Of a stretch of 64,000 nucleotides of DNA, positions 1-64,000 are shown in pieces (position 1 is the stretch's first letter; every line of letters begins with the position of its first letter). Under the pieces are notes generated by a model. That model did no database searches, had not been told where the DNA came from, and worked only from the letters and a program-made list of their open reading frames with translations. Both the position numbers and the translations under genes were made by a program. Location: contig NZ_LVJR01000021.1 in the NCBI RefSeq assembly GCF_001617365.1, positions 1 to 64,000 on the forward strand. The letters are read 5' to 3'. The stretch comes from Rhodanobacter sp. FW104-R8. GTDB lineage: Bacteria; Pseudomonadota; Gammaproteobacteria; Xanthomonadales; Rhodanobacteraceae.

Positions 1-54
1 TTCGGCGTCCTCAAGTCCGGCAAACCGTTCGACCCAATCCTTCATGGGGCTTGA
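1..54 (+). pseudogene. C-terminal end of a transposase (probably IS110 family), cut by the window edge
   Basis: Frame 1 is open from the first base and ends at a TGA at 52-54, giving a 17-residue tail (FGVLKSGKPFDPILHGA). The GVLKSGKPFDP tail resembles the C-termini of IS110-type transposases, which often end with a GVLK-type segment followed by a PFDP-like motif. The family call rests on a short recognised motif and cannot be confirmed from 17 residues. Whether the upstream copy is intact cannot be seen. A repeat begins about 20 bases downstream. Confidence 0.42.
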
Positions 55-73
55 TCTCGATAACAGTATCTAC

Positions 74-132
74 GAAGCAAGAGCCATCGCGCACGACCGA
101 AGGGAGTCCCTTGTGTACAGGGTGCTCTCCTT
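74..132 (-). repeat. 59-bp dispersed repeat, copy 1 (GTAGGAGC-type REP composite)
   Basis: The reverse strand of this segment aligns end to end with 8863-8921, including an AGCACCCTGT start, a central CACAAGGGAC...CCTTCGGTC hairpin and a CTCTTGCTTC end. It belongs to the GTAGGAGCGC-starting REP-like family also seen at 12727. It lies between the transposase tail and the 3' end of the aldo/keto reductase gene. Confidence 0.7.
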
Positions 133-148
133 AAAAAAAACCGCGATT

Positions 149-1189
<1,041 letters not shown>

Positions 1190-1215
1190 TTAGGCCCCGT
1201 AATCCGAATGCACTT

Positions 1216-1230
1216 ATGATCGACATTCAT
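1216..1230. promoter_or_regulatory. Candidate LysR-type operator (T-N11-A)
   Basis: In the 115-bp divergent spacer the sequence ATGA-N7-TCAT forms a short dyad containing a T-N11-A motif, the usual core of LysR-family binding sites. It lies 18 bp before the regulator start, where autorepression and control of the divergent reductase would be expected. The evidence is motif and position only. Confidence 0.3.
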
Positions 1231-1247
1231 CAATCGGTCGTCGGCAC

Positions 1248-2141
1248 ATGGCGCGCGAAAACTACAACGACCTGCAGGCCTTCCTCGCTGTGGCGCGGGA
1301 GCGCAGCTTCACGCGTGCCGCCGCGCAGCTCGGCGTGTCGCCCTCGGCGCTCAGCCACACCATCCGCGCCCTGGAAGCGCGGCTCGGCCTGCGCCTGCTC
1401 ACCCGCACCACGCGCAACGTCGCCCCCACCGAAGCGGGCGAGCGGCTGATCAAGGCACTGACGCCGAACTTCGAGGACATCGACACGGCCCTCGCCGGCC
1501 TCAGCGAACTGCGCGACAAGCCCAGCGGCACCATCCGCATCACCACCGGCGAACACGCCGCCAGCACCATCCTGTGGCCGGTGTTGCGCAAGCTGCTGCC
1601 GGACTACCCGGACATCCGCATCGAGGTGATCAGCGATTCCAGCCTCACCGACATCGTGGCCGAGCGCTTCGACGCCGGCATCCGCCTCGGCGAACAGGTA
1701 GCCCGGGACATGATCGCCGTACCCATCGGCCCGCCGATGCGCATGGCCGTGGTCGGCTCGCCGGACTACCTGGCCTCGCGCCCCAAGGTCAAGACACCGC
1801 GCGACCTCACCGGCCACGACTGCATCAACCTCCGCTTCCTCACCCACGGTGGCCTGTACGCCTGGGAGTTCGAGAAGAAAGGCCGCCCCCTGAACGTGCG
1901 TGTGGAAGGCCGGCTGATCTTCAACAACACCCGCCACATCATTACCGCGGCACGCGACGGCTTCGGCCTGGCCTGCGTGCCCGAGGACATGGTGCGGACC
2001 GACATCGCGGACGGCAGCCTGCAGCGCCTGCTCGCCGACTGGTGCCCGCCCTTCCCCGGCTACCACCTCTACTACCCGAGCCGGCGGCAACCTTCGCCGG
2101 CGTTTTCGCTGTTGGTGGACGCGTTGCGGAAGCGGGGCTGA
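1248..2141 (+). CDS. LysR-family transcriptional regulator
   Basis: 297 residues. An N-terminal winged helix-turn-helix occupies roughly residues 5-63 (FTRAAAQLGVSPSALSHTI). A periplasmic-binding-like effector domain follows (about residues 90-295), containing the PDIRIEVISD and GFGLACVPEDM segments common in the DsdA/AaeR-like subgroup that often controls oxidoreductases. It is transcribed away from the aldo/keto reductase, which it probably regulates. The effector is unknown. It ends 43 bp from the convergent serine hydrolase gene. Confidence 0.95.
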   Translation: MARENYNDLQAFLAVARERSFTRAAAQLGVSPSALSHTIRALEARLGLRLLTRTTRNVAPTEAGERLIKALTPNFEDIDTALAGLSELRDKPSGTIRITTGEHAASTILWPVLRKLLPDYPDIRIEVISDSSLTDIVAERFDAGIRLGEQVARDMIAVPIGPPMRMAVVGSPDYLASRPKVKTPRDLTGHDCINLRFLTHGGLYAWEFEKKGRPLNVRVEGRLIFNNTRHIITAARDGFGLACVPEDMVRTDIADGSLQRLLADWCPPFPGYHLYYPSRRQPSPAFSLLVDALRKRG

Positions 2142-2184
2142 TACCTGCCCGGCACGCCGCGAATGGTTTCGGCGCCTTCCCGAT

Positions 2185-3390
2185 TCAGTGCGTCGCCGGC
2201 TGCCGTTCCGCATCCACCGCACGCTTGATGGCTGCCACAAACTCGCGCCGCGCGGCGACCAGCGCCTTGGACGTGGCATGCGGCCAGGCACCCACCTGGG
2301 CAATCACCAGCTGGCGCGCGGGATCGACGTAGACCATCTGACCAAAGATACCGATCGCCGCATAGCTGCCGTCGATATCCGTCCACCACAGATAGCCGTA
2401 GCCGCGGTCGGGCGCATCGACGCTGGCCTGACTGCGCACCGCGCCTTGCAACCAGGCTGCAGCAATCACCGGCTTGCCGTCGATGCGGCCACCGTCAAGC
2501 ATGAACTGCCCGATGCGCGCGTAGTCGCCCAGTGTGGCCGACAGGCCGCTGCCGCCGGTGTCGCTGCCATCGCATTCGTCCTTGATCCAGTACGCATCGG
2601 CGGCCATACCGTACGGCTGCCAGATAGTCTGCGACAGGTAGGCAGCCAGCGAACGGCGCGTGGCACGCTGCACCAGGATGCCGAGCAGGTCGGTTTCCGC
2701 GGTGTTGTAGTTCCAGTGCGTGCCGGCGGGCCATTGCCGCGGCTGTTTCTTCAGGTACGACAGCACATGCGCCTGGCCGTCGACACAGGCGCCGAGATAC
2801 ATCTGCGCCACATCCGACTTGGCATCGGCGTAGTCCTCGTTCCAGTGCACGCCGGAGGTCATCGTCAGCAACTGCTGCACCGTGACATCGGCGTAAGCGC
2901 TGTCGCGCAGTTCCGGGATGTACGTGCCCAGCGTGTCGTCAAGGCTGCGGATGTCGCCCCGCTGCAGCGCGATCCCGAGCAAGGTGGAGGTGACCGACTT
3001 GGCCACCGAAAACGACTCCCAGCGCTGCTCCGGCCCGAAGCCCAACGCATAACGCTGCAAACGGATGCGACCACGCTGCAACACCATCACCCCGGCGATG
3101 TGGTGCTCGTCCATGTAACTGGTCAACCACGCCGACCCACCCTGCCCGCCCAACGCCAGCGTCTGGCCCTGCGGCAACTCGTGGACATGCGTGCCGTGCG
3201 CCGCACGGTCACTGGGAAACAACTTGCCCATCCGCCGGAACTGCGCCTCGCGCTGCGCCTGCGGCCAGAACAGCACCACCTCGCGTTGCTCGCCGATGGT
3301 CGGGGCGCGCTGCTCGCTGGCTGCCAACGGCAGCGAGATGGTCAGGCAGAGTGCGGCGGCGAGCAGGCGGAGGCAGATGGCTGAATACAT
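2185..3390 (-). CDS. Beta-lactamase-fold serine hydrolase, exported
   Basis: About 401 residues if the start is the ATG preceding MYSAICLRLL, which gives a clean signal peptide ending near ALAAS-type residues (about 25). An in-frame ATG at 3423 is possible but lacks a ribosome site and adds a non-signal extension. The nucleophile motif SxxK is S128-V-A-K131. A YNTAETDLLG segment near residue 228 supplies the general-base tyrosine region as in 6-aminohexanoate-dimer hydrolase/EstB-type enzymes. Family PF00144 (class C beta-lactamase-related) includes esterases and peptidases. The substrate is unknown; periplasmic location is inferred. Confidence 0.85.
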   Translation of the reverse strand: MYSAICLRLLAAALCLTISLPLAASEQRAPTIGEQREVVLFWPQAQREAQFRRMGKLFPSDRAAHGTHVHELPQGQTLALGGQGGSAWLTSYMDEHHIAGVMVLQRGRIRLQRYALGFGPEQRWESFSVAKSVTSTLLGIALQRGDIRSLDDTLGTYIPELRDSAYADVTVQQLLTMTSGVHWNEDYADAKSDVAQMYLGACVDGQAHVLSYLKKQPRQWPAGTHWNYNTAETDLLGILVQRATRRSLAAYLSQTIWQPYGMAADAYWIKDECDGSDTGGSGLSATLGDYARIGQFMLDGGRIDGKPVIAAAWLQGAVRSQASVDAPDRGYGYLWWTDIDGSYAAIGIFGQMVYVDPARQLVIAQVGAWPHATSKALVAARREFVAAIKRAVDAERQPATH

Positions 3391-3671
3391 GGCGAAGCGT
3401 GCCGGACGTGGTTGCGGAGCCATCATTTTACCGATCATTGTCGGAATGAAGGCCGGTCGTTGTCGGAAAGGGCACGATTCGTACCCGGCTAAAATCCGGC
3501 TCACCAAGTGCTTTCCGACTCTGGCCCCGCCTTCACGCCCTCGTTCCGGACACGGTGGTCCCATTAGTGATCCATGAGCCGGCGCTGAGTATCAGCTCGT
3601 TGGTTCACTGGTTCGAGCGGCGCCCGCGCAAGCCGGCGACGCCATGTTGTACAACTCCAAAGGAGCTCTCG

Positions 3672-4175
3672 ATGATCAAGCGCATGCTTCCCCTACTGAT
3701 CGGACTGTCGGTTTGCAGTGTCGCCCTCGCGCAGGATCCAACTGCCACCACTCAGTCGGCGACAACGACCACCCGGACCACCACCACGGCTTCCACCTGG
3801 ACCACGCAACCGCCAACCGGCGCGTTGAGCGAGGATGCCATCAAAACCGCGATCGCCAACGCCGGCTACAAAGAGGTCAAGGGCTTGAAGTTCAAGGACG
3901 GCGTATGGCGCAGCAAGGCCCGCGGCGGCAACAAGCAATGGGTCGAGCTCGCCGTGGGACCGGTGAACGGCAAGGTTTACGTCAACGACGCACCGTCCAA
4001 ACTCAACAAGGACGAGGTCACGGCCAAACTGACTGCGGCCGGCTACGAGAACGTCCATGACGTGGAGTACAAGCACGGCCTGTGGAGCGCTGACGCCAGG
4101 ACCAAGAGCGGCAGTGACGTCGACCTGCTGGTCGATCCGGACGATGGCAGCGTGGTAGCCAAGTCACGCGATTGA
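3672..4175 (+). CDS. Secreted PepSY-domain protein
   Basis: 167 residues. The start ATG follows a strong AAAGGAG site and opens a signal peptide (MIKRMLPLLIGLSVCSVALA). A threonine-rich spacer (about residues 22-50) follows. Two repeated PepSY-like units come next, each with an AGY(K/E)...V pattern and a VYVND or DLLVDPDDG end (about residues 55-110 and 115-165). PepSY domains are small periplasmic modules linked to peptidase inhibition or metal/redox sensing; no specific role can be assigned. A hairpin terminator begins 25 bases after the stop. Confidence 0.8.
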   Translation: MIKRMLPLLIGLSVCSVALAQDPTATTQSATTTTRTTTTASTWTTQPPTGALSEDAIKTAIANAGYKEVKGLKFKDGVWRSKARGGNKQWVELAVGPVNGKVYVNDAPSKLNKDEVTAKLTAAGYENVHDVEYKHGLWSADARTKSGSDVDLLVDPDDGSVVAKSRD

Positions 4176-4406
4176 CGCGTTGCGCTTGCGATGGTCACAG
4201 AAGCCCGGTGCGCAACGCATCGGGCTTTTCGGTGATGTCCACCGTCGAAAGCGGAGTGTATCTAGCCATCCTTGGAATAGAGTTTTCAGCGATTCGGCTG
4301 AAGCGTTGAGACCGATCGTGCTCAAGTCAAGTTCGTTTGGCCGCGCTTCAACTAGTCCCGACCACTGATCACGCAGATTGGTTACCGCTGCTATGGCCTG
4401 TTCCAT
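4164..4406 (-). CDS. Small hypothetical protein in a low-GC islet
   Basis: An 80-residue frame of unrecognised family. Its ATG is preceded by AGGGGAGAGACAGCA, an excellent ribosome site. The N-terminal half looks like a folded helical protein (MEQAIAAVTNLRDQW...), while the C-terminal 25 residues are arginine- and proline-rich and run through the terminator of the convergent PepSY gene, overlapping its stop by 12 bases. Base composition is visibly more AT-rich than both neighbours. It may be a real small gene, or the 5' remnant of a transferred gene fused by chance to downstream sequence. Confidence 0.38.
   Translation of the reverse strand: MEQAIAAVTNLRDQWSGLVEARPNELDLSTIGLNASAESLKTLFQGWLDTLRFRRWTSPKSPMRCAPGFCDHRKRNASIA
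4201..4229 (+). terminator. Rho-independent terminator after the PepSY gene
   Basis: Twelve-base arms (AAGCCCGGTGCG and CGCATCGGGCTT, one G-T pair) with a three-base loop, followed by TTTTC. It lies 25 bases after the PepSY stop codon. Confidence 0.8.
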
Positions 4407-4455
4407 TGCTGTCTCTCCCCTGAGATGAAAAGCACCGTATTGCTATTAGCGGCTC

Positions 4456-5658
4456 TCAAATTTCCAAACAATCAAACCGCCGATCCGCCTCCACCTCGGC
4501 GTCATAGTCCACATCCGCCCGATCAAACCCGAACAGCTGCAAGAACTCGTGCTTGTAGCCGACGTAGTCGGTGATCTGCTTGAGGTTTTCGGTGGTGACG
4601 GTGGGCCAGAGGGTTTTGCAGGGGATCTGCACGTCGTCGCGCAGTTCCCAGTCGTCCAGGCGCAAGCGGCCTTCGTCGTCGGTGGGTGCGGGGGCGCCGT
4701 CGGCGCGGTAGAGGCGGTCGTGGAACAGGCGGTTGGCCTGTTCGATCGGGCCTTCGTGGATGCCTTTCTCCTTCATGATCTTGAAGGCGATGGACACGTA
4801 CAGTGGGATCACCGGGATGGCGGCGCTGGCCTGGGTGACCACGGACTTCATCACGCCGACGTAGGCGTCGAGGCCGGGGTGGCGGCTGCGCAGTTGCTTG
4901 GCGGTGTTGTCCAGGTGCTGCTTGGCCTGACCCAGGGTGCCGTGCCAGTACATCGGCCAGGTGATCTCGGTGCCGATGTAGCTGTAGGCGACGGTCTTGG
5001 CGTGCTCGGCCAGCACGCCGGCCTTGCTCAGCGCGTCGATCCACAGCGCCCAGTCCTCGCCGCCCATCACGGTGACGGTGTCCTTGATTTCCTGCTCGGT
5101 GGCCGGCTCGACGGTGGCCTCGATCACGGTGTCCTTGTTGGTGTCGACCGAGGTGTTGGTGAACGGCTGGCCGATGGTCTTGAGCGCCGAGCGCACCACT
5201 TCGCCGGTGTCCGGCAGCTTGCGCACGGGCGAGGCGAGCGAATAGACCACCAGGTCGATCGGGCCGCCCATTTCGTTCTTGATGATCTCGATCGCGCGCG
5301 CGCGCGTTTCGTTGGCGAACGCGTCGCCGTTGATCGACTTGCTGTACAGGCCGGCCTGCTTGGCGGCCTTGTCGAACGCGGCGGAGTTGTACCAGCCGGC
5401 GGTGCCGGTTTTCTCCGCGCTGCTGGGCTTCTCGAAGAACACGCCGAGCGTGGCGGCGCCGTAGCCGAACGCGGCGGTGATGCGCGAGGCCAGGCCGTAG
5501 CCGGTGGAGGCGCCGATCACCAGCACGCGCTTCGGGCCTTTGCCTGCCGCATGGCCCGCGGCCTGGGTGACCTTGATCTGGTCGATCACGTTGTGCTCGC
5601 AACCGACCGGGTGGGCGGTGATGCAGATGAATCCGCGGACTTTGGGCTTGATGATCAC
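4456..5658 (-). CDS. fabV: Trans-2-enoyl-ACP/CoA reductase FabV
   Basis: NADH-dependent enoyl reductase that completes the elongation cycle of fatty-acid synthesis; FabV is the triclosan-tolerant isoform. The GTG start at 5658 is chosen because AGGAG sits eight bases upstream and the protein then opens with (M)[16 protein letters not shown], the usual FabV N-terminus. The ATG at 5700 has no ribosome site. The length is 400 residues, as in the family. The nucleotide site [11 protein letters not shown] and the catalytic Y-x8-K motif ([10 protein letters not shown]) with its preceding [13 protein letters not shown] context are intact. It appears monocistronic, upstream of the low-GC islet. Confidence 0.95.
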
Positions 5659-5765
5659 TCGGGTGGCTCCTGCTGGTATTCGGCTGCCGGTATCAGGCAT
5701 TCCGCCATATTAACCAAGCGGGGCGGCCATGCGCTGCCGTAGGGAACGACGCCCGAGACTTCCCC

Positions 5766-5839
5766 GTAGGAGCCCGCTGGCGGGCGATGCCTTCCCCGGA
5801 TGCCAAAGACAAGAGCATCGCCCGCCAGCGGGCTCCTAC
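5766..5839. repeat. REPIN-like inverted repeat that supplies the cutC stop codon
   Basis: Perfect 25-base inverted arms (5766-5790 and 5815-5839) beginning GTAGGAGCCCGCTGGCGGGC enclose a 24-base spacer. Each arm contains its own short palindrome. This is the structure of two REPs in inverted orientation. The cutC stop codon TAG (5836-5838) is the TAG of the GTAGGAG head. Confidence 0.85.
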
Positions 5840-6558
5840 ATCGCGTGCAAGGCAGTCGCTAGCGCGCGGACGCGTGCGACATCGCTGCGCAGCTCGCCGC
5901 CTTCCATCTCCGACGACACGGCCCGCGCGCGCCGCATGCCGGATGGCAACCGGCACTTGGCGGACGCATGGAACTCGCGGGCACCGGTAGTGGCGGCCAG
6001 GGCCGCGACGTTCTGCGCGGTGACGCCCGCACCGGGCATCACCGCCAGGCGCCCGCCGGCCTGCGCCACCAGTTCGCGGATCAGCGCGGCGCCCTCTACG
6101 GCGCTGGCCCGCGCACCCGAGGTCAGCACGCGCTCACAGCCCAGCGCGACGATGTCCTCCAGCGCGCGCACCGGGTCGCGGCTCATGTCGAAGGCGCGGT
6201 GGAAGGTTACGCCCAGTTTGCCGGCGGCGGCGACCAGGGTGCAGCAACGCGCCATGTCCACGTCGCCATCGGCGTCGAGCACGCCGAACACCACGCCGTC
6301 GCAGCCCAGCGCCACGCAGGTTTCGATGTCCCGCTGCATCGCCTCGCATTCCAGCTCGCTGTAGAGGAAGTCGCCGGCACGCGGGCGGATCAGCACGTAC
6401 AGCGGAATGCGCAGGCGTTCGCGGGCCAGCGCGATCTGCGCATGCGACGGCGTGAGGCCGCCCAGTTCCAGCGCGGTGCAGAGTTCGACCCGCCCCGCCC
6501 CGCCTTCCTGGGCGGCCAGCGCGGAGGCGACCGAGTTGGCGGCGATCTCAAGCATCAT
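5836..6558 (-). CDS. cutC: CutC family protein
   Basis: About 240 residues, TIM-barrel protein of the CutC family. It carries the usual signatures MLEIAANS at the N-terminus, RVELC, IRPRAGDF, GCDGVVFGVLD and VTFHRAFDM, and a C-terminal FHASAK. It was historically linked to copper homeostasis, but the biochemical role remains unsettled. Start choice is between adjacent ATG codons at 6558 and 6555; a TTG at 6564 is unlikely. It lies 12 bases downstream of the glycosylasparaginase gene on the same strand, so the two are probably co-transcribed. Its TAG stop lies inside a repeat element. Confidence 0.92.
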   Translation of the reverse strand: MMLEIAANSVASALAAQEGGAGRVELCTALELGGLTPSHAQIALARERLRIPLYVLIRPRAGDFLYSELECEAMQRDIETCVALGCDGVVFGVLDADGDVDMARCCTLVAAAGKLGVTFHRAFDMSRDPVRALEDIVALGCERVLTSGARASAVEGAALIRELVAQAGGRLAVMPGAGVTAQNVAALAATTGAREFHASAKCRLPSGMRRARAVSSEMEGGELRSDVARVRALATALHAM

Positions 6559-6570
6559 GGGCAAGCGGGA

Positions 6571-7620
6571 TCATGAATAGCTCGTCGTGTAGACGCTTTG
6601 CGACGGGACCAGGGCGTCCTGCTTTTTCGCATCGCACACGGCATAGGAGAAGCCGTGCTGGATGGCGTAGGCGCCAACCTCGCCCTCGCGGTTCATCGCC
6701 AGGAAGCCGACCTGCAAGGTCTTGGAGGCTTCGCGGCGCTTCTTGACGATGCGCATCACCGCCTCCTTGCAGGCCTCGTGCGGCGAGCGGCCCTGGCGCA
6801 TCAGTTCGACCACCAGGAAGCTGCCGGCATTGCGGATCACCTCCTCGCCCACGCCGGTGGAAGTGGCGCCGCCGACCTCGCCATCCACGTACAGGCCGGC
6901 GCCGATGATCGGGCTGTCGCCGACGCGGCCGCGCATTTTCCACGCCATGCCGCTGGTGGTGCAGGCGCCGGCCAGCTTTCCGTGCGCATCCAGCGCGAGC
7001 ATCCCGATGGTGTCGTGGTTGTTGGCGCCGCCGGGCATGCCGGTGGTACCGCCCTTGCCGTAGTCATGCACCTCGCTGTTGATCGACGGCTGGTACTTCG
7101 CCGTCTTCAGCCATTCGTGCCAGGCCTGCTCGGCCTCGGGCGTGAGCAGGTTCTGCTTCCTGAAGCCTTGCTCCAGCGCGAACTGCAGCGCGCCTTCGCC
7201 GACCAGCAGCACGTGCGGCGTGCGTTCCATCACGCGCCGTGCCACCGAGATCGGATGCTCGATGTATTCCAGGGCGGCCACCGCTCCGCAGTTGCCGTCG
7301 GCGTCCATGATGCTGGCGTCGAGGGTGACGTGGCCGTCGCGGTCCGGGTAACCGCCCTTGCCCACGCTGTGGTTCTTCAGGTCCGACTCGGGCACCTGCA
7401 CGCCGGACTCCACCGCGTCCAGCGCGTGGCCGCCCTTGCCCAGGATCGCCCAGGCCGCCTGGTTGGCGGCGATGCCGAAATCCCAGGTCGAGACGACCCG
7501 CACGTTCGACGTTTTCGGGAGCCGGGCCGCCGGCCATGCGGCCAGCCGGTCGCCCCACGCGAACATCGAAGCCGAAGCCCCCAGCAGGGAGGCCTTGAGG
7601 AAACGCCTGCGGTCGGTCAC
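6571..7620 (-). CDS. Glycosylasparaginase-type Ntn-hydrolase, Tat-exported
   Basis: About 349 residues. The RRRFLKAS motif plus hydrophobic stretch at the N-terminus is a twin-arginine signal, implying folded export. The family's autocleavage site is NHDTIGM, where Thr becomes the new N-terminal nucleophile. The substrate-loop GRVGDSPIIGAG matches aspartylglucosaminidases, which hydrolyse GlcNAc-asparagine or related isoaspartyl/asparaginyl bonds. I prefer the GTG start at 7620, seven bases after AGGAG; an ATG at 7626 is only one base from it. cutC follows after 12 bases. Confidence 0.88.
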   Translation of the reverse strand: MTDRRRFLKASLLGASASMFAWGDRLAAWPAARLPKTSNVRVVSTWDFGIAANQAAWAILGKGGHALDAVESGVQVPESDLKNHSVGKGGYPDRDGHVTLDASIMDADGNCGAVAALEYIEHPISVARRVMERTPHVLLVGEGALQFALEQGFRKQNLLTPEAEQAWHEWLKTAKYQPSINSEVHDYGKGGTTGMPGGANNHDTIGMLALDAHGKLAGACTTSGMAWKMRGRVGDSPIIGAGLYVDGEVGGATSTGVGEEVIRNAGSFLVVELMRQGRSPHEACKEAVMRIVKKRREASKTLQVGFLAMNREGEVGAYAIQHGFSYAVCDAKKQDALVPSQSVYTTSYS

Positions 7621-7642
7621 CAGCATTCTCCTGATCCGGAAA

Positions 7643-7669
7643 TAAAGAAACCCCGCACAGGATGCGGGG
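7643..7669 (-). terminator. Terminator of the cold-shock gene
   Basis: Seven-base stem CCCCGCA/TGCGGGG (7651-7657 and 7663-7669), followed on the minus strand by TTTCTTTATTT. It lies 35 bases after the csp stop codon and before the glycosylasparaginase gene, so csp is probably monocistronic. Confidence 0.8.
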
Positions 7670-7703
7670 TCTCGTTCGTGCTTTACAACGTTGGCCTGGA
7701 AGA

Positions 7704-7907
7704 TCAGGCGGCTTCGACTGCCGATGCCTGGGCGCCCTTGGGGCCCTGGGTCACTTCGAACTGCACGCGCTGGCCTTCCTGCAGGCTGCGGAAGCCCTTG
7801 GAATTGATCGCCGAAAAATGGACGAACACGTCCTCCCCGCCGTCCTCAGGCGCGATGAAACCGAAACCTTTGGCATCGTTGAACCATTTGACCGTACCGA
7901 AACGCAT
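7704..7907 (-). CDS. Cold-shock domain protein (CspA family)
   Basis: 67 residues forming a single OB-fold cold-shock domain. Both RNA-binding motifs are present: RNP1 (KGFGFI) and RNP2 (VFVHF), after the invariant MxxGTVKWFN opening. These proteins bind single-stranded RNA and melt structures as RNA chaperones. The ATG follows AGAGG at eight bases. About 159 bp without a gene precede it, enough for the long 5' leader typical of csp mRNAs, although I could not identify a definite structure there. It ends in an ASAVEAA tail, common in proteobacterial members. Confidence 0.96.
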
Positions 7908-8066
7908 TGCGTGAACCTCTGGATCCATGGAATGGGTGCGCCAGGATCTGCGCTGAACCACTGTTCTCCCCCTCGGTTCGCCGCCCTGGCCGGAGAAAAG
8001 TAACAATATGTGAAGGCCGAGTGCAATACGAAAATATCCGGGCAGTGCACGAATTCGCCATGCCGC

Positions 8067-8828
8067 TCAGCTTTGCAGCATCGCGGCGAGGATGCGCGGC
8101 ACCTCGGCGGTGGCCGCCGCCAGGTGGGCGAAGATCTCCTCGATGCTGATCTCCGCTTCGTCGCCGCAGCCGGCGGCGAAATTGGCGACCAGCGCCAGGC
8201 AGGCGTATTCCAGCCCCAGCTCGCGCGCCAGCGCCGCCTCGGGCATGCCGGTCATGCCGACCAGGTCGCAGCCGTCGCGCTTCAGCCGGGCGATCTCGGC
8301 GCGGGTTTCCAGCCGCGGCCCCTGGGTGGCGCCGTAGCAGCCGCCGCCGACCACCTCGACGTTCGCCGCGCGCGCCGCCGCCAGCAGTTGCAGGCGCAGC
8401 GCCTCGGTATACGGCTCGCTGAAGTCGATGTGCTTCACCTCGGCGCCCTCCACGTCGCAATAGCTGGTGGTGCGGCCGTGGGTGTAGTCGATCAGCTGGT
8501 CGGGCACCACGATCACCCGCGGCCCCATGTCGCCGCGGATGCCGCCCACGGCGTTGACTCCCACCACCCGGCGCGCGCCCAGGCTGTGCAGCGCCCACAG
8601 GTTGGCGCGGTAGTTGACCCGGTGCGGCGGCAGCGTGTGGCTCTCGCCGTGGCGGGCCAGGAAGGCCACGCGCCGGCCGGCGAAATCGCCGAGCACCACG
8701 TCGCCGGACGCCGCGCCGTAAGGCGTATCCACTGCATGCCGCGCGGCATTCTCCAGGCCCGGAAACTGGTACAGGCCGCTGCCGCCGATGACGGCGAGGT
8801 CGATGGGGGCGTGGTCAGGATGAGGCAT
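8067..8828 (-). CDS. S-methyl-5'-thioinosine phosphorylase (MTAP family)
   Basis: 253 residues from the ATG giving MPHPDHAPIDLAVIGGSGLY; a longer frame upstream has no plausible start. The purine-nucleoside phosphorylase family 2 fold is shown by GGSGLY (phosphate loop), ARHG, and NYRANLWAL. NAVGGI and GMTGMPEAALARELG match the methylthioinosine-specific branch described in Pseudomonas rather than adenosine-type MTAP. It would split methylthioinosine, derived from methylthioadenosine after polyamine or quorum-signal synthesis, into hypoxanthine and MTR-1-phosphate. The hpt gene lies directly upstream on the same strand. Confidence 0.85.
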   Translation of the reverse strand: MPHPDHAPIDLAVIGGSGLYQFPGLENAARHAVDTPYGAASGDVVLGDFAGRRVAFLARHGESHTLPPHRVNYRANLWALHSLGARRVVGVNAVGGIRGDMGPRVIVVPDQLIDYTHGRTTSYCDVEGAEVKHIDFSEPYTEALRLQLLAAARAANVEVVGGGCYGATQGPRLETRAEIARLKRDGCDLVGMTGMPEAALARELGLEYACLALVANFAAGCGDEAEISIEEIFAHLAAATAEVPRILAAMLQS

Positions 8829-8862
8829 CGTGGTGATCCGTCTGCAGATGATGGACAAAGAC

Positions 8863-8921
8863 GTAGGAGCGCACCCTGTCCACAAGGGACTTCCTTCGGT
8901 CATGCGCGGTGCTCTAGCTTC
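8863..8921 (+). repeat. 59-bp dispersed repeat, copy 2
   Basis: Starts GTAGGAGCGCACCCTGT and ends CTCTAGCTTC. It aligns over its full 59 bases with the reverse strand of 74-132. An internal hairpin AAGGGACTTCCTT is shared by both copies. It overlaps the start of the next inverted repeat by a few bases. Confidence 0.75.
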
Positions 8922-9000
8922 GTAGGGCGGGCACTGCCCGCCGCTCTTGGCCGTGCGCGTTGTCGAAAAGCATGGCGGGCGCTGCCCGCCCTACGAAGCT
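8916..9000. repeat. Large inverted repeat (REPIN-like, GTAGGGCGGGC type)
   Basis: 27-base arms at 8916-8942 and 8974-9000 are inverted copies with two mismatches. Each arm contains its own GGCGGGC...GCCCGCC palindrome. They flank a 31-base spacer. The element lies between the MTI phosphorylase start and the hpt stop, so it would be in the hpt 3' region of any shared transcript. Confidence 0.8.
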
Positions 9001-9056
9001 GTGATCCATGGAGATATTACGGACGCCGACTGATGCAGAGCGCGGGACCGGCTGGA

Positions 9057-9070
9057 CGAATCCCGAATCC
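9057..9070 (-). repeat. GAATCCC tandem repeat abutting the hpt stop codon
   Basis: Two tandem GAATCCC units directly abut the hpt stop codon (9071-9073). The same heptamer forms a four-unit array directly abutting the lepA stop codon at 20290. Confidence 0.6.
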
Positions 9071-9634
9071 CTATTCCCCGCCCCCGGCTTTCAAAGCATA
9101 GATCGCCGGCAGGTTGCGGCCCTGTTCGTAATAATCCATGCCATAGCCGAACACGTAGCGGTCCGGCAGCTCGACGCCGTTGAAGTCGGAGGCGATGCCC
9201 TCGACCAGGCGGTCGTGCCGCTTGGTGCACAGGCTGGCGATCAGCACGCGCTTCGCACCGCGCCGGTAGCAGTCGTCGCGGACCGCCTTCAGCGTGTGGC
9301 CTTCGTCGAGGATGTCGTCGACCAGCAGCACCGTGCGGCCGGCCAGCGGCACCGCCGGCTCGCGCAGCCAGTGCAGCTCGCTGCCGCTGGTGACGCCGCG
9401 GTAGCGGGTGGCGTGCACGTAGTCGAACTCCAGGTCGGTGCGGATCGCCAGCGCGAGCTGGCCGGCGAAGATCAGCGCGCCGTTCATCACGGTGAGGAAC
9501 ACCGCGCGCTCACCGTCCAGCGTGGCGTCGATGCGCCGGCCGATGTCGGCGATCGCGCTTTCCAGGGTACCGCGCTCGTACAGCAGTTCGGCCTGCGCCA
9601 GCGCGTCGGCCAGCAATGGAGTGGGAGTGGTCAT
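9071..9634 (-). CDS. hpt: Hypoxanthine-guanine phosphoribosyltransferase
   Basis: 187 residues. The PRPP-binding motif VLLVDDILDEGHTL is intact, and the type I phosphoribosyltransferase fold is clear, including the flexible loop region after YRGVTSGSELHW. It converts hypoxanthine (and guanine) plus PRPP to IMP (GMP) in purine salvage. The ATG overlaps the nagZ stop in an ATGA, so it is translationally coupled to nagZ. The downstream MTI phosphorylase releases hypoxanthine, the substrate of this enzyme, which explains the clustering. Confidence 0.93.
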   Translation of the reverse strand: MTTPTPLLADALAQAELLYERGTLESAIADIGRRIDATLDGERAVFLTVMNGALIFAGQLALAIRTDLEFDYVHATRYRGVTSGSELHWLREPAVPLAGRTVLLVDDILDEGHTLKAVRDDCYRRGAKRVLIASLCTKRHDRLVEGIASDFNGVELPDRYVFGYGMDYYEQGRNLPAIYALKAGGGE

Positions 9635-10647
9635 GCGGTTCCTCGGTCGGCGTGCAGGGCCGTGATGCGCGCGACGAAGCGGTCGCGCTGGGGGTTGTCG
9701 GTGAGGCTGTCCCAGCTGGCGCCGATGGCGCCGCGCAGGGCGGCCAGTCGCGGCGGCACCGGTGCGGCGGCAGCAGGCAGTGCGGCGATCGCCTCGTCCA
9801 CCACCTCGGGGAAGCAGGCCAGCACCAGGTCGCAGCCGGCGTCCAGGTGCGCGCGCACCCGTTCGCCCACGCCGCCGGCGGCGCCGGCGGCGGCCATGCT
9901 GATGTCGTCGCTGACCACGGCGCCGGCGAAACCCAGCTCGCCGCGCAGCACCTGCCCGATCCACACCTTGGAGTAGCCGGCCGGCCGGCTGTCCACCGCC
10001 GGATAGGTGACGTGCGCCATCATCACCGCCTCCACCCGCGCCTCGATGCATTCGGCAAACGGCAGCAGGTCGTCGCGGCGGATCGCGTCCAGGCCGCGCG
10101 GGTCGATCGCCGCCGCCTTGTGCGTGTCGACGGCCACCGAGCCGTGCCCCGGGAAATGCTTGAGCACCGCCGCCATGCCGGCCAGGTGCATGCCGCGCAC
10201 GTAGGCCTGGGCCAGCTCGGCGGTCACCGCCGGATCGGGGTGGAACGCGCGCAGGCCGATCGCCGCGTTGCCGCGGGCCAGGTCCACCACCGGCGCGAAG
10301 CTGAAATCGACGCCGCTGGCGCGCAGCTCGCTGGCCATCACCCAGGCGTGCTCCTCGGCCAGGCGCACCGCTTCGCCGGGGTCGCGGTCATGCACCGCGC
10401 CGATCGCCGCCAAGGGCGGCAACCGGGTGAAGCCGTCGCGGAAGCGCTGCACCGGGCCGCCTTCCTGGTCCACCGCGATCAGCAGCTCCTCGCCGCCGGC
10501 CTCGCGGATCGCCTCGCATAGCGCGATCAGCTGTTCGCGCGAGGCGTAGTTGCGCGCGAACAACAGCACGCCGGCCACGCCGGGCGCGGCGAGCCAGCGC
10601 TTCTCGCGTTCGGCCAGTTCCAGCGCGGCCACGCCGATCATCAGCAT
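9631..10647 (-). CDS. nagZ: Beta-N-acetylhexosaminidase NagZ
   Basis: 338 residues, glycoside hydrolase family 3, cytoplasmic (no signal). It removes GlcNAc from GlcNAc-anhydroMurNAc-peptides during peptidoglycan recycling. Characteristic segments are AVDQEGGPVQRF, the KHFPGHGSVAVDTHK loop carrying the catalytic Asp/His dyad, and SDDISM containing the nucleophile aspartate. Start choice is between ATG codons at 10647 and 10641; both overlap the end of the CYTH gene. The stop overlaps the hpt start (ATGA). Confidence 0.95.
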   Translation of the reverse strand: MLMIGVAALELAEREKRWLAAPGVAGVLLFARNYASREQLIALCEAIREAGGEELLIAVDQEGGPVQRFRDGFTRLPPLAAIGAVHDRDPGEAVRLAEEHAWVMASELRASGVDFSFAPVVDLARGNAAIGLRAFHPDPAVTAELAQAYVRGMHLAGMAAVLKHFPGHGSVAVDTHKAAAIDPRGLDAIRRDDLLPFAECIEARVEAVMMAHVTYPAVDSRPAGYSKVWIGQVLRGELGFAGAVVSDDISMAAAGAAGGVGERVRAHLDAGCDLVLACFPEVVDEAIAALPAAAAPVPPRLAALRGAIGASWDSLTDNPQRDRFVARITALHADRGTA

Positions 10648-11162
10648 GCGGCATCCCCGGCGGTGTGTTCCGCCGGCGACCATTGCCGGTACGGGTGCGC
10701 GATCAGGTTGACGTTGTAGTAGTGCGCCAGCGTGCTCACCTCGCGGCCCAGCCACGGCGGCCGCGGGAACGGCGCGTCGACGGCCGGCAGCTCGACCTCG
10801 GCGACGACCAGCCCGCGGTTGTCGCCGGCGAATTCGTCGATCTCGAACAGCGTGCTGTCGACCCGCACGTAATGGCGCGTCTTCTCCAGCACGCCGTCGC
10901 ACAGCGTGGCCAGCAGGATCCTGGCGTCGTCGAGCAGGATCGGGTACTCGAACTCGGCCCGCTCGATACCGAGCCTCGCGGCCTTGATGTTGAGCCACCC
11001 GCGCTCGCCGGCGAGGCGCACGCGCACCGAGGCGTGTGCGTGTCCCTCGCGCAATGCCCGCGCACCCACCAGATAGCCCTGCGCGATCGGCTCGCTGCGT
11101 TCGACGGCGGCGCGCCAGCCATCGTTGGCCAACAGGAATTTGCGTTCGATTTCGATGGCCAT
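10641..11162 (-). CDS. CYTH-domain protein (triphosphatase-like)
   Basis: 173 residues comprising one CYTH domain. It opens with the signature EIERKFL and has the alternating charged strands of the triphosphate tunnel (RVRLAG, LNIKAAR, EFEYPI, EIDEFAGDNRGLVVAEVEL). Family members hydrolyse inorganic triphosphate or related organic triphosphates; adenylate cyclase activity occurs in some. The last codons overlap nagZ, so this is the first gene of the CYTH-nagZ-hpt cluster. No strong ribosome site precedes the ATG. Confidence 0.85.
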   Translation of the reverse strand: MAIEIERKFLLANDGWRAAVERSEPIAQGYLVGARALREGHAHASVRVRLAGERGWLNIKAARLGIERAEFEYPILLDDARILLATLCDGVLEKTRHYVRVDSTLFEIDEFAGDNRGLVVAEVELPAVDAPFPRPPWLGREVSTLAHYYNVNLIAHPYRQWSPAEHTAGDAAC

Positions 11163-11167
11163 AAAAG

Positions 11168-11321
11168 TCAGGAGCGGGCGGAGAGGAGTGAGCAGTGAGA
11201 GAGAGCAAAAACAAGAGCGTCAGGCATGCACTGCCTCGCCCGAATCGACACGGCAACGGCGTGAAGGATCATGCACTGACTTTCTCTCACTTCTCACTCC
11301 TCTTCACTCTCTCCTCGCTCC
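11168..11321. repeat. GAGTG-rich inverted element, copy 1
   Basis: A purine-rich left arm (about 11172-11207, units of GGAGTGAG and AGTGAGAG) and a complementary pyrimidine-rich right arm (about 11281-11321, CTCACTCCTCTTCACTC units) can form a long imperfect stem around a roughly 70-base centre. The right arm runs directly into the rlmD stop codon (11322-11324). Related copies lie at 16964 and 30866. Confidence 0.7.
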
Positions 11322-12659
11322 TCAGCGCTCGAACAACGCGATCGATTCGACATGCGAAGTGTGCGGGAACATGTCCATCACCCCGGCCGAGGCCAGCGTG
11401 AAGCCATGCCGGTCGACCAGGATGCCGGCGTCGCGCGCCAGCGAGGCGGGGTGGCACGAAACGTAGACAATGCGACGGGTCTGCTTGTGCGGCAGGTATT
11501 CCAGCAGCTTGTCCGCGCCGGCGCGCGGCGGGTCGAGCAGCAGCTTGTCCCACGGCACTCGCGCCCAGTCGGCGGCACGCTGGTCCTCGAACAGGTTCGC
11601 CACGTGGAAGCGTGCGTTGGCGATGCCGTTGCGCGCGGCGTTCTGCGCCGCCCGTTCGACCAGGCCATGCTCGCCTTCCACACCGACCACCTCGGCCACG
11701 CGGCGGGCGATCGGCAGGGTGAAGTTGCCGAGACCGCAGAACAGATCCAGCACGCGGTCGGCCGGTTGCGGGTCGAGCAGTTCCAGCGCACGCGCCATCA
11801 TCCGCTGGTTCATGCCGGCGTTGACCTGCACGAAGTCCAGCGGCTGGAACTCCAGCTCGACGTCGGCGAAGCGCGCGTCGCCGCTGGCGATGCGGAAGGC
11901 CAGCCGCGGATTTTCTGGCCACAGCGGATGCACGCTGCTGGTGCCGCCCGGCTGCAGGAAGATCGCGAAACCGTGCTGCCGGCCGAACGCGGTCAGCGCG
12001 GCCAGGTCGCGTTCGCCCAGCGGCTGCATGTGGCGGAACACCAGCGCCATGGTGTCGTCGCCGGCGGCGAACTCGATCTGCGGGATGTCGTTGACCGCCT
12101 CCATCCCGCCGAGCAGGTCGGCAAGCAGGCCGACCTTGGGGCCCAGCGCCGGGTGCATCACCTCGCACTGCTGGATCTCGGTGACGAAGCGCGGGTTCTG
12201 TTCCTCGCGGAAGCCCACCAGCACGCGGCCCTTCTTCGCCACGTTGCGCACCGATAGCCGACCCTTGCGCCGGTAGCCCCACGGCTCGGCGGTGAGCGGC
12301 GGCAGCCATGCCTGCGGCGTGACCTTGCCGATGCGCTCGAAATTTTCCGCCAGCACGCGCTGCTTGGCCTCGATCTGCGCGGCGGCATCCAGGTGCTGCA
12401 GCGAGCAGCCGCTGCATTGCGCGAAATGCCGGCAGCGCGGCTCTACCCGGTGCGGCGAGGGAGTGATGACTTCGGTGACGTCGGCCTCGTCGAAATGGCG
12501 ATGGCGCTTGCGCAGGCGGGCCAGCACGTGCTCGCCCAGCAAGGCGCCGCTGACGAACACCGCCTTGCCGTCGACCCGGGCCACGCCTCGGCCATCATGG
12601 CCGAGGTCGGTGATGTGGGCTTCGAAAGGTGTTTGGGAAACTGAGTTGGATCGGGACAT
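11322..12659 (-). CDS. rlmD: 23S rRNA (uracil-1939-C5)-methyltransferase RlmD
   Basis: 445 residues. An N-terminal TRAM domain (about 10-70) precedes the iron-sulfur cysteines CRHFAQCSGCSLQ plus a later QQCEV cysteine. The Rossmann methyltransferase domain shows VLDLFCGLGNFTLPIA for SAM binding, DPPRAGA, and the catalytic cysteine in YVSCHP. It methylates U1939 of 23S rRNA using SAM. The length matches RlmD/RumA. It is followed by the GAGTG repeat element, then the CYTH-nagZ-hpt cluster on the same strand. Confidence 0.96.
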   Translation of the reverse strand: MSRSNSVSQTPFEAHITDLGHDGRGVARVDGKAVFVSGALLGEHVLARLRKRHRHFDEADVTEVITPSPHRVEPRCRHFAQCSGCSLQHLDAAAQIEAKQRVLAENFERIGKVTPQAWLPPLTAEPWGYRRKGRLSVRNVAKKGRVLVGFREEQNPRFVTEIQQCEVMHPALGPKVGLLADLLGGMEAVNDIPQIEFAAGDDTMALVFRHMQPLGERDLAALTAFGRQHGFAIFLQPGGTSSVHPLWPENPRLAFRIASGDARFADVELEFQPLDFVQVNAGMNQRMMARALELLDPQPADRVLDLFCGLGNFTLPIARRVAEVVGVEGEHGLVERAAQNAARNGIANARFHVANLFEDQRAADWARVPWDKLLLDPPRAGADKLLEYLPHKQTRRIVYVSCHPASLARDAGILVDRHGFTLASAGVMDMFPHTSHVESIALFER

Positions 12660-12726
12660 GAGGCGTAAACAAATGGGGCCGCACCGGCCGACTTTCGATT
12701 ATCACAGATCGGCCCGGACGACGCCC

Positions 12727-12800
12727 GTAGGAGCGCACCCTGCGCGCGATGGCTCTTCGTGACGTGACGAAAAGCCAGCGCGCACAGGGTGCGCTCCTGC
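12727..12800. repeat. REPIN-like inverted repeat (GTAGGAGCGCACCCTG type)
   Basis: Left arm 12727-12745 begins GTAGGAGCGCACCCTGCGCG and the right arm ending at 12800 is its inverted copy. The spacer contains a second inverted pair (GGCTCTTCGT and a TTTTCGTCAC-type segment). It ends two bases before the stop codon of the DUF1318 gene, so it forms that gene's 3' end. Confidence 0.8.
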
Positions 12801-12802
12801 AT

Positions 12803-13405
12803 TTATTTCTTCTGCCAGGCGCCGGAGGCATCCTGGTAGTACCAGCCCGCGTGCGCCTTCTCGATCCAGCTCTTGGCGAACGTGGCGCGGATCTGCGCCT
12901 CCCATTCCGGATGGTTGTTGGCATTGGCGACCTCGCGATACAGCGCGGCGCGGTCGCGGTTCTCGTCGGCCACCGTGGTATTGGCCTGCGCGCGCTGGCT
13001 CAGCGGCACCTTGGCGGCATCGCGCATCGCCACCATGCCGTCGCGGGTGAAGCCCACCGCGCCGCTGTCCAGCAGCTCGCCCAGCGCGCCCTGGAAACGG
13101 CCCTGCATGCGCTGGCTGATCGCCTCGGTGGCGCTGGTCTGGATGCGGATGTCCGGCGTGTCGGCGGCGTGCGCGGCCGGCACCAGCAGATCGAGCAGCA
13201 TCGCCGAGGGCTGGCCGCCCGGCGCGGCCGGCTTGGACTGCTTCGGCGCCGGCGCGGGATGGGACCCCGCATTGTCCAGCACCTTGCCGATGAACTGGTC
13301 GGCGGCCTTCTGTGCCGCCGCCTCGGGGAAGTACACGTTGATGGTGACGCAGCCGACCAGCGCCACGGCCAGTGCGGTCAGGACGACGTAGACGAGCTTG
13401 CGCAT
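12803..13405 (-). CDS. YdbL-like DUF1318 lipoprotein, possible YnbE-YdbL fusion
   Basis: 200 residues. A lipoprotein signal ends at LVGC with Cys19 as the lipidation site. The segment after it (VTINVYFPEA) resembles the core of the small lipoprotein YnbE. A proline/alanine-rich linker follows (about 48-75). The C-terminal half (about 95-200: EAISQRMQGRF, GELLDSGAVGF, ending in WYYQDASGAWQKK) resembles E. coli YdbL. YdbL and YnbE work with YdbH, an AsmA-like bridge for intermembrane phospholipid transport, and the YdbH-like gene lies 41 bp upstream. No separate ynbE is present. The fusion is an inference. Confidence 0.8.
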   Translation of the reverse strand: MRKLVYVVLTALAVALVGCVTINVYFPEAAAQKAADQFIGKVLDNAGSHPAPAPKQSKPAAPGGQPSAMLLDLLVPAAHAADTPDIRIQTSATEAISQRMQGRFQGALGELLDSGAVGFTRDGMVAMRDAAKVPLSQRAQANTTVADENRDRAALYREVANANNHPEWEAQIRATFAKSWIEKAHAGWYYQDASGAWQKK

Positions 13406-13446
13406 GACGTTACTCCCGGTTTGACGACGAGGATCAAGGGCGGCGC

Positions 13447-15468
13447 TCAGCGAACTTCCGGGGCCGCCCCGTGCACGGCTTCCTGCAGGCGCCGCACCAG
13501 GGTCGGCCAGTCGACCCTGGTCTGGTGACCGATCACCTGCAGCCGCGGCAAGCCGCTGCCTTCGACCATAGTGTAACCGTCATCGGTGGTGTCCAGCCCG
13601 CCCATCTGGCATACCGCGCCCTGCAACGTGCAATCGAGGCCGATGCGCTTGTAGCCGAAGGTCTTGAACAGTTTCAGCATGGCGCCCTGCAGGCCCGCGG
13701 CGATGCCGCCGCCGCCGACCGCGGTGAGGTTGTTCACGGCGCGCTGGCTGATCCGTCCGCCCTGGCCGGCGCGCAGGCTGGCCTCGAACGCGACCGGGCT
13801 CCAGTTGACCAGCCGCAGGTTCCGGATCGAACCGTCCAGCGGCCCGGTGATGCTGCCGAAATCAAACACGCTGGTGATCGCCGCCAGATCCATCTGCTGC
13901 ATCACGATGTCGCCGGTCAGCACCGGATTCGCCCCAAACGGATGCTGCAGCGAGAGCCGGGTGATGTCGACGAAGCCGCCGAACAGGTTGGCCGACAGCC
14001 CGCCCTGCAGCTCGAAGCCGTCGTCGATCCAGCGTAGCGACGGCACTGCGCCGCCGAGCGTGCCGGGGAACGCCGGCCAGCCCATCGCCTGGCTGAAGGC
14101 GCCCATGTCCACCCCGGTCAGCGCCAGCGACGCCGCGAGCCGCTGGCCTTTCGCCGCGGCCGGGCGCCAGTCCAGCTCGCCGATCCGCAACTGGCCCTGC
14201 AGCACCGGCATCTGCAGCGGCTGCAGCAGGCCGAGCGTGCCGTTGCGGCTGCGCCATTGCGCCTGCGCGGCACCGAAGGGAACGCGGTAGAACTGCAGGC
14301 GGCGCCAGCCGAGCGTGCTGGCCGGGCGCTCGCCGTCGGCCACCCAGTCCAGCCCGCCCTGCAGGCCGTCGATCGCCAGATGGCCGTCCGCATCGGCCAG
14401 GTCCAGGCCATCGGTATTGAACGCAAAGCTGTGCGGACCATCCGGGCGCAGGTCCAGGCTGCCGTTCAACTGGCCGCGGATGCGCATGTTGCGCAGGCCC
14501 AGCGTGCCGAGCCAGGCCTCGCCGTAGCGCTGGTAGGCGGCGGGAAAACTGGCGTGCAGGCGTTCCAGCCGCAGCGTCCTCAAGCCACCCTTGGCGTCGA
14601 AGGCCAGCGCGCCGTCGAGCTGCAGTGCGTCGGCGTCGTTCAGCCGCAGCCGGCTCAGTTCGATCGCCCCGTTCTGCGCGCTGGCGTGCAGGGCGAGTTG
14701 CACCGGATGATCCGGCAGCTTCGCGTAGAGCGGCCCGAGCAGCAGCTCGCCGCCGTGCAGGCTGGCGTCCAGTTCGACCCGGGCGGGGCCGCCGGTGGTA
14801 TCGAGGCTGTAGCGCCCGGTGCCGCCCAGTCCCTGCCCGGCCATGGTGCCGCTCGGCGTGTCGAAACCAACGCCGCGCAGGGTGAACTGGCCGGACGATT
14901 GCAGGCCGGGATTGCGCAGGTCCAGCGCCAGCTCGGCATCCAGCCGTCCGCCGGTGGGGCGGCCCGACCACACCGTGCCGAGCAGGCCCTGCAGCCATCC
15001 GGCGGGAAGGTTGTAGAGGTTGATCTGCGCGTGGGTCGGCTGGTCCAGCGGCAGCGCGCTGCGGACATGCGTCTTGCCCTGCCGGATGTCGACCTGCAGC
15101 GTGTTGGCCGCTTCGCTGAGCAGCACGTTCACGTGGGCGTCGGCGAGCGCGCCGCCGGGGGCCCCGGCCAGGCGCACGTTGCCGTCCATGATCCAGCGCA
15201 GCCGGGCATCCCGCTGCAGGTTGCCATCGAGGTTCAGGGCAAGCCGCCGCCAGCCCATCGCCGGCACGTCCGCCTGCTCCGCGCTCAACTGCAGGCGCAG
15301 GCCGCCGGCCGCATCCTCGCCAAGCCGGACGCTCACCCCCTGCAGGCGCAGGCCGGGTACGCTGACCGACTTCGCGGTCAGCACCACGTCCGCCCGCGCA
15401 GGCAGCGCCCAGCCGAGGCCCAGCAGCAGGCAGCAAAGCAGCAACAGGTGGCTTGAGTTTGGGCGCAT
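13447..15468 (-). CDS. ydbH: YdbH-like AsmA-family envelope protein
   Basis: 673 residues. An N-terminal signal/anchor (SHLLLLCCLLLGLGWALPARA) is followed by a long beta-rich body of repeated LxLDG, LAFDAKGGL and LDGxLA patterns typical of AsmA-like bridge proteins. The C-terminal RISQRAVNNLTAVGGGGIAA and later CTLQGAVCQMGG segments match the YdbH family (annotated dicarboxylate transport in databases). In E. coli, YdbH together with TamB and YhdP moves phospholipids across the envelope. The start is the ATG before RPNSSHLL; the apparent frame continuing to 17031 is a shadow. It is paired with the YdbL-like gene downstream. Confidence 0.85.
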   Translation of the reverse strand: MRPNSSHLLLLCCLLLGLGWALPARADVVLTAKSVSVPGLRLQGVSVRLGEDAAGGLRLQLSAEQADVPAMGWRRLALNLDGNLQRDARLRWIMDGNVRLAGAPGGALADAHVNVLLSEAANTLQVDIRQGKTHVRSALPLDQPTHAQINLYNLPAGWLQGLLGTVWSGRPTGGRLDAELALDLRNPGLQSSGQFTLRGVGFDTPSGTMAGQGLGGTGRYSLDTTGGPARVELDASLHGGELLLGPLYAKLPDHPVQLALHASAQNGAIELSRLRLNDADALQLDGALAFDAKGGLRTLRLERLHASFPAAYQRYGEAWLGTLGLRNMRIRGQLNGSLDLRPDGPHSFAFNTDGLDLADADGHLAIDGLQGGLDWVADGERPASTLGWRRLQFYRVPFGAAQAQWRSRNGTLGLLQPLQMPVLQGQLRIGELDWRPAAAKGQRLAASLALTGVDMGAFSQAMGWPAFPGTLGGAVPSLRWIDDGFELQGGLSANLFGGFVDITRLSLQHPFGANPVLTGDIVMQQMDLAAITSVFDFGSITGPLDGSIRNLRLVNWSPVAFEASLRAGQGGRISQRAVNNLTAVGGGGIAAGLQGAMLKLFKTFGYKRIGLDCTLQGAVCQMGGLDTTDDGYTMVEGSGLPRLQVIGHQTRVDWPTLVRRLQEAVHGAAPEVR

Positions 15469-15513
15469 GTAGCGCCATTCTGCCAAATCAAGCTGAACGA
15501 CACGGATTTCGTC

Positions 15514-16251
15514 ATGACCAGCCACCTTGCCGGCCCCGATCCGGACCCGATCGACCTCGCCCGTCCACGCGTGCTGGTGGCCGACGACGACCCCGGCAGC
15601 TGCCGTTTCCTGTGCGACGGGCTGGACTCGTTGGGTGCCCGCGCGCAGGCCTGCATGAACGGCCTGGTGGCCCTGCAGCTCGCCCGTACGGAGGCCTTCG
15701 ACCTGCTGCTGCTCGACTGCCGCATGCCGGGCGCCGGTGCGCGGCAGATCCTCGCCGCGTTGCGCGAAGACCCGCAGGCGCCTTCGGCGGAAAGCCTCGC
15801 CGTCGCCACCACCGCCGAGCTGGCGCCCGAGGGCCGCCAGCCCCTGCTCGACGCCGGTTTCAGCGAGGTCCTGGTCAAGCCTTGCGGGCTGGCGGACCTG
15901 CAGCGCGTGCTGGCCCTGGTGCAGCCGGAGCGCGACGGCGCTTGCGTGCTGGACGACCGCACCGCGCTGGACACCACCGGCGATGCCACCACCATGCGCG
16001 CACTGCGCCTGCTGCTGCGCGAAGAACTGGCCCTGCTCCAGCAGGAACTGGATACGCTGAGCCGCGACCGCGACGGCTTCAGCGAGCGCCTGCATCGGCT
16101 GCGCTCGTCCTGCGGGTTCTGCGGCGCGGCCGCGTTGTCGCGGCAGACCGTGCTGCTGCAGCAGCAGGTTTCGCGACGCGGCGCCACACCGGCCGCCCTG
16201 GCCCGCTTCCGCACCGTGCTGCAGGCGACGCTGCAGGCGCTGGACGACTAG
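15514..16251 (+). CDS. Response regulator: receiver domain plus HPt-like domain
   Basis: 245 residues. The N-terminal receiver (about 18-135) has the acidic pair VLVADDDPG, the phosphoacceptor in LLLLDCRMPG, a TT pair and the conserved lysine in LVKPCG. No DNA-binding domain follows. Instead the C-terminal ~90 residues form a helical region with HRLRSSCGFCGA, which matches the HPt pattern H-x-L-(K/R)-(G/S)-S-x-G-x-x-G-A with its phosphorylatable histidine. No histidine kinase is nearby. Its stop overlaps the convergent recO stop. Confidence 0.82.
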   Translation: MTSHLAGPDPDPIDLARPRVLVADDDPGSCRFLCDGLDSLGARAQACMNGLVALQLARTEAFDLLLLDCRMPGAGARQILAALREDPQAPSAESLAVATTAELAPEGRQPLLDAGFSEVLVKPCGLADLQRVLALVQPERDGACVLDDRTALDTTGDATTMRALRLLLREELALLQQELDTLSRDRDGFSERLHRLRSSCGFCGAAALSRQTVLLQQQVSRRGATPAALARFRTVLQATLQALDD

Positions 16252-16961
16252 GGCCGCCGCGACACGGCCATCGCCAGTACCCGCCAGGCACGCAGTTCGC
16301 CGCCGCCGAGGTGGAAGCGGATGACCTCGCGCATCATGTCGCGCAGCTCCTTCAGGCCGACGCTGTCGGGCATCTCGTCCTGCTCCAGTGCCAGCAGGTC
16401 GCTGCCGCGCAATGCGCGCGGACTGCCGGCGGCACAGCGCATGGCGCCCTGCTCCGCCACATAGCGGTAGCACGCCGCCGGCTCGATCGCCTCGCCGGTG
16501 TCGGCGTCGTGCTGCAGCTGCAGGCCGTAGCCGATCGCCTCGAGCAGGTCGCGCTCGAAACGGCGCAGGCTCCACGCCAGCGATTCGCCGGCAGCCAGCC
16601 GCGCCAGCGTCCGCGCGTAGGCATCGAACAGCAGCGGGTGCGGATCCTGCCGCCCGGTCAGGCGCACCACCAATTCGTTGAGGTACAACCCGGCCAGCCC
16701 GGCGTCGCCCGACAAGCGTGCCGGCGTGTCCACCACCTCGACCGCGGTCAGCGTGGCCAGCTCGCCACGCAGCAGCAGATCCAGCACCAGCGGCTGGAAC
16801 GGCTCCAGCTGGGCCCGCCGCAGCCGCGAGCGCTCGCCGCGCACGCCGCGCGCCACCACACCCAACCGGCCATGCTCGCGGGTCAGGCATTCCAGCAGCA
16901 GCGACGTCTCGCGGTAGGCGCGTGCGTGCAGGACGTAGGCGGGTTGCTGTTCGATGCGCAT
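16248..16961 (-). CDS. recO: DNA repair protein RecO
   Basis: 237 residues. An N-terminal OB fold (about 1-80: AYVLHARAYRETSLLLECLTREHG... opening) is followed by the helical RecO domain. RecO mediates RecA loading with RecR and anneals SSB-coated DNA. The zinc-binding cysteines of some RecO proteins are absent, as in many gammaproteobacteria. It lies downstream of era on the same strand, as is common, but is separated from it here by a GAGTG-rich repeat. The last four bases overlap the stop of the convergent regulator. Confidence 0.94.
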   Translation of the reverse strand: MRIEQQPAYVLHARAYRETSLLLECLTREHGRLGVVARGVRGERSRLRRAQLEPFQPLVLDLLLRGELATLTAVEVVDTPARLSGDAGLAGLYLNELVVRLTGRQDPHPLLFDAYARTLARLAAGESLAWSLRRFERDLLEAIGYGLQLQHDADTGEAIEPAACYRYVAEQGAMRCAAGSPRALRGSDLLALEQDEMPDSVGLKELRDMMREVIRFHLGGGELRAWRVLAMAVSRRP

Positions 16962-16963
16962 GA

Positions 16964-17060
16964 AAAGCCAAGAGTGAATGATGAGAAGTGAGTAACGAGA
17001 GAAAGCAGATCTGCCGCTCTTCGCTTTTCACTCACTCCCCACTCCTCTTCACTCACTCCT
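16964..17060. repeat. GAGTG-rich inverted element, copy 2
   Basis: Left arm with GAGTGAATGATGAGAAGTGA-type units (about 16970-17005) and right arm TTTTCACTCACTCCCCACTC...CACTCACTCCT (about 17024-17060). The end of the right arm contributes the first bases of the era stop codon TAG (17059-17061 on the plus strand reads CTA). It shares the CACTCCTCTTCACTC core with copy 1. Confidence 0.65.
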
Positions 17061-17991
17061 AATCGGTATAGCCGAACTTCTTCAGCATGTTCTCGTCGTC
17101 GACCCAGCCTTCGCGCACCTTCACCCACAGCTTCAGGAACACCTTGCGCTCGAACATGCGCTCCATGTGGCGCCGCGCGTTCATGCCGATCGCCTTGAGC
17201 TGGGCGCCGCCGTTGCCGATCACGATCGCCTTCTGGCCGTCGCGTTCGACCCAGATCACCGCGTGGATCTCGGCGATGCCGTCGGGGCGGTCGCTGAACT
17301 GCTCGATCTCCACCGTGGTTGCGTACGGCAGTTCCTGGTCGAGCCGCAGCATCAGCTGCTCGCGCACCATCTCGGCGGCGAGGAAGCGCTCGCTGCGGTC
17401 AGTCACCTCGTCCTCGCCGAACACCGGCGGCTGCACCGGCAGGCGCTTGAGGATCGCCTGCTCCAGCTCCTTCAGGCCCTGCTTCTTGAGCGCGCTGACG
17501 TAGTGGATCTCGTCGTAGCCGTGTTTCGCCGCCAGCTCGGCCACGAACGGCAGCATCGCCGACTTGTCCTTACTGAGGTCGACCTTGTTGATCACCAGCA
17601 CGCGCGGCGTCGACTGCTCGACCAGGGCGGCGTAGAGCGCCTCGTCCTCGTCGGTCCAGCGGCCGGCCTCGATCACCTGCACCACCAGGTCGACGTCGCT
17701 GATCGCCGAGCGCGCGGCGCGGTTGAGGCTGCGGTTCATCGCCCGCTTGGCGCCGCGATGCAGGCCCGGCGTGTCGACGTACATGATCTGCCCGGCCTCG
17801 CTGGTGTTGATGCCGAGGATGCGGTGGCGGGTGGTCTGCGGCCGCGGGCTGGTGATCGACAGGCGAAAGCCGATCAGCGCATTGAGCAGGGTCGACTTGC
17901 CCACGTTGGGACGCCCGGCCAGCGCGACCGTGCCGCAGCGGAAGTTCTCGTGCGGCAGGCTGCCGGCGGCGGAGTCCAGTTCTTGGTTCAT
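17059..17991 (-). CDS. era: GTPase Era
   Basis: 310 residues from the ATG giving [10 protein letters not shown]. GTPase motifs are G1 GRPNVGKS, G2 region PQTTRH, G3 DTPGLH and G4 NKVD. The C-terminal KH domain carries [13 protein letters not shown]. Era binds the 3' end of 16S rRNA and is needed for 30S assembly. It is downstream of rnc in the lepA-lepB-DUF4845-rnc-era-recO run. The stop codon lies at the edge of a dispersed repeat. Confidence 0.97.
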
Positions 17992-18069
17992 GACACGGGT
18001 TGCTCGGCGGGTCGGGTGACAAGTGTAGTGCTTCACCGGGAGCGGCACGCGGGCGGCGAGGCGGCGGGG

Positions 18070-18732
<663 letters not shown>

Positions 18733-18733
18733 A

Positions 18734-19117
18734 TCACTCGCCCACGTTGCCCTGCAGCGGCACGCTCTTGTCGAAGTGCAGCAGGAAGTCGATGTTGTAC
18801 ATGAACGGGATCTGCTTGTCGTAGGCCACGCGCAGCTGGCTGGCGCCGCCGCTGTTGCGCACGATGGTGATGTCCTTCGGCTGGATGGTGGCGTCGTCGA
18901 CGTACTGGAAGCCCATCTTGAACATCAGGCTCCGGCGGATCTCATCCAGCGACTTGCCATTGGTGCCTTCGGTGGCGACCTGGTTCATCGCCTTCGCCAC
19001 GCCCATGTATTCCGAATACGACGGTGCCAGCTTCATCGCCATGTAGGCCAGGAAGGCCACGAAGGCCATGACGATCAGGAACCCGATCAGGGTGACGCCC
19101 GACTGCTTCGATTTCAT
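18734..19117 (-). CDS. DUF4845 membrane protein
   Basis: 127 residues. An N-terminal transmembrane helix preceded by a KSKQSGVTL(I) start resembles a prepilin-like N-terminus (GVTLIGFLIVMAFVAFLAY) but has no clear processing site. A small extracytoplasmic domain follows. Its position between lepB and rnc is highly conserved in Xanthomonadales and related gammaproteobacteria. The function is unknown; pilin-like topology and linkage to signal peptidase are suggestive only. Confidence 0.85.
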   Translation of the reverse strand: MKSKQSGVTLIGFLIVMAFVAFLAYMAMKLAPSYSEYMGVAKAMNQVATEGTNGKSLDEIRRSLMFKMGFQYVDDATIQPKDITIVRNSGGASQLRVAYDKQIPFMYNIDFLLHFDKSVPLQGNVGE

Positions 19118-19172
19118 AGTCCCCTCGCTAATGCCGCCCGCGCGGCGTACCTGTCTGTGATTGGTCCCGATG

Positions 19173-19193
19173 CGGCGGGGACTGGCCCCGCCG
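19173..19193. other. Intergenic hairpin between lepB and DUF4845 (first of two)
   Basis: Eight-base perfect stem CGGCGGGG/CCCCGCCG with a five-base loop. No T-run follows on either strand, so it is not a classical terminator. It could act in mRNA stability or attenuation between lepB and the downstream genes. Confidence 0.5.
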
Positions 19194-19218
19194 GCGTGCC
19201 GATTATGCCTGCGGATTC

Positions 19219-19253
19219 TCGCACTGTCGGCTGCCGCGCGCGCGACAGTGCGA
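19219..19253. other. Intergenic hairpin between lepB and DUF4845 (second of two)
   Basis: Eleven-base perfect inverted repeat TCGCACTGTCG/CGACAGTGCGA with a 13-base loop, 41 bases after the lepB stop. No T-run follows. Together with the hairpin at 19173 it occupies most of the 176-bp spacer. Confidence 0.55.
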
Positions 19254-19293
19254 CCCCGTCACGCTTTGGCAAACACCCCGCGCCGCATCCGCC

Positions 19294-20190
19294 TCAGTGG
19301 ATCACCGTGCCGATCCGCGAGAAATCCACGCCGCCGGTGCCCCATCCCTTCCAGCTCATCCAGATCAGGAACGCCTTGCCGGCCAGGTTCCGTTCCGGCA
19401 GGCAGCCCCACCAGCGGCTGTCGAGGCTGTCGTTGCGGTTGTCGCCCATCACCAGGTAGCAACCCGGCGGCACCTTCGCGGGCACCCGGTCGTTCGGGAT
19501 CGAATTCGGCGTGGTATAGGCCGGCATCCGCGCGACCATGTGGCTGACTTTGCCCAGGTGCTCGGTCCACACCGTGGCGCCCATGTTCAGCATGATCTGG
19601 TCGACGCTGCGCTGCGGATTGCCCACGTACGGGCCGATCTCCTCGGCGTTCACGCGCTGGCCGTTGACCAGCAGGTCGGCGCCATGCACCTCGATGCTGT
19701 CGCCCGGCAGGCCGATCACCCGCTTGATCCAGTTCTGCGCCGGCACCGGCGCCTGCGGGTCGCTGCAGCTCATGTCGCCGCTGCGCACCAGCCTGCCGCC
19801 GTCCTGGCACAGGTAGCCGGGAAAGCGGAACACCACCACGTCGCCGCGCTTCGGCTCGCCGAGGTCGACGAACTTGTTGTTGAACGCCGGCACGCGCAGG
19901 CCGTAGGCGAACTTGTTCACCAGGATGAAGTCGCCCACGTCCAGCGTCGGCATCATCGAGCCGGACGGGATGCGGAACGGCTCGGCCACGAACGAGCGCA
20001 GCAGCAGTACCACCAGCACCACCGGAAACAGTGAGCGCGACCAGTCCACCGGGGCCGGGTCGCGATACTCCTCGCCGGCGGCGTCCAGGCGTGCCTTGCG
20101 CCGCTTGTACAGAAACAGCCGATCCAGTCCCCACACCACGCCGAACAGCACGGTGAGGGCAAGCAGGATGGCGGAGAAATCGAATTCCAT
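19294..20190 (-). CDS. lepB: Signal peptidase I
   Basis: 298 residues from the ATG giving MEFDFSAILL, six bases after GGAG. Two N-terminal membrane segments (about 5-22 and 55-75) precede the catalytic serine in SGSMMPTL. The general-base lysine is in IKRVIGLPGD, and box E is GDNRNDSLDSR. A cysteine pair (CQDGG...MSCSDP) sits in the periplasmic domain. The enzyme cleaves signal peptides of exported preproteins at the inner membrane. It is directly downstream of lepA. Confidence 0.97.
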   Translation of the reverse strand: MEFDFSAILLALTVLFGVVWGLDRLFLYKRRKARLDAAGEEYRDPAPVDWSRSLFPVVLVVLLLRSFVAEPFRIPSGSMMPTLDVGDFILVNKFAYGLRVPAFNNKFVDLGEPKRGDVVVFRFPGYLCQDGGRLVRSGDMSCSDPQAPVPAQNWIKRVIGLPGDSIEVHGADLLVNGQRVNAEEIGPYVGNPQRSVDQIMLNMGATVWTEHLGKVSHMVARMPAYTTPNSIPNDRVPAKVPPGCYLVMGDNRNDSLDSRWWGCLPERNLAGKAFLIWMSWKGWGTGGVDFSRIGTVIH

Positions 20191-20204
20191 GGGGGGCTCC
20201 GTTG

Positions 20205-20289
20205 GAGCCGGGAATGGGGATTCGGGATGGGGGATTCGGAGCGCAGACATGCTCTGTCGAATCCCGAATCCCGAATCCCGAATCCCGGC
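20205..20289 (-). repeat. GAATCCC heptamer array abutting the lepA stop codon
   Basis: Four tandem GAATCCC units (20252-20286) lie opposite an imperfect inverted GGGATTCGG-type pair (about 20215-20246), allowing a stem-loop with a centre around GCAGACATGCTCTG. The array runs to within two bases of the lepA stop codon (20290-20292). The same heptamer occurs at the hpt stop. Confidence 0.7.
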
Positions 20290-22080
20290 CTATTTGTCCA
20301 CTTTCAATACGGCCAGGAAGGCTTCCTGGGGGATTTCCACGCGGCCGACCTGCTTCATGCGCTTCTTGCCTTCCTTCTGCTTTTCCAGAAGCTTCTTCTT
20401 GCGGCTGACGTCGCCGCCGTAGCACTTGGCCAGAACATTCTTGCGCAAGGCTTTCACCGTGGAGCGCGCGATGACCTGGGCGCCGATCGCGGCCTGGATA
20501 GCCACGTCGAACTGCTGGCGCGGGATCAGGTCCTTCATCCGCTCGACCAGGTCGCGGCCGCGCCGGTCGGCATGGCTGCGGTGCACGATCAGCGAGAGCG
20601 CATCCACGCGGTCGCCGTTGATCAGCACGTCCACGCGCACGAACGGGCCGGCCTCAAAACGGTCGAAGTGGTAATCCATCGAGGCGTAGCCGCGCGAAAC
20701 GGACTTCAGACGGTCGAAGAAATCCAGCACCACCTCGGCCAGCGGCATCTCGTAGCTGATCTGCACCTGGGTGGCCAGGTACTGGATCGAGCGCTGCACG
20801 CCGCGCTTCTCCTCGCACAGGGTGATGATGTTGCCGATGTAGTCCGGCGGGGTGAGGATGTTGGCGACGATGATCGGCTCACGGATCTCCTCGATCTGCG
20901 GCGACGGCGGCAGCTTGGCCGGGTTGTCCAGCGGCAGCGTGCTGCCGTCGGTCTTGAGCACCTCGTAGACCACGGTCGGCGCGGTGGTGATCAGGTTGAG
21001 GTCGTACTCGCGCTCCAGCCGCTCCTGCACGATCTCCATGTGCAGCATGCCGAGGAAGCCGCAGCGGAAGCCGAAGCCCATCGCCTCGGAGGATTCCGGC
21101 TCGAAGAACAGCGCGGCGTCGTTCAGGCGCAGCTTGTCCAGCGCCTCGCGCATCGCGGGGTAGTCGTCGGCGGCGACCGGGAACAGGCCGGCGAACACGC
21201 GCGGCTGCATGGTCTGGAACCCGGGCAGCGGCTTTTCCGCGGGTTTCGCGGCCAGCGTCAGCGTGTCGCCCACCGGTGCGCCGTGCACGTCCTTGATCGA
21301 GGCATTGATCCAGCCCACCTCGCCGGCGCCGAGCTTGTCCAGCTTCTTGCGCTTGGGCGTGAACACGCCCACGTCGTCCACCTCGTGCACGCGGCCGGTG
21401 GACATCACCAGCAGCTTGTCGCCGGGTTTGATCTCGCCCTGCATGATGCGCACCAGCGACACCACGCCGAGGTAGTTGTCGAACCAGGAGTCGATGATCA
21501 GCGCCTGCAGCCGGTCGGTGTCACGCGGCTTGGGCGGCGGGATGCGCGCCACGATCGCCTCCAGCACCTCGACCACGTTGAGGCCGGTCTTGGCGCTGAT
21601 CGCCACCGCGTCGGTGGCGTCGATGCCGATCACCGCCTCGATCTCCACCTTCACCTTCTCGATGTCGGCGGTGGGCAGGTCGATCTTGTTCAGCACCGGC
21701 ACCACTTCCAGGCCCATCTCCACCGCGGTGTAGCAGTTGGCGACGGACTGCGCCTCGACGCCCTGGGCGGCGTCTACCACCAGCAGCGCACCCTCGCAGG
21801 CGGCCAGCGAGCGGCTGACCTCGTAGGAGAAGTCCACGTGGCCCGGGGTGTCGATGAAGTTGAGCTGGTAGGTCTTGCCGTCGCGCGCCTTGTACGGCAG
21901 CGACACCGACTGCGCCTTGATGGTGATGCCGCGCTCGCGCTCGATCGGATTGTTGTCCAGCACCTGCGCCTCCATCTCGCGGTCGGCCAGGCCGCCGCAA
22001 AGCTGGATGATGCGATCGGCCAGCGTCGACTTGCCGTGGTCGATGTGGGCGATGATGGAGAAGTTGCGGATCAATTCCAT
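20290..22080 (-). CDS. lepA: Elongation factor 4 (LepA)
   Basis: 596 residues, a ribosome-associated GTPase. Motifs are G1 [10 protein letters not shown]2 RERGIT, G3 DTPGHVDF and G4 NKID. LepA-specific regions follow: the [14 protein letters not shown] domain IV region and a lysine-rich C-terminal domain ending near [15 protein letters not shown]-type residues. It acts on stalled or pausing ribosomes and in 30S biogenesis. The length is that of the family. lepB lies downstream, separated by a heptamer repeat. Confidence 0.98.
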
Positions 22081-22204
22081 GGAGCGCAGGCGGCCTGTCG
22101 GGCTTGGGTCTCGCCGGCACGCACCACGCGTGACGGCGCGTCGCGATGGCGCGACGCTAACCCGGCATTATCGCATGGAACCCGTCGCCGCCACCGGATC
22201 GCGC

Positions 22205-22241
22205 GGCGCGGCCGTCTCCCGCTCACGGGGACGGCCGCGCC
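22205..22241. other. Strong GC hairpin between mucD and lepA
   Basis: Perfect 12-base stem GGCGCGGCCGTC/GACGGCCGCGCC with a 13-base loop, 39 bases after the mucD stop codon on the minus strand. No T-run follows, so Rho-independent termination is doubtful. It may stabilise the mucD mRNA end or separate expression from lepA. Confidence 0.5.
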
Positions 22242-22279
22242 AAGGCCGGGCCGCACGGGCGCGGCAGCCTGCCTGCTGC

Positions 22280-23746
22280 CTACTTGCCGTCCGGTACCGT
22301 CAGGCCGATGAAGCTGCTCTGGTCGCCGCGGCGCACCAGCAACAGCACCGTGCTGCCGGCCTTCACGTCCTTCGTGGCGGCCTGGAACTCGGCCACGCTG
22401 CCGACCTTCTGCTGGTTGACCATGGTGATCACGTCGCCGGCGCGCAGGCCGGCCTGCGCCGCCACCGATCCGGTGATGTCGCTGACCACCACGCCCTGCC
22501 CGGGTTTCAGCCCCAGCTGCTTGCGGGTATCGCTGTCGATCGGCTCCACGGCAAGGCCCAGCGCGGCCGAACCGCTGCTGCCCGGGGACGGCGCGGCACC
22601 CCGGCCGCCCACCGCATCCCGGTCGCGCGCAGCCTCGCCGATGGTGACCTCGAGCGTCTGCCGCTTGCCATTGCGCAGGATCTCCACCGGCACCCTGGTT
22701 CCCGGCTTGGTCATGCCCACCAGCGGCGGCAGGTCCGAGGCCTGCTGCAAGGTTCGTCCGTCGTAGGCCAGGATGATGTCGCCGGGCTGGAGGCCGGCCT
22801 TGGCGGCGCCGCTGTCCGCCGTGACATCGACCACCGCAGCGCCTACGCCGTTGTCCAGGCCGAATGCCTTGACCATGTCGTCGTCGACCGGCTGGACCAT
22901 CACCCCGAGCATGCCGCGCGAGACGTAGCCCTTGCTCTTGATCTGCTGCACCGCGTTCATCGCCACGTCGATCGGGATCGAGAACGCCACGCCGGAATAG
23001 GTGCCGGTGTTGGAATAGATCTGCGAATTGATGCCGACCACCCGGCCCTGCAGGTCGAACAGCGGGCCGCCGGAGTTGCCGCGGTTGATCGGCACGTCGG
23101 TCTGGATGAACGAGGTGTACGGCTGGTCGCGCTGGCCCAGGTTGCGGCCCACCGCGCTGACGATGCCCTGGGTCACGGTGTAGTCGAAACCGAACGGCGA
23201 GCCGATCGCCAGCACCCACTGGCCAGGCTTCAGGCTGCGCGAATCACCGAGGCTCACCACCGGCAGGCTGCCGCCGGCATCGACCTTGAGCAGGGCGATG
23301 TCGTAGGTCGGGTCGGTGCCGACCACCCGGGCGGTCAGCGTGCGCCGGTCCTGCAGGCGCACGGTCACCTTGTCGGCATGGTCGACCACATGGTTGTTGG
23401 TGAGGATGTAGCCGTCGCCGGAGATGATGAAGCCCGAGCCCAGCGAGGTGCGCTTCTGGTCCTGCGGCGACGGCATCATCGGCATGCCGAAGAAACGCCG
23501 CAGGATCTCGGCCTGCGGATCGTCCGGCATGCCCTGGCCGGGCATCGCCTGCCCCACGCCCCGGCTGCCGACCTGCCGCTCGCCGTTGTAGCGGGCCTCC
23601 ACGTGCACCACGGCCGGTGCGTTCTTCTGCACGATCCCGGTGAAATCCGGCAGACTCGCTGCCGGCGCCTGCGCCTGCACGGTATCGACGCCGGCGATGC
23701 CTAGCAGCGCGCAGCACGCCAGGATGCGCAAGATGGAATGGTTCAT
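22280..23746 (-). CDS. mucD: Periplasmic serine protease, DegP/MucD type
   Basis: 488 residues. A signal peptide (about 1-25) is followed by a trypsin-like protease domain with the triad His in TNNHVVDH, Asp in DPTYDIALLK and Ser in RGNSGGPLFD. Two PDZ domains lie at about residues 275-365 and 395-485. The family degrades misfolded envelope proteins and, as MucD, dampens the sigma-E response. The ATG follows AAGGAGGAGAC, a near-perfect ribosome site. It is third in rpoE-rseA-mucD. Confidence 0.95.
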   Translation of the reverse strand: MNHSILRILACCALLGIAGVDTVQAQAPAASLPDFTGIVQKNAPAVVHVEARYNGERQVGSRGVGQAMPGQGMPDDPQAEILRRFFGMPMMPSPQDQKRTSLGSGFIISGDGYILTNNHVVDHADKVTVRLQDRRTLTARVVGTDPTYDIALLKVDAGGSLPVVSLGDSRSLKPGQWVLAIGSPFGFDYTVTQGIVSAVGRNLGQRDQPYTSFIQTDVPINRGNSGGPLFDLQGRVVGINSQIYSNTGTYSGVAFSIPIDVAMNAVQQIKSKGYVSRGMLGVMVQPVDDDMVKAFGLDNGVGAAVVDVTADSGAAKAGLQPGDIILAYDGRTLQQASDLPPLVGMTKPGTRVPVEILRNGKRQTLEVTIGEAARDRDAVGGRGAAPSPGSSGSAALGLAVEPIDSDTRKQLGLKPGQGVVVSDITGSVAAQAGLRAGDVITMVNQQKVGSVAEFQAATKDVKAGSTVLLLVRRGDQSSFIGLTVPDGK

Positions 23747-23908
23747 GTCTCCTCCTTGGTTGATTTCGGCCGACAGGCTTCAAGTGAATCGATGGCTCGG
23801 GCTGCGGCGTGCCTGGTCCGGACACGCGCCACCGACCGACCCGCGCGACGGGCCGATGAGGGCGAAAGCAGCGAGGACGAGCCGCGGGCAATCACACGCG
23901 GGCCCGTT

Positions 23909-24595
23909 TTATTGCGCGACGGCGGAAGCCCGGCGCGAGATATCCGGCACAGCCTGCTGCTCCGGATCGAGCAGCAGCAGGTAGCTGCCGTCGTTGTTGT
24001 CGAGCGTGCGGTAGCGGCGCAGCGGCGGGTAGCCGGACAGACGGCGCGCATACGACGACTGGCCCTGCACGAACGGCGCACCGAAGGTGGCCGACGCCTG
24101 CTGGCTGAGCAGGCCGGCGGAATTGCCGCTCAGCCACGGCGGCACCGTGGCCGGCGCCACGGGCCTGCCCGTCGATGCGGCAACGGCAACGGTGCTGGTG
24201 GCCTGCTGGGTGGTCGCGGCCATCGTGCGCTCGGCGTCGCCGGTCGGCTGGCCGATCATCAGGGCGGCGGCGGCCACGCTGGCGGCGATGGCGCCGCCGG
24301 TCGACCAGCGCAGCCAGTGGCCTCGCCGGGTGGCAGCCGCCGGCCGGGATTCCCGTTCGATCGCCAGGCTCACCCGCGCGGCGAAACCGCTTTCCGCCAT
24401 CGGCGGCAACTGCCGGCGCAGGCAGTCGCGGGCGATGTGGTAGCGGCCCCAGGCCTGCTGCAGGGAGGCATCGTGATCGAGCCGACGCAGCAGGAAGCGC
24501 AACTGCTCCTTCGACAGCTCGCCATCGACGCCCGCGGAAAGGCTCTCGCGGAACTGCTGGTCCGCGCCTGCCTGGTTATTGCCTGCCTGGTTCAT
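23909..24595 (-). CDS. rseA: Anti-sigma factor RseA/MucA type
   Basis: 228 residues. The cytoplasmic N-terminal domain (about 10-80, ESLSAGVDGELSKEQLRFLL) binds the sigma factor. One membrane helix (about 98-115, within HWLRWSTGGAIAASVAAAAL) is followed by an alanine/proline-rich periplasmic region. It sequesters RpoE until cleaved by envelope-stress proteases. Its start overlaps the rpoE stop as ATGA, ensuring stoichiometric translation. No rseB/mucB gene follows; mucD comes next. Confidence 0.92.
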   Translation of the reverse strand: MNQAGNNQAGADQQFRESLSAGVDGELSKEQLRFLLRRLDHDASLQQAWGRYHIARDCLRRQLPPMAESGFAARVSLAIERESRPAAATRRGHWLRWSTGGAIAASVAAAALMIGQPTGDAERTMAATTQQATSTVAVAASTGRPVAPATVPPWLSGNSAGLLSQQASATFGAPFVQGQSSYARRLSGYPPLRRYRTLDNNDGSYLLLLDPEQQAVPDISRRASAVAQ

Positions 24596-25215
24596 GTCTG
24601 ATCCTCGCGGTCCGACAACAGGGGCCGCAGCTTCTCGTCGATCGCCTCGCGTGCCCGGAAGATGCGCGAACGCACCGTGCCGATCGGGCAGCCCATCGCT
24701 TCGGCGATTTCATCGTAGCTGAGGCCATCCACCTCGCGCAGCGTGATGGCGGTCCGCAGCTCTTCGGGCAACGATTGGACAGTGGAAAACACGGATTGTT
24801 CAATTTCCTGGCGCATCAGTTCGCGCTCGGGGGTGGCGCTGTCGTGCATGCGCTCGGCGCCGGCCATGAACTCGGCGTCGTCGGCATCGATGTCGCCCGA
24901 CGGCGGGCGCCGTCCCAGCGCCACCAAGTGGTTCTTGGCGGTGTTCACTGCGATCTTGTACAGCCAGGTGTAGAACGCGCTGTCGCCGCGGAACGAACCG
25001 ATCGCCCGCCAGGCGCGGATGAACGACTCCTGCGCGATGTCCTCGCACTCGGCATGGTTTCTCACGTAGCGGGAAACCAGCCCTATCACCTTGTGCTGGT
25101 ACTTGCGCACCAGCAGGTCGAAGGCCCGCTTGTCCCCCTGCTGGACCCGCTCGACCAGCGCGCGATCCAGTTCGTTTTCGCCCGTCCGGGCCGTATCCGT
25201 CGTCAATGCCGTCAT
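24592..25215 (-). CDS. rpoE: Extracytoplasmic-function sigma factor RpoE
   Basis: 207 residues from the ATG giving MTALTTDTAR. The apparent upstream extension runs through the promoter and is rejected. Region 2 is LVRKYQHKVIGLVSRY...CEDIAQESF. Region 4 with its helix-turn-helix is YDEIAEAMGCPIGTVRSRI. It directs transcription of envelope-stress genes and is held by RseA. A sigma-E-type promoter (GAACTC-N16-TCTGA) 35 bases upstream indicates autoregulation. The stop overlaps the rseA start. Confidence 0.96.
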   Translation of the reverse strand: MTALTTDTARTGENELDRALVERVQQGDKRAFDLLVRKYQHKVIGLVSRYVRNHAECEDIAQESFIRAWRAIGSFRGDSAFYTWLYKIAVNTAKNHLVALGRRPPSGDIDADDAEFMAGAERMHDSATPERELMRQEIEQSVFSTVQSLPEELRTAITLREVDGLSYDEIAEAMGCPIGTVRSRIFRAREAIDEKLRPLLSDREDQT

Positions 25216-25249
25216 CCGCTGCGGAGCTTGTTTGAACTGAACGCGGCGC

Positions 25250-25276
25250 TCAGACCACAGTCTGGCGCCCGAGTTC
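25250..25276 (-). promoter_or_regulatory. Sigma-E-type promoter of rpoE-rseA-mucD
   Basis: On the minus strand GAACTC (-35, 25271-25276) and TCTGA (-10, 25250-25254) are separated by exactly 16 bases. This differs by one base from the GAACTT-N16-TCTGA consensus for RpoE-dependent promoters. The rpoE start codon is 35 bases further on, which fits a positive autoregulatory loop. Confidence 0.7.
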
Positions 25277-25394
25277 AGCCTGCGTGGGATCGCTCCGACA
25301 CCATAACGCACAGCCCGTTGGCTGGTTGTCATGCCCGATGGGCGCCCCGGACCCGTGACGGGCCGGATCAGTTATGGGGGTGCCCGCCGCCGGC

Positions 25395-27965
25395 TCAAGC
25401 CGGCTCGGCCACCCGCGCCTCCAGCAGGCGCTGGCGCTCGGCCAGCAGCTTGTCGAAGCTGACCGGCTGCAACGGACGACAGAACAGGTAGCCCTGCAGT
25501 TCGTCGCAACCGTGCTCGCGCAGGAACTGCAGGTGCTGCTCGATCTCCACGCCCTCCGCCACCACCGCGCGTTTCAGGCGGTGGGCCATCTCGATGGTGG
25601 CGCGCACGATCGCCTCGTCGTCGGGATCCACCCCGATGTTGCGCACGAAGCTCTGGTCGACCTTGATGCGGTCGGCAGGCAGCCGGCGCAGGTAATCCAG
25701 CGAGGCCGCGCCGGTGCCGAAATCGTCGATCGCGATGTGGCAACCCAGGTCGTGCAGCCCGTGCAGGTTCTCGACCAGGTTCGGCACGGCCTTGATGCTG
25801 ATGCTTTCGGTGACCTCCATCTCCAGCAAGTCGGGATCCAGGCCGGTTTCGCGCAGCACCCTGGCCACGGTGTCCAGCAGCTGCGGCTCCATCAGCTGCA
25901 CCGCGGACAGGTTCACGCCCAGCCGCAGGCGCAGGCCGTAGCGCTGTTCCCACTCCTTCGCCTGGCGGCAGGCCGTACGCATCACCCATTCGCCGATCGA
26001 GACGATCAGGCCGGTTTCCTCGGCCAGCGGGATGAACACCGCCGGGCTGATCATGCCCAGCTCGGGATGCTCCCAGCGCACCAGCGCCTCCATCCCCACG
26101 ATGTCCTCGCTCTTGGTGTCGACCTGCGGCTGGTAGACCACGCGCAGCTCGCCGTTGCCCTCGGCGTGGCGCAACCGGGTCTTCAGCGCCATGCCGTGCT
26201 GCAACGCGTACTCGGGACTGACCTCGTAGATCTGGAAGTTGTTGCGGCCCTGGTGCTTGGCCGCGTACATCGCCTCGTCGGCGTGCTTGAGCAGGGTCTG
26301 CGTGTCGCCGGCGTCGTCGGGGAAGAAGCTCAGCCCCATCGACGCGGTCACCTGCAGCTCGGTGCCGTCCTCGAGGTACAGCGGCGTCTCCATCACCTGC
26401 ACGATCTTCTCGGCCACGCGCAAGGCATCGTCGTTCTTCACGATGTGCCGCAGCACGACAGTGAACTCGTCGCCGGCATAGCGCGCCACCGTGTCGGAGG
26501 CGCGTATGCTGCCGCAAAGGCGCTGGGTGACCGTGCGCAGCACCTGGTCGCCGGCGGCATGGCCGTGGGTGTCGTTGATCGCCTTGAAGCGGTCGAGGTC
26601 GACAAACAGCACGGCAAAGCACTCGCCGTTGCGGGTCGCCTCGCGGATGATCGTGTCCAGACGGTCGTTGAACAGCAGCCGGTTCGGCAGGCCGGTCAGC
26701 GCATCGACCAGCCCCTCGGCGCGCCCCTGTTCGCGGGTACGCCCAAGCTCCAGCATCTGCGCGAAACGGGCCGCGGTGCAACGCAGCACCGGCTCGATGA
26801 TGCCCATCTCGCCGAAGCCGCGGCGGCTGCCGGCCAGCATCGCGCCAAGCACCGTGTGACGCTCGTCGTACAGCGGCAGGCCGGCGAAACCGGCGAGGTC
26901 GAGCTGCCGCAACAACGGATCGACCTGCGCCAGCCGCTTCGCATCGGTGCGATACAGGATCGGCTTGCCGCCCAGCACGAGCTGCAGCGAACTCTGCATC
27001 TGCGCCGGCGGCCATGCCGGGTCGTCGCCATTCCACAGCTGCAGCATCTGGGTCGGCGCATCGGCGCCGTCCTGGCGTGCCGACCAGACAGCCAGGTAAT
27101 CCAGCCCCAGTTCGTCGAACAGCATGCGGCCGGCCGCGCTCTGCGCGTCGACCCCGCTGGTGGAGGCGAAGATGCGCGACAGCAGCGACAGCGCCGCCTC
27201 CGCGCGCAGGTCGGCACGGTCGCTGCGGAACATCAGCGCCAGCGCGTCGCTCCCGGCGTGCCGGATCCGGCGCACGCTGGCCTGGCCGGTGTCGGCGCCC
27301 TGTGCCGACTTGCGCTGGCAGGGATACCAATTGCGGTTGGCCTCGGCCAGCACCTGCTCGGTCGCGATGCCTTCGAAACGCAGCACCTCGGCCAGCGCCA
27401 GCCCCTCCCACTGGCTGGCGTGCATGCGGCTGTGCCGGGCCACCATGGGGCTGACTTCCAGCAGACGCCGGCTCTGCGCATCGACGATCAGCCACTCGCT
27501 GTCACCTTCCTCGAAGACATAGCGATAGTCGTCGTGCACGGCGTCCGGCGTGGCGGGCACCGCCTTGCGCGCGCGAAGACCGGCGGCCTGCGAGCGACGC
27601 CAGCGCGGCACCAGTTCGCTGCCGATCTGCGCGGCGGAAAGCCAATCGGTGATTCCGGCCGGCAGGTCGGCGGGGCCGAGCGTGGTCTCCTCGGCCAGCA
27701 CCAGGATCAGCGGCGTGTCGCCACCGCCCGGAAGGCGGCGCAGCTGCTCGCAGCTGATGCGCGCCTGCCGTTCGTCGCCGGCCAGGACCATCACCATCAG
27801 CTGCAGCGGTGGCAGCGGCGGGCGGCCTTCCAGCAGGATCGCGGCGTGCGACACGTCGCGCGCGCTGTGAATCTGCGGATAGCCCGCCTGGTCGAGCGCA
27901 TCGAACAGGCTGCGGCGCAACTCGCGCTGGGCGGCGACGACCAGGATACCGGAATTCATCTGCAT
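25395..27965 (-). CDS. GGDEF-EAL bifunctional cyclic-di-GMP protein
   Basis: About 856 residues. The N-terminal ~120 residues look like a degenerate receiver without an obvious phosphoacceptor. A GAF-like region follows (about 270-400). The cyclase domain (about 430-590) has RYAGDEF at the active site, with the RxxD inhibitory-site motif (RASD) five residues before it. The EAL domain (about 605-850) has EALVRW, the DDFGTG loop and VAEGVE, so phosphodiesterase activity is likely. The start is ATG at 27965 or 27959. It is 26 bp downstream of a small orphan-domain gene, probably the same operon. Confidence 0.93.
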   Translation of the reverse strand: MQMNSGILVVAAQRELRRSLFDALDQAGYPQIHSARDVSHAAILLEGRPPLPPLQLMVMVLAGDERQARISCEQLRRLPGGGDTPLILVLAEETTLGPADLPAGITDWLSAAQIGSELVPRWRRSQAAGLRARKAVPATPDAVHDDYRYVFEEGDSEWLIVDAQSRRLLEVSPMVARHSRMHASQWEGLALAEVLRFEGIATEQVLAEANRNWYPCQRKSAQGADTGQASVRRIRHAGSDALALMFRSDRADLRAEAALSLLSRIFASTSGVDAQSAAGRMLFDELGLDYLAVWSARQDGADAPTQMLQLWNGDDPAWPPAQMQSSLQLVLGGKPILYRTDAKRLAQVDPLLRQLDLAGFAGLPLYDERHTVLGAMLAGSRRGFGEMGIIEPVLRCTAARFAQMLELGRTREQGRAEGLVDALTGLPNRLLFNDRLDTIIREATRNGECFAVLFVDLDRFKAINDTHGHAAGDQVLRTVTQRLCGSIRASDTVARYAGDEFTVVLRHIVKNDDALRVAEKIVQVMETPLYLEDGTELQVTASMGLSFFPDDAGDTQTLLKHADEAMYAAKHQGRNNFQIYEVSPEYALQHGMALKTRLRHAEGNGELRVVYQPQVDTKSEDIVGMEALVRWEHPELGMISPAVFIPLAEETGLIVSIGEWVMRTACRQAKEWEQRYGLRLRLGVNLSAVQLMEPQLLDTVARVLRETGLDPDLLEMEVTESISIKAVPNLVENLHGLHDLGCHIAIDDFGTGAASLDYLRRLPADRIKVDQSFVRNIGVDPDDEAIVRATIEMAHRLKRAVVAEGVEIEQHLQFLREHGCDELQGYLFCRPLQPVSFDKLLAERQRLLEARVAEPA

Positions 27966-27991
27966 GCCCGCCTCAAAGCCTGTCCATGGTC

Positions 27992-28486
27992 TCAGACCAG
28001 CCAGCGGCCGTCGCGCAGGCGCAGACGCCGCGGCTTGCTGTCCTCGCTGCCGAGATGCACGGCCAGCTCCCCCAGATGCTCGACCAGCGCCACCGGCGCG
28101 TCGATCAGCACGACGCGGCGCAGGTATCCCTTGGGCGCGCGGGCGAGCTGGCGCAGCAAGGTGGCATCCATCGCCGACAGGGGAAGTTCCAGCCCGAGCA
28201 GGAAATACACCCCGAAATGCATGCTCTGCTGCATGTAGCGCAAGGCGTTGCCAAGCCGCTGGCAGTCCGGCACCCGCACCTGCGCATCGCGCAGGCTGCC
28301 CAGGCCGGTATCGGGTTGCCACAGGTACACCGCCTGTCCGGTATGCCGGGCAAGCGCGCGAAACTGGTCGATCAGGGTGGAAACGTCCTTGCTGTCCAGC
28401 ACGACGAGGCCGCTGGGGGCAGCCACGATCCGCTCGAAAATCTCGGTACCGGCTTGCGGTGGAGCGGAGGCCATTGCGAAGGTCAT
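27992..28486 (-). CDS. Hypothetical protein resembling a Ycf46/AAA-type N-terminal domain
   Basis: 164 residues, no signal or membrane segment. The pattern of a beta strand (SGLVVLDS), a helix with ...ALARHTGQAVYLWQPDTGLG, then ALRYMQQSMHFGVYFLLGLE and VVLIDAPVALVEHLGELA resembles the non-catalytic N-terminal domain found before the ATPase in Ycf46-like AAA proteins. No Walker motifs or ATPase follow. This is a recognition by pattern only. The gene precedes the GGDEF-EAL gene by 26 bp and is divergent from the fadB-like gene. The function is unknown. Confidence 0.7.
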   Translation of the reverse strand: MTFAMASAPPQAGTEIFERIVAAPSGLVVLDSKDVSTLIDQFRALARHTGQAVYLWQPDTGLGSLRDAQVRVPDCQRLGNALRYMQQSMHFGVYFLLGLELPLSAMDATLLRQLARAPKGYLRRVVLIDAPVALVEHLGELAVHLGSEDSKPRRLRLRDGRWLV

Positions 28487-28793
28487 TGCGTCTCCGTCCT
28501 GCGGTTTCGGCGGTAATGCAGTGGTGAAGCCGACCCGCCGGCGACCGGTGGCGGGGATGGCCGGGCGAGGCCAGGTTGCGGCAAGGCTGATCGAAGCATG
28601 GCGATACGCTCCACTATCCAGCCCCTGTCACATGGTCCTGACGCCCCGCCGGACAGCCACGGCCGGCGATTTTTCCGATGACGGCCCGATTTCACACCGG
28701 CGCTGCCGCAGCGGTCAAGCGGCTGCGTCACATCTCGCAATCAAGGCGGCGGAACGGTATGGTTCAGGCCTCATCCACCACGCCTGTACGCCC
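28487..28793. other. Divergent intergenic region without a gene
   Basis: A 307-bp spacer between the divergent hypothetical gene (minus) and the fadB-like gene (plus). It should hold both promoters. I see no confident promoter hexamers, terminator or RNA gene in it, and small frames across it lack ribosome sites. Confidence 0.5.
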
Positions 28794-30860
28794 ATGTTCG
28801 AAGGACTGCGCTTCAACCACTGGAAGACCAGCGAAGGCGACGACGGCATCGTCACGCTGACCCTCGACCGCGCCGGCAGCAGCGTCAACGCGATCTCCCG
28901 GGCGGTGCTGGACGAACTCGAGCAGATCGTCGAGCGGCTGGCGATCGAGAAGCCGGCCGGCGTCATCATCCATTCGGCCAAGCCTTCGGGGTTTGCCGTC
29001 GGTGCCGACATCAAGGAATTCGTCGGGTACGCGAAGCACGACACCGTGCTGGAGAACATCGAGCACGGCCAGCGCGTCTACGAGGCGCTGGCGCGGCTGC
29101 CCTGTCCCACCGTGGCCGCCGTGCACGGCGCCTGCATGGGCGGTGGCACCGAGCTGATCCTGGCCTGCCGCCAGCGCATCGGCGCCGACGACGACAAGAC
29201 CCGGATCGCGCTGCCCGAAGTGATGCTGGGGATCCATCCCGGCTGGGGCGGTACCGCACGCCTGCCGCGCCTGATCGGCGCCACCGAGGCGCTGCCGCTG
29301 ATGCTGACCGGCAAGTCGCTGTCGGCGAAACGCGCGCTGGGCCTGGGCGTGGTCGACCGGCTGGCCCGTCCCGAGGAATTGCTGGTCGAGGCGCGACTGC
29401 TGCTGCGCCACGCCGCGACGCGCCCGTTCGCGCGGCGGGCCAAGGCCTGGGCCAGCAATACCTGGCTGGTGCGGCAGATCCTGGCGCCGATGGTGCTCGG
29501 GCAGACCGCCGCCAAGGTGCGCAAGGAACACTACCCGGCCCCGTTCGCGCTGATCGACGTGTGGAAGCTCGGTGGCTCGAACATCCAGCAACGGCTGAAG
29601 ATCGAGGCACGCTCGGTGGCGAAGCTGGCGAAGACGCCGACCGCGCAGAACCTGATCCGCATCTTCTTCCTGCAGGAGCGGTTGAAGGGCCAGGGCAGCG
29701 GCGTCGAGCACGGCATCAGGCACGTGCACGTGGTGGGTGCCGGCGTGATGGGCGGCGACATCGCCGCGTGGGCCGCGCTCAAGGGCTTCGAGGTGACCCT
29801 GCAGGACCGCGGGATGAAGTTCATCCAGCCCGCGCTGGACCGCGCCCGGGCGCTGTACGGGAAGAAGCTGAAGGCGCCGGAGAAGGTCGAGGCCGCGATG
29901 CGCCGCCTGCGCGCCGACGTCGAGGGTGCCGGCGTGGCTTCGGCGGACCTGGCGATCGAGGCGATCTACGAGAACGCCGAGGCGAAGGAAGCGCTCTACG
30001 CCGGCATCGAGCCGCACTTCCAGGCCGACGGAATCCTCGCCAGCAATACCTCCAGCATCCCGCTGGACGAACTTCGCAAGAACCTGAAGGCGCCGCAGCG
30101 CTTCCTCGGCCTGCACTTCTTCAACCCGGTGGCGCAGATGCCGCTGGTCGAGGTGGTGCGCCACGACCGGCTCGACCCGGACGTGGAGAAGCGCGCGCTG
30201 GCGTTCTGCAAGGCGATCGGCAAGCTGCCGGTGGCGGTCAAGGGCACGCCCGGCTTCCTGGTCAACCGCATCCTGATGCCCTACCTGCTGGAGGCGATGC
30301 TGCTCTACAGCGAGGGTGTGCCGGGCCCGGTGCTGGATCGCGAAGCGAAGAAATTCGGCATGCCGATGGGCCCGATCGAGCTGGCCGACACGGTCGGCCT
30401 CGACGTCTGCGCCTCGGTCGGCCGGGAGCTGGCGCCGTTCCTGGGGCTGGAGCTGCCGCCGGGGCTGGACACCAGGCTCGAGGCGGGCAAGCGTGGCAAG
30501 AAGGATGGCCAGGGCCTGTACGTATGGCAGGACGGCAAGCCGCTGAAGCCCGAGGTCGACAAGGAGTACGTGATGCCGCCCGACGTGCAGGAGCGCATGA
30601 TCCTGCCGATGGTCAACGAGGCCGTCGCCTGCCTCGCCGACGGCGTGGTCGACGACGCCGACCTGCTCGACGCCGGGGTGATCTTCGGCACCGGCTTCGC
30701 CCCGTTCCGCGGCGGCCCGATCCAGTACGCGCGCAGCGAAGGCGTGGACCAGCTCAAGGCCCGGCTCGAACAGCTGGCCCAGCGCTACGGCGACCGTTTC
30801 AAGCCGAAGAACGGCTGGGACCTTGCGGCGCTGGCGCAGAAAAGCAACAGCGAGAAATGA
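28794..30860 (+). CDS. Fatty-acid oxidation multifunctional enzyme (enoyl-CoA hydratase / 3-hydroxyacyl-CoA dehydrogenase)
   Basis: 688 residues from the ATG giving MFEGLRFNHW; the long upstream frame is non-coding. The crotonase half (about 1-190) has GFAVGADIKEF for the oxyanion hole, ACMGGGTELILACR and the catalytic glutamate in LPEVMLGIHPGWGGT. The dehydrogenase half begins with the NAD-binding VHVVGAGVMGGDIA near residue 310 and includes GLHFFNPV and PGFLVNRI. It performs two sequential beta-oxidation steps, as in FadB/FadJ. No thiolase is adjacent, so this resembles the stand-alone FadJ arrangement. Confidence 0.93.
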   Translation: MFEGLRFNHWKTSEGDDGIVTLTLDRAGSSVNAISRAVLDELEQIVERLAIEKPAGVIIHSAKPSGFAVGADIKEFVGYAKHDTVLENIEHGQRVYEALARLPCPTVAAVHGACMGGGTELILACRQRIGADDDKTRIALPEVMLGIHPGWGGTARLPRLIGATEALPLMLTGKSLSAKRALGLGVVDRLARPEELLVEARLLLRHAATRPFARRAKAWASNTWLVRQILAPMVLGQTAAKVRKEHYPAPFALIDVWKLGGSNIQQRLKIEARSVAKLAKTPTAQNLIRIFFLQERLKGQGSGVEHGIRHVHVVGAGVMGGDIAAWAALKGFEVTLQDRGMKFIQPALDRARALYGKKLKAPEKVEAAMRRLRADVEGAGVASADLAIEAIYENAEAKEALYAGIEPHFQADGILASNTSSIPLDELRKNLKAPQRFLGLHFFNPVAQMPLVEVVRHDRLDPDVEKRALAFCKAIGKLPVAVKGTPGFLVNRILMPYLLEAMLLYSEGVPGPVLDREAKKFGMPMGPIELADTVGLDVCASVGRELAPFLGLELPPGLDTRLEAGKRGKKDGQGLYVWQDGKPLKPEVDKEYVMPPDVQERMILPMVNEAVACLADGVVDDADLLDAGVIFGTGFAPFRGGPIQYARSEGVDQLKARLEQLAQRYGDRFKPKNGWDLAALAQKSNSEK

Positions 30861-30865
30861 GTGTG

Positions 30866-30932
30866 CAGGAGTGAAAATGAGTGAGAGCGACGTATTGCCT
30901 ACTCGTTTCTCACTCCTCTCCACTCACTCCTC
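30866..30932. repeat. GAGTG-rich inverted element, copy 3
   Basis: Left arm AGGAGTGAAAATGAGTGAGA-like (about 30867-30889) and right arm TCTCACTCCTCTCCACTCAC-like (about 30908-30932) lie between the convergent stops of the fadB-like gene and yaiL. It shares the CTCACTCCTCT(T/C)CACTC core with copies at 11168 and 16964 and could act as a two-way terminator. Confidence 0.65.
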
Positions 30933-30938
30933 GTCCAA

Positions 30939-31499
30939 TCACCACATCAGGTCGTCGGGTACCCCATCGTCGCCGACTCCGACGGAGCCGGGCTCGATCA
31001 GCAGCGCCACCAGATGCGCATCGATGTCGCGCACCTGCTCGGCGATCTCGCGGCTGACCAGCAGGTAGCGGCCGCCTTGCTGCACCACGCCGAGCCTGCC
31101 GGCATTGAGGGCCGCCATCTGCTCGGCGTCCACGTGCACCCGGCGGATCTTGCCGCCGTATTCGAAATGGCGCGGCTGGTCGGCCTCGGCCTTGTTCAGC
31201 GCCTTGCCGTCGAGCAATTGCTGGATCTTCTGCTTGCGCTCGTGGCGCAGCCTGGCCTGTTCGGCCGCTTCCTGCTCGACCCGCTTGCGCTCGCGTGCTT
31301 CGGTCTGCGAGCGCAGCGCATAGGCCTTGGCCAAGTCGATATCCTGCAGGCTCTGCCGGCCCGGGACAGGCGGCTTGCCGCCCTTGCGCGCGGGTTTGCC
31401 TGACGGCGGCGACGGGCGTTTCGGTTCGTGCGCCCGGTTCTGCTGGACCTGTTTGACGATGCCACTCTTGAGCAGCTGATCGCGCAGGGAGTCGGCCAT
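30939..31499 (-). CDS. yaiL: DUF2058 (YaiL) family protein
   Basis: 186 residues from the ATG giving MADSLRDQLLKSG. This opening, a basic linker (about 25-45), a charged coiled-coil segment (about 60-100, QTEARERKRVEQEAAEQA) and a compact C-terminal part (FEYGGKIRRVHV...GRYLLVSREIAEQV) are diagnostic of DUF2058. The family is annotated as nucleoprotein or polynucleotide-associated, without a defined reaction. It is highly charged and cytoplasmic. It ends close to the GAGTG repeat and converges on the fadB-like gene. Confidence 0.88.
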   Translation of the reverse strand: MADSLRDQLLKSGIVKQVQQNRAHEPKRPSPPSGKPARKGGKPPVPGRQSLQDIDLAKAYALRSQTEARERKRVEQEAAEQARLRHERKQKIQQLLDGKALNKAEADQPRHFEYGGKIRRVHVDAEQMAALNAGRLGVVQQGGRYLLVSREIAEQVRDIDAHLVALLIEPGSVGVGDDGVPDDLMW

Positions 31500-31549
31500 G
31501 CGGGTATTCCGTAATCGGTGGGACAGGGATCGGTCGGCAGGCAACAGGG

Positions 31550-31774
31550 TCAATAATGCGGGGGCGGCGGCTCGTCGTGCGGGTCGTCCGCCTGCGCGGT
31601 GCGCAACGCGGCCATTTCGCCGCGCAGATCGCGCAGGGCGCGCTCGAGCGCGGCGATCCGCTGCGACTGGTCGGCATCGGCCGTGGTCAGCGCCTGCACC
31701 GCCTCGTCGATGAAGGTCAGCCTGACCTCCATGTCGTCGAGCCGCTGCGCGAGGGGGGCGTTCGGGTGGCTCAT
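31550..31774 (-). CDS. slyX: SlyX family protein
   Basis: 74 residues. A coiled coil (about 8-58) with SlyX-type [20 protein letters not shown] is followed by the hallmark proline-rich C-terminus PPPPHY. The cellular role is not established; E. coli slyX lies beside the FKBP gene slyD. Its ATG overlaps the ugd stop codon (ATGA), so it is translated with ugd. The apparent 494-residue frame running upstream is a shadow of ugd. Confidence 0.88.
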
Positions 31775-33117
31775 CGCGGCCGCCGCAGGCTGCGGCCTCG
31801 GCCGATGCCGTAATAAGCCAGCCCCGCCTCCTCCACCACGGCCGGATCGTACAGGTTGCGCCCGTCGAACAGCGCCGGCTCCGCCAGCGCGGCGCGGATG
31901 GCGGCGAAATCCGGACTGCGGAACGCCTTCCACTCGGTGACCACGGCCAGCACGTCGGCACCCCGCACGGCGTCCATCGCCTGCTCGCACAGCACCAGGT
32001 CGTCGCGCCGGCCGTACAGGCGCTGCGCTTCCTCGCGTGCCTCCGGGTCGAACGCCCGCACCTTCGCGCCGGCTTGCCACAATGTCTCCATCAGCTGGCG
32101 GCTGGGCGCTTCGCGCATGTCGTCGGTATTCGGCTTGAACGCCAGGCCCCACAGCGCGACCGTCCTGCCCGCCAGCCGGCCGTCGAAGTGCCGCGAAATC
32201 AGCTCGAGCAACTTGTCCTTCTGCTGCCGGTTGACCGCCTCGACCGCACCCAGCAGCTGCGCATCGTAGCCATGGGCATGCGCGGTGCGCTCCAGCGCCT
32301 GCACGTCCTTGGGGAAGCACGAGCCGCCGTAGCCGGCGCCCGGATAGATGAAGTGGTAGCCGATGCGCGGATCCGAACCGATACCCTGGCGCACCAGCTC
32401 CACGTCGGCGCCGACCCGCTCGGCGATGTTCGCGATCTCGTTCATGAAGCTGATCTTGGTCGCCAGCATGGCGTTGGCGGCGTACTTGGTCAGCTCGGCC
32501 GAGCGCTCGTCCATCACCACCATGCGGTCGTGGTTGCGGTTGAACGGCGCGTACAGCTTGCGCAGCAGTGCCACCGCGCGCTCGCTGGAGGCGCCCACGA
32601 CGATTCGGTCGGGACGCATGCAATCGTCCACCGCCGCGCCTTCCTTGAGGAACTCGGGATTGGAGACCACGTCGAAACCGGCGGCGACCCCGCGCGCGGC
32701 CAGCTCGGCCGCGACGGCCTCGCGCACGCGATCGGCGGTGCCCACCGGCACGGTCGACTTGTTCACCACCACGGCGTAGCGGTCCAGGTGCCTGCCGATG
32801 CTTGCGGCCACCGCCAGCACGTACTTCAGGTCGGCGCTGCCGTCCTCGTCCGGCGGCGTGCCGACGGCGATGAAGATCAGTTCGCCGTGAGCGATCGCCG
32901 GTGCCGCCTCGGTGGTGAAATCCAGCCGGCCGCCGGCATGGTTGCGCCGCACGATGGCTTCCAGCCCGGGCTCGTAGATGGGAATCTCGCCGCGCTGCAG
33001 GCGCTCGACCTTGGCTACGTCGATATCGACGCAAAGCACGTGGTTGCCCATCTCTGCCAGGCAGGCGCCCGTGACCAGGCCGACATAGCCGGTACCGAAA
33101 ATGGTGACTTTCATCAT
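31771..33117 (-). CDS. ugd: UDP-glucose 6-dehydrogenase
   Basis: 448 residues (ATG at 33117 or 33114). The NAD-binding site is [11 protein letters not shown]. The catalytic cysteine lies in [10 protein letters not shown], with the preceding FIYPGAG. Conserved NPEFLKEG and [16 protein letters not shown] are present. It oxidises UDP-glucose twice to UDP-glucuronate, the precursor for acidic exopolysaccharide and LPS sugars. No polysaccharide genes are adjacent. It is coupled to slyX by an ATGA overlap. Confidence 0.97.
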
Positions 33118-33191
33118 CGTGGTGGCGATTCCCTTGGCGTCAACTGCTTATTGTAGCCGCGCACGCATGCCGCACGGCGCCGCCTGCGCCG

Positions 33192-33226
33192 AAAATGCAG
33201 AAGGGCGCGAATCGCTTCGCGCCCTT
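33192..33226 (-). terminator. Terminator of the FKBP gene
   Basis: Perfect 11-base stem AAGGGCGCGAA/TTCGCGCCCTT (33201-33211, 33216-33226) with a TCGC tetraloop, followed on the minus strand by a short TTTT within ten bases. It lies 36 bases after the FKBP stop and before ugd. Confidence 0.72.
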
Positions 33227-33261
33227 CCGTTCCGCCAAGGCCCCGAATCGGCGCCGGTGGA

Positions 33262-34008
33262 TTACTTCTCGCCCGGAGCACCGGCCGGCGTCGGGCCGGT
33301 CTTGACCAGGCTCACGTCGAAGATCAGCGTGGCATTCGGCGGCATCGGCGGCTGCGGCTCGGCGCCATAGGCCAGCGCGGCCGGAATGAACAGCTTGTAG
33401 TGCCCACCCACCTGCATCAACTGCAGGCCCTCGCGGAAGCCCGGAATCACGCCGGCCAGCGGGATCTTGGCGGCGCCCGGCGGGTTGTGCTTGGCGGAGG
33501 CGTCGAACACCTGGCCGTCGACGAAGCTGCCGGTGTAGTTGATCTCGACCGTGTCGTTCGGACCCGGACGGGCGCCCGTGCCCTGGCTGAGCACCTGGTA
33601 CTGCAGGCCCGACGCGGTCGTCTTCACGCCCGGCGCGGTCTTGTTCTTGGCCAGGAAGGCATCGCCTTCGGTCTTGTTCTTGGCGGCGAGCTTGGCCATC
33701 TCGGCCTGGTACTTGCCCTGGATCTTGGCCATGAAGGCGTCATGCACCTGCTTGGCCTCGGTCTCGCTCATGGTCGGCTTCTGGCCGGACAGCGCGGCCT
33801 TCACCGCATTCGCCACCGCGGTCGGATCCAGCTCGTCGCGCATGATCGGCGGAACCTGGGAAGCAATCTCCCAACCCACAACGTAGCTGGCCTTGGCCTT
33901 GTCAACCGTGCCAGCAGCGCCGGCGGTCTGGGCGGCGACGCCTGCCGTCATGCCCAGCGCAACGGCCATCGCGACCGCCGTCAGCGTGGGACGCAGAAAG
34001 TGCTTCAT
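33262..34008 (-). CDS. Periplasmic FKBP-type peptidyl-prolyl isomerase
   Basis: 248 residues from the ATG giving MKHFLRPT, six bases after GGGAG. A signal peptide (about 1-27, ending GVAAQ) leads to a helical dimerisation domain with KASYVVGWEIASQVPP and MSETEAKQVHDAFMAKI. The FKBP domain (about 140-240) carries GLQYQVL, VEINYTG, FDAS, VIPGFREGL and YGAEPQPPMPPNATLIFDV. The architecture is that of FkpA/Mip, a periplasmic folding factor. A strong hairpin terminator follows, so it is likely monocistronic. Confidence 0.93.
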   Translation of the reverse strand: MKHFLRPTLTAVAMAVALGMTAGVAAQTAGAAGTVDKAKASYVVGWEIASQVPPIMRDELDPTAVANAVKAALSGQKPTMSETEAKQVHDAFMAKIQGKYQAEMAKLAAKNKTEGDAFLAKNKTAPGVKTTASGLQYQVLSQGTGARPGPNDTVEINYTGSFVDGQVFDASAKHNPPGAAKIPLAGVIPGFREGLQLMQVGGHYKLFIPAALAYGAEPQPPMPPNATLIFDVSLVKTGPTPAGAPGEK

Positions 34009-34165
34009 TCGTAACTCCCTCAAGTATGGATATGCCGGCGTTGCCGACCGGGCCTCCCCGATGGAGGCAGGCCCCGCGCATTGTGCGGCGCTTGCCGGGA
34101 CTTGGCAACGATCTTGACTACGACCATGAATCGGAACAAAGGTTCATCGGCCTGCCCGGGAAGGT

Positions 34166-35938
34166 TCACGTCGGCCCGGAGCCGCCGGGGGGAGGTTCGG
34201 GTTTCTCCAGGGTTTCCTTCAGCGCCGCCTGCAGCCGTGCATGGATCCGCACCAGGCCCCTCCACGACACCACGGCCAGCACCACCCCGAGCACCGCCAG
34301 GCTGATTGCGATGCCGCGCGGCGGCAGGATGGCCGAGCCAAGTGCGCTCACCAGCAGGCCCAGCGCCAGCAGGGTCGCCAGCGGAATCACCCGCGCCAGC
34401 ACGTTGCGGATGGCCTGGGTATACGAACCGGCCAACCGCTCGCGTATGCCGATCTCCGCCAGCAGCATGCCCAGCGCCTCGGCCTTGCGGTAAACCGCGA
34501 TCAGCATCGGCAGGGACAGGAACAGCGCACCGGCCCAGATCAGCGTATGGCGCAGGTCCCGATCGATGCCGAGCATCGAGAACCAGCTCCAGTTGTGCGC
34601 ATTGAGATAAGCGCCGATCACAAACAGCGTCACCACCAGCAGGACATTGATCCCGATATGCCACAGCAGCCGCCGGAAGACCGCGGCCAACGCGCTGTTC
34701 TCGTTGACCGGCATCAGATTTTCCAGCCAGCCGCTGTAACTGGCCGCCAGCAGCCGCACCGAGCGCGGCGTGATCCGCCGCAGGCGATCGGCCAGCCCGT
34801 CGGCCGAGCGGTTCAGGTACGGCGAAGCCGCCATGCACACCACCGAGACCGCCACGGCGATCGGATACAGGAAATTGCTGATCACGCCGAGCGAAAGGCC
34901 CAGCGTGGCGATCACGAACGAGAACTCGCCGATCTGCGCCATGCTAAGGCCCGCGCGGAACGACGCGCGCGCGTCGTGCCCCACCAGAAAAACGCCCAGG
35001 CCGCACGCCAGCGTCTTGCCGACGATCACCACCGCGGCGATCGCCAGCGCCGGCAGCGCGTACTGCCACAGCATTGCGGGATCGATCTTCAGCCCGATCG
35101 CCACGAAGAACAGCGCGGCGAACATGTCGCGCAGCGGCTCCACCAGTTGCAGCACGCGGCCCACGCTGCGCGACTCAGCCACCACCGCGCCGGCGAGGAA
35201 CGCTCCCAGCGCCATGCTGAAACCCATCCAGGCCGCCAGCAGGCTTGCCCCGAAACAGATGCCCAGGACACTGACCAGCAAGGTTTCATCGCGCCCGAAA
35301 CCGGCCACGTAATCCACCAGACGCGGCAGCAACAACAGGCCGAGAATCATCATTACGACCACGAACAACCCAAGATGACCGATCAGCGTGAACGCGGTTT
35401 CGGCCAGCGTCGAACCGCCGATCGCGATCGCCGTGAGCAGGGTCAGCATGACGATGGCCAGCAGATCCTCGGCCACCAGCAAGCCCACCACCGGTTTCGC
35501 GAACGGCTGCTGTTGCTGGCCGTTCTCGGCCAGGGTGCGGGTGGCCACCATGGTCGACGACAACGAGATGGTCGCGCCAAGGAACAACGCATCCATGCCC
35601 TTCCAGCCGAGCAGCTGGCCGGCCCCGATGCCAGCCCACAGCATCACGCCGACTTCGCCCACGGCCACCGCCAGCACGCCGATGCCGACCTCGCGCAGCT
35701 TGCGCACGCTGAACTCGAGCCCCAGCGTGAACATCAGCAGCACCACGCCGAGGTTGGAGATGTCGTCGATGGCGCGCGGGTCGGCCACCAGCATGCCAGG
35801 CGCATGCGGGCCGATCAGCACGCCGGCAAGGATGTAGCCGAGCAGCACCGGCTGGTGCAGGCGCTGGAACACGATCGTGGTGGCGCCGGCCACCAGCATC
35901 ACCACGGCGAGGTCCCTGATGAAGCCGATCTCGTGCAT
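34166..35938 (-). CDS. CPA2-family cation/proton antiporter
   Basis: 590 residues from the ATG giving MHEIGFIRDL. About 12-13 membrane segments form the Na+/H+ exchanger domain (residues about 1-385), including GYILAGVLIGP and a discontinuous-helix region SLSSTMVATRTL typical of Kef/YbaL-type proteins. Extra hydrophobic segments lie in the C-terminal 200 residues. There is no TrkA-N/RCK nucleotide-binding domain, unlike KefB/KefC. The probable role is K+ or Na+ efflux at the inner membrane; the ion is unknown. Confidence 0.9.
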   Translation of the reverse strand: MHEIGFIRDLAVVMLVAGATTIVFQRLHQPVLLGYILAGVLIGPHAPGMLVADPRAIDDISNLGVVLLMFTLGLEFSVRKLREVGIGVLAVAVGEVGVMLWAGIGAGQLLGWKGMDALFLGATISLSSTMVATRTLAENGQQQQPFAKPVVGLLVAEDLLAIVMLTLLTAIAIGGSTLAETAFTLIGHLGLFVVVMMILGLLLLPRLVDYVAGFGRDETLLVSVLGICFGASLLAAWMGFSMALGAFLAGAVVAESRSVGRVLQLVEPLRDMFAALFFVAIGLKIDPAMLWQYALPALAIAAVVIVGKTLACGLGVFLVGHDARASFRAGLSMAQIGEFSFVIATLGLSLGVISNFLYPIAVAVSVVCMAASPYLNRSADGLADRLRRITPRSVRLLAASYSGWLENLMPVNENSALAAVFRRLLWHIGINVLLVVTLFVIGAYLNAHNWSWFSMLGIDRDLRHTLIWAGALFLSLPMLIAVYRKAEALGMLLAEIGIRERLAGSYTQAIRNVLARVIPLATLLALGLLVSALGSAILPPRGIAISLAVLGVVLAVVSWRGLVRIHARLQAALKETLEKPEPPPGGSGPT

Positions 35939-36061
35939 CCGCCCAGTCCTTCCGGTCGCGTCTCGCCGCAGCTTAAACGAACCGCCGGTGCTATCCGCCG
36001 CGCGAATGGCAGCCGCCGCAGGAGACCTTCGACGGCCCGGCAATCGGTACAGAAAAAAAGC

Positions 36062-36090
36062 TTGACGGATATCCGGCTCGGACCTATTCT
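36062..36090 (+). promoter_or_regulatory. Sigma-70 promoter of the tRNA-Ala-Glu-Asp operon
   Basis: TTGACG (36062-36067) and TATTCT (36085-36090) are separated by 17 bases. A G/C-containing discriminator (TTCGGGC) follows, as in stringently controlled stable-RNA promoters. The first tRNA begins 17 bases after the -10. Confidence 0.75.
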
Positions 36091-36107
36091 TTCGGGCTTC
36101 CAGCGGC

Positions 36108-36183
36108 GGGGCCATAGCTCAGCTGGGAGAGCGCCTGCATGGCATGCAGGAGGTCGGCGGTTCGATCCCGCCTGGCTCCACCA
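36108..36183 (+). tRNA. tRNA-Ala (GGC)
   Basis: 76 bases with CCA encoded. Acceptor GGGGCCA/TGGCTCC, anticodon stem CCTGC/GCAGG with loop ATGGCAT (anticodon GGC), and TTCGATC T-loop. It is first in a three-tRNA operon. Confidence 0.97.
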
Positions 36184-36191
36184 ACTTATCC

Positions 36192-36267
36192 GTCCCCATC
36201 GTCTAGAGGCCTAGGACATCACCCTTTCACGGTGGCGACCGGGGTTCGAATCCCCGTGGGGACGCCA
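36192..36267 (+). tRNA. tRNA-Glu (TTC)
   Basis: 76 bases with CCA encoded. Acceptor GTCCCCA/TGGGGAC, anticodon loop CTTTCAC (TTC), T-arm GGGGTTCGAATCCCC. It follows tRNA-Ala by eight bases. Confidence 0.97.
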
Positions 36268-36295
36268 AGTTGGCTCGCAACGCTGGATGAAATGC

Positions 36296-36372
36296 GGAGT
36301 GGTAGTTCAGTCGGTTAGAATGCTGGCCTGTCACGCCGGAGGTCGCGGGTTCGAGTCCCGTCCACTCCGCCA
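36296..36372 (+). tRNA. tRNA-Asp (GTC), copy 1
   Basis: 77 bases with CCA encoded. Acceptor GGAGTGG/CCACTCC, anticodon loop CTGTCAC (GTC). It is identical to the minus-strand tRNA-Asp at 47683-47759. It is last in the operon, followed by a terminator. Confidence 0.97.
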
Positions 36373-36382
36373 CTATTCAGAC

Positions 36383-36410
36383 AAAAAGCCCGCCCCGTGC
36401 GGGCTTTTTG
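36383..36410 (+). terminator. Terminator of the tRNA operon (bidirectional)
   Basis: Stem AAAAAGCCCGC/GCGGGCTTTTT with a short CCCGT loop and T-run, 11 bases after tRNA-Asp. On the other strand it can also end the DUF1249 transcript, whose stop is 12 bases away. Confidence 0.9.
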
Positions 36411-36421
36411 CTGTGGGTGGA

Positions 36422-36889
36422 TCAGGGTCCGCGTTGCGGCTCCAGCGTGCCGACGGAATGCCCCTGCTCGGCCAGGTACTCCAGCCAGCGCGACAGGAAC
36501 CCGTTCATGCGCAGGCGGTGCTGGAACACGCTGTGCGCCGGCGGGAAGGGTCCCAGCACCTGCCACAGGTGCCGCCCCGGATGGCAATGCAGGGCCTCGG
36601 CCACGTGCGCGTCGGTATACATGCGCAACTGCGCCGACGGCGCGCGCTGCCCGGTATGCGCATCGACGAAGCCGTAGGTGAGCTCCAGCTCCAGCGTATA
36701 CGGATGGCATTCCTGCACGTGCAAATGGACGTCGAGTCCATCGTCCACGTCGGAGACGTAGCGGCCCGGCGCCAGTTGCTGCGGCGCGAACAGCCGCATC
36801 AGGCGGTGGTAGTTCTCCGCATACAGGCCCATCAGGAACTCGAAGCGTCCCGGCAGCAGGCTGCGGCGATTGTCCAGTACGGCACTCAT
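36422..36889 (-). CDS. DUF1249 (YqiB-like) protein
   Basis: 155 residues. Conserved DUF1249 features are FEFLMGLYAENYHRLMRLF near the N-terminus, HVQECHPYTLELELTY and MRMYTDAHVAEAL-type segments ending in an extended C-terminal helix (FLSRWLEYLAEQGH). It has no signal or membrane helix. The family is widespread in gammaproteobacteria and its function is not established. It follows the ppsR gene by 28 bp on the same strand, so it may be co-transcribed with it. Confidence 0.88.
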   Translation of the reverse strand: MSAVLDNRRSLLPGRFEFLMGLYAENYHRLMRLFAPQQLAPGRYVSDVDDGLDVHLHVQECHPYTLELELTYGFVDAHTGQRAPSAQLRMYTDAHVAEALHCHPGRHLWQVLGPFPPAHSVFQHRLRMNGFLSRWLEYLAEQGHSVGTLEPQRGP

Positions 36890-36917
36890 GGCGGGCGCGC
36901 GCGACTCCGGTCGGCAA

Positions 36918-37733
36918 TCAGAACATGGTCCGCTCGATACCGAAGCGGTCGAAGATCTTGCTGGCGATTTCCTCGATCGACACGTGCGTGGTGTTGAGGC
37001 TGGGAATGCCGGCCTGGCGCATCAGGCGATCGGCCTGCTCCAGCTCCCAGCGACACTGCTGCAAGGTGGCGTAGCGGCTGCCGGCGCGGCGCTGCTCGCG
37101 GATCTGCGCCAACCGGAGCGGATCGATGGTCAGTCCGTACAGCCGGTCCCGGTACGGGCGAAGGCGCGCCGGCAGCTCGAGCTTCTCGAGGTCCTCGTCG
37201 GTCAGCGGATAATTGGCGGCACTGACGCCGTAATGCAAGGCCATGTAGAGGCAGGTCGGCGTCTTGCCGGAACGCGACACGCCCACCAGGATCAGGTCGG
37301 CCTCGGCGTAGTTCACGTCGATGCCGTCGTCATGCGTGAGCGCGTAGTTGGTGGCGTTGATGCGTGCCTCGTACTTGTCGAAATCGACCATGCCGTGCGA
37401 ACGGTTGACCGCACCGGAACGCTTGGCACCCAGTTCGTCCTCCAGCGGGCCGATGAACGGCGCGAACACGTCCAGCATCAGCGCACCGCTGGCGGCGACG
37501 ATCTCGCACAGCGCACGGTCGGCCATGGTGTTGACCACGATCGGCCGCTGCCCGGTTTGCGCGTAGTTGGTCTTGATCCGCAGCGCAGCCGCCTCCGCCT
37601 TGTGCGCATTGTCGGTGAACGGCAGCCGATGCTTGTCGAACTGCATGCCCTCGAACTGCGCGAGGATGCTGTTGCCGATCGTCTCCGCGGTGATGCCGGT
37701 AGAGTCCGAGATGAAAAAAACCGTCCGATACAT
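36918..37733 (-). CDS. ppsR: PEP synthase regulatory protein (bifunctional kinase/pyrophosphorylase)
   Basis: 271 residues from the ATG giving MYRTVFFISDSTGITAE, the family's invariant start. It includes a P-loop GVSRSGKTPTCLY, RSHGMVDF and a C-terminal INTT-like SLNTTHVSIEEIA. It phosphorylates and dephosphorylates PEP synthase in response to ADP and pyrophosphate, switching gluconeogenic flux. The target gene ppsA is divergent, 233 bp away, the classic arrangement. Confidence 0.96.
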   Translation of the reverse strand: MYRTVFFISDSTGITAETIGNSILAQFEGMQFDKHRLPFTDNAHKAEAAALRIKTNYAQTGQRPIVVNTMADRALCEIVAASGALMLDVFAPFIGPLEDELGAKRSGAVNRSHGMVDFDKYEARINATNYALTHDDGIDVNYAEADLILVGVSRSGKTPTCLYMALHYGVSAANYPLTDEDLEKLELPARLRPYRDRLYGLTIDPLRLAQIREQRRAGSRYATLQQCRWELEQADRLMRQAGIPSLNTTHVSIEEIASKIFDRFGIERTMF

Positions 37734-37966
37734 ACAGCGTCCTGGTCCCGCCATGGCGTTTGGCGGCACCTTAGCGCAAGCGCGAAAAGCTGTCGCCGAT
37801 TGACTCCCGGCTGACTGGTATGCGGTTGGAATGACATCGGCCCCGAATGGTCTTCTTGTGCCGCGCACCATCCGCAGCGGACAATACCAGTTCTTTGCGA
37901 CCCGCTCCGGGCCTTCGTGCCGCGCCCATTCCACTTATCTGCAGTGCTTTCCTTGAGGAGACACCC

Positions 37967-40393
37967 TTGAACGACCTGGTGCTTTGGCTCGACCAACTGC
38001 GCATGACCGACCTTGGCAAGGTCGGCGGCAAGAATGCCTCACTCGGCGAGATGATCGGCAACCTGGCCAAACTCGGTGTCTCCGTGCCCGGCGGCTTCGC
38101 CACCACCGCCGATGCGTTCCAGCGGTACCTGGAAAAGAGCGGCCTGGCCAGGCGCATCCGGGATCGGCTGGCCACGCTCGACGTCGACGACGTCGACACC
38201 TTGGTGGCGGCCGGCAAGGAGATCCGCGGCTGGATCGTCGACACCGCCCTGCCCGCCGAGCTCGAGCAGGCGATCCGCGACGCCTACGAAAAACTTTGCA
38301 AGGACGCTCTTGGTGAAGAGTCCGGCCATGGAAGGCCGGTTCTTGATTCTGGCGATCGGGGACGATCGCATGGGGTCGCCGTGGCCGTGCGTTCCTCCGC
38401 CACCGCGGAGGACCTGCCCGACGCCTCGTTCGCCGGCCAGCAGGAAACCTTCCTCAACGTGGTCGGCATCGAGGATGTGCTGCACAAGGTGAAGGAAGTC
38501 TTCGCCTCGCTGTACAACGACCGCGCCATCGCCTACCGCGTGCACCAGGGCTTCAAGCACGAGGACGTGTTCCTCTCCGCCGGCGTGCAGCTGATGGTGC
38601 GCTCGGACGTGGGCGCGGCGGGCGTGCTGTTCACGCTGGACACCGAATCCGGCTTCCGCGACGTGGTGTTCGTCACCGGCTCCTACGGTCTCGGCGAGAT
38701 GGTCGTGCAGGGTGCGGTCAACCCGGACGAGTTCTACGTGTTCAAGCCCACGCTGAAGGCCGGCAAGCCCGCCGTGCTGCGCCGCAACCTCGGCGCCAAG
38801 CAGTTGCGCATGGTCTATTCCAGCGCGCCTGGCGAGCGGGTGAGAACCGAGGACACTCCGGCCGAACTGCGCAACCGCTTCTGCATCAGCGATGCCGACG
38901 TGCAGGAGCTGGCGAAGCAGGCGCTGATCATCGAGCAGCACTACGGCCGACCGATGGACATCGAGTGGGCGAAGGACGGCCATACCGGCAAGCTGTACAT
39001 CGTGCAGGCGCGTCCGGAAACGGTGAAGTCGCGCGCGCACGCCACCCAGCTCGAGCGCTTCCACCTCAGCGAGAAAGGCAAGGTGCTGGCCGAGGGCCGC
39101 GCCATCGGCCAGAAGATCGGCGCCGGCAAGGCGCGCGTGATCCGCTCACTGGCCGACATGAACAAGGTGCAGCCCGGCGACGTGCTGATCGCCGACATGA
39201 CCGACCCCGACTGGGAGCCGGTGATGAAGCGCGCCTCGGCGATCGTCACCAACCGCGGCGGGCGCACCTGCCATGCGGCGATCATCGCGCGCGAGCTGGG
39301 TGTGCCGGCCGTGGTCGGCACCGGCAACGCGCTGGAGCTGATCCCGGACGGCGCCGACGTTACCGTGTCCTGCGCCGAGGGCGACACCGGTACGATCTAC
39401 CAGGGCATCCTGAAGTTCGAGCGGATAACCGCCGACCTCGGCGCCATGCCCGAGGCACCGCTGAAGATCATGATGAACGTGGCCAACCCAGAGCGCGCGT
39501 TCGACTTCGGCATGCTGCCGAACGCCGGCATCGGCCTGGCCCGCCTGGAGATGATCATCGCCAGCCATATCGGCGTGCATCCGAAGGCACTGCTGGAATA
39601 CGCCAGGCAGGATGCCGAGACCAAGGCGAAGATCGACGAGCGCATCGCCGGCTATGCGGGCCCGGTCGAGTTCTACGTCGACCGCCTCGCCGAGGGCATC
39701 GCCACCATCGCCGCCTCGGTGTACCCGAAACCGGTGATCGTGCGCATGTCCGACTTCAAGTCGAACGAGTACGCCAACCTGCTCGGCGGCAGCCGTTACG
39801 AGCCGCACGAGGAGAACCCGATGATCGGCTTCCGCGGCGCCAGCCGCTACGTCGATCCCAGCTTCGCCGAGGCGTTCGGGCTGGAATGCAAGGCGGTCAA
39901 GCGCGTGCGCGAAGTGATGGGCCTGGCCAACGTGTGGGTGATGATCCCGTTCGTGCGCACGCTGGGCGAAGGCCGCAAGGTGATCGAGGTACTGGCGAAG
40001 AACGGCCTGAAGCAGGGCGAACACGACCTCAAGGTCATCATGATGTGCGAGGTACCTTCCAACGCCCTGCTCGCCGACGAGTTCCTCGACATCTTCGATG
40101 GCTTCTCGATCGGCTCGAACGACCTCACCCAGCTCACCCTGGGCCTGGACCGCGACTCCAGCATCGTGGCCAGCCTGTTCGACGAACGCGACCCGGCGGT
40201 GAAAAAGCTGCTCGCCATGGCGATCAAGACCGCCCGCGCCAAGGGCAAGTACATCGGCATCTGCGGCCAGGGCCCCAGCGACCATCCCGACCTGGCCGAG
40301 TGGCTGATGGACCAGGGCATCGAGTCGGTATCGCTCAACCCCGACACGGTGGTCGACACCTGGCTGCGGCTGGCGAAGAAGAAGGCCGGCTGA
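37967..40393 (+). CDS. ppsA: Phosphoenolpyruvate synthase with an in-frame repeat-encoded insertion
   Basis: 808 residues. The TTG start at 37967 is chosen because GAGGAG lies six bases upstream and the protein then opens [15 protein letters not shown]. The N-terminal ATP-binding domain has [12 protein letters not shown] and [21 protein letters not shown]. The phosphohistidine is in [17 protein letters not shown]. The C-terminal PEP/pyruvate barrel includes [10 protein letters not shown] and [13 protein letters not shown]. It converts pyruvate, ATP and water to PEP, AMP and phosphate. Residues about 113-134 are an insertion absent from E. coli PpsA, encoded by a 65-bp dispersed hairpin element. 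The regulator ppsR is divergent. Confidence 0.97.
38305..38369 (+). repeat. 65-bp three-hairpin element inside ppsA
   Basis: Three hairpins in tandem: CTCTT/AAGAG, CCGGCC/GGCCGG around ATGGAA, and GCGATC/GATCGC around GGGGAC. The whole 65-bp unit aligns with the reverse strand of 59151-59215. It is read in frame, contributing most of a [20 protein letters not shown] segment just before the conserved AVRSS motif. Confidence 0.85.
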
Positions 40394-40433
40394 GCACGCC
40401 CGTCCGGTCGTGGCAGGCAAGCATCCGCCACGC

Positions 40434-40462
40434 TTGTCACGGCCGGAAGCACCGCGTAAACT
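40434..40462 (+). promoter_or_regulatory. Sigma-70 promoter of tRNA-Ser
   Basis: TTGTCA (40434-40439) and TAAACT (40457-40462) are separated by 17 bases. A GC-rich discriminator follows, and the mature tRNA starts 33 bases after the -10. Confidence 0.65.
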
Positions 40463-40494
40463 TGCCGGCTCGCGCGGACCACGCGCACCCCTTC

Positions 40495-40584
<90 letters not shown>

Positions 40585-40591
40585 TATACGC

Positions 40592-40624
40592 AAAACGCCC
40601 CCCTCGCGGGGGCGTTTTGCTTTT
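40592..40624 (+). terminator. Terminator of tRNA-Ser
   Basis: Stem AAAACGCCCCC/GGGGGCGTTTT with a short CTCGC loop, then GCTTTT. It begins eight bases after the tRNA. Confidence 0.9.
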
Positions 40625-40792
40625 CCGATGATGCAACCGGGTGAGAACCCGCCAGGGCCCGACCGATACGTCGGAAGCGAATCGGGACAGCCGCAGGCTG
40701 CCCTTCGCGTTGCGCGCAGATGGTTCGGCTCAGCTTTCAAGACGCCGACGCGCAACTTTGCTCCCAAACCCCACATCCGGCATGCTGTACCC

Positions 40793-41494
40793 ATGATCGA
40801 ATTCGGACACGGCACCCACGTCGGCCTGCGCCGCACGCGCAACGAGGACACCTACTATGCCGATGCCTCGCTGGGCCTGTTCCTGGTCGCGGACGGCATG
40901 GGCGGACATCAGCATGGCGAAGTGGCATCGGCCCTGGTGCGCGACACCATGGTCGAGCTGGTCGGCCGCGGGCAAAGTCTGATCGAGGCGATACACGCGG
41001 CTGCCGAACGGCTGCTGGCGCAAACCCGGCACGGCATCGACGTGCTGCCGATGGGCACCACGATTGCCGCACTGCGGACGAGCGGCGACGGCTACGAAGT
41101 CGCCTGGGTCGGCGACAGCCGGGTCTATCTGTGGAAACAGGGCTTGCGGCAGATCAGCCACGACCACTCGCTGGTGCAGGCGCTGGTCGAGGCCGGCCGG
41201 CTCGATCCGGCGCAGGCATCGCAGCACCCGCAGCGCAATGTGCTGACCCAGGCGCTCGGCGTGACCACCGCCGAACAGTTGAACATCGGCATGGCCCGGG
41301 GCCAGCTGGAGCCGGGCACGGCCTTCCTGCTGTGCAGCGACGGGCTCACCGAAAACGTCAGTGACGCGACGATCGCATGCACGGTCGCACGCTCCGAACT
41401 GGCTGCGCAGGAATGCGTGGATCAGTTGTTATTGGACGCGCTTGACGGCGGTGGTGACGACAACATCACCGTACTGATCGTGCGTTCCCGCTGA
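40793..41494 (+). CDS. PP2C-family Ser/Thr protein phosphatase
   Basis: 233 residues from the ATG giving MIEFGHGTHVGLRRTRNED. Metal-binding aspartates lie in RNED (Asp19), VADGMGGH, CSDGLTE and GGGDDNIT. The core GDSRVYLW and MGTTIAAL motifs are intact, so it should be an active Mn/Mg-dependent phosphatase of the Stp1/PrpC type. No protein kinase, FHA or secretion gene is adjacent, so its partner is elsewhere. It is downstream of the tRNA-Ser terminator and converges on dnaQ. Confidence 0.92.
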   Translation: MIEFGHGTHVGLRRTRNEDTYYADASLGLFLVADGMGGHQHGEVASALVRDTMVELVGRGQSLIEAIHAAAERLLAQTRHGIDVLPMGTTIAALRTSGDGYEVAWVGDSRVYLWKQGLRQISHDHSLVQALVEAGRLDPAQASQHPQRNVLTQALGVTTAEQLNIGMARGQLEPGTAFLLCSDGLTENVSDATIACTVARSELAAQECVDQLLLDALDGGGDDNITVLIVRSR

Positions 41495-41510
41495 ACCCGG
41501 CGCCGCGCGC

Positions 41511-42221
41511 TCAACCCAGCCGCCGCCACACGCTCCGGCCTTCCGCGCTGCTCTTGTCCAATGCGTCGAGGCGCTGTTCATGCTGCCGGAGTTCTTCGGC
41601 CGAGGCATGCAGCACGCGCGGGCGCGCATGCAGGACCACCGGCGCCATTACCACGGCGTCCCGCTGCTCGGCCGCCCCCTCGAAGCCGAGGTCGAAAGCC
41701 ACCTGCCCCGAAGTCATCGCCAGGTACACGTCGGCCAGCAACTGGGCGTCGATCAGGCCGCCGTGCAGGTCGCGTCGCGAGTTGTCCACGCCGAGCCGCT
41801 TGCACAACGCATCGAGGCTGTTGCGCTGGCCGGGGTAGCGCTCGCGCGCCATGGCCAGGGTATCCAGCACGCTGCAACGGTCGCCGATCCGCCCCGCGTT
41901 TTCGCCCAGCCGGGCCAGCTCGGCATCGAGGAAGCCGATGTCGAAGCTGGCGTTGTGGATGATCAGTTCCGCACCGTCGATGAAGGCCAGGAACTCCTCC
42001 GCCACCTCGACAAAGCGCGGCTTGTCGAGCAGGAACTCGTCTTCGATGCCGGTCACCAGGCGGGCGCCTTCGTCGATCGCCCGATCCGGGTTCAGATAGG
42101 TCTGGTAGTGCCGGCCGGTGAGCCGGCGCTCGACCAGTTCGACGCAGGCGATTTCCACCAGTCGATGGCCCTGGCGCACTTCCAGGCCGGTGGTTTCGGT
42201 ATCCAGAACGATCTGCCTCAT
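41511..42221 (-). CDS. dnaQ: DNA polymerase III epsilon subunit (proofreading exonuclease)
   Basis: 236 residues. The DEDDh exonuclease motifs are DTETTGL (Exo I), [14 protein letters not shown] (Exo II) and the H...DA motif in [11 protein letters not shown] (Exo III). The C-terminal tail (about 185-236) would bind the alpha subunit. It proofreads during replication. The ATG overlaps the rnhA stop (ATGA). The rnhA-dnaQ linkage is conserved with E. coli, although there the two genes are divergent, whereas here they are co-directional and coupled. Confidence 0.95.
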
Positions 42222-42661
42222 GCCCTGCCCTTCATCAGCTCGGCCTGTTCACGCGCGGCCTGGTCGACCCGTTCGTTCTCGATGTGGCCGTTGTGGCCCT
42301 TTACCCACTGCCAGCGCACCTGGTGGGCGCCCACTGCATCGGACAGGCGCTGCCACAGGTCCTGGTTCTTCACCGGCTTCCTGTCGGCGGTACGCCAGCC
42401 ATTGGCGCGCCATTTCGGCACCCACTGCTCGATGCCCTGCATCACGTAGCGCGAATCGGTGGTGAGGGTCACCCGGCACGGTCGCTTCAAGGCCTCCAGC
42501 GCACCGATCGCCGCCATCAGCTCCATGCGGTTGTTGGTGGTGGCCGGCTCACCGCCGGATACCATGCGCTCGCTGCCCTTCGCCTTCAACAAGGCAGCCC
42601 AGCCGCCCGGGCCGGGGTTGCCCAGGCAGGCGCCGTCGGTAAATGCTTCCACTTCGCTCAT
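42218..42661 (-). CDS. rnhA: Ribonuclease HI
   Basis: 147 residues. The four catalytic acids are in [28 protein letters not shown] and [10 protein letters not shown]. The basic protrusion ([21 protein letters not shown]) is present. It removes RNA from RNA-DNA hybrids. The last codon overlaps the dnaQ start in an ATGA. It is preceded by a methyltransferase gene on the same strand after 25 bp, as in the rnhA-yafS-gloB neighbourhood of enterobacteria. Confidence 0.97.
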
Positions 42662-42686
42662 CGTTATCCACGTATTCCATAGAAAG

Positions 42687-43373
42687 TCACACCGCCGAAC
42701 TGCGCCGGGTGCTCGGCGACAGCCGGTTGCCGGCCGGCACGGCCACCGGCGCCGGCCTGATCCGCAACGGCGTGGCCATGCGGCGGCGCTTGCGCGCCAT
42801 CAGCACATAGCCACCGCCCCAGGGATTGACCGGGACCGCCGGGTGCACCGCGAGGCCCGGCCAGATGCGGCCTACCCGCTGCACCTGCTCGACCTCCAGC
42901 CCGGCCTGCCGCAGCCGGTGCCCGAGACGCCACGGCATCTGTAGGGCGAACCGCCTGCCGTGCGTGCGCCAGTGGAACCAGGGCGACCAGCCGCTGACCG
43001 GATGCACGCCAGTCAGCACCAGCACGCCACCCGGCGCCAGCACGCGGACCGCCTCGTCGAGCAAGGCTGGTGCGTCGGGTGCCTGCTCCAGTGCATGCCG
43101 CAGCAGCACCAGTTCGAACGCATCATCGACGAACGGCAGTAGCTCGCCCGCCGACGCCAGCAGGTCGCCACGGTAACGGCCATGTGCCAGCTGCAGCACG
43201 GTCCAGCAACCAAGCATCGGCAACGCCGGCGGTACGTCGTCGGCGAACGCGCCCAGCAGCAGCGCGTGCGTGCCGTAGCAGCGTTGCAGTTCCGGCATCA
43301 ATGCCCGCCGCTGCTCATCCAGCAACCGGCGCAAGGGCGCGCTGGCATAGATGTCGTCATCACGATGATGCAT
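42687..43373 (-). CDS. SAM-dependent methyltransferase (YafS-like)
   Basis: 228 residues from the ATG giving [12 protein letters not shown] class I methyltransferase core follows: [20 protein letters not shown] (degenerate motif I), [38 protein letters not shown], then a basic C-terminal tail. The glycine-rich SAM loop is less canonical than usual. It is positioned divergently from gloB and upstream of rnhA, as yafS is in E. coli. The substrate is unknown. Confidence 0.85.
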
Positions 43374-43626
43374 GCAACCGGCCTTTCGTCTGTAGCGGAG
43401 AGTGTAACGGCTGGCGCGATGCGGCAGCAGGTCGCAGACGGAATGGAACTGCCGCACGCTGCTGAACGGCAGCATGGTCGATTAACGTTGTTCTAACGAG
43501 TTGGCGACAGCACCACTTTATAGTCGACCGCCTCATGCGCGCCCAGGACGGCTGCGTCTGTCGTTGACCCCGGAACCAGCATCCCGGACCCCGTCCGGAT
43601 GTTCCTCGAACGCAGCGGAGCCCGCC

Positions 43627-44391
43627 TTGCATCTCGTCCCGTTACCGGCCCTCGCCGACAACTACATCTGGCTGTTGCACGACGACGCCGGCAACGCCCT
43701 CGTCGTCGATCCGGGCGATGCCGGAGTGGTCGAGCGCGCGCTGACCGAGCGCAGGCTGCAATTGCGGGCAATCCTGCTGACCCATCACCACCACGACCAT
43801 ATCGGCGGCGTGCCGGCGCTGCGCGCGCGCTACGACGTGCCGGTATACGCCCCCGTCGACGAGCGCATCGACGAGGCGACCGTGCGGGTGCGCGACGGCG
43901 ACCGGGTCGAACTGGCCGCACCCTCCGTGCGTTTCGAAGTCATCGCCATCCCCGGCCACACCCTCAGCCACATCGCTTACGCCGGAGCCGGCCTGCTGCT
44001 GTGCGGAGACACCTTGTTCAGCCTGGGCTGCGGCCGCCTGTTCGAGGGCACGCCGGCGCAGATGCTCGCCTCGCTGGATCGCCTGTCGCGGCTGCCGGGC
44101 GAGACCCTGGTGTGCGGCGGGCATGAGTACACCGAGGCGAATGGCCGCTTCGCCCGCACCGTCGAGCCGGCCAATCCCGAACTGCAGCGACGGCTGCAGG
44201 AGGTCGCCCGCCTGCGTGCCGAACGCCAGCCCACCCTGCCGGTGCGCCTCGCCGGCGAGCTGGCCACGAATCCGTTCCTGCGCATCGACAGTGCGGGGGT
44301 CGCCGAATGGTGCCGGCTGCACGCCGGCGGCGGCGACCGGGTCGCCCGTTTTGCCGCCGTACGCTCCGCCAAGGATGGATTCCACGGATGA
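43627..44391 (+). CDS. gloB: Hydroxyacylglutathione hydrolase (glyoxalase II)
   Basis: 254 residues from a TTG start at 43627, six bases after GGAG. This yields the family opening LHLVPLPALADNYIWLL; the frame upstream is unsupported. The metallo-beta-lactamase motif THHHHDH spans residues 52-58, and IPGHTLSHIAY, LLLCGDTLFSLGCGRLFEGT and GGHEYTEAN supply the remaining metal ligands and glutathione site. It hydrolyses S-lactoylglutathione in methylglyoxal detoxification. Its stop overlaps the mltD start (ATGA). Confidence 0.95.
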   Translation: MHLVPLPALADNYIWLLHDDAGNALVVDPGDAGVVERALTERRLQLRAILLTHHHHDHIGGVPALRARYDVPVYAPVDERIDEATVRVRDGDRVELAAPSVRFEVIAIPGHTLSHIAYAGAGLLLCGDTLFSLGCGRLFEGTPAQMLASLDRLSRLPGETLVCGGHEYTEANGRFARTVEPANPELQRRLQEVARLRAERQPTLPVRLAGELATNPFLRIDSAGVAEWCRLHAGGGDRVARFAAVRSAKDGFHG

Positions 44392-45557
44392 GCAAGCCTC
44401 TGCGATGCCTGCCGCCGCTGCTGCTGTCGATCCTGCTTGGCGCATGTGCCAGCATGCCTTCACCCAGGAACCCTGCGGTTGAGGGCCCGCCCGCAACACC
44501 CGCCGCCGAACCGGCCGCCAGGTCCGTCATCGACAAGCCCGCACCGGCACCGCAGGCCGACATCTGGGAGCGACTGCGAGGCAGCTTCGCCATGGCCGAC
44601 TGCAATGCCGATCCCGCGATCATGGCCTGGGCCTCGCGTTATACGCGCAACCCGAAGCAGTTCGAGAACCAATTGCAGGCAGTCTTGCCGCGCCTGGCCT
44701 ACGTGCAACAAGTGGCCGACCAGTACGACGTCGCCGGTGAATTCGTGCTGCTGCCCTGGGTGGAAAGCCATTTCCATCCTGCTCCAACCGGCAAGCGGCA
44801 CCGATCGGCCGGCATGTGGCAGCTGATGCCGGTAACTGCCGGCGCCATGGGCTTGCGCGTGGACGGCCGTTATGACGGCCGCCTCGACGTTCCGGCCGCT
44901 ACCCACGCAGTGATGAAATTGCTGGAGCGGTACCACGACCAGTTCCATGACTGGCGCGTGGCGGACTATGCCTACAACGCCGGGGAATTCAGCGTGCGCA
45001 GGATCATCCGCAGCCACGGCATGCCGGCGGAGCGGCCGGTGATCCCGGACTGGCCGGTACGCAGGGTGACCCGCGAGCATCTGACCAAGCTGCTGGCCAT
45101 GGCCTGTGTGGTGCGCGAGCCGGAGCGCTTCAATGTCAGCCTGCCGAGCCTGACGGGCGAGGAACATCTGGTGAAGATGACCATTTCCCACTCCATGCCG
45201 ATCACGCAGGCCGCCGACCACGCCGGCATGCCGGCGGATGCGCTGAAGCAGCTCAACCCGGCGTTCCGCGGCAACATGATCGACGCCGGTGCGGCCTCCT
45301 ACCTGCTGCTGCCCGCCAGCCATGCCCAGCAATTCCGCGAGGCCATGCCGGCGCAAGCCGGCGACGCCTCCAGCGGCGGCAAAAGCCCTGCGGGTGCGCA
45401 AGCGGCGCCAAGAACCCATACCGTCAAGCGTGGCGACAGCCTGTGGCAGATCGCACGCGACTATGCGGTGGATGTCAGTCAGTTGCAGCGCTGGAACCAG
45501 TTGCAGGGACAAGCGCTCAAGCCCGGCCAGGTGTTGCAGGTCAGCGCGACAAACTGA
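44388..45557 (+). CDS. mltD: Membrane-bound lytic transglycosylase D
   Basis: 389 residues. A lipoprotein signal ends at LLGAC (Cys about 20), placing it in the periplasm, probably on the outer membrane. The SLT domain (about 90-235) has the catalytic glutamate in LPWVESHFHP, then AGMWQLMP and YAYNAGEFSVRR. A LysM domain ends the protein (about 342-387, THTVKRGDSLWQIARDY), and a second divergent LysM-like unit precedes it. It cleaves peptidoglycan to anhydromuropeptides. It is coupled to gloB, as in many gammaproteobacteria. Confidence 0.95.
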   Translation: MSKPLRCLPPLLLSILLGACASMPSPRNPAVEGPPATPAAEPAARSVIDKPAPAPQADIWERLRGSFAMADCNADPAIMAWASRYTRNPKQFENQLQAVLPRLAYVQQVADQYDVAGEFVLLPWVESHFHPAPTGKRHRSAGMWQLMPVTAGAMGLRVDGRYDGRLDVPAATHAVMKLLERYHDQFHDWRVADYAYNAGEFSVRRIIRSHGMPAERPVIPDWPVRRVTREHLTKLLAMACVVREPERFNVSLPSLTGEEHLVKMTISHSMPITQAADHAGMPADALKQLNPAFRGNMIDAGAASYLLLPASHAQQFREAMPAQAGDASSGGKSPAGAQAAPRTHTVKRGDSLWQIARDYAVDVSQLQRWNQLQGQALKPGQVLQVSATN

Positions 45558-45576
45558 TCCCGCGCCCGTGCACGAA

Positions 45577-45604
45577 CGAAGGGGCGGCCATGGCCGCCCC
45601 TTCG
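45577..45604. terminator. Bidirectional terminator between mltD and ppiD
   Basis: A perfect 28-base palindrome with 14-base arms (CGAAGGGGCGGCCA and complement), followed by TTCGTTTG on the plus strand. It lies 20 bases after mltD and 27 bases from the convergent ppiD stop. Confidence 0.8.
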
Positions 45605-45630
45605 TTTGCCAAGCCGACGCCGCGGAATGC

Positions 45631-47532
45631 CTACATCAGCTTCTCATTGACCTTGATCTCGGTCTTGGTCTTCAGCTGGCTGATCAGCTCGCGCGTCGCC
45701 TCGTAGCCATAGGCCTGGGTCATCTGCTGGTGCAGGACGTCACGCTGTTCCGCCGGCACCTTGGACAGGTCGCCGTCCTGCACCTTGTCCACGGCCAGCA
45801 GCACATAGCTGCCGTCCTGCATGTCCACCACGGCGTATTGCGGCTTGCCCGCCGCGGGATGCGGCAACAGGAACGCCTGCGTCAGCAGCGGCGCCGGCAT
45901 CTGGCCGTGGCGAACCACTTCGTTAGCCGTGGTGACGTCGGCATTCAGCGACTTCGCCACGTCCGCGATCGACTCGCCCTTGCGCAGGCGCGCCAGCGCT
46001 TCATCCGCCTGCTTCTTCTCGACGGCGGCGACGCGCTCGTCGATGATCTTCTGCCGCACGTCGTTGCGGACCTCGGCCAACGGCTTGACCACCGCCGGCA
46101 CGTGCTGGTCGACGTGGATCACCACCGAGTGGCTGTTGCCCAGATCGATCAGGTTGGAGTTGTTGCCCTGTACCAGCACGTCGTCGCCGAAGGCAGCGGC
46201 AACCACCTTAGGATTCGCCGCCAGGCCTTCGCCGCCCTTGCGCGAGAACAGCGCGGTGGTCTTGATCGGCAGCTTCAGTGCCACCGAGGCCGGCTCCAAC
46301 GAGGTCGGATTCTGGTAGGTGTTGTCGGACATCTTGCCGGCGACTTCGTTGTACGTGCGGTCGCGTTCGGCAGCCGTGGCTTCCTTCACCAGCTGGTCGC
46401 GCACTTCCTCGAACGGCTTGGATTCGCCGCTGCGTACGTCGCGCAACCAGATGATGTGATAGCCGTCCGACGACAGCACCGGCTTGGAGATCTGGTCCTT
46501 CTGCAGGGCGAACAACGCGGAGTCGAAGGCCGCGCTGGTCACGCCTTTTTCCAGCCAGCCGAGGTCGCCACCCTGGCGCCGCGAGCCGAGATCCTGCGAA
46601 TCCTGCTCGGCCAGTTTGGCGAAGTTGCCCGGATTGATTTCCGCCGCGATCTTCTCGGCCTTGGCCAGCGCGGCCTTCTGCTGCTCCGGCGTGGCATTGG
46701 CCGGCACGTCGATCAGGATGTGAGAGGCGAGCCGCTGTTCCGGCTGCACGAAACGCTGCTTTTCGCTCGCGTAGCGCTTCTTCAGTTCCGCGTCATCCGG
46801 TGCGGCCGCCAGCGGCAGCTCGGCGCCGTTGACCTCGATGTACTTCACCGAGACCTGCTCAGGCTTCATGTAGTCAGCCTGGTGCGCCTTGTACCAGGCC
46901 TCGATCTCGGCATCGCCGACCGCGCTGTCGGCCAGTGCGGGGCGCGGCAGCTGGAAATAGCGCAGGTCGCGGCGCTGGGTCAGCAAACCAAGGAAGCGGT
47001 CAATCTGCACGGCATCGACGATGGTGCTGTCGTTGATCGCCGACGGCAGCAACTGGACGGCCAGCGACGAGCGGACCTCGTCCTCGAACATCCCCGGCGT
47101 CTTGCGCTGGCTGGCCAGCCAGGCGCGGTAGCTGGTGCCGTCGAACCGGCCGTTGAGCTGGAACGCAGGGATCGAGGCGATGTAGTCGCGCATGGCCAGA
47201 TCCGACACCCGCAGCCCCCAGTCGGCGTTGGCCTGCAGCAGCAGCTGCTCGTCGATCATCCCGTCCAGGATGCGATGCTTGGTCTCGGGCTTCTCGAACA
47301 TGCTGGAATCGAAATGCTCGCCCTGCTCGGCGCTGGCTTGCTGCCGCAGCTGGTTGACCCGGTCCTGGAATGCGCGCTGGTCGATATCGTGCTTGCCGAC
47401 CTTCGCCACGTACGAGCTGTCGCGCGACGTGAAGTAACTTTCCATGCCGAACAGCGACATCGCCAGAACAGCGAGACCCAGAACAATGATGGACGGCCAT
47501 CCGTGCATCTTGTTTCGCATTGCCTGCAGCAT
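45631..47532 (-). CDS. ppiD: Periplasmic chaperone / peptidyl-prolyl isomerase-like PpiD
   Basis: 633 residues from the ATG giving MLQAMRNKMHGW, six bases after GGGAAGA. One N-terminal membrane anchor (about 13-30, IIVLGLAVLAMSLFG) is followed by a SurA-N-like chaperone region. A parvulin-like domain (about 255-360) carries ASHILI and GGDLGWLEKG, and a second SurA-like C-terminal part completes it. It assists newly translocated proteins near the Sec translocon. The hupB-tRNAs-ppiD order downstream of lon is typical. Confidence 0.95.
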   Translation of the reverse strand: MLQAMRNKMHGWPSIIVLGLAVLAMSLFGMESYFTSRDSSYVAKVGKHDIDQRAFQDRVNQLRQQASAEQGEHFDSSMFEKPETKHRILDGMIDEQLLLQANADWGLRVSDLAMRDYIASIPAFQLNGRFDGTSYRAWLASQRKTPGMFEDEVRSSLAVQLLPSAINDSTIVDAVQIDRFLGLLTQRRDLRYFQLPRPALADSAVGDAEIEAWYKAHQADYMKPEQVSVKYIEVNGAELPLAAAPDDAELKKRYASEKQRFVQPEQRLASHILIDVPANATPEQQKAALAKAEKIAAEINPGNFAKLAEQDSQDLGSRRQGGDLGWLEKGVTSAAFDSALFALQKDQISKPVLSSDGYHIIWLRDVRSGESKPFEEVRDQLVKEATAAERDRTYNEVAGKMSDNTYQNPTSLEPASVALKLPIKTTALFSRKGGEGLAANPKVVAAAFGDDVLVQGNNSNLIDLGNSHSVVIHVDQHVPAVVKPLAEVRNDVRQKIIDERVAAVEKKQADEALARLRKGESIADVAKSLNADVTTANEVVRHGQMPAPLLTQAFLLPHPAAGKPQYAVVDMQDGSYVLLAVDKVQDGDLSKVPAEQRDVLHQQMTQAYGYEATRELISQLKTKTEIKVNEKLM

Positions 47533-47644
47533 TGAAATCTTCCCGCAAGATGGTGAAGCCGCATGAAGCGCGTGGCGCGCGGATGGCAGATGCCGCCGCG
47601 CCGGCCTGCATCCCGCCGATGCACGACACGGACACGCGCCGCTC

Positions 47645-47675
47645 AAATGACAAGGGCGCCACTCGGGCGCCCTTG
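47645..47675 (-). terminator. Terminator after tRNA-Val/tRNA-Asp
   Basis: Ten-base stem CAAGGGCGCC/GGCGCCCTTG (47651-47660, 47666-47675) with an ACTCG loop. It lies eight bases after the 3' end of tRNA-Asp on the minus strand and is followed by a weak ATTTG stretch. Confidence 0.7.
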
Positions 47676-47682
47676 CGAACTG

Positions 47683-47759
47683 TGGCGGAGTGGACGGGAC
47701 TCGAACCCGCGACCTCCGGCGTGACAGGCCAGCATTCTAACCGACTGAACTACCACTCC
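47683..47759 (-). tRNA. tRNA-Asp (GTC), copy 2
   Basis: 77 bases with CCA encoded, identical over the full length to 36296-36372. Anticodon GTC. It follows tRNA-Val by nine bases. Confidence 0.97.
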
Positions 47760-47768
47760 GCATTTTTC

Positions 47769-47843
47769 TGGTGGGTGCTGTAGGGATCGAACCTACGACC
47801 ATCGCCTTGTAAGGGCGGCGCTCTACCGCTGAGCTAAGCACCC
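47769..47843 (-). tRNA. tRNA-Val (TAC)
   Basis: 75 bases with CCA encoded. Acceptor GGGTGCT/AGCACCC, anticodon stem CGCC/GGCG with TAC in the loop. It begins 20 bases after the hupB stop with no visible promoter between, so it is probably co-transcribed with hupB. Confidence 0.97.
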
Positions 47844-47862
47844 GAAACCAAGCGTTAGCCGC

Positions 47863-48135
47863 TTAGTTTAGGGCATCCTTGAGGGTCTTGCCAGCCTTGA
47901 ACGCAGGCACTTTCGAGGCCTTGATCTTGATCGCTTCGTTGGTGCGCGGATTGCGGCCGGTACGCGCGGCGCGCTTGCGCACAGTGAACGTGCCGAAGCC
48001 AACCACCGAGACATCCTCGCCCTTCTTCAACGACTTCTGCACGGTTTCGAAGAAGGCTTCGAGCGCGCGGCCCGCATCGGCCTTGGTCAGCTCGGCCTTC
48101 TCGGCGATGGCATTGATCAGATCGGTTTTGTTCAT
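47863..48135 (-). CDS. hupB: DNA-binding protein HU
   Basis: 90 residues from the ATG giving [16 protein letters not shown], with AAGGGAG seven bases upstream. Conserved HU features are [38 protein letters not shown] (arm base) and the C-terminal [16 protein letters not shown]. It is a nucleoid architectural protein. lon is upstream on the same strand but separated by a terminator, and hupB has its own candidate promoter. tRNA-Val and tRNA-Asp follow directly. Confidence 0.98.
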
Positions 48136-48283
48136 TGAAAAACTCCCTTGTTCGATTTCGCCTGACGCAGTCGTCCGTGAGGACGAGACAACGACGGCAT
48201 GGATGGCTGGCTCGAGACTAACGCCGTAACGCAACCCCGCATCGCTGCGCTGAATGAAGTAACGCCGGGACTGCGGTATCGCC

Positions 48284-48313
48284 TTTATACCAGTGCCCTG
48301 CCGGAATCCGCAA
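48284..48313 (-). promoter_or_regulatory. Candidate sigma-70 promoter of hupB
   Basis: On the minus strand TTGCGG (48308-48313) and TATAAA (48284-48289) are separated by 18 bases, with a TGG extended -10 element. It lies about 150 bases upstream of the hupB start and downstream of the lon terminator. Confidence 0.5.
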
Positions 48314-48404
48314 CACAAGCCACAGCAACGTTTCCGGAAGATTCGCGGCCCGCGAAACCGCTTGCAAAACAGGTGCCGGAAGACTAGGGCGAAACTTCGC
48401 CGAC

Positions 48405-48451
48405 CCGCGGCGAAAACGGCAGAACCTGCCCTGCCGGAGCAGGACAGGTTC
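48405..48451 (-). terminator. Terminator of lon
   Basis: Thirteen-base stem with one mismatch (48422-48434, 48439-48451) and a four-base loop. On the minus strand TTTTC follows after five bases. It lies 33 bases after the lon stop. Confidence 0.75.
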
Positions 48452-48483
48452 ATGCGGATGCGGCAAGGAACGATCCGACCGGA

Positions 48484-50958
<2,475 letters not shown>

Positions 50959-51072
50959 GGGGAAAGGGGTCCCTCGGGATTCGGATCTGGGTGCATCCCG
51001 ACACTGCGCCGGGCGTTTCAACTCGTCAAGTGGAGGCGGCCGGAGGCCGACTCAAGGCATGCGGACCGCCGA

Positions 51073-51106
51073 AAACAAAACGGCCCCGGCAAATCCGCCG
51101 GAGCCG
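51073..51106 (-). terminator. Terminator of the tig-clpP-clpX transcript
   Basis: Stem of CGGCTCCGGC with GCCGGGGCCG (plus strand 51081-51106), followed on the minus strand by TTTTGTTTTC. It lies 28 bases after the clpX stop, so lon is likely to have its own promoter. Confidence 0.8.
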
Positions 51107-51133
51107 TCGTTGCGACAGACCGAGTAAAAATCG

Positions 51134-52426
<1,293 letters not shown>

Positions 52427-52535
52427 ACTTTCGATCCCGCTGGTAAATCTGTGTGCGCCGCGAGAATAGCACAGGGCCCCGCGCCTGCCTGCAGGCGCAG
52501 AGCCCATCCCGCGACCCTGGGGTTCAGCCCGGAAA

Positions 52536-53165
52536 TCAGGCCGATTTCACCGTTTCGCCGGCCCGTTTGTCGAGCACCTCGTCGATCAGCCCGTAAGCCT
52601 TGGCGTCGACCGGACTCATGAAACGGTCGCGTTCCATGTCCGCCTCGATCTTCTCCAGCGGCTGGCCGGTATGCTGGACGTACAGCTTGTTCAGGCGTTC
52701 GCGGATATACAGGATCTCGCGCGCCTGGATCTCGATGTCGGTGGCCTGGCCCTGCGCGCCGCCCGAAGGCTGGTGGATCATGATGCGCGAGTTCGGCAGG
52801 GCGAAACGCTTGCCCTTGGCGCCTGCCATCAACAGGAACGAGCCCATGCTGCAAGCCTGGCCGATGCACATCGTGCTGACGTTCGGCTTGATGAACTGCA
52901 TGGTATCGTAGATCGCCAGACCAGCCGTGACCGCGCCGCCGGGACTGTTGATGTAGAAGTTGATGTCCTTGTCCGGGTTCTCCGACTCCAGGAACAGCAT
53001 CTGCGCAACGATCAGGTTGGCGACCTGATCGTTGACCTCGCCCACCAGGAAGATCACCCGCTCCTTCAACAGGCGCGAGTAGATGTCGTAAGAGCGCTCG
53101 CCGCGAGCGGTCTGCTCGACGACCATCGGTACCAAATTGAGGTTCTGGATCGGATCCATGGCCAT
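52536..53165 (-). CDS. clpP: ATP-dependent Clp protease proteolytic subunit
   Basis: 209 residues from the ATG giving [19 protein letters not shown]. Catalytic serine is in [10 protein letters not shown], histidine in [10 protein letters not shown] and aspartate in the DRFMSP(V)DA region. Conserved [18 protein letters not shown] is present. It forms the tetradecameric peptidase that works with ClpX/ClpA. It follows tig by 38 bp and is very probably in the same operon. Confidence 0.98.
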
Positions 53166-53203
53166 GTTTGCAGCTCTCCGCTTGATGGGCCTGGCGAAAT
53201 CGC

Positions 53204-54496
53204 TCAGGCGTTGACCGGGCGCATCACGTCGTCGAAGCTCAGGTCCAGCTGGTTGGTCCTGGCATGTTCCGCCACCCACTCTGCCACCTGGTCTTCCATC
53301 ACGCGATTCTGCAGCCCGGACATCAGTTGGGGGTCGCCGTTGTAGAGTTCAATGACCTTCTCCGGCTCCTCGTAGGTCGAGGCGATCGCCGCCAGCTGCT
53401 CGGCCACGCGCTTGCGGTCGATCTTGATCTCGCGCTTGCGGGCGATTTCGCCCATCAGCAGGCCGGCGATCACCCGCTTGCGCGCGATCGGCATCGCCGC
53501 ATCGATCAGCTGCGGGGGCGGCTGCTGGCCCTGCGGCACGCTGCCGGCGGCCAGGTTGCGCGCCTCGGACTGCACCATCAGCCGCGGCACGTCCAGCCCG
53601 GTGTGCGCGTCGGCCAGCTTCTCGGCCACCTCGGACTTCAGGCGACCCATCAGCGCCGCCTTCAACTCGCGCTCGAGGTTCGCACGCACTTCCTTGCGGA
53701 ACGCCTCCAGGTCGCCGTCGGCAATGCCGAACAGCTTGGCGAACTCGGCATCGACCGCCGGCAGCTTCGGCTCCTGCACCTTGATGATCCGGAAACCGAC
53801 CTTGGCGGTCTTGCCTGCCAGCTGCTCGTTGCGGAAATCCTCCGGGAAGGCGATCTCGGCATCGAAATCGTCCCCGGCCTGGCGACCTGCCAGTGCCTCG
53901 TCGAGCGCCTTGAACAGGGTCCCCGAACCCAGCACGCTCCCCGCACGCTCCAGGCCCTCGGCCGGGAAGCGGTAGTCGCCGGCTTCGGCCGAGTACTCGA
54001 ACATCACGAAATCGCCCTCGACCGAAGCGCGGTCCACTTCATCGAAGCTGCGGCGCTGCTGGCGCAGGGTTTCCAGCATCTTGTCGATGTCGGCATCGGT
54101 CACCACCGCCACCGGGCGGGTGATCTCGAGGCCGGCGACGTCGATCTCGGGGAACTCCGGCATGATCTCGAACGTCGCGGTGTAGGCGATCTCGCCGTTC
54201 TCCGGCTTGCCGGTGGTGTCGATCGCCGGATTCGCGATCGGCTGCAGCTTCTCCTGCTGCACCGCCTCGCGCAGCGTGCTGCCGATCAACTCGGACAGCA
54301 CCTCGCCCCGCACCTGGTCGCCGAAACGCTGCTTGATCACCGTCGTCGGCACCTTGCCCGGGCGGAAGCCCTTCAGGCGCACCGTGCGGCCCATCTCCGC
54401 AATGCGCGCGCTCACCTGCGTCTCGAACCGCTCCGCCGGAAACTTCACCGTGAGCTTGCGCTCGAGCGTGCCGATGTTCTCAACCGAAACCTGCAT
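53204..54496 (-). CDS. tig: Trigger factor
   Basis: 430 residues from the ATG giving [17 protein letters not shown], six bases after AGGAG. The ribosome-binding domain has the signature GFRPGKVP. The PPIase domain (about 155-245) and a long helical C-terminal chaperone domain follow. It folds nascent chains at the ribosome exit. It is first of tig-clpP-clpX. Confidence 0.98.
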
Positions 54497-54588
54497 GACG
54501 TCTCCTGGTACTACCTGATGTTGTGGGCCCGCCACAGGGGCCCTGGCGACAACGGTCGCCTGCAAAAACTAAGGAAACCAGCGGGACA

Positions 54589-54674
<86 letters not shown>

Positions 54675-54910
54675 TCGCCATCCCCGCCAGACGTACGTAA
54701 CTACAGGATTCTCAACCCGATTGCCACCTGCCGGGAAAATCCGGCAGTGGCCCGGCCCTGTCGGTCGCGCCCGTCTAAGTCGATGATTCCCTTATACGAA
54801 AGCGGACCATTTTACGGTCGCCCCACCGTGCAGCACAAGCGCATGGCCAAGGCCGTCGCACACGCTCCGGACTGCAGCGGGGCGCCGTCGTGCCACGCGG
54901 CGCAAAAAGC

Positions 54911-54940
54911 AAAACGCCGATCGCATGCGATCGGCGTTTT
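54911..54940 (-). terminator. Terminator of the tRNA-Pro-Arg-His-Lys operon
   Basis: A perfect 30-base palindrome beginning AAAACGCCGATCGCA, seven bases past the 3' end of tRNA-Lys on the minus strand, with T-runs on both sides (GCTTTTTGCG follows on minus). Confidence 0.88.
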
Positions 54941-54947
54941 GCCAGAT

Positions 54948-55023
<76 letters not shown>

Positions 55024-55043
55024 AGGAAACCTGGGTTTGAAAC

Positions 55044-55120
55044 TGGGGTGGATGATGGGATTCGAACCCACGACAACCGGAATCACAATCCGGGACTCTA
55101 ACCAGCTGAGCTACATCCAC
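55044..55120 (-). tRNA. tRNA-His (GTG)
   Basis: 77 bases with CCA encoded. Acceptor GTGGATG/CATCCAC with a C discriminator. The base before the 5' end is G (minus strand), consistent with the required extra G-1. Anticodon GTG. Confidence 0.96.
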
Positions 55121-55133
55121 CATCGTTTGATAC

Positions 55134-55210
55134 TGGTGCGCCAGACAGGACTCGAACCTGCAACCGTCGGCTTAGAAGGCCGATGCTCTATCCGGTTGAG
55201 CTACAGGCGC
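55134..55210 (-). tRNA. tRNA-Arg (TCT)
   Basis: 77 bases with CCA encoded. Anticodon stem TCGGC/GCCGA with loop CTTCTAA (TCT). It lies between tRNA-Pro and tRNA-His in the operon. Confidence 0.97.
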
Positions 55211-55234
55211 AGTCGCTGCAGCAGAACGTGTCGC

Positions 55235-55311
55235 TGGTCGGGGTAGAGGGATTCGAACCCCCGACTTTTGCGTCCCAAACGCAACGCTCTACCAGACTGA
55301 GCTATACCCCG
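55235..55311 (-). tRNA. tRNA-Pro (TGG)
   Basis: 77 bases with CCA encoded. Acceptor CGGGGTA/TACCCCG, anticodon loop TTTGGGA (TGG). It is first gene of the Pro-Arg-His-Lys operon. Confidence 0.97.
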
Positions 55312-55347
55312 TTATCGAACCCCGACATGACCCGCCGGAGCCTTGGA

Positions 55348-55376
55348 ATGTTACGGGTGACACCTTGCCCAGTCAA
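55348..55376 (-). promoter_or_regulatory. Sigma-70 promoter of the tRNA-Pro-Arg-His-Lys operon
   Basis: On the minus strand TTGACT (55371-55376) and TAACAT (55348-55353) are separated by 17 bases, 37 bases upstream of tRNA-Pro. Confidence 0.75.
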
Positions 55377-55444
55377 TCCGTATCGAAGCACACCTTGTGA
55401 CACCGAACCATCGTTTTCAACGCAAGGCAGCCATCACCTCCGTC

Positions 55445-55472
55445 GAAAACAAAACGGGGCGCATGCACCCCG
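55445..55472 (-). terminator. Terminator of tRNA-Arg (ACG)
   Basis: Stem CGGGG/CCCCG extended by GCATGC in the loop region, followed on the minus strand by TTTTGTTTTC. It lies 16 bases after the tRNA. Confidence 0.8.
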
Positions 55473-55488
55473 TCTCGCCGAATAAAAA

Positions 55489-55565
55489 TGGTGCGCCCGG
55501 AGAGATTCGAACTCCCGACCACCTAGTTCGTAGCCAGGTACTCTATCCAACTGAGCTACGGGCGC
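55489..55565 (-). tRNA. tRNA-Arg (ACG)
   Basis: 77 bases with CCA encoded. Acceptor GCGCCCG/CGGGCGC, anticodon loop CTACGAA (ACG, A34 normally edited to inosine by TadA). Confidence 0.97.
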
Positions 55566-55630
55566 ACTGAAAAACTTGTTTGCCGCTTCGCTTCGATGCT
55601 CGGCATCGAGGCGGTGAAGCAAGAAGCGGA

Positions 55631-55659
55631 ATTATTCAGACTCCATCCGCTTGCGTCAA
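55631..55659 (-). promoter_or_regulatory. Sigma-70 promoter of tRNA-Arg (ACG)
   Basis: On the minus strand TTGACG (55654-55659) and AATAAT (55631-55636) are separated by 17 bases, about 65 bases upstream of the mature tRNA. Confidence 0.72.
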
Positions 55660-55739
55660 CCCTTTTTGAAAAATTTCTTCATCGAGTTTCATCATGTCGT
55701 GCCGATACCGGTCGAGCCGATGCCGACCGCCCATGTGCG

Positions 55740-55762
55740 GAGGGCGGCCCATGGCCGCCCTC
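55740..55762. other. Hairpin downstream of ftsH
   Basis: Ten-base perfect stem GAGGGCGGCC/GGCCGCCCTC with a CAT loop, 38 bases after the ftsH stop on the minus strand. No T-run follows. The GGCGGCC-ATG-GCCGCC core resembles the middle hairpin of the 65-bp elements and the mltD-ppiD palindrome. Confidence 0.5.
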
Positions 55763-55799
55763 TTCCATCGTTGCATCAGGCAACAGCCTGGCCTACCGC

Positions 55800-57754
<1,955 letters not shown>

Positions 57755-57758
<4 letters not shown>

Positions 57759-58405
57759 GCACGGTTCTCGCCCGGATGCGCGACGGTTGGTTTGAACCCC
57801 ACTGCCAGCGCGTACACCTCACGCGAACGTGCGCGAGAGGCCTTAGGTTTACGCATGGTTACGCGGGTGAAGTCCGCACGCAAGCTGCGCAAGTAATCAT
57901 CAAAGCCGACTCCCTGGAACAATTTGATCAGGAACGAGCCGCCCGGCCTGAGCCACTGCCGACTGAAATCCAGCGCCAGTTCGGCCAGGCCCATGGCCCG
58001 GATCTGGTCAGCCAGCGCCACTCCACTCATATTGGGGGCCATATCGCACAGCACAAGATCCACCCTGAGCCCTTCCAGGCGGGATTCCAGCTCGTGCAGC
58101 ACGCTTTCTTCGCGGAAATCGCCCTGCAGGAAATCCACCCCGGCGATGCTCTGCATCGGCAGGATGTCCAGTGCGAACACCTTGCCGCTGTCGCCCAGCC
58201 GGTTGCGCACCAGCTGCGACCAGCTGCCCGGCGCCGCGCCGAGGTCGACCACGTTGATGCCCGGCTTCAGCAGGCGGTCGCGCTCGATCAGTTCCTCCAG
58301 CTTGTACACCGCACGCGAACGCTGGCCCTCGGCCTGGGCCTTCTTCACATATTCGTCATTGAAGTGTTCGCGCAGCCAGACTGCGCTGCTCTTGCTGCGG
58401 GCCAT
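57755..58405 (-). CDS. rlmE: 23S rRNA (uridine-2552-2'-O)-methyltransferase
   Basis: 216 residues from the ATG giving [17 protein letters not shown]; the longer frame upstream crosses the promoter. The SAM site is [13 protein letters not shown]. The catalytic K-D-K-E set is represented by the YKLEEL lysine, [14 protein letters not shown] and the SREVYALA glutamate. It methylates U2552 in the A-loop of 23S rRNA. It is translationally coupled to ftsH and divergent from yhbY, as in E. coli. Confidence 0.97.
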
Positions 58406-58422
58406 GTCGTCACAGTCGCCGA

Positions 58423-58451
58423 TTGGGGAACGGGATGGCGCATGATACCCT
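58423..58451 (+). promoter_or_regulatory. Candidate promoter of yhbY
   Basis: TTGGGG (58423-58428) and TACCCT (58446-58451) separated by 17 bases, with a TGA extended -10, in the 81-bp divergent spacer and 35 bases before the yhbY start. Confidence 0.35.
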
Positions 58452-58486
58452 TTGCCGTTCATTTACCGTGAATCGAGCACCGCCGC

Positions 58487-58783
58487 ATGGCCCTTTCCCC
58501 CTCGCAGATCCGCTACCTGCGCAGCCTCGCCCATGACCTGAGCCCGGTCATCCTGCTCGGCAACAAGGGCGCCAGCGAAGCCGTGGTGAAGGAACTGGGC
58601 CTGGCGCTGGAGATCCACGAACTGGTCAAGGTGAAGCTCTCCGGCGGCGACAAGGACGAGCGGCAGGCCCAGATCGACGTGCTGACCGCCGGCACCGGGG
58701 CCGAGCCGATCCACCAGATCGGCCATGTCGTGGTGCTGTTCCGCCGCAACACCGACGAGCCGAAGATCGCCCTGCCACGCTGA
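58487..58783 (+). CDS. yhbY: YhbY family RNA-binding protein (CRM domain)
   Basis: 98 residues forming one CRS1-YhbY (CRM) domain. It opens LSPSQIRYLRSLAHDLSPV, with LLGNKGASEAVVKEL carrying the GxxG-type loop and HELVKVKLSG and HQIGHVVVLFRRN completing it. YhbY associates with pre-50S particles. It is divergent from rlmE and overlaps the next gene by one base (TGATG). Confidence 0.95.
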   Translation: MALSPSQIRYLRSLAHDLSPVILLGNKGASEAVVKELGLALEIHELVKVKLSGGDKDERQAQIDVLTAGTGAEPIHQIGHVVVLFRRNTDEPKIALPR

Positions 58784-59151
58784 TGGACCTGTCGCTCGAA
58801 CGTCCCGAGGGCTACCTCTACATACGCCGCGTCGGTGCGCGCGGCATCACCGTGATCGATCGCGAACTGGTCGCGAGCTTCCTGCTGACGCCCGACCAGG
58901 CGATCGAGGACTGGCCGGTGACCGCCGCCGGTACCTTGGACGCCGGCCATGTCGAGGCCCTGCTGGCGTTGCGGCCGGAACTGGTGATCCTGGGCACCGG
59001 CGAACGCCAGGTCTTCCCGGCAGCGGCGTTCATGGCGGGTTTCCTGCGCAAGGGCGTCGGTATCGAGGTCATGGACAACGCCGCTGCCGCACGCACCTAC
59101 AACCTGCTCGCCGGCGAAGGGCGCCACGTGGTCGCCGCGTTCATTCTTTAG
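58783..59151 (+). CDS. DUF498 / Mth938-like domain protein
   Basis: 122 residues, related to the NDUFAF3/Mth938 fold. Typical segments are GYLYIRRVGARGITV, FLLTPDQAIEDWPV, PELVILGTGERQVFP and a C-terminal GIEVMDNAAAARTYNLLAGEGRHVVAAF. Mitochondrial relatives assist complex I assembly; the bacterial role is unknown. It overlaps yhbY by one base, so the two are co-translated. Its TAG stop is the first base of the 65-bp repeat element that fills the space to nlpD. Confidence 0.88.
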   Translation: MDLSLERPEGYLYIRRVGARGITVIDRELVASFLLTPDQAIEDWPVTAAGTLDAGHVEALLALRPELVILGTGERQVFPAAAFMAGFLRKGVGIEVMDNAAAARTYNLLAGEGRHVVAAFIL

Positions 59152-59215
59152 CGCTCGTCCCTGATCGCCAAAATCACACGGGCGGCCATCCATGGCCGCA
59201 CTATTCACAAAGAGC
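59151..59215 (-). repeat. 65-bp three-hairpin element, intergenic copy
   Basis: The reverse strand aligns over 65 bases with 38305-38369 in ppsA, including the perfect central hairpin GCGGCCATGGATGGCCGC and the GGCGATCAGGGACGAGCGC end. It begins at the last base of the DUF498 stop codon and ends at the base before the convergent nlpD stop codon (59216-59218). Confidence 0.85.
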
Positions 59216-60232
59216 TTATTTTCCTGGCAGGTAGCCCAGCGGATCGACCGGATTGCCGTCCTTGCGGATCTGGAATTCCAGCTCGTCGCGGGTGGTGCCG
59301 GTCGAGCCCATCTCGGCGATCTGCTGGCCCATGCTGACCCGCTGGCCTTCCTTGACCAGGCGCTTGCGGTTGTGGCCGTAGGCGGACAAGAAGCTGTCGT
59401 TGTGCTTGATGATCACCAGCTCGCCGTAGCCGACCAGGCCATTGCCGCTGTACACCACCACGCCATCGGCGGCGGCGCGCACCGGATCGCCCGACTTGCC
59501 GGCGATCCCGATCCCGGGAATCGCGTCGCCGCTGCGGAACCGGCCGATCACGGTGCCATCGGCCGGCCAGCGCCATTGCACGCCGCTGACCACGCGCGAG
59601 ACACCCGCAGCGACCGGTGCCGGGGGCGGCATGGTCGCCGGCGGGGCGGTCGGCACACCGGCGACCGGCACCGCGGCGGTAGCTGCCGCGACGGCGGTCG
59701 GTGCAATGGCGTGGCCCGGGATGGTCGCGGCAGTCGCCGGCGGTGCGGCCGACCCTCCGGCGACTGGCGTGGCGGGCGCCGCAACAGGCGCCGTCACCGG
59801 CTCGAACACCGGTGCGCCCGCAGCAGGGGAGGGACTGGCCGCCCGGCCGGACGCAGCTGCGACCGGTGGAGCACTGGCCACGTGGCCGGGCATGGCCGCC
59901 GTGTGCGGCACCGCCGCCCCGGCCGGCGGCGACAGAGTCAACTTCTGTCCCGGCCAGATCGTGTATGGCGCGGCAACCCCGTTCCACTGTGCCAAGTCGC
60001 GGAAATCCACGCCCTTGCGGAACGCGATCGAGTACAGCGTGTCGCCCTTCGCCACTACGTAACTGCCACCCGGTATCGGCGTACGCGAGGGCGTCGGCGC
60101 TACGTGGGCCGGAAGGTTGCCGTAGCTGCTGCCGGCCACCGGCTCCACCACGACCGAGCTGCGCAGGGTGCCGCAGGCGGCAAGCAGCGCGGTCGCAGCC
60201 AGGACGGCCAGCCTTGAGAGATATCGGTCCAT
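59216..60232 (-). CDS. nlpD: NlpD-like LysM/LytM lipoprotein (amidase activator type)
   Basis: 338 residues from the ATG giving MDRYLSRLAVL (alternatives at 60244 and 60268). The lipobox is LLAAC. A LysM domain follows (about 57-102, YVVAKGDTLYSIAFRKGV), then a long alanine/proline/threonine linker. The C-terminal LytM fold (about 215-338) has GYGELVIIKHNDSFLSAYGH, but the metal motifs are missing: no HxxxD, and LEFQIR replaces HxH. As in E. coli NlpD it should activate an amidase rather than cleave peptidoglycan. It is downstream of surE-pcm-yqaA. Confidence 0.93.
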   Translation of the reverse strand: MDRYLSRLAVLAATALLAACGTLRSSVVVEPVAGSSYGNLPAHVAPTPSRTPIPGGSYVVAKGDTLYSIAFRKGVDFRDLAQWNGVAAPYTIWPGQKLTLSPPAGAAVPHTAAMPGHVASAPPVAAASGRAASPSPAAGAPVFEPVTAPVAAPATPVAGGSAAPPATAATIPGHAIAPTAVAAATAAVPVAGVPTAPPATMPPPAPVAAGVSRVVSGVQWRWPADGTVIGRFRSGDAIPGIGIAGKSGDPVRAAADGVVVYSGNGLVGYGELVIIKHNDSFLSAYGHNRKRLVKEGQRVSMGQQIAEMGSTGTTRDELEFQIRKDGNPVDPLGYLPGK

Positions 60233-60296
60233 GCGTTCCAGCATACCGAGGCGGGCGGCATTTTTCATGCAACCCCGCCCGCCGGGGCAACCCCGC

Positions 60297-60905
60297 TCAA
60301 CGCAGCCAGAACCACCACACCAGCAGTAGGGCCAACGCCACCAGCGCGATCCAGCCGATCCACTCGATGTACTTGTGCAGGATATGCTCGGCGCGTTCGC
60401 CGAACAGGCGGATCAGCAGCGCCAGCAGCCATACGCGCTTGCCGCGGCCGAGCCCGATGCAGGCCAGGAACGGCAGGATCGGCACGCCGATGATGCCGCA
60501 GGCCCAGGTGACGAACTTCATCGGCACCACCGGCTGCAGCGCGGCCAGGATCAGCACGCCGAACATACCCCAGCGATGCTCGACCATCTGCTTGCTCAAG
60601 GTCGCCACGCCCTGCTCGATCGGCGCCAGCAGGTGCAGCGTGCCGAGCACCGGCCGCAGGGCATGGAACGCCCAATGGCCCAGCATGTAGCCCACCAACG
60701 CGCCCAGCAGCGAAAACAACAGGCTGATGTTCGCGAAGAAGAACGCCTTGTGCCGCTTGCCCAGCATCATCGGCGCCAGCATCACTTCCGGCGGAATCGG
60801 GAAGATGAACGACTCGACGAAACTCAGCCCGGACAGGTAATACAGCGCCCTCGGCTCGCGTGCCCAGGTCAGCGCACGCGCATAAAGTGCCCCGAACAGG
60901 CGCAT
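60297..60905 (-). CDS. yqaA: YqaA family membrane protein
   Basis: 202 residues with about four to five membrane segments and the VTT/SNARE-associated (DedA-related) pattern FVESFIFPIPPEVMLAPMM...GALVGYMLGHW and a later FVTWACGIIGVP. YqaA proteins are small inner-membrane relatives of DedA transport proteins; the function is not established. It overlaps the pcm stop by one base (TGATG), so it is coupled to pcm, and nlpD follows after 64 bp. Confidence 0.92.
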   Translation of the reverse strand: MRLFGALYARALTWAREPRALYYLSGLSFVESFIFPIPPEVMLAPMMLGKRHKAFFFANISLLFSLLGALVGYMLGHWAFHALRPVLGTLHLLAPIEQGVATLSKQMVEHRWGMFGVLILAALQPVVPMKFVTWACGIIGVPILPFLACIGLGRGKRVWLLALLIRLFGERAEHILHKYIEWIGWIALVALALLLVWWFWLR

Positions 60906-61585
60906 CAGCCGATCCCGCCCAGCAGCGGCACGAAACTGACCGCACCCAGTTCCTCCTGGATGAAATCGCCCTGCCCGTCGCCGCGCATGCGGATCAGGGT
61001 CTGCCGGCTGGGCGAGCCGACCGGCGCTACCAGCACGCCGGTGGGGCCGAGCTGGTCGAGGATGCGGGTGGGGATGGTGTCGCCGGCGGCGGTGAGGATG
61101 ATCGCGTCGAACGGCGCCTCGTCCGCCCAGCCCAGCTTGCCGTCGTCATAGCGCGAGCGCAGGTTGGTCAGGCCGAGCTGGCGAAAGCGCCGGCGCGCCT
61201 GGCGCAGCAGCGCCTCGATCCGTTCCACCGTGAACACCTGCGGCACCAGTGCCGCCAGCACCGCGGCCTGGTAGCCGGAACCGGTGCCGATCTCCAGCAC
61301 TTTCTGCGGGATGCCGAACTCGATCAGCGCCTCGGTCATGCGCGCCACCACCCACGGTTGCGAGATGGTCTGACCGTGGCCGATCGGCAGCGCGTCGTTT
61401 TCGTACGCGCGCGAATGCAGCGCCTGGTCGATGAAGTGATGCCGCGGCAGGTTGCGGATCACCTCGATCACCCGCGGATCGCGAATGCCGCCTTCCCGCA
61501 GGATCGCCACGAGCCGGTCACGCGCGCGTTGCGAGGTCATCCCCTCGCCCTTCAGGTCCGCGGCAGGCAATGGATAGACGGTCAT
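60905..61585 (-). CDS. pcm: Protein-L-isoaspartate O-methyltransferase
   Basis: 226 residues. The SAM-binding motif is VLEIGTGSGYQAAVLA. Conserved PIGHGQTISQPWVVARMTEAL and DAIILTAAGDTIP complete the PCMT signature. It methylates isoaspartyl residues to start repair of aged proteins. It lies three bases downstream of surE, a conserved stationary-phase survival pair. Confidence 0.97.
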   Translation of the reverse strand: MTVYPLPAADLKGEGMTSQRARDRLVAILREGGIRDPRVIEVIRNLPRHHFIDQALHSRAYENDALPIGHGQTISQPWVVARMTEALIEFGIPQKVLEIGTGSGYQAAVLAALVPQVFTVERIEALLRQARRRFRQLGLTNLRSRYDDGKLGWADEAPFDAIILTAAGDTIPTRILDQLGPTGVLVAPVGSPSRQTLIRMRGDGQGDFIQEELGAVSFVPLLGGIG

Positions 61586-61588
61586 GGC

Positions 61589-62386
61589 TCAGGCCGCCTC
61601 GTCACTGCTGGTCCGGCCGGATGCCAGCGCGTCGCTCAGCGGCCGCATCCAGCTGCTCACTTTCTCCAGCGCCTGGAACCGGGTCAGGTCGACATGGATC
61701 GGCGTGACGGAAACGAAGCCGCGCCGCACGGCATTGAAATCGGTGCCGGGGCCGGCATCGTCCACCTCGCCAGCCGGGCCGATCCACCAGATCGGCCGGC
61801 CGCGCGGATCGGTCTGCGCGATGCACGGCGCGGCACGATGGCGGCGACCCAGCCGGGTCACCTCGAAGCCCTCGATCTGTGCCCACGGCCGGTCCGGCAC
61901 GTTGACGTTGAGGATGGTGTCGGCCGGCAGCGGATCGACCAGCAGCCGCTGCATCAGCAGCAACACCGCCTTCGCCGCCGAGTCGTAATGCACGCCCTTG
62001 TGGTCGTGGCTGACCAGCGACACCGCGATCGCCGGCAGCCCCAGGAAGCGCCCTTCCATCGCCGCCGACACCGTGCCGGAATAGATCACGTCGTCGCCGA
62101 GGTTGGCCGAGTTGTTGATGCCGGACACGACCATGTCGGGCTCCTCGTCCAGCAGGCCGGACAGCGCCAGGTGCACGCAATCGGTCGGGGTGCCGGCCAC
62201 GCGGTAGTAGCCGTTGCCCATCGGCAGCACGCGCAACGGCGCGTCGAGCGTCAGCGAATTGCTGGCGCCGGAGCGGTCGCGATCCGGCGCCACCACCGTC
62301 ACTTCGGCCACTTCGCCGAGACGCTCGGCAAGCACGTGGATGCCCGGGGCATCCACGCCATCATCGTTGCTGACCAGAACTCGCAT
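61589..62386 (-). CDS. surE: 5'/3'-nucleotidase SurE
   Basis: 265 residues. The metal-binding N-terminus is [13 protein letters not shown], with a further metal-site asparagine in [20 protein letters not shown] and [11 protein letters not shown] are conserved. It dephosphorylates nucleoside monophosphates and short polyphosphates in stationary phase. The surE-pcm-yqaA-nlpD order is shared with many gammaproteobacteria. truD, normally just upstream, is separated here by two plus-strand genes. Confidence 0.97.
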
Positions 62387-62511
62387 GACGCTCCGTCGAA
62401 AGCTGACTGCAGGCGCGCCGACGGTCCCGTCGAGGCGCGCATTTCATTGCCTGAAGTCTACCGGAGCGCGCCGCCGGTTTCACTCGCCGCGCCATTGGGT
62501 AGCATGGGCGC

Positions 62512-63060
62512 ATGAAGCGCCGCACGCCCGCCCCGATCGACGCCGAGGACAGCCGCCTGTTCCGCGAGGTGATCGGCGACGTGCGCCCGCTCGACCCGGT
62601 GGCGGCGCCGCCGGCCGCCACCCGGCCGGCGCCGCATCCACGCATGCTGGAGGCGGACGAAGCCGCGGTGCCGGGCGAATTGCTGGACATGGCGTTCGAC
62701 CCCGCCGCGATCGAGGTGGGCGAGGAACTGGGCTATCTGCGCGACGGTTATCCGCCGAAGCTGCTGCGCCAGCTCAAGCGCGGCCAGTTCAGCGTGCAGG
62801 ACGACCTCGACCTGCACCAGATGAACGCCGCCGCCGCGCAGGCCAGCATCACCGCCTTTCTGGCCGAGGCGAAGCAGCGCGGCCTGCGCTGCGTGCGCAT
62901 CGTGCACGGCAAGGGGCTGCGCTCGAAAGCCGCCGGACCGGTGCTGAAAGGTCTCACCGATCGCATGTTGCGCCGGCGCGACGATGTGATCGCCTTCGCC
63001 TCGGCGCGGCCGGCCCTGGGTGGCACCGGCGCGGTGATCGTCCTGCTACGCTCGAGCTGA
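62512..63060 (+). CDS. Smr-domain protein
   Basis: 182 residues. An N-terminal extension (about 1-95) is followed by a stand-alone Smr domain with the three signatures DLDLHQMN, VRIVHGKGLRS and a C-terminal GGTGAVIVLLR. Smr domains (as in MutS2 and SmrA/YfcN-type proteins) are nucleases or RNA/DNA-binding modules; SmrB-type proteins cleave mRNA at collided ribosomes. The LDLH motif supports nuclease competence. It is divergent from surE across 125 bp. Confidence 0.93.
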   Translation: MKRRTPAPIDAEDSRLFREVIGDVRPLDPVAAPPAATRPAPHPRMLEADEAAVPGELLDMAFDPAAIEVGEELGYLRDGYPPKLLRQLKRGQFSVQDDLDLHQMNAAAAQASITAFLAEAKQRGLRCVRIVHGKGLRSKAAGPVLKGLTDRMLRRRDDVIAFASARPALGGTGAVIVLLRSS

Positions 63061-63105
63061 CTTTCTCGGCGTGCTCAAACCATCCCGCCACAAAGAGGAT
63101 CTTCC

Positions 63106-63741
63106 ATGCGCCCGCTCGGCCAGCGTTTCCTGATGATCTACTCCGGTCTGCTTACCGCCGTATTCGCTGTCACGGTCCTGGGTGCCGCCGCCTCACGGAC
63201 GAAGTTCGACACACTGGACGTGCAACGCATCAACATTGTCGAGCCCGACGGCACGCTGCGCATGGTGATCTCCGACCATGCTCGTCTGCCAGGCATCATC
63301 GTGAAAGGTCACGAACAAGCCTTCGACCGCCCACAGGCGGGCATGCTGTTCTACAACGACGAGGGCTCGGAGACTGGCGGCCTGATCTTCGGCGGGCATC
63401 GCAATGCCAAGGGCGAGGTGGTGGATTCCGGCGGCAGCCTGTCGTTCGACCGCTATAACGCCAACCAGGTCGTCCAGTTGCTCGGCGTGTACGACCACGA
63501 GGATCGTATGGCCGGCTTGGCCGTATCCGACAGCCCGGAGAACCGGCAAGGGCATCGGCGCATCTGGGTCGGGCGCGATGACGACGGTGTTGCCAGGCTC
63601 GCTCTGATGGATGGCGCCGGGCACAAACGACTGCTGCTGGAGGTGCCCGACACGGGCACGCCGAGCCTGACTTTCCTGGATAGCGACGGCAAGGTCATAC
63701 AGCGCATCGCGCCGGTCGCCGGTTCAAGTGGCGGTCGATGA
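63106..63741 (+). CDS. Conserved hypothetical protein with one N-terminal membrane segment
   Basis: 211 residues. A signal-anchor (about 7-28, FLMIYSGLLTAVFAVTVLGAA) precedes a beta-rich domain of repeated (R/L)(I/L)xxxxxDG units: QRINIVEPDGTLRM, RIWVGRDDDGVARLAL, LTFLDSDGKVIQRI. These suggest a small repeat or propeller-like fold outside the cytoplasm. I recognise no named family. It lies 45 bp after the Smr gene, possibly co-transcribed, and overlaps the convergent truD end by 18 bases. Confidence 0.78.
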   Translation: MRPLGQRFLMIYSGLLTAVFAVTVLGAAASRTKFDTLDVQRINIVEPDGTLRMVISDHARLPGIIVKGHEQAFDRPQAGMLFYNDEGSETGGLIFGGHRNAKGEVVDSGGSLSFDRYNANQVVQLLGVYDHEDRMAGLAVSDSPENRQGHRRIWVGRDDDGVARLALMDGAGHKRLLLEVPDTGTPSLTFLDSDGKVIQRIAPVAGSSGGR

Positions 63742-64000
63742 GGCCAGCTCGCGCACGACCACCGTGGCGTACGCGCCGGCAGGCAGTTCGAACGACAATT
63801 CCAGCGCGTCGTCACCCAGCCAGTGCCAGCGCAGGTCCTTGGGCAGCAGTCGCAGCGGACGGCGTTCCTGCTCCATCCGCGCCGCCGCCAGGCCATCGGC
63901 CAGATCGCTGTTCGCCGCACCGATCTCACGTTCCAGCGCGCCGGCCTCACCCTGGCTCGGCGGCTCGCCCTGCCCCCACAACGGGCCGGACGGATGGATG
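63724..64000 (-). CDS. truD: tRNA pseudouridine synthase D, C-terminal part (runs off the window)
   Basis: About 92 codons of the 3' end, open to the window edge. The segments LWGQGEPPSQGEAGALE, ERRPLRLLPKDLRWHW and LELSFELPAGAYATVVVREL match the C-terminus of TruD, which makes pseudouridine-13 in tRNA-Glu. Catalytic motifs lie beyond the window. truD-surE adjacency is usual; here two plus-strand genes intervene. Confidence 0.93.
   Translation of the reverse strand, partial: IHPSGPLWGQGEPPSQGEAGALEREIGAANSDLADGLAAARMEQERRPLRLLPKDLRWHWLGDDALELSFELPAGAYATVVVRELASSTAT

Follow-up and report, generated by a model that had tools for sequence, protein, structure and literature searches.

An ordered GAGTG heptad palindrome dispersed at stop codons in Rhodanobacter sp. 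FW104-R8 and other Lysobacterales

The heptad repeats closest in kind to the elements described here are the GGGNATC repeats of Xanthomonas and Nostoc, which in the parts of the source compared are mostly intergenic, lie between aligned or convergent genes near or overlapping a stop codon, have the G-rich strand as the coding strand and form 70 and 75 inverted pairs in two Xanthomonas genomes (Rehm et al. 2015, PMC4692102). They are mostly transcribed and form quadruplexes in vitro, and their describers put G-quadruplexes forward but were unable to assign them a role (PMC4692102). The TAACTGA heptads of Beggiatoaceae are described, in the sections compared, as dispersed and intergenic, mostly as direct repeats before start codons with one inverted (PMC4679880); the GAGTG elements are likewise dispersed intergenic heptads, but the TAACTGA repeats are not palindromes past stop codons.

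Dispersed palindromes lying mostly downstream of genes are also known as GTAG/CGTC-tagged REPs, SMAG included, which have a 5-13 bp stem with an unpaired tag and the GTAG termini of which often provide a TAG stop codon, and as the TIR repeats of RAYT/TIRYT, as far as the relevant parts of the source go (Di Nocera et al. 2013, PMC3733652). The GAGTG elements are like both in this placement, but unlike the short tagged stems of the REPs theirs have 34 pairs and are untagged, and FW104-R8 gave no Y1 transposase.

The window analysed is a stretch of 64,000 nucleotides from Rhodanobacter sp. FW104-R8, within which an earlier note had pointed out three long-stem elements at the ends of rlmD, era and yaiL. 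All three are present and are matched by a covariance model (R1) trained on 12 copies, the single window member of the training set being copy 2. The elements and their neighbouring genes are as follows, with E-values from the whole-genome covariance-model search.

11170 to 11315, no strand, copy 1 of the GAGTG heptad palindrome, a 72-nt loop between arms at about 11170-11206 and 11279-11315, E 8.2e-13, outside the training set

10641 to 11162, minus strand, CYTH-domain gene downstream of copy 1, Pfam CYTH 49.1 bits (cut-off 23.2)

11322 to 12659, minus strand, rlmD, upstream of copy 1, NCBIfam PRK13168.1, 567 bits (cut-off 458)

16970 to 17060, no strand, copy 2 of the GAGTG heptad palindrome, with arms at about 16970-17006 and 17024-17060, E 2.7e-13, inside the training set

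16248 to 16961, minus strand, recO, downstream of copy 2, NCBIfam TIGR00613, 80.3 bits (cut-off 48.7)

17059 to 17961, minus strand, era, upstream of copy 2, start codon provisional, NCBIfam PRK00089.1, 366 bits (cut-off 237)

30853 to 30931, no strand, GAGTG heptad palindrome copy 3, diverged, E 9.7e-8, outside the training set

28794 to 30860, plus strand, FadJ-like gene (fatty acid oxidation alpha-subunit-like), stop codon inside copy 3, Pfam 3HCDH_N and ECH_1, FadJ model 510 bits (below the cut-off of 869)

30939 to 31499, minus strand, DUF2058 gene, Pfam DUF2058 94 bits (cut-off 25)

Copy 1 has the rlmD stop on one side (11322), 6 nt from its arm, and the start of the CYTH-domain gene (11162) on the other, whilst copy 2 takes in the final two bases of the stop codon of era, with the recO start 8 nt away. 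Copy 3 sits between convergent genes, covering the FadJ-like gene's final 8 nt and lying 7 nt from the stop codon of the DUF2058 gene, the yaiL of the first reading, YaiL being a DUF2058 protein. The observation that a minus-strand gene always has its stop codon on the side of the pyrimidine arm is correct for these three copies but does not hold as a rule of orientation, because the element is palindromic, so that the purine arm comes first when read from either strand, and copy 3 is also at the end of a plus-strand gene; the apparent rule follows from palindromy together with anchoring at stop codons. Allowing up to 3 mismatches, the window holds 7 occurrences of the core CACTCCTCTTCACTC, whereas its shuffles average 1.37 and 0 of 100 reach 7. 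At gathering thresholds Rfam gave 12 matches in the window, all of them tRNA and none on the GAGTG elements.

Members of the family consist of the purine arm AGGAGTGAGTGGAGAGGAGTGAGAAGTGAGAGAAAGC (37 nt), a loop of variable length and sequence, and then the reverse complement of the arm. The heptads of the arm run in the order AGGAGTG, AGTGGAG, AGGAGTG, AGAAGTG and AGAG, followed by AAAGC, and the arm is thus a fixed string of heptads instead of the variable pentamer repeats at first described, lag 7 being the best autocorrelation lag (in the era-recO gap this is so in all 6 GAGTG rows). The model stem has 34 pairs, and in the FW104-R8 genome the elements are 73-159 bp long with arms of 32-37 nt.

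Further copies, the lack of which had been set beforehand as grounds for refuting the family, were found genome-wide at 29 places. The 3.72 Mb genome gave 58 covariance-model matches, each place being matched on both strands, which makes at least 29 copies, a lower bound as the best 150 of 1677 candidates were scored; the same 29 places were found again when the model was run on extracted regions. The exact 16-base core has 18 matches in the genome and 0 in a reversed control, with 17 of the 18, from which lone arms were judged, falling inside model hairpins. When the 58 arms are compared to a 32-nt consensus a median of 28 bases match, with 49 arms at 24 or more and 6 below 20. The three sites are therefore copies of one dispersed palindrome family.

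The GAGTG family is a sister kind to the GGGNATC heptads and not a member of them. The two are alike in the 7-nt period, in being dispersed, in lying at stop codons and in occurring in part as inverted pairs, going by the parts of the GGGNATC paper compared (PMC4692102). The GAGTG arm is, unlike GGGNATC, an ordered string of unlike heptads with no GGG in its consensus and nearly always part of a palindrome, and it is found in Rhodanobacter, Dyella, Luteimonas and others, against Xanthomonas and Nostoc for GGGNATC in those parts of the source (PMC4692102). Four GGG tracts occur in an arm of 0 of the 29 FW104-R8 copies, which excludes a three-tier quadruplex as a feature shared by all of them. 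The statement that no described family has this structure stands for the GAGTG family itself, a search by words of the open-licence PMC literature giving no description of it among the papers listed, but it overlooked a close relative in kind, the published GGGNATC heptads, as seen in the parts of that paper compared (PMC4692102).

If the elements were RNA stems evolving in place, as the earlier note had proposed, with a selected hairpin kept by compensatory change, the two arms of a copy should agree with each other more than with arms of other copies, and this is not what is seen within the GAGTG family. Over the 12 training copies 88.2% of cells pair, against 88.8% after partner shuffling, and arm identity within and between copies is 0.775 and 0.777 for 23 of the 29 FW104-R8 copies (the six weakest dropped) and 0.855 and 0.853 for 41 of the 92 named places. 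The arms of GAGTG copies do not covary, so that their pairing goes back to a palindromic ancestor, and compensatory evolution in this family was rejected. Pairing, the loss of which had been named as a second ground for refutation, is kept, but without compensatory change. One arm sequence common to 29 dispersed copies is also not expected from evolution in place. This explanation does draw some support from outside the family, as long hairpins of unlike heptads occupy the same sites in different species, and in 28 GGGAAT/GGGATT hairpins the own arms are slightly closer than in within-subfamily shuffles (17.71 against 16.71, a value reached by 165 of 5000), yet overall it is considered quite unlikely. 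What survives of the first description is that these are dispersed long stems at gene ends which are not GTAG-tagged REPs; within the family, the copies share arm sequence and heptad order.

With gene ends taken from a simple codon-usage gene caller, 23 of the 29 FW104-R8 copies lie between co-directional genes, 4 between convergent and 1 between divergent ones, 1 is in an uncalled gap and 0 are inside genes. A 'named' set was drawn from records of named organisms, where 70 of 92 distinct places entered the context count, the other 22 having been removed by hand for being weak or cut, for lying close to the end of a locus, for being second copies or for coming from outside Lysobacterales (L133 and L146), whilst L116, labelled Caldilineaceae, was kept; here 39 copies are co-directional, 24 convergent, 3 divergent and 4 at an edge or gap, again with 0 inside genes. 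Element-free neighbour gaps in the same loci are 360 co-directional, 74 divergent and 60 convergent.

It is the stop codon to which the arm is anchored. The median distance from stop codon to arm is 4 nt in both sets, with 30 of 31 stop-side distances in FW104-R8 falling within -22 to +9 nt and 69 of 87 in the named set at +8 or less, and start-side distances have medians of 16 (FW104-R8) and 19 (named) with maxima of 104 and 231. Between co-directional genes the stop is closer than the next start in all 23 FW104-R8 copies and in 36 of 39 named copies (2 are the reverse and 1 is a tie). The arm contains the stop codon at 13 of 31 FW104-R8 and 26 of 87 named gene ends, and of these 39 negative distances, out of 118, 19 are -8; of those 19 stop codons 18 are TGA, namely the TGA of AGGAGTGA. 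All six era genes with a GAGTG-type element (L216, L219, L222, L228, L233, L239) have a TAG stop near the arm, and the lepA stops (L318-L347) are mostly TAG where the site is filled and mostly TAA where it is short.

A location past stop codons and between convergent genes would suit intrinsic or bidirectional transcription terminators, but a T-tract (at least 6 T in 12 nt with TTTT) follows the arm in just 1 of the 58 flanks of the 29 FW104-R8 copies, and of 5 terminator-like sites between 10600 and 20600 none is on copy 1 or 2. On these two grounds the canonical intrinsic terminator was rejected. In L078, L090, L127 and L132 a GC stem with a run of T was seen by eye inside the loop between the arms, so that there the arms are not the terminator. 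Terminators of either kind are thus a very improbable explanation. As RNA, six copies fold at -27 to -79 kcal/mol with z of -1.7 to -12.8; copy 1 reaches -78.6 kcal/mol (z -6.68) and copy 3 a z of -5.80, and copy 2 (z -1.74, with 13 of 200 shuffles as good) is little better than shuffled sequence.

Movement by a Y1 tyrosine transposase (RAYT/TIRYT) since lost from FW104-R8, which would make the element a repeat of REP or TIR type, has in its favour that palindromes dispersed downstream of genes, with termini possibly supplying stop codons, are typical of REPs and that Stenotrophomonas has TIR repeat families, both according to the parts of the source compared (PMC3733652). It is nonetheless unlikely, as no GTAG/CGTC tag is found in the flanks of the 29 copies, which have a loose preference for AAGC/GAGC, the stem is 34 pairs against 5-13 bp, and Y1_Tnp (PF01797) has 0 matches in the FW104-R8 genome in a search that matches 5 of 14 control genomes. 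The GTAG/CGTC REP was rejected on the tag and on RAYT absence in FW104-R8. One candidate, L126, in which arms 2 kb apart seemed to frame a transposase, was dropped, the arms being two separate hairpins. Other long palindromes in the window lie at 12729-12798, 5766-5839 and 8916-9000, some of them REP-like (GTAGGAGC), though the search of the genome gave no Y1_Tnp gene.

The preferred reading, held with modest confidence, is of a dispersed palindrome family that duplicates by DNA copying, is tolerated at gene ends and gives a very stable hairpin as its transcript. The palindrome, found almost only at stop codons, would multiply by DNA copying, and co-transcription with the upstream gene would then place a very stable hairpin right past the stop codon or between two cistrons. 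As this hairpin comes without a T-tract, shielding the upstream mRNA or separating cistrons is likelier than ending transcription, and it may be that the hairpin shields the upstream message against 3' exonucleases or spaces the cistrons. In E. coli, REPs near stop codons, with the hairpin within about 15 nt, reportedly hinder ribosomes (work attributed to Liang, Rudd and Deutscher in 2015); the GAGTG elements may be alike in the hairpin near the stop and possibly in the way of working, though the sequence differs. The copying process, the effect in RNA and whether the gene-end slot is selected or merely tolerant are each put at about an even chance or less.

The family is not confined to one strain. 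Covariance-model matches were found in 28 of 36 same-genus genomes, FW104-R8 included, and in 4 of 24 others, and order-wide in 69 of 299 genomes and 27 of 85 genera, all of these being lower bounds as the best 71 or 14 candidates per genome were scored in the wider runs. Among the matches listed (80 loci of 116 stretches) the carriers include Rhodanobacter, Dyella, Frateuria, Luteimonas, Pseudoxanthomonas and Lysobacter, and of these 80 loci those from Rhodanobacter records resemble the FW104-R8 regions most, at up to 92%. Unexpectedly, with both strands counted and E up to 0.1, 26 matches are found in a 5.95 Mb contig labelled uncultured Caldilineaceae and 119 in a MAG labelled Actinomycetota, Caldilineaceae/Chloroflexota and Actinomycetota being the labels of the records, and the same model search gave 0 matches in an Alcaligenaceae MAG. 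GAGTG hairpins lie in L146, L349, L351 and L353 of the first record and in L133, L348, L350 and L352 of the second, and for each locus of these records that was compared with those from Lysobacterales, the three stretches of greatest length in common are on the element. Either transfer or repeated origin may account for them. In L349 and L353 the hairpin lies a few nt past an apparent stop codon. Carriage by phage was sought in viral contigs, in what is a weak test, with one exact 21-mer and 0 stretches found.

How the same gene ends are occupied in sister species was compared in orthologous gaps of 30 same-genus genomes each for era-recO, ybaB-recR and lepA-lepB and 27 of 30 for rlmD-CYTH, each comparison using the best 30 loci of 45 genomes searched. 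The first three gaps were chosen as follows: era-recO and ybaB-recR, like rlmD-CYTH, for a copy in FW104-R8, and lepA-lepB for a second kind of heptad hairpin.

20207 to 20289, no strand, heptad hairpin of GGGATTC type between lepA and lepB, in contact with the stop codon of lepA, inverted repeat I3 of 32 nt with 88% complementarity

The GGGAWT heptad pattern has 26 overlapping matches in the FW104-R8 genome. Family labels were assigned by regular expression, with those for era in one tree test made by eye, and the recR gap of G035 is labelled GGGAAT though its left arm is GGGATT. The era-recO gap holds GAGTG in 6 genomes, GGGATT in 4, GGGAAT, GGGAAC and GACGAG in 3 each, GGGACC in 1 and other sequence in 7, with 3 short; ybaB-recR holds GGGAAT in 9, GAGTG in 6, a GTAG REP in 4, GGGATT in 1 and other sequence in 2, with 8 short; lepA-lepB holds GGGAAT in 5, GGGATT in 4, GGGAAC in 2, GGGACC in 1 and other sequence in 4, with 14 short and GAGTG in 0; and rlmD-CYTH holds GAGTG in 3, other sequence in 15 and 9 short gaps, a heptad hairpin thus being found in 3 of 27. 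The lepA-lepB gap alternates between GGG types and short gaps; the evidence that GAGTG and GGG types share a site comes from era-recO and ybaB-recR. In a survey of 317 gene pairs from 90 loci all 22 heptad-type stems scoring at least 14 are at these focal gaps, 2 of the 22 coming from FW104-R8; L259 and L268 (labelled GAGTG but actually another repeat) and L245 (its stem a run of N) were set aside from the survey.

Close species differ at the same site, in G002/G060, G019/G067/G010 and G009/G021/G035/G024, with flanks that are 91-99% identical in the pairs compared. At ybaB-recR, G009 and G024 are short and G021 and G035 filled (flanks 92-98% identical), and at era-recO, G002 and G060 have GGGAATA and GGGATTC (flanks 97-99% identical). 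It is here that the notion of evolving stems regains some ground, the same intergenic sites of close species holding hairpins of other heptads. On trees of the flanking genes the labels at era-recO, ybaB-recR, lepA-lepB and rlmD take 16, 16, 13 and 10 parsimony changes against shuffled means of 20.4, 17.8, 15.0 and 10.3, values near the shuffled ones at the last three. No shuffle fell below 16 at era-recO, and with labels by eye 0 of 200 were as low, so the labels there partly follow the tree and some of the pattern is vertical, which counts against the preferred reading, whilst the six GAGTG rows at this site require six changes. The empty lepA gaps have no obvious sequence in common with filled ones, which looks like exchange of whole intergenic alleles and also counts against that reading. 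Presence and absence between species could be deletion instead of insertion; the short recR gaps fit insertion within a few nt past the stop codon.

Changes in length are seen too. At recR, G032 and G033 differ by 14 nt, or two heptads, in one arm, at lepA a full hairpin in G033 is a short stub in G032, and L224 has one arm with a long run of CCCCGTT heptads. Such steps and the collapsed stub speak for neutral heptad microsatellites near stop codons, palindromic by template switching and with a quadruplex role like the one proposed for GGGNATC, as does lag 7 being the best lag in 19 of 27 era, 15 of 22 recR and 15 of 16 lepA gaps, with 5 of 18 at rlmD (gaps of at least 57 nt). This too is thought rather unlikely, the lack of four GGG tracts in any of the 29 GAGTG copies standing against it, nor would a plain microsatellite consist of unlike heptads in a set order that is maintained from genus to genus.

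Hairpins at different loci within one genome are more alike than shuffled ones (0.393 against 0.261, sd 0.051; 9 of 2000 shuffles), as measured on 19 pairs from three loci, in gaps with lag-7 agreement of at least 0.42 and with shuffles that ignore relatedness. No transposase or copying enzyme was identified for the GAGTG family, and the flanks of the 29 copies, judged by eye, have no clean target duplication. Tandem growth is seen in Pseudoxanthomonas composti (L136, 3777-3889) with three 38-nt right arms, and in Frateuria sp. Soil773 (L098, 4146-4436) a 152-nt unit is present in 1.9 copies, each with one arm and a terminator-like stem.

Added to the preferred reading, hairpins of the GAGTG, GGGAAT, GGGATT, GGGAAC and GACGAG families can take the same gene-end site in different species, with heptad hairpins that would lengthen or shorten in 7-nt steps, collapse and replace one another. 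Replacement of heptad families at one site is not reported in the parts of the GGGNATC paper compared (PMC4692102). A wider proposal, that Lysobacterales gene ends are exchangeable hairpin slots, in which a long palindrome matters and not its sequence, refilled by whichever family is spreading, and that GAGTG also reached or re-arose in the Chloroflexota- and Actinomycetota-labelled genomes, is tentative and on balance doubtful; the heptad hairpins in 3 of 27 rlmD gaps and lag 7 being best in so few of them mean that not every site is a shared slot. The alternation of quadruplex-capable and -incapable heptads between close species at era-recO and ybaB-recR amounts to a natural experiment, and what it suggests to be shared by these sites is the hairpin or its position and not the quadruplex. 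It also supplies matched species pairs in which mRNA decay, the separation of cistrons and the copying of repeats can be tested. In the gap downstream of rlmD (L247-L275) many relatives carry a different repeat, a GCGGCCATCCATGGCCGC palindrome, of which there are three tandem copies in G010 (L269).
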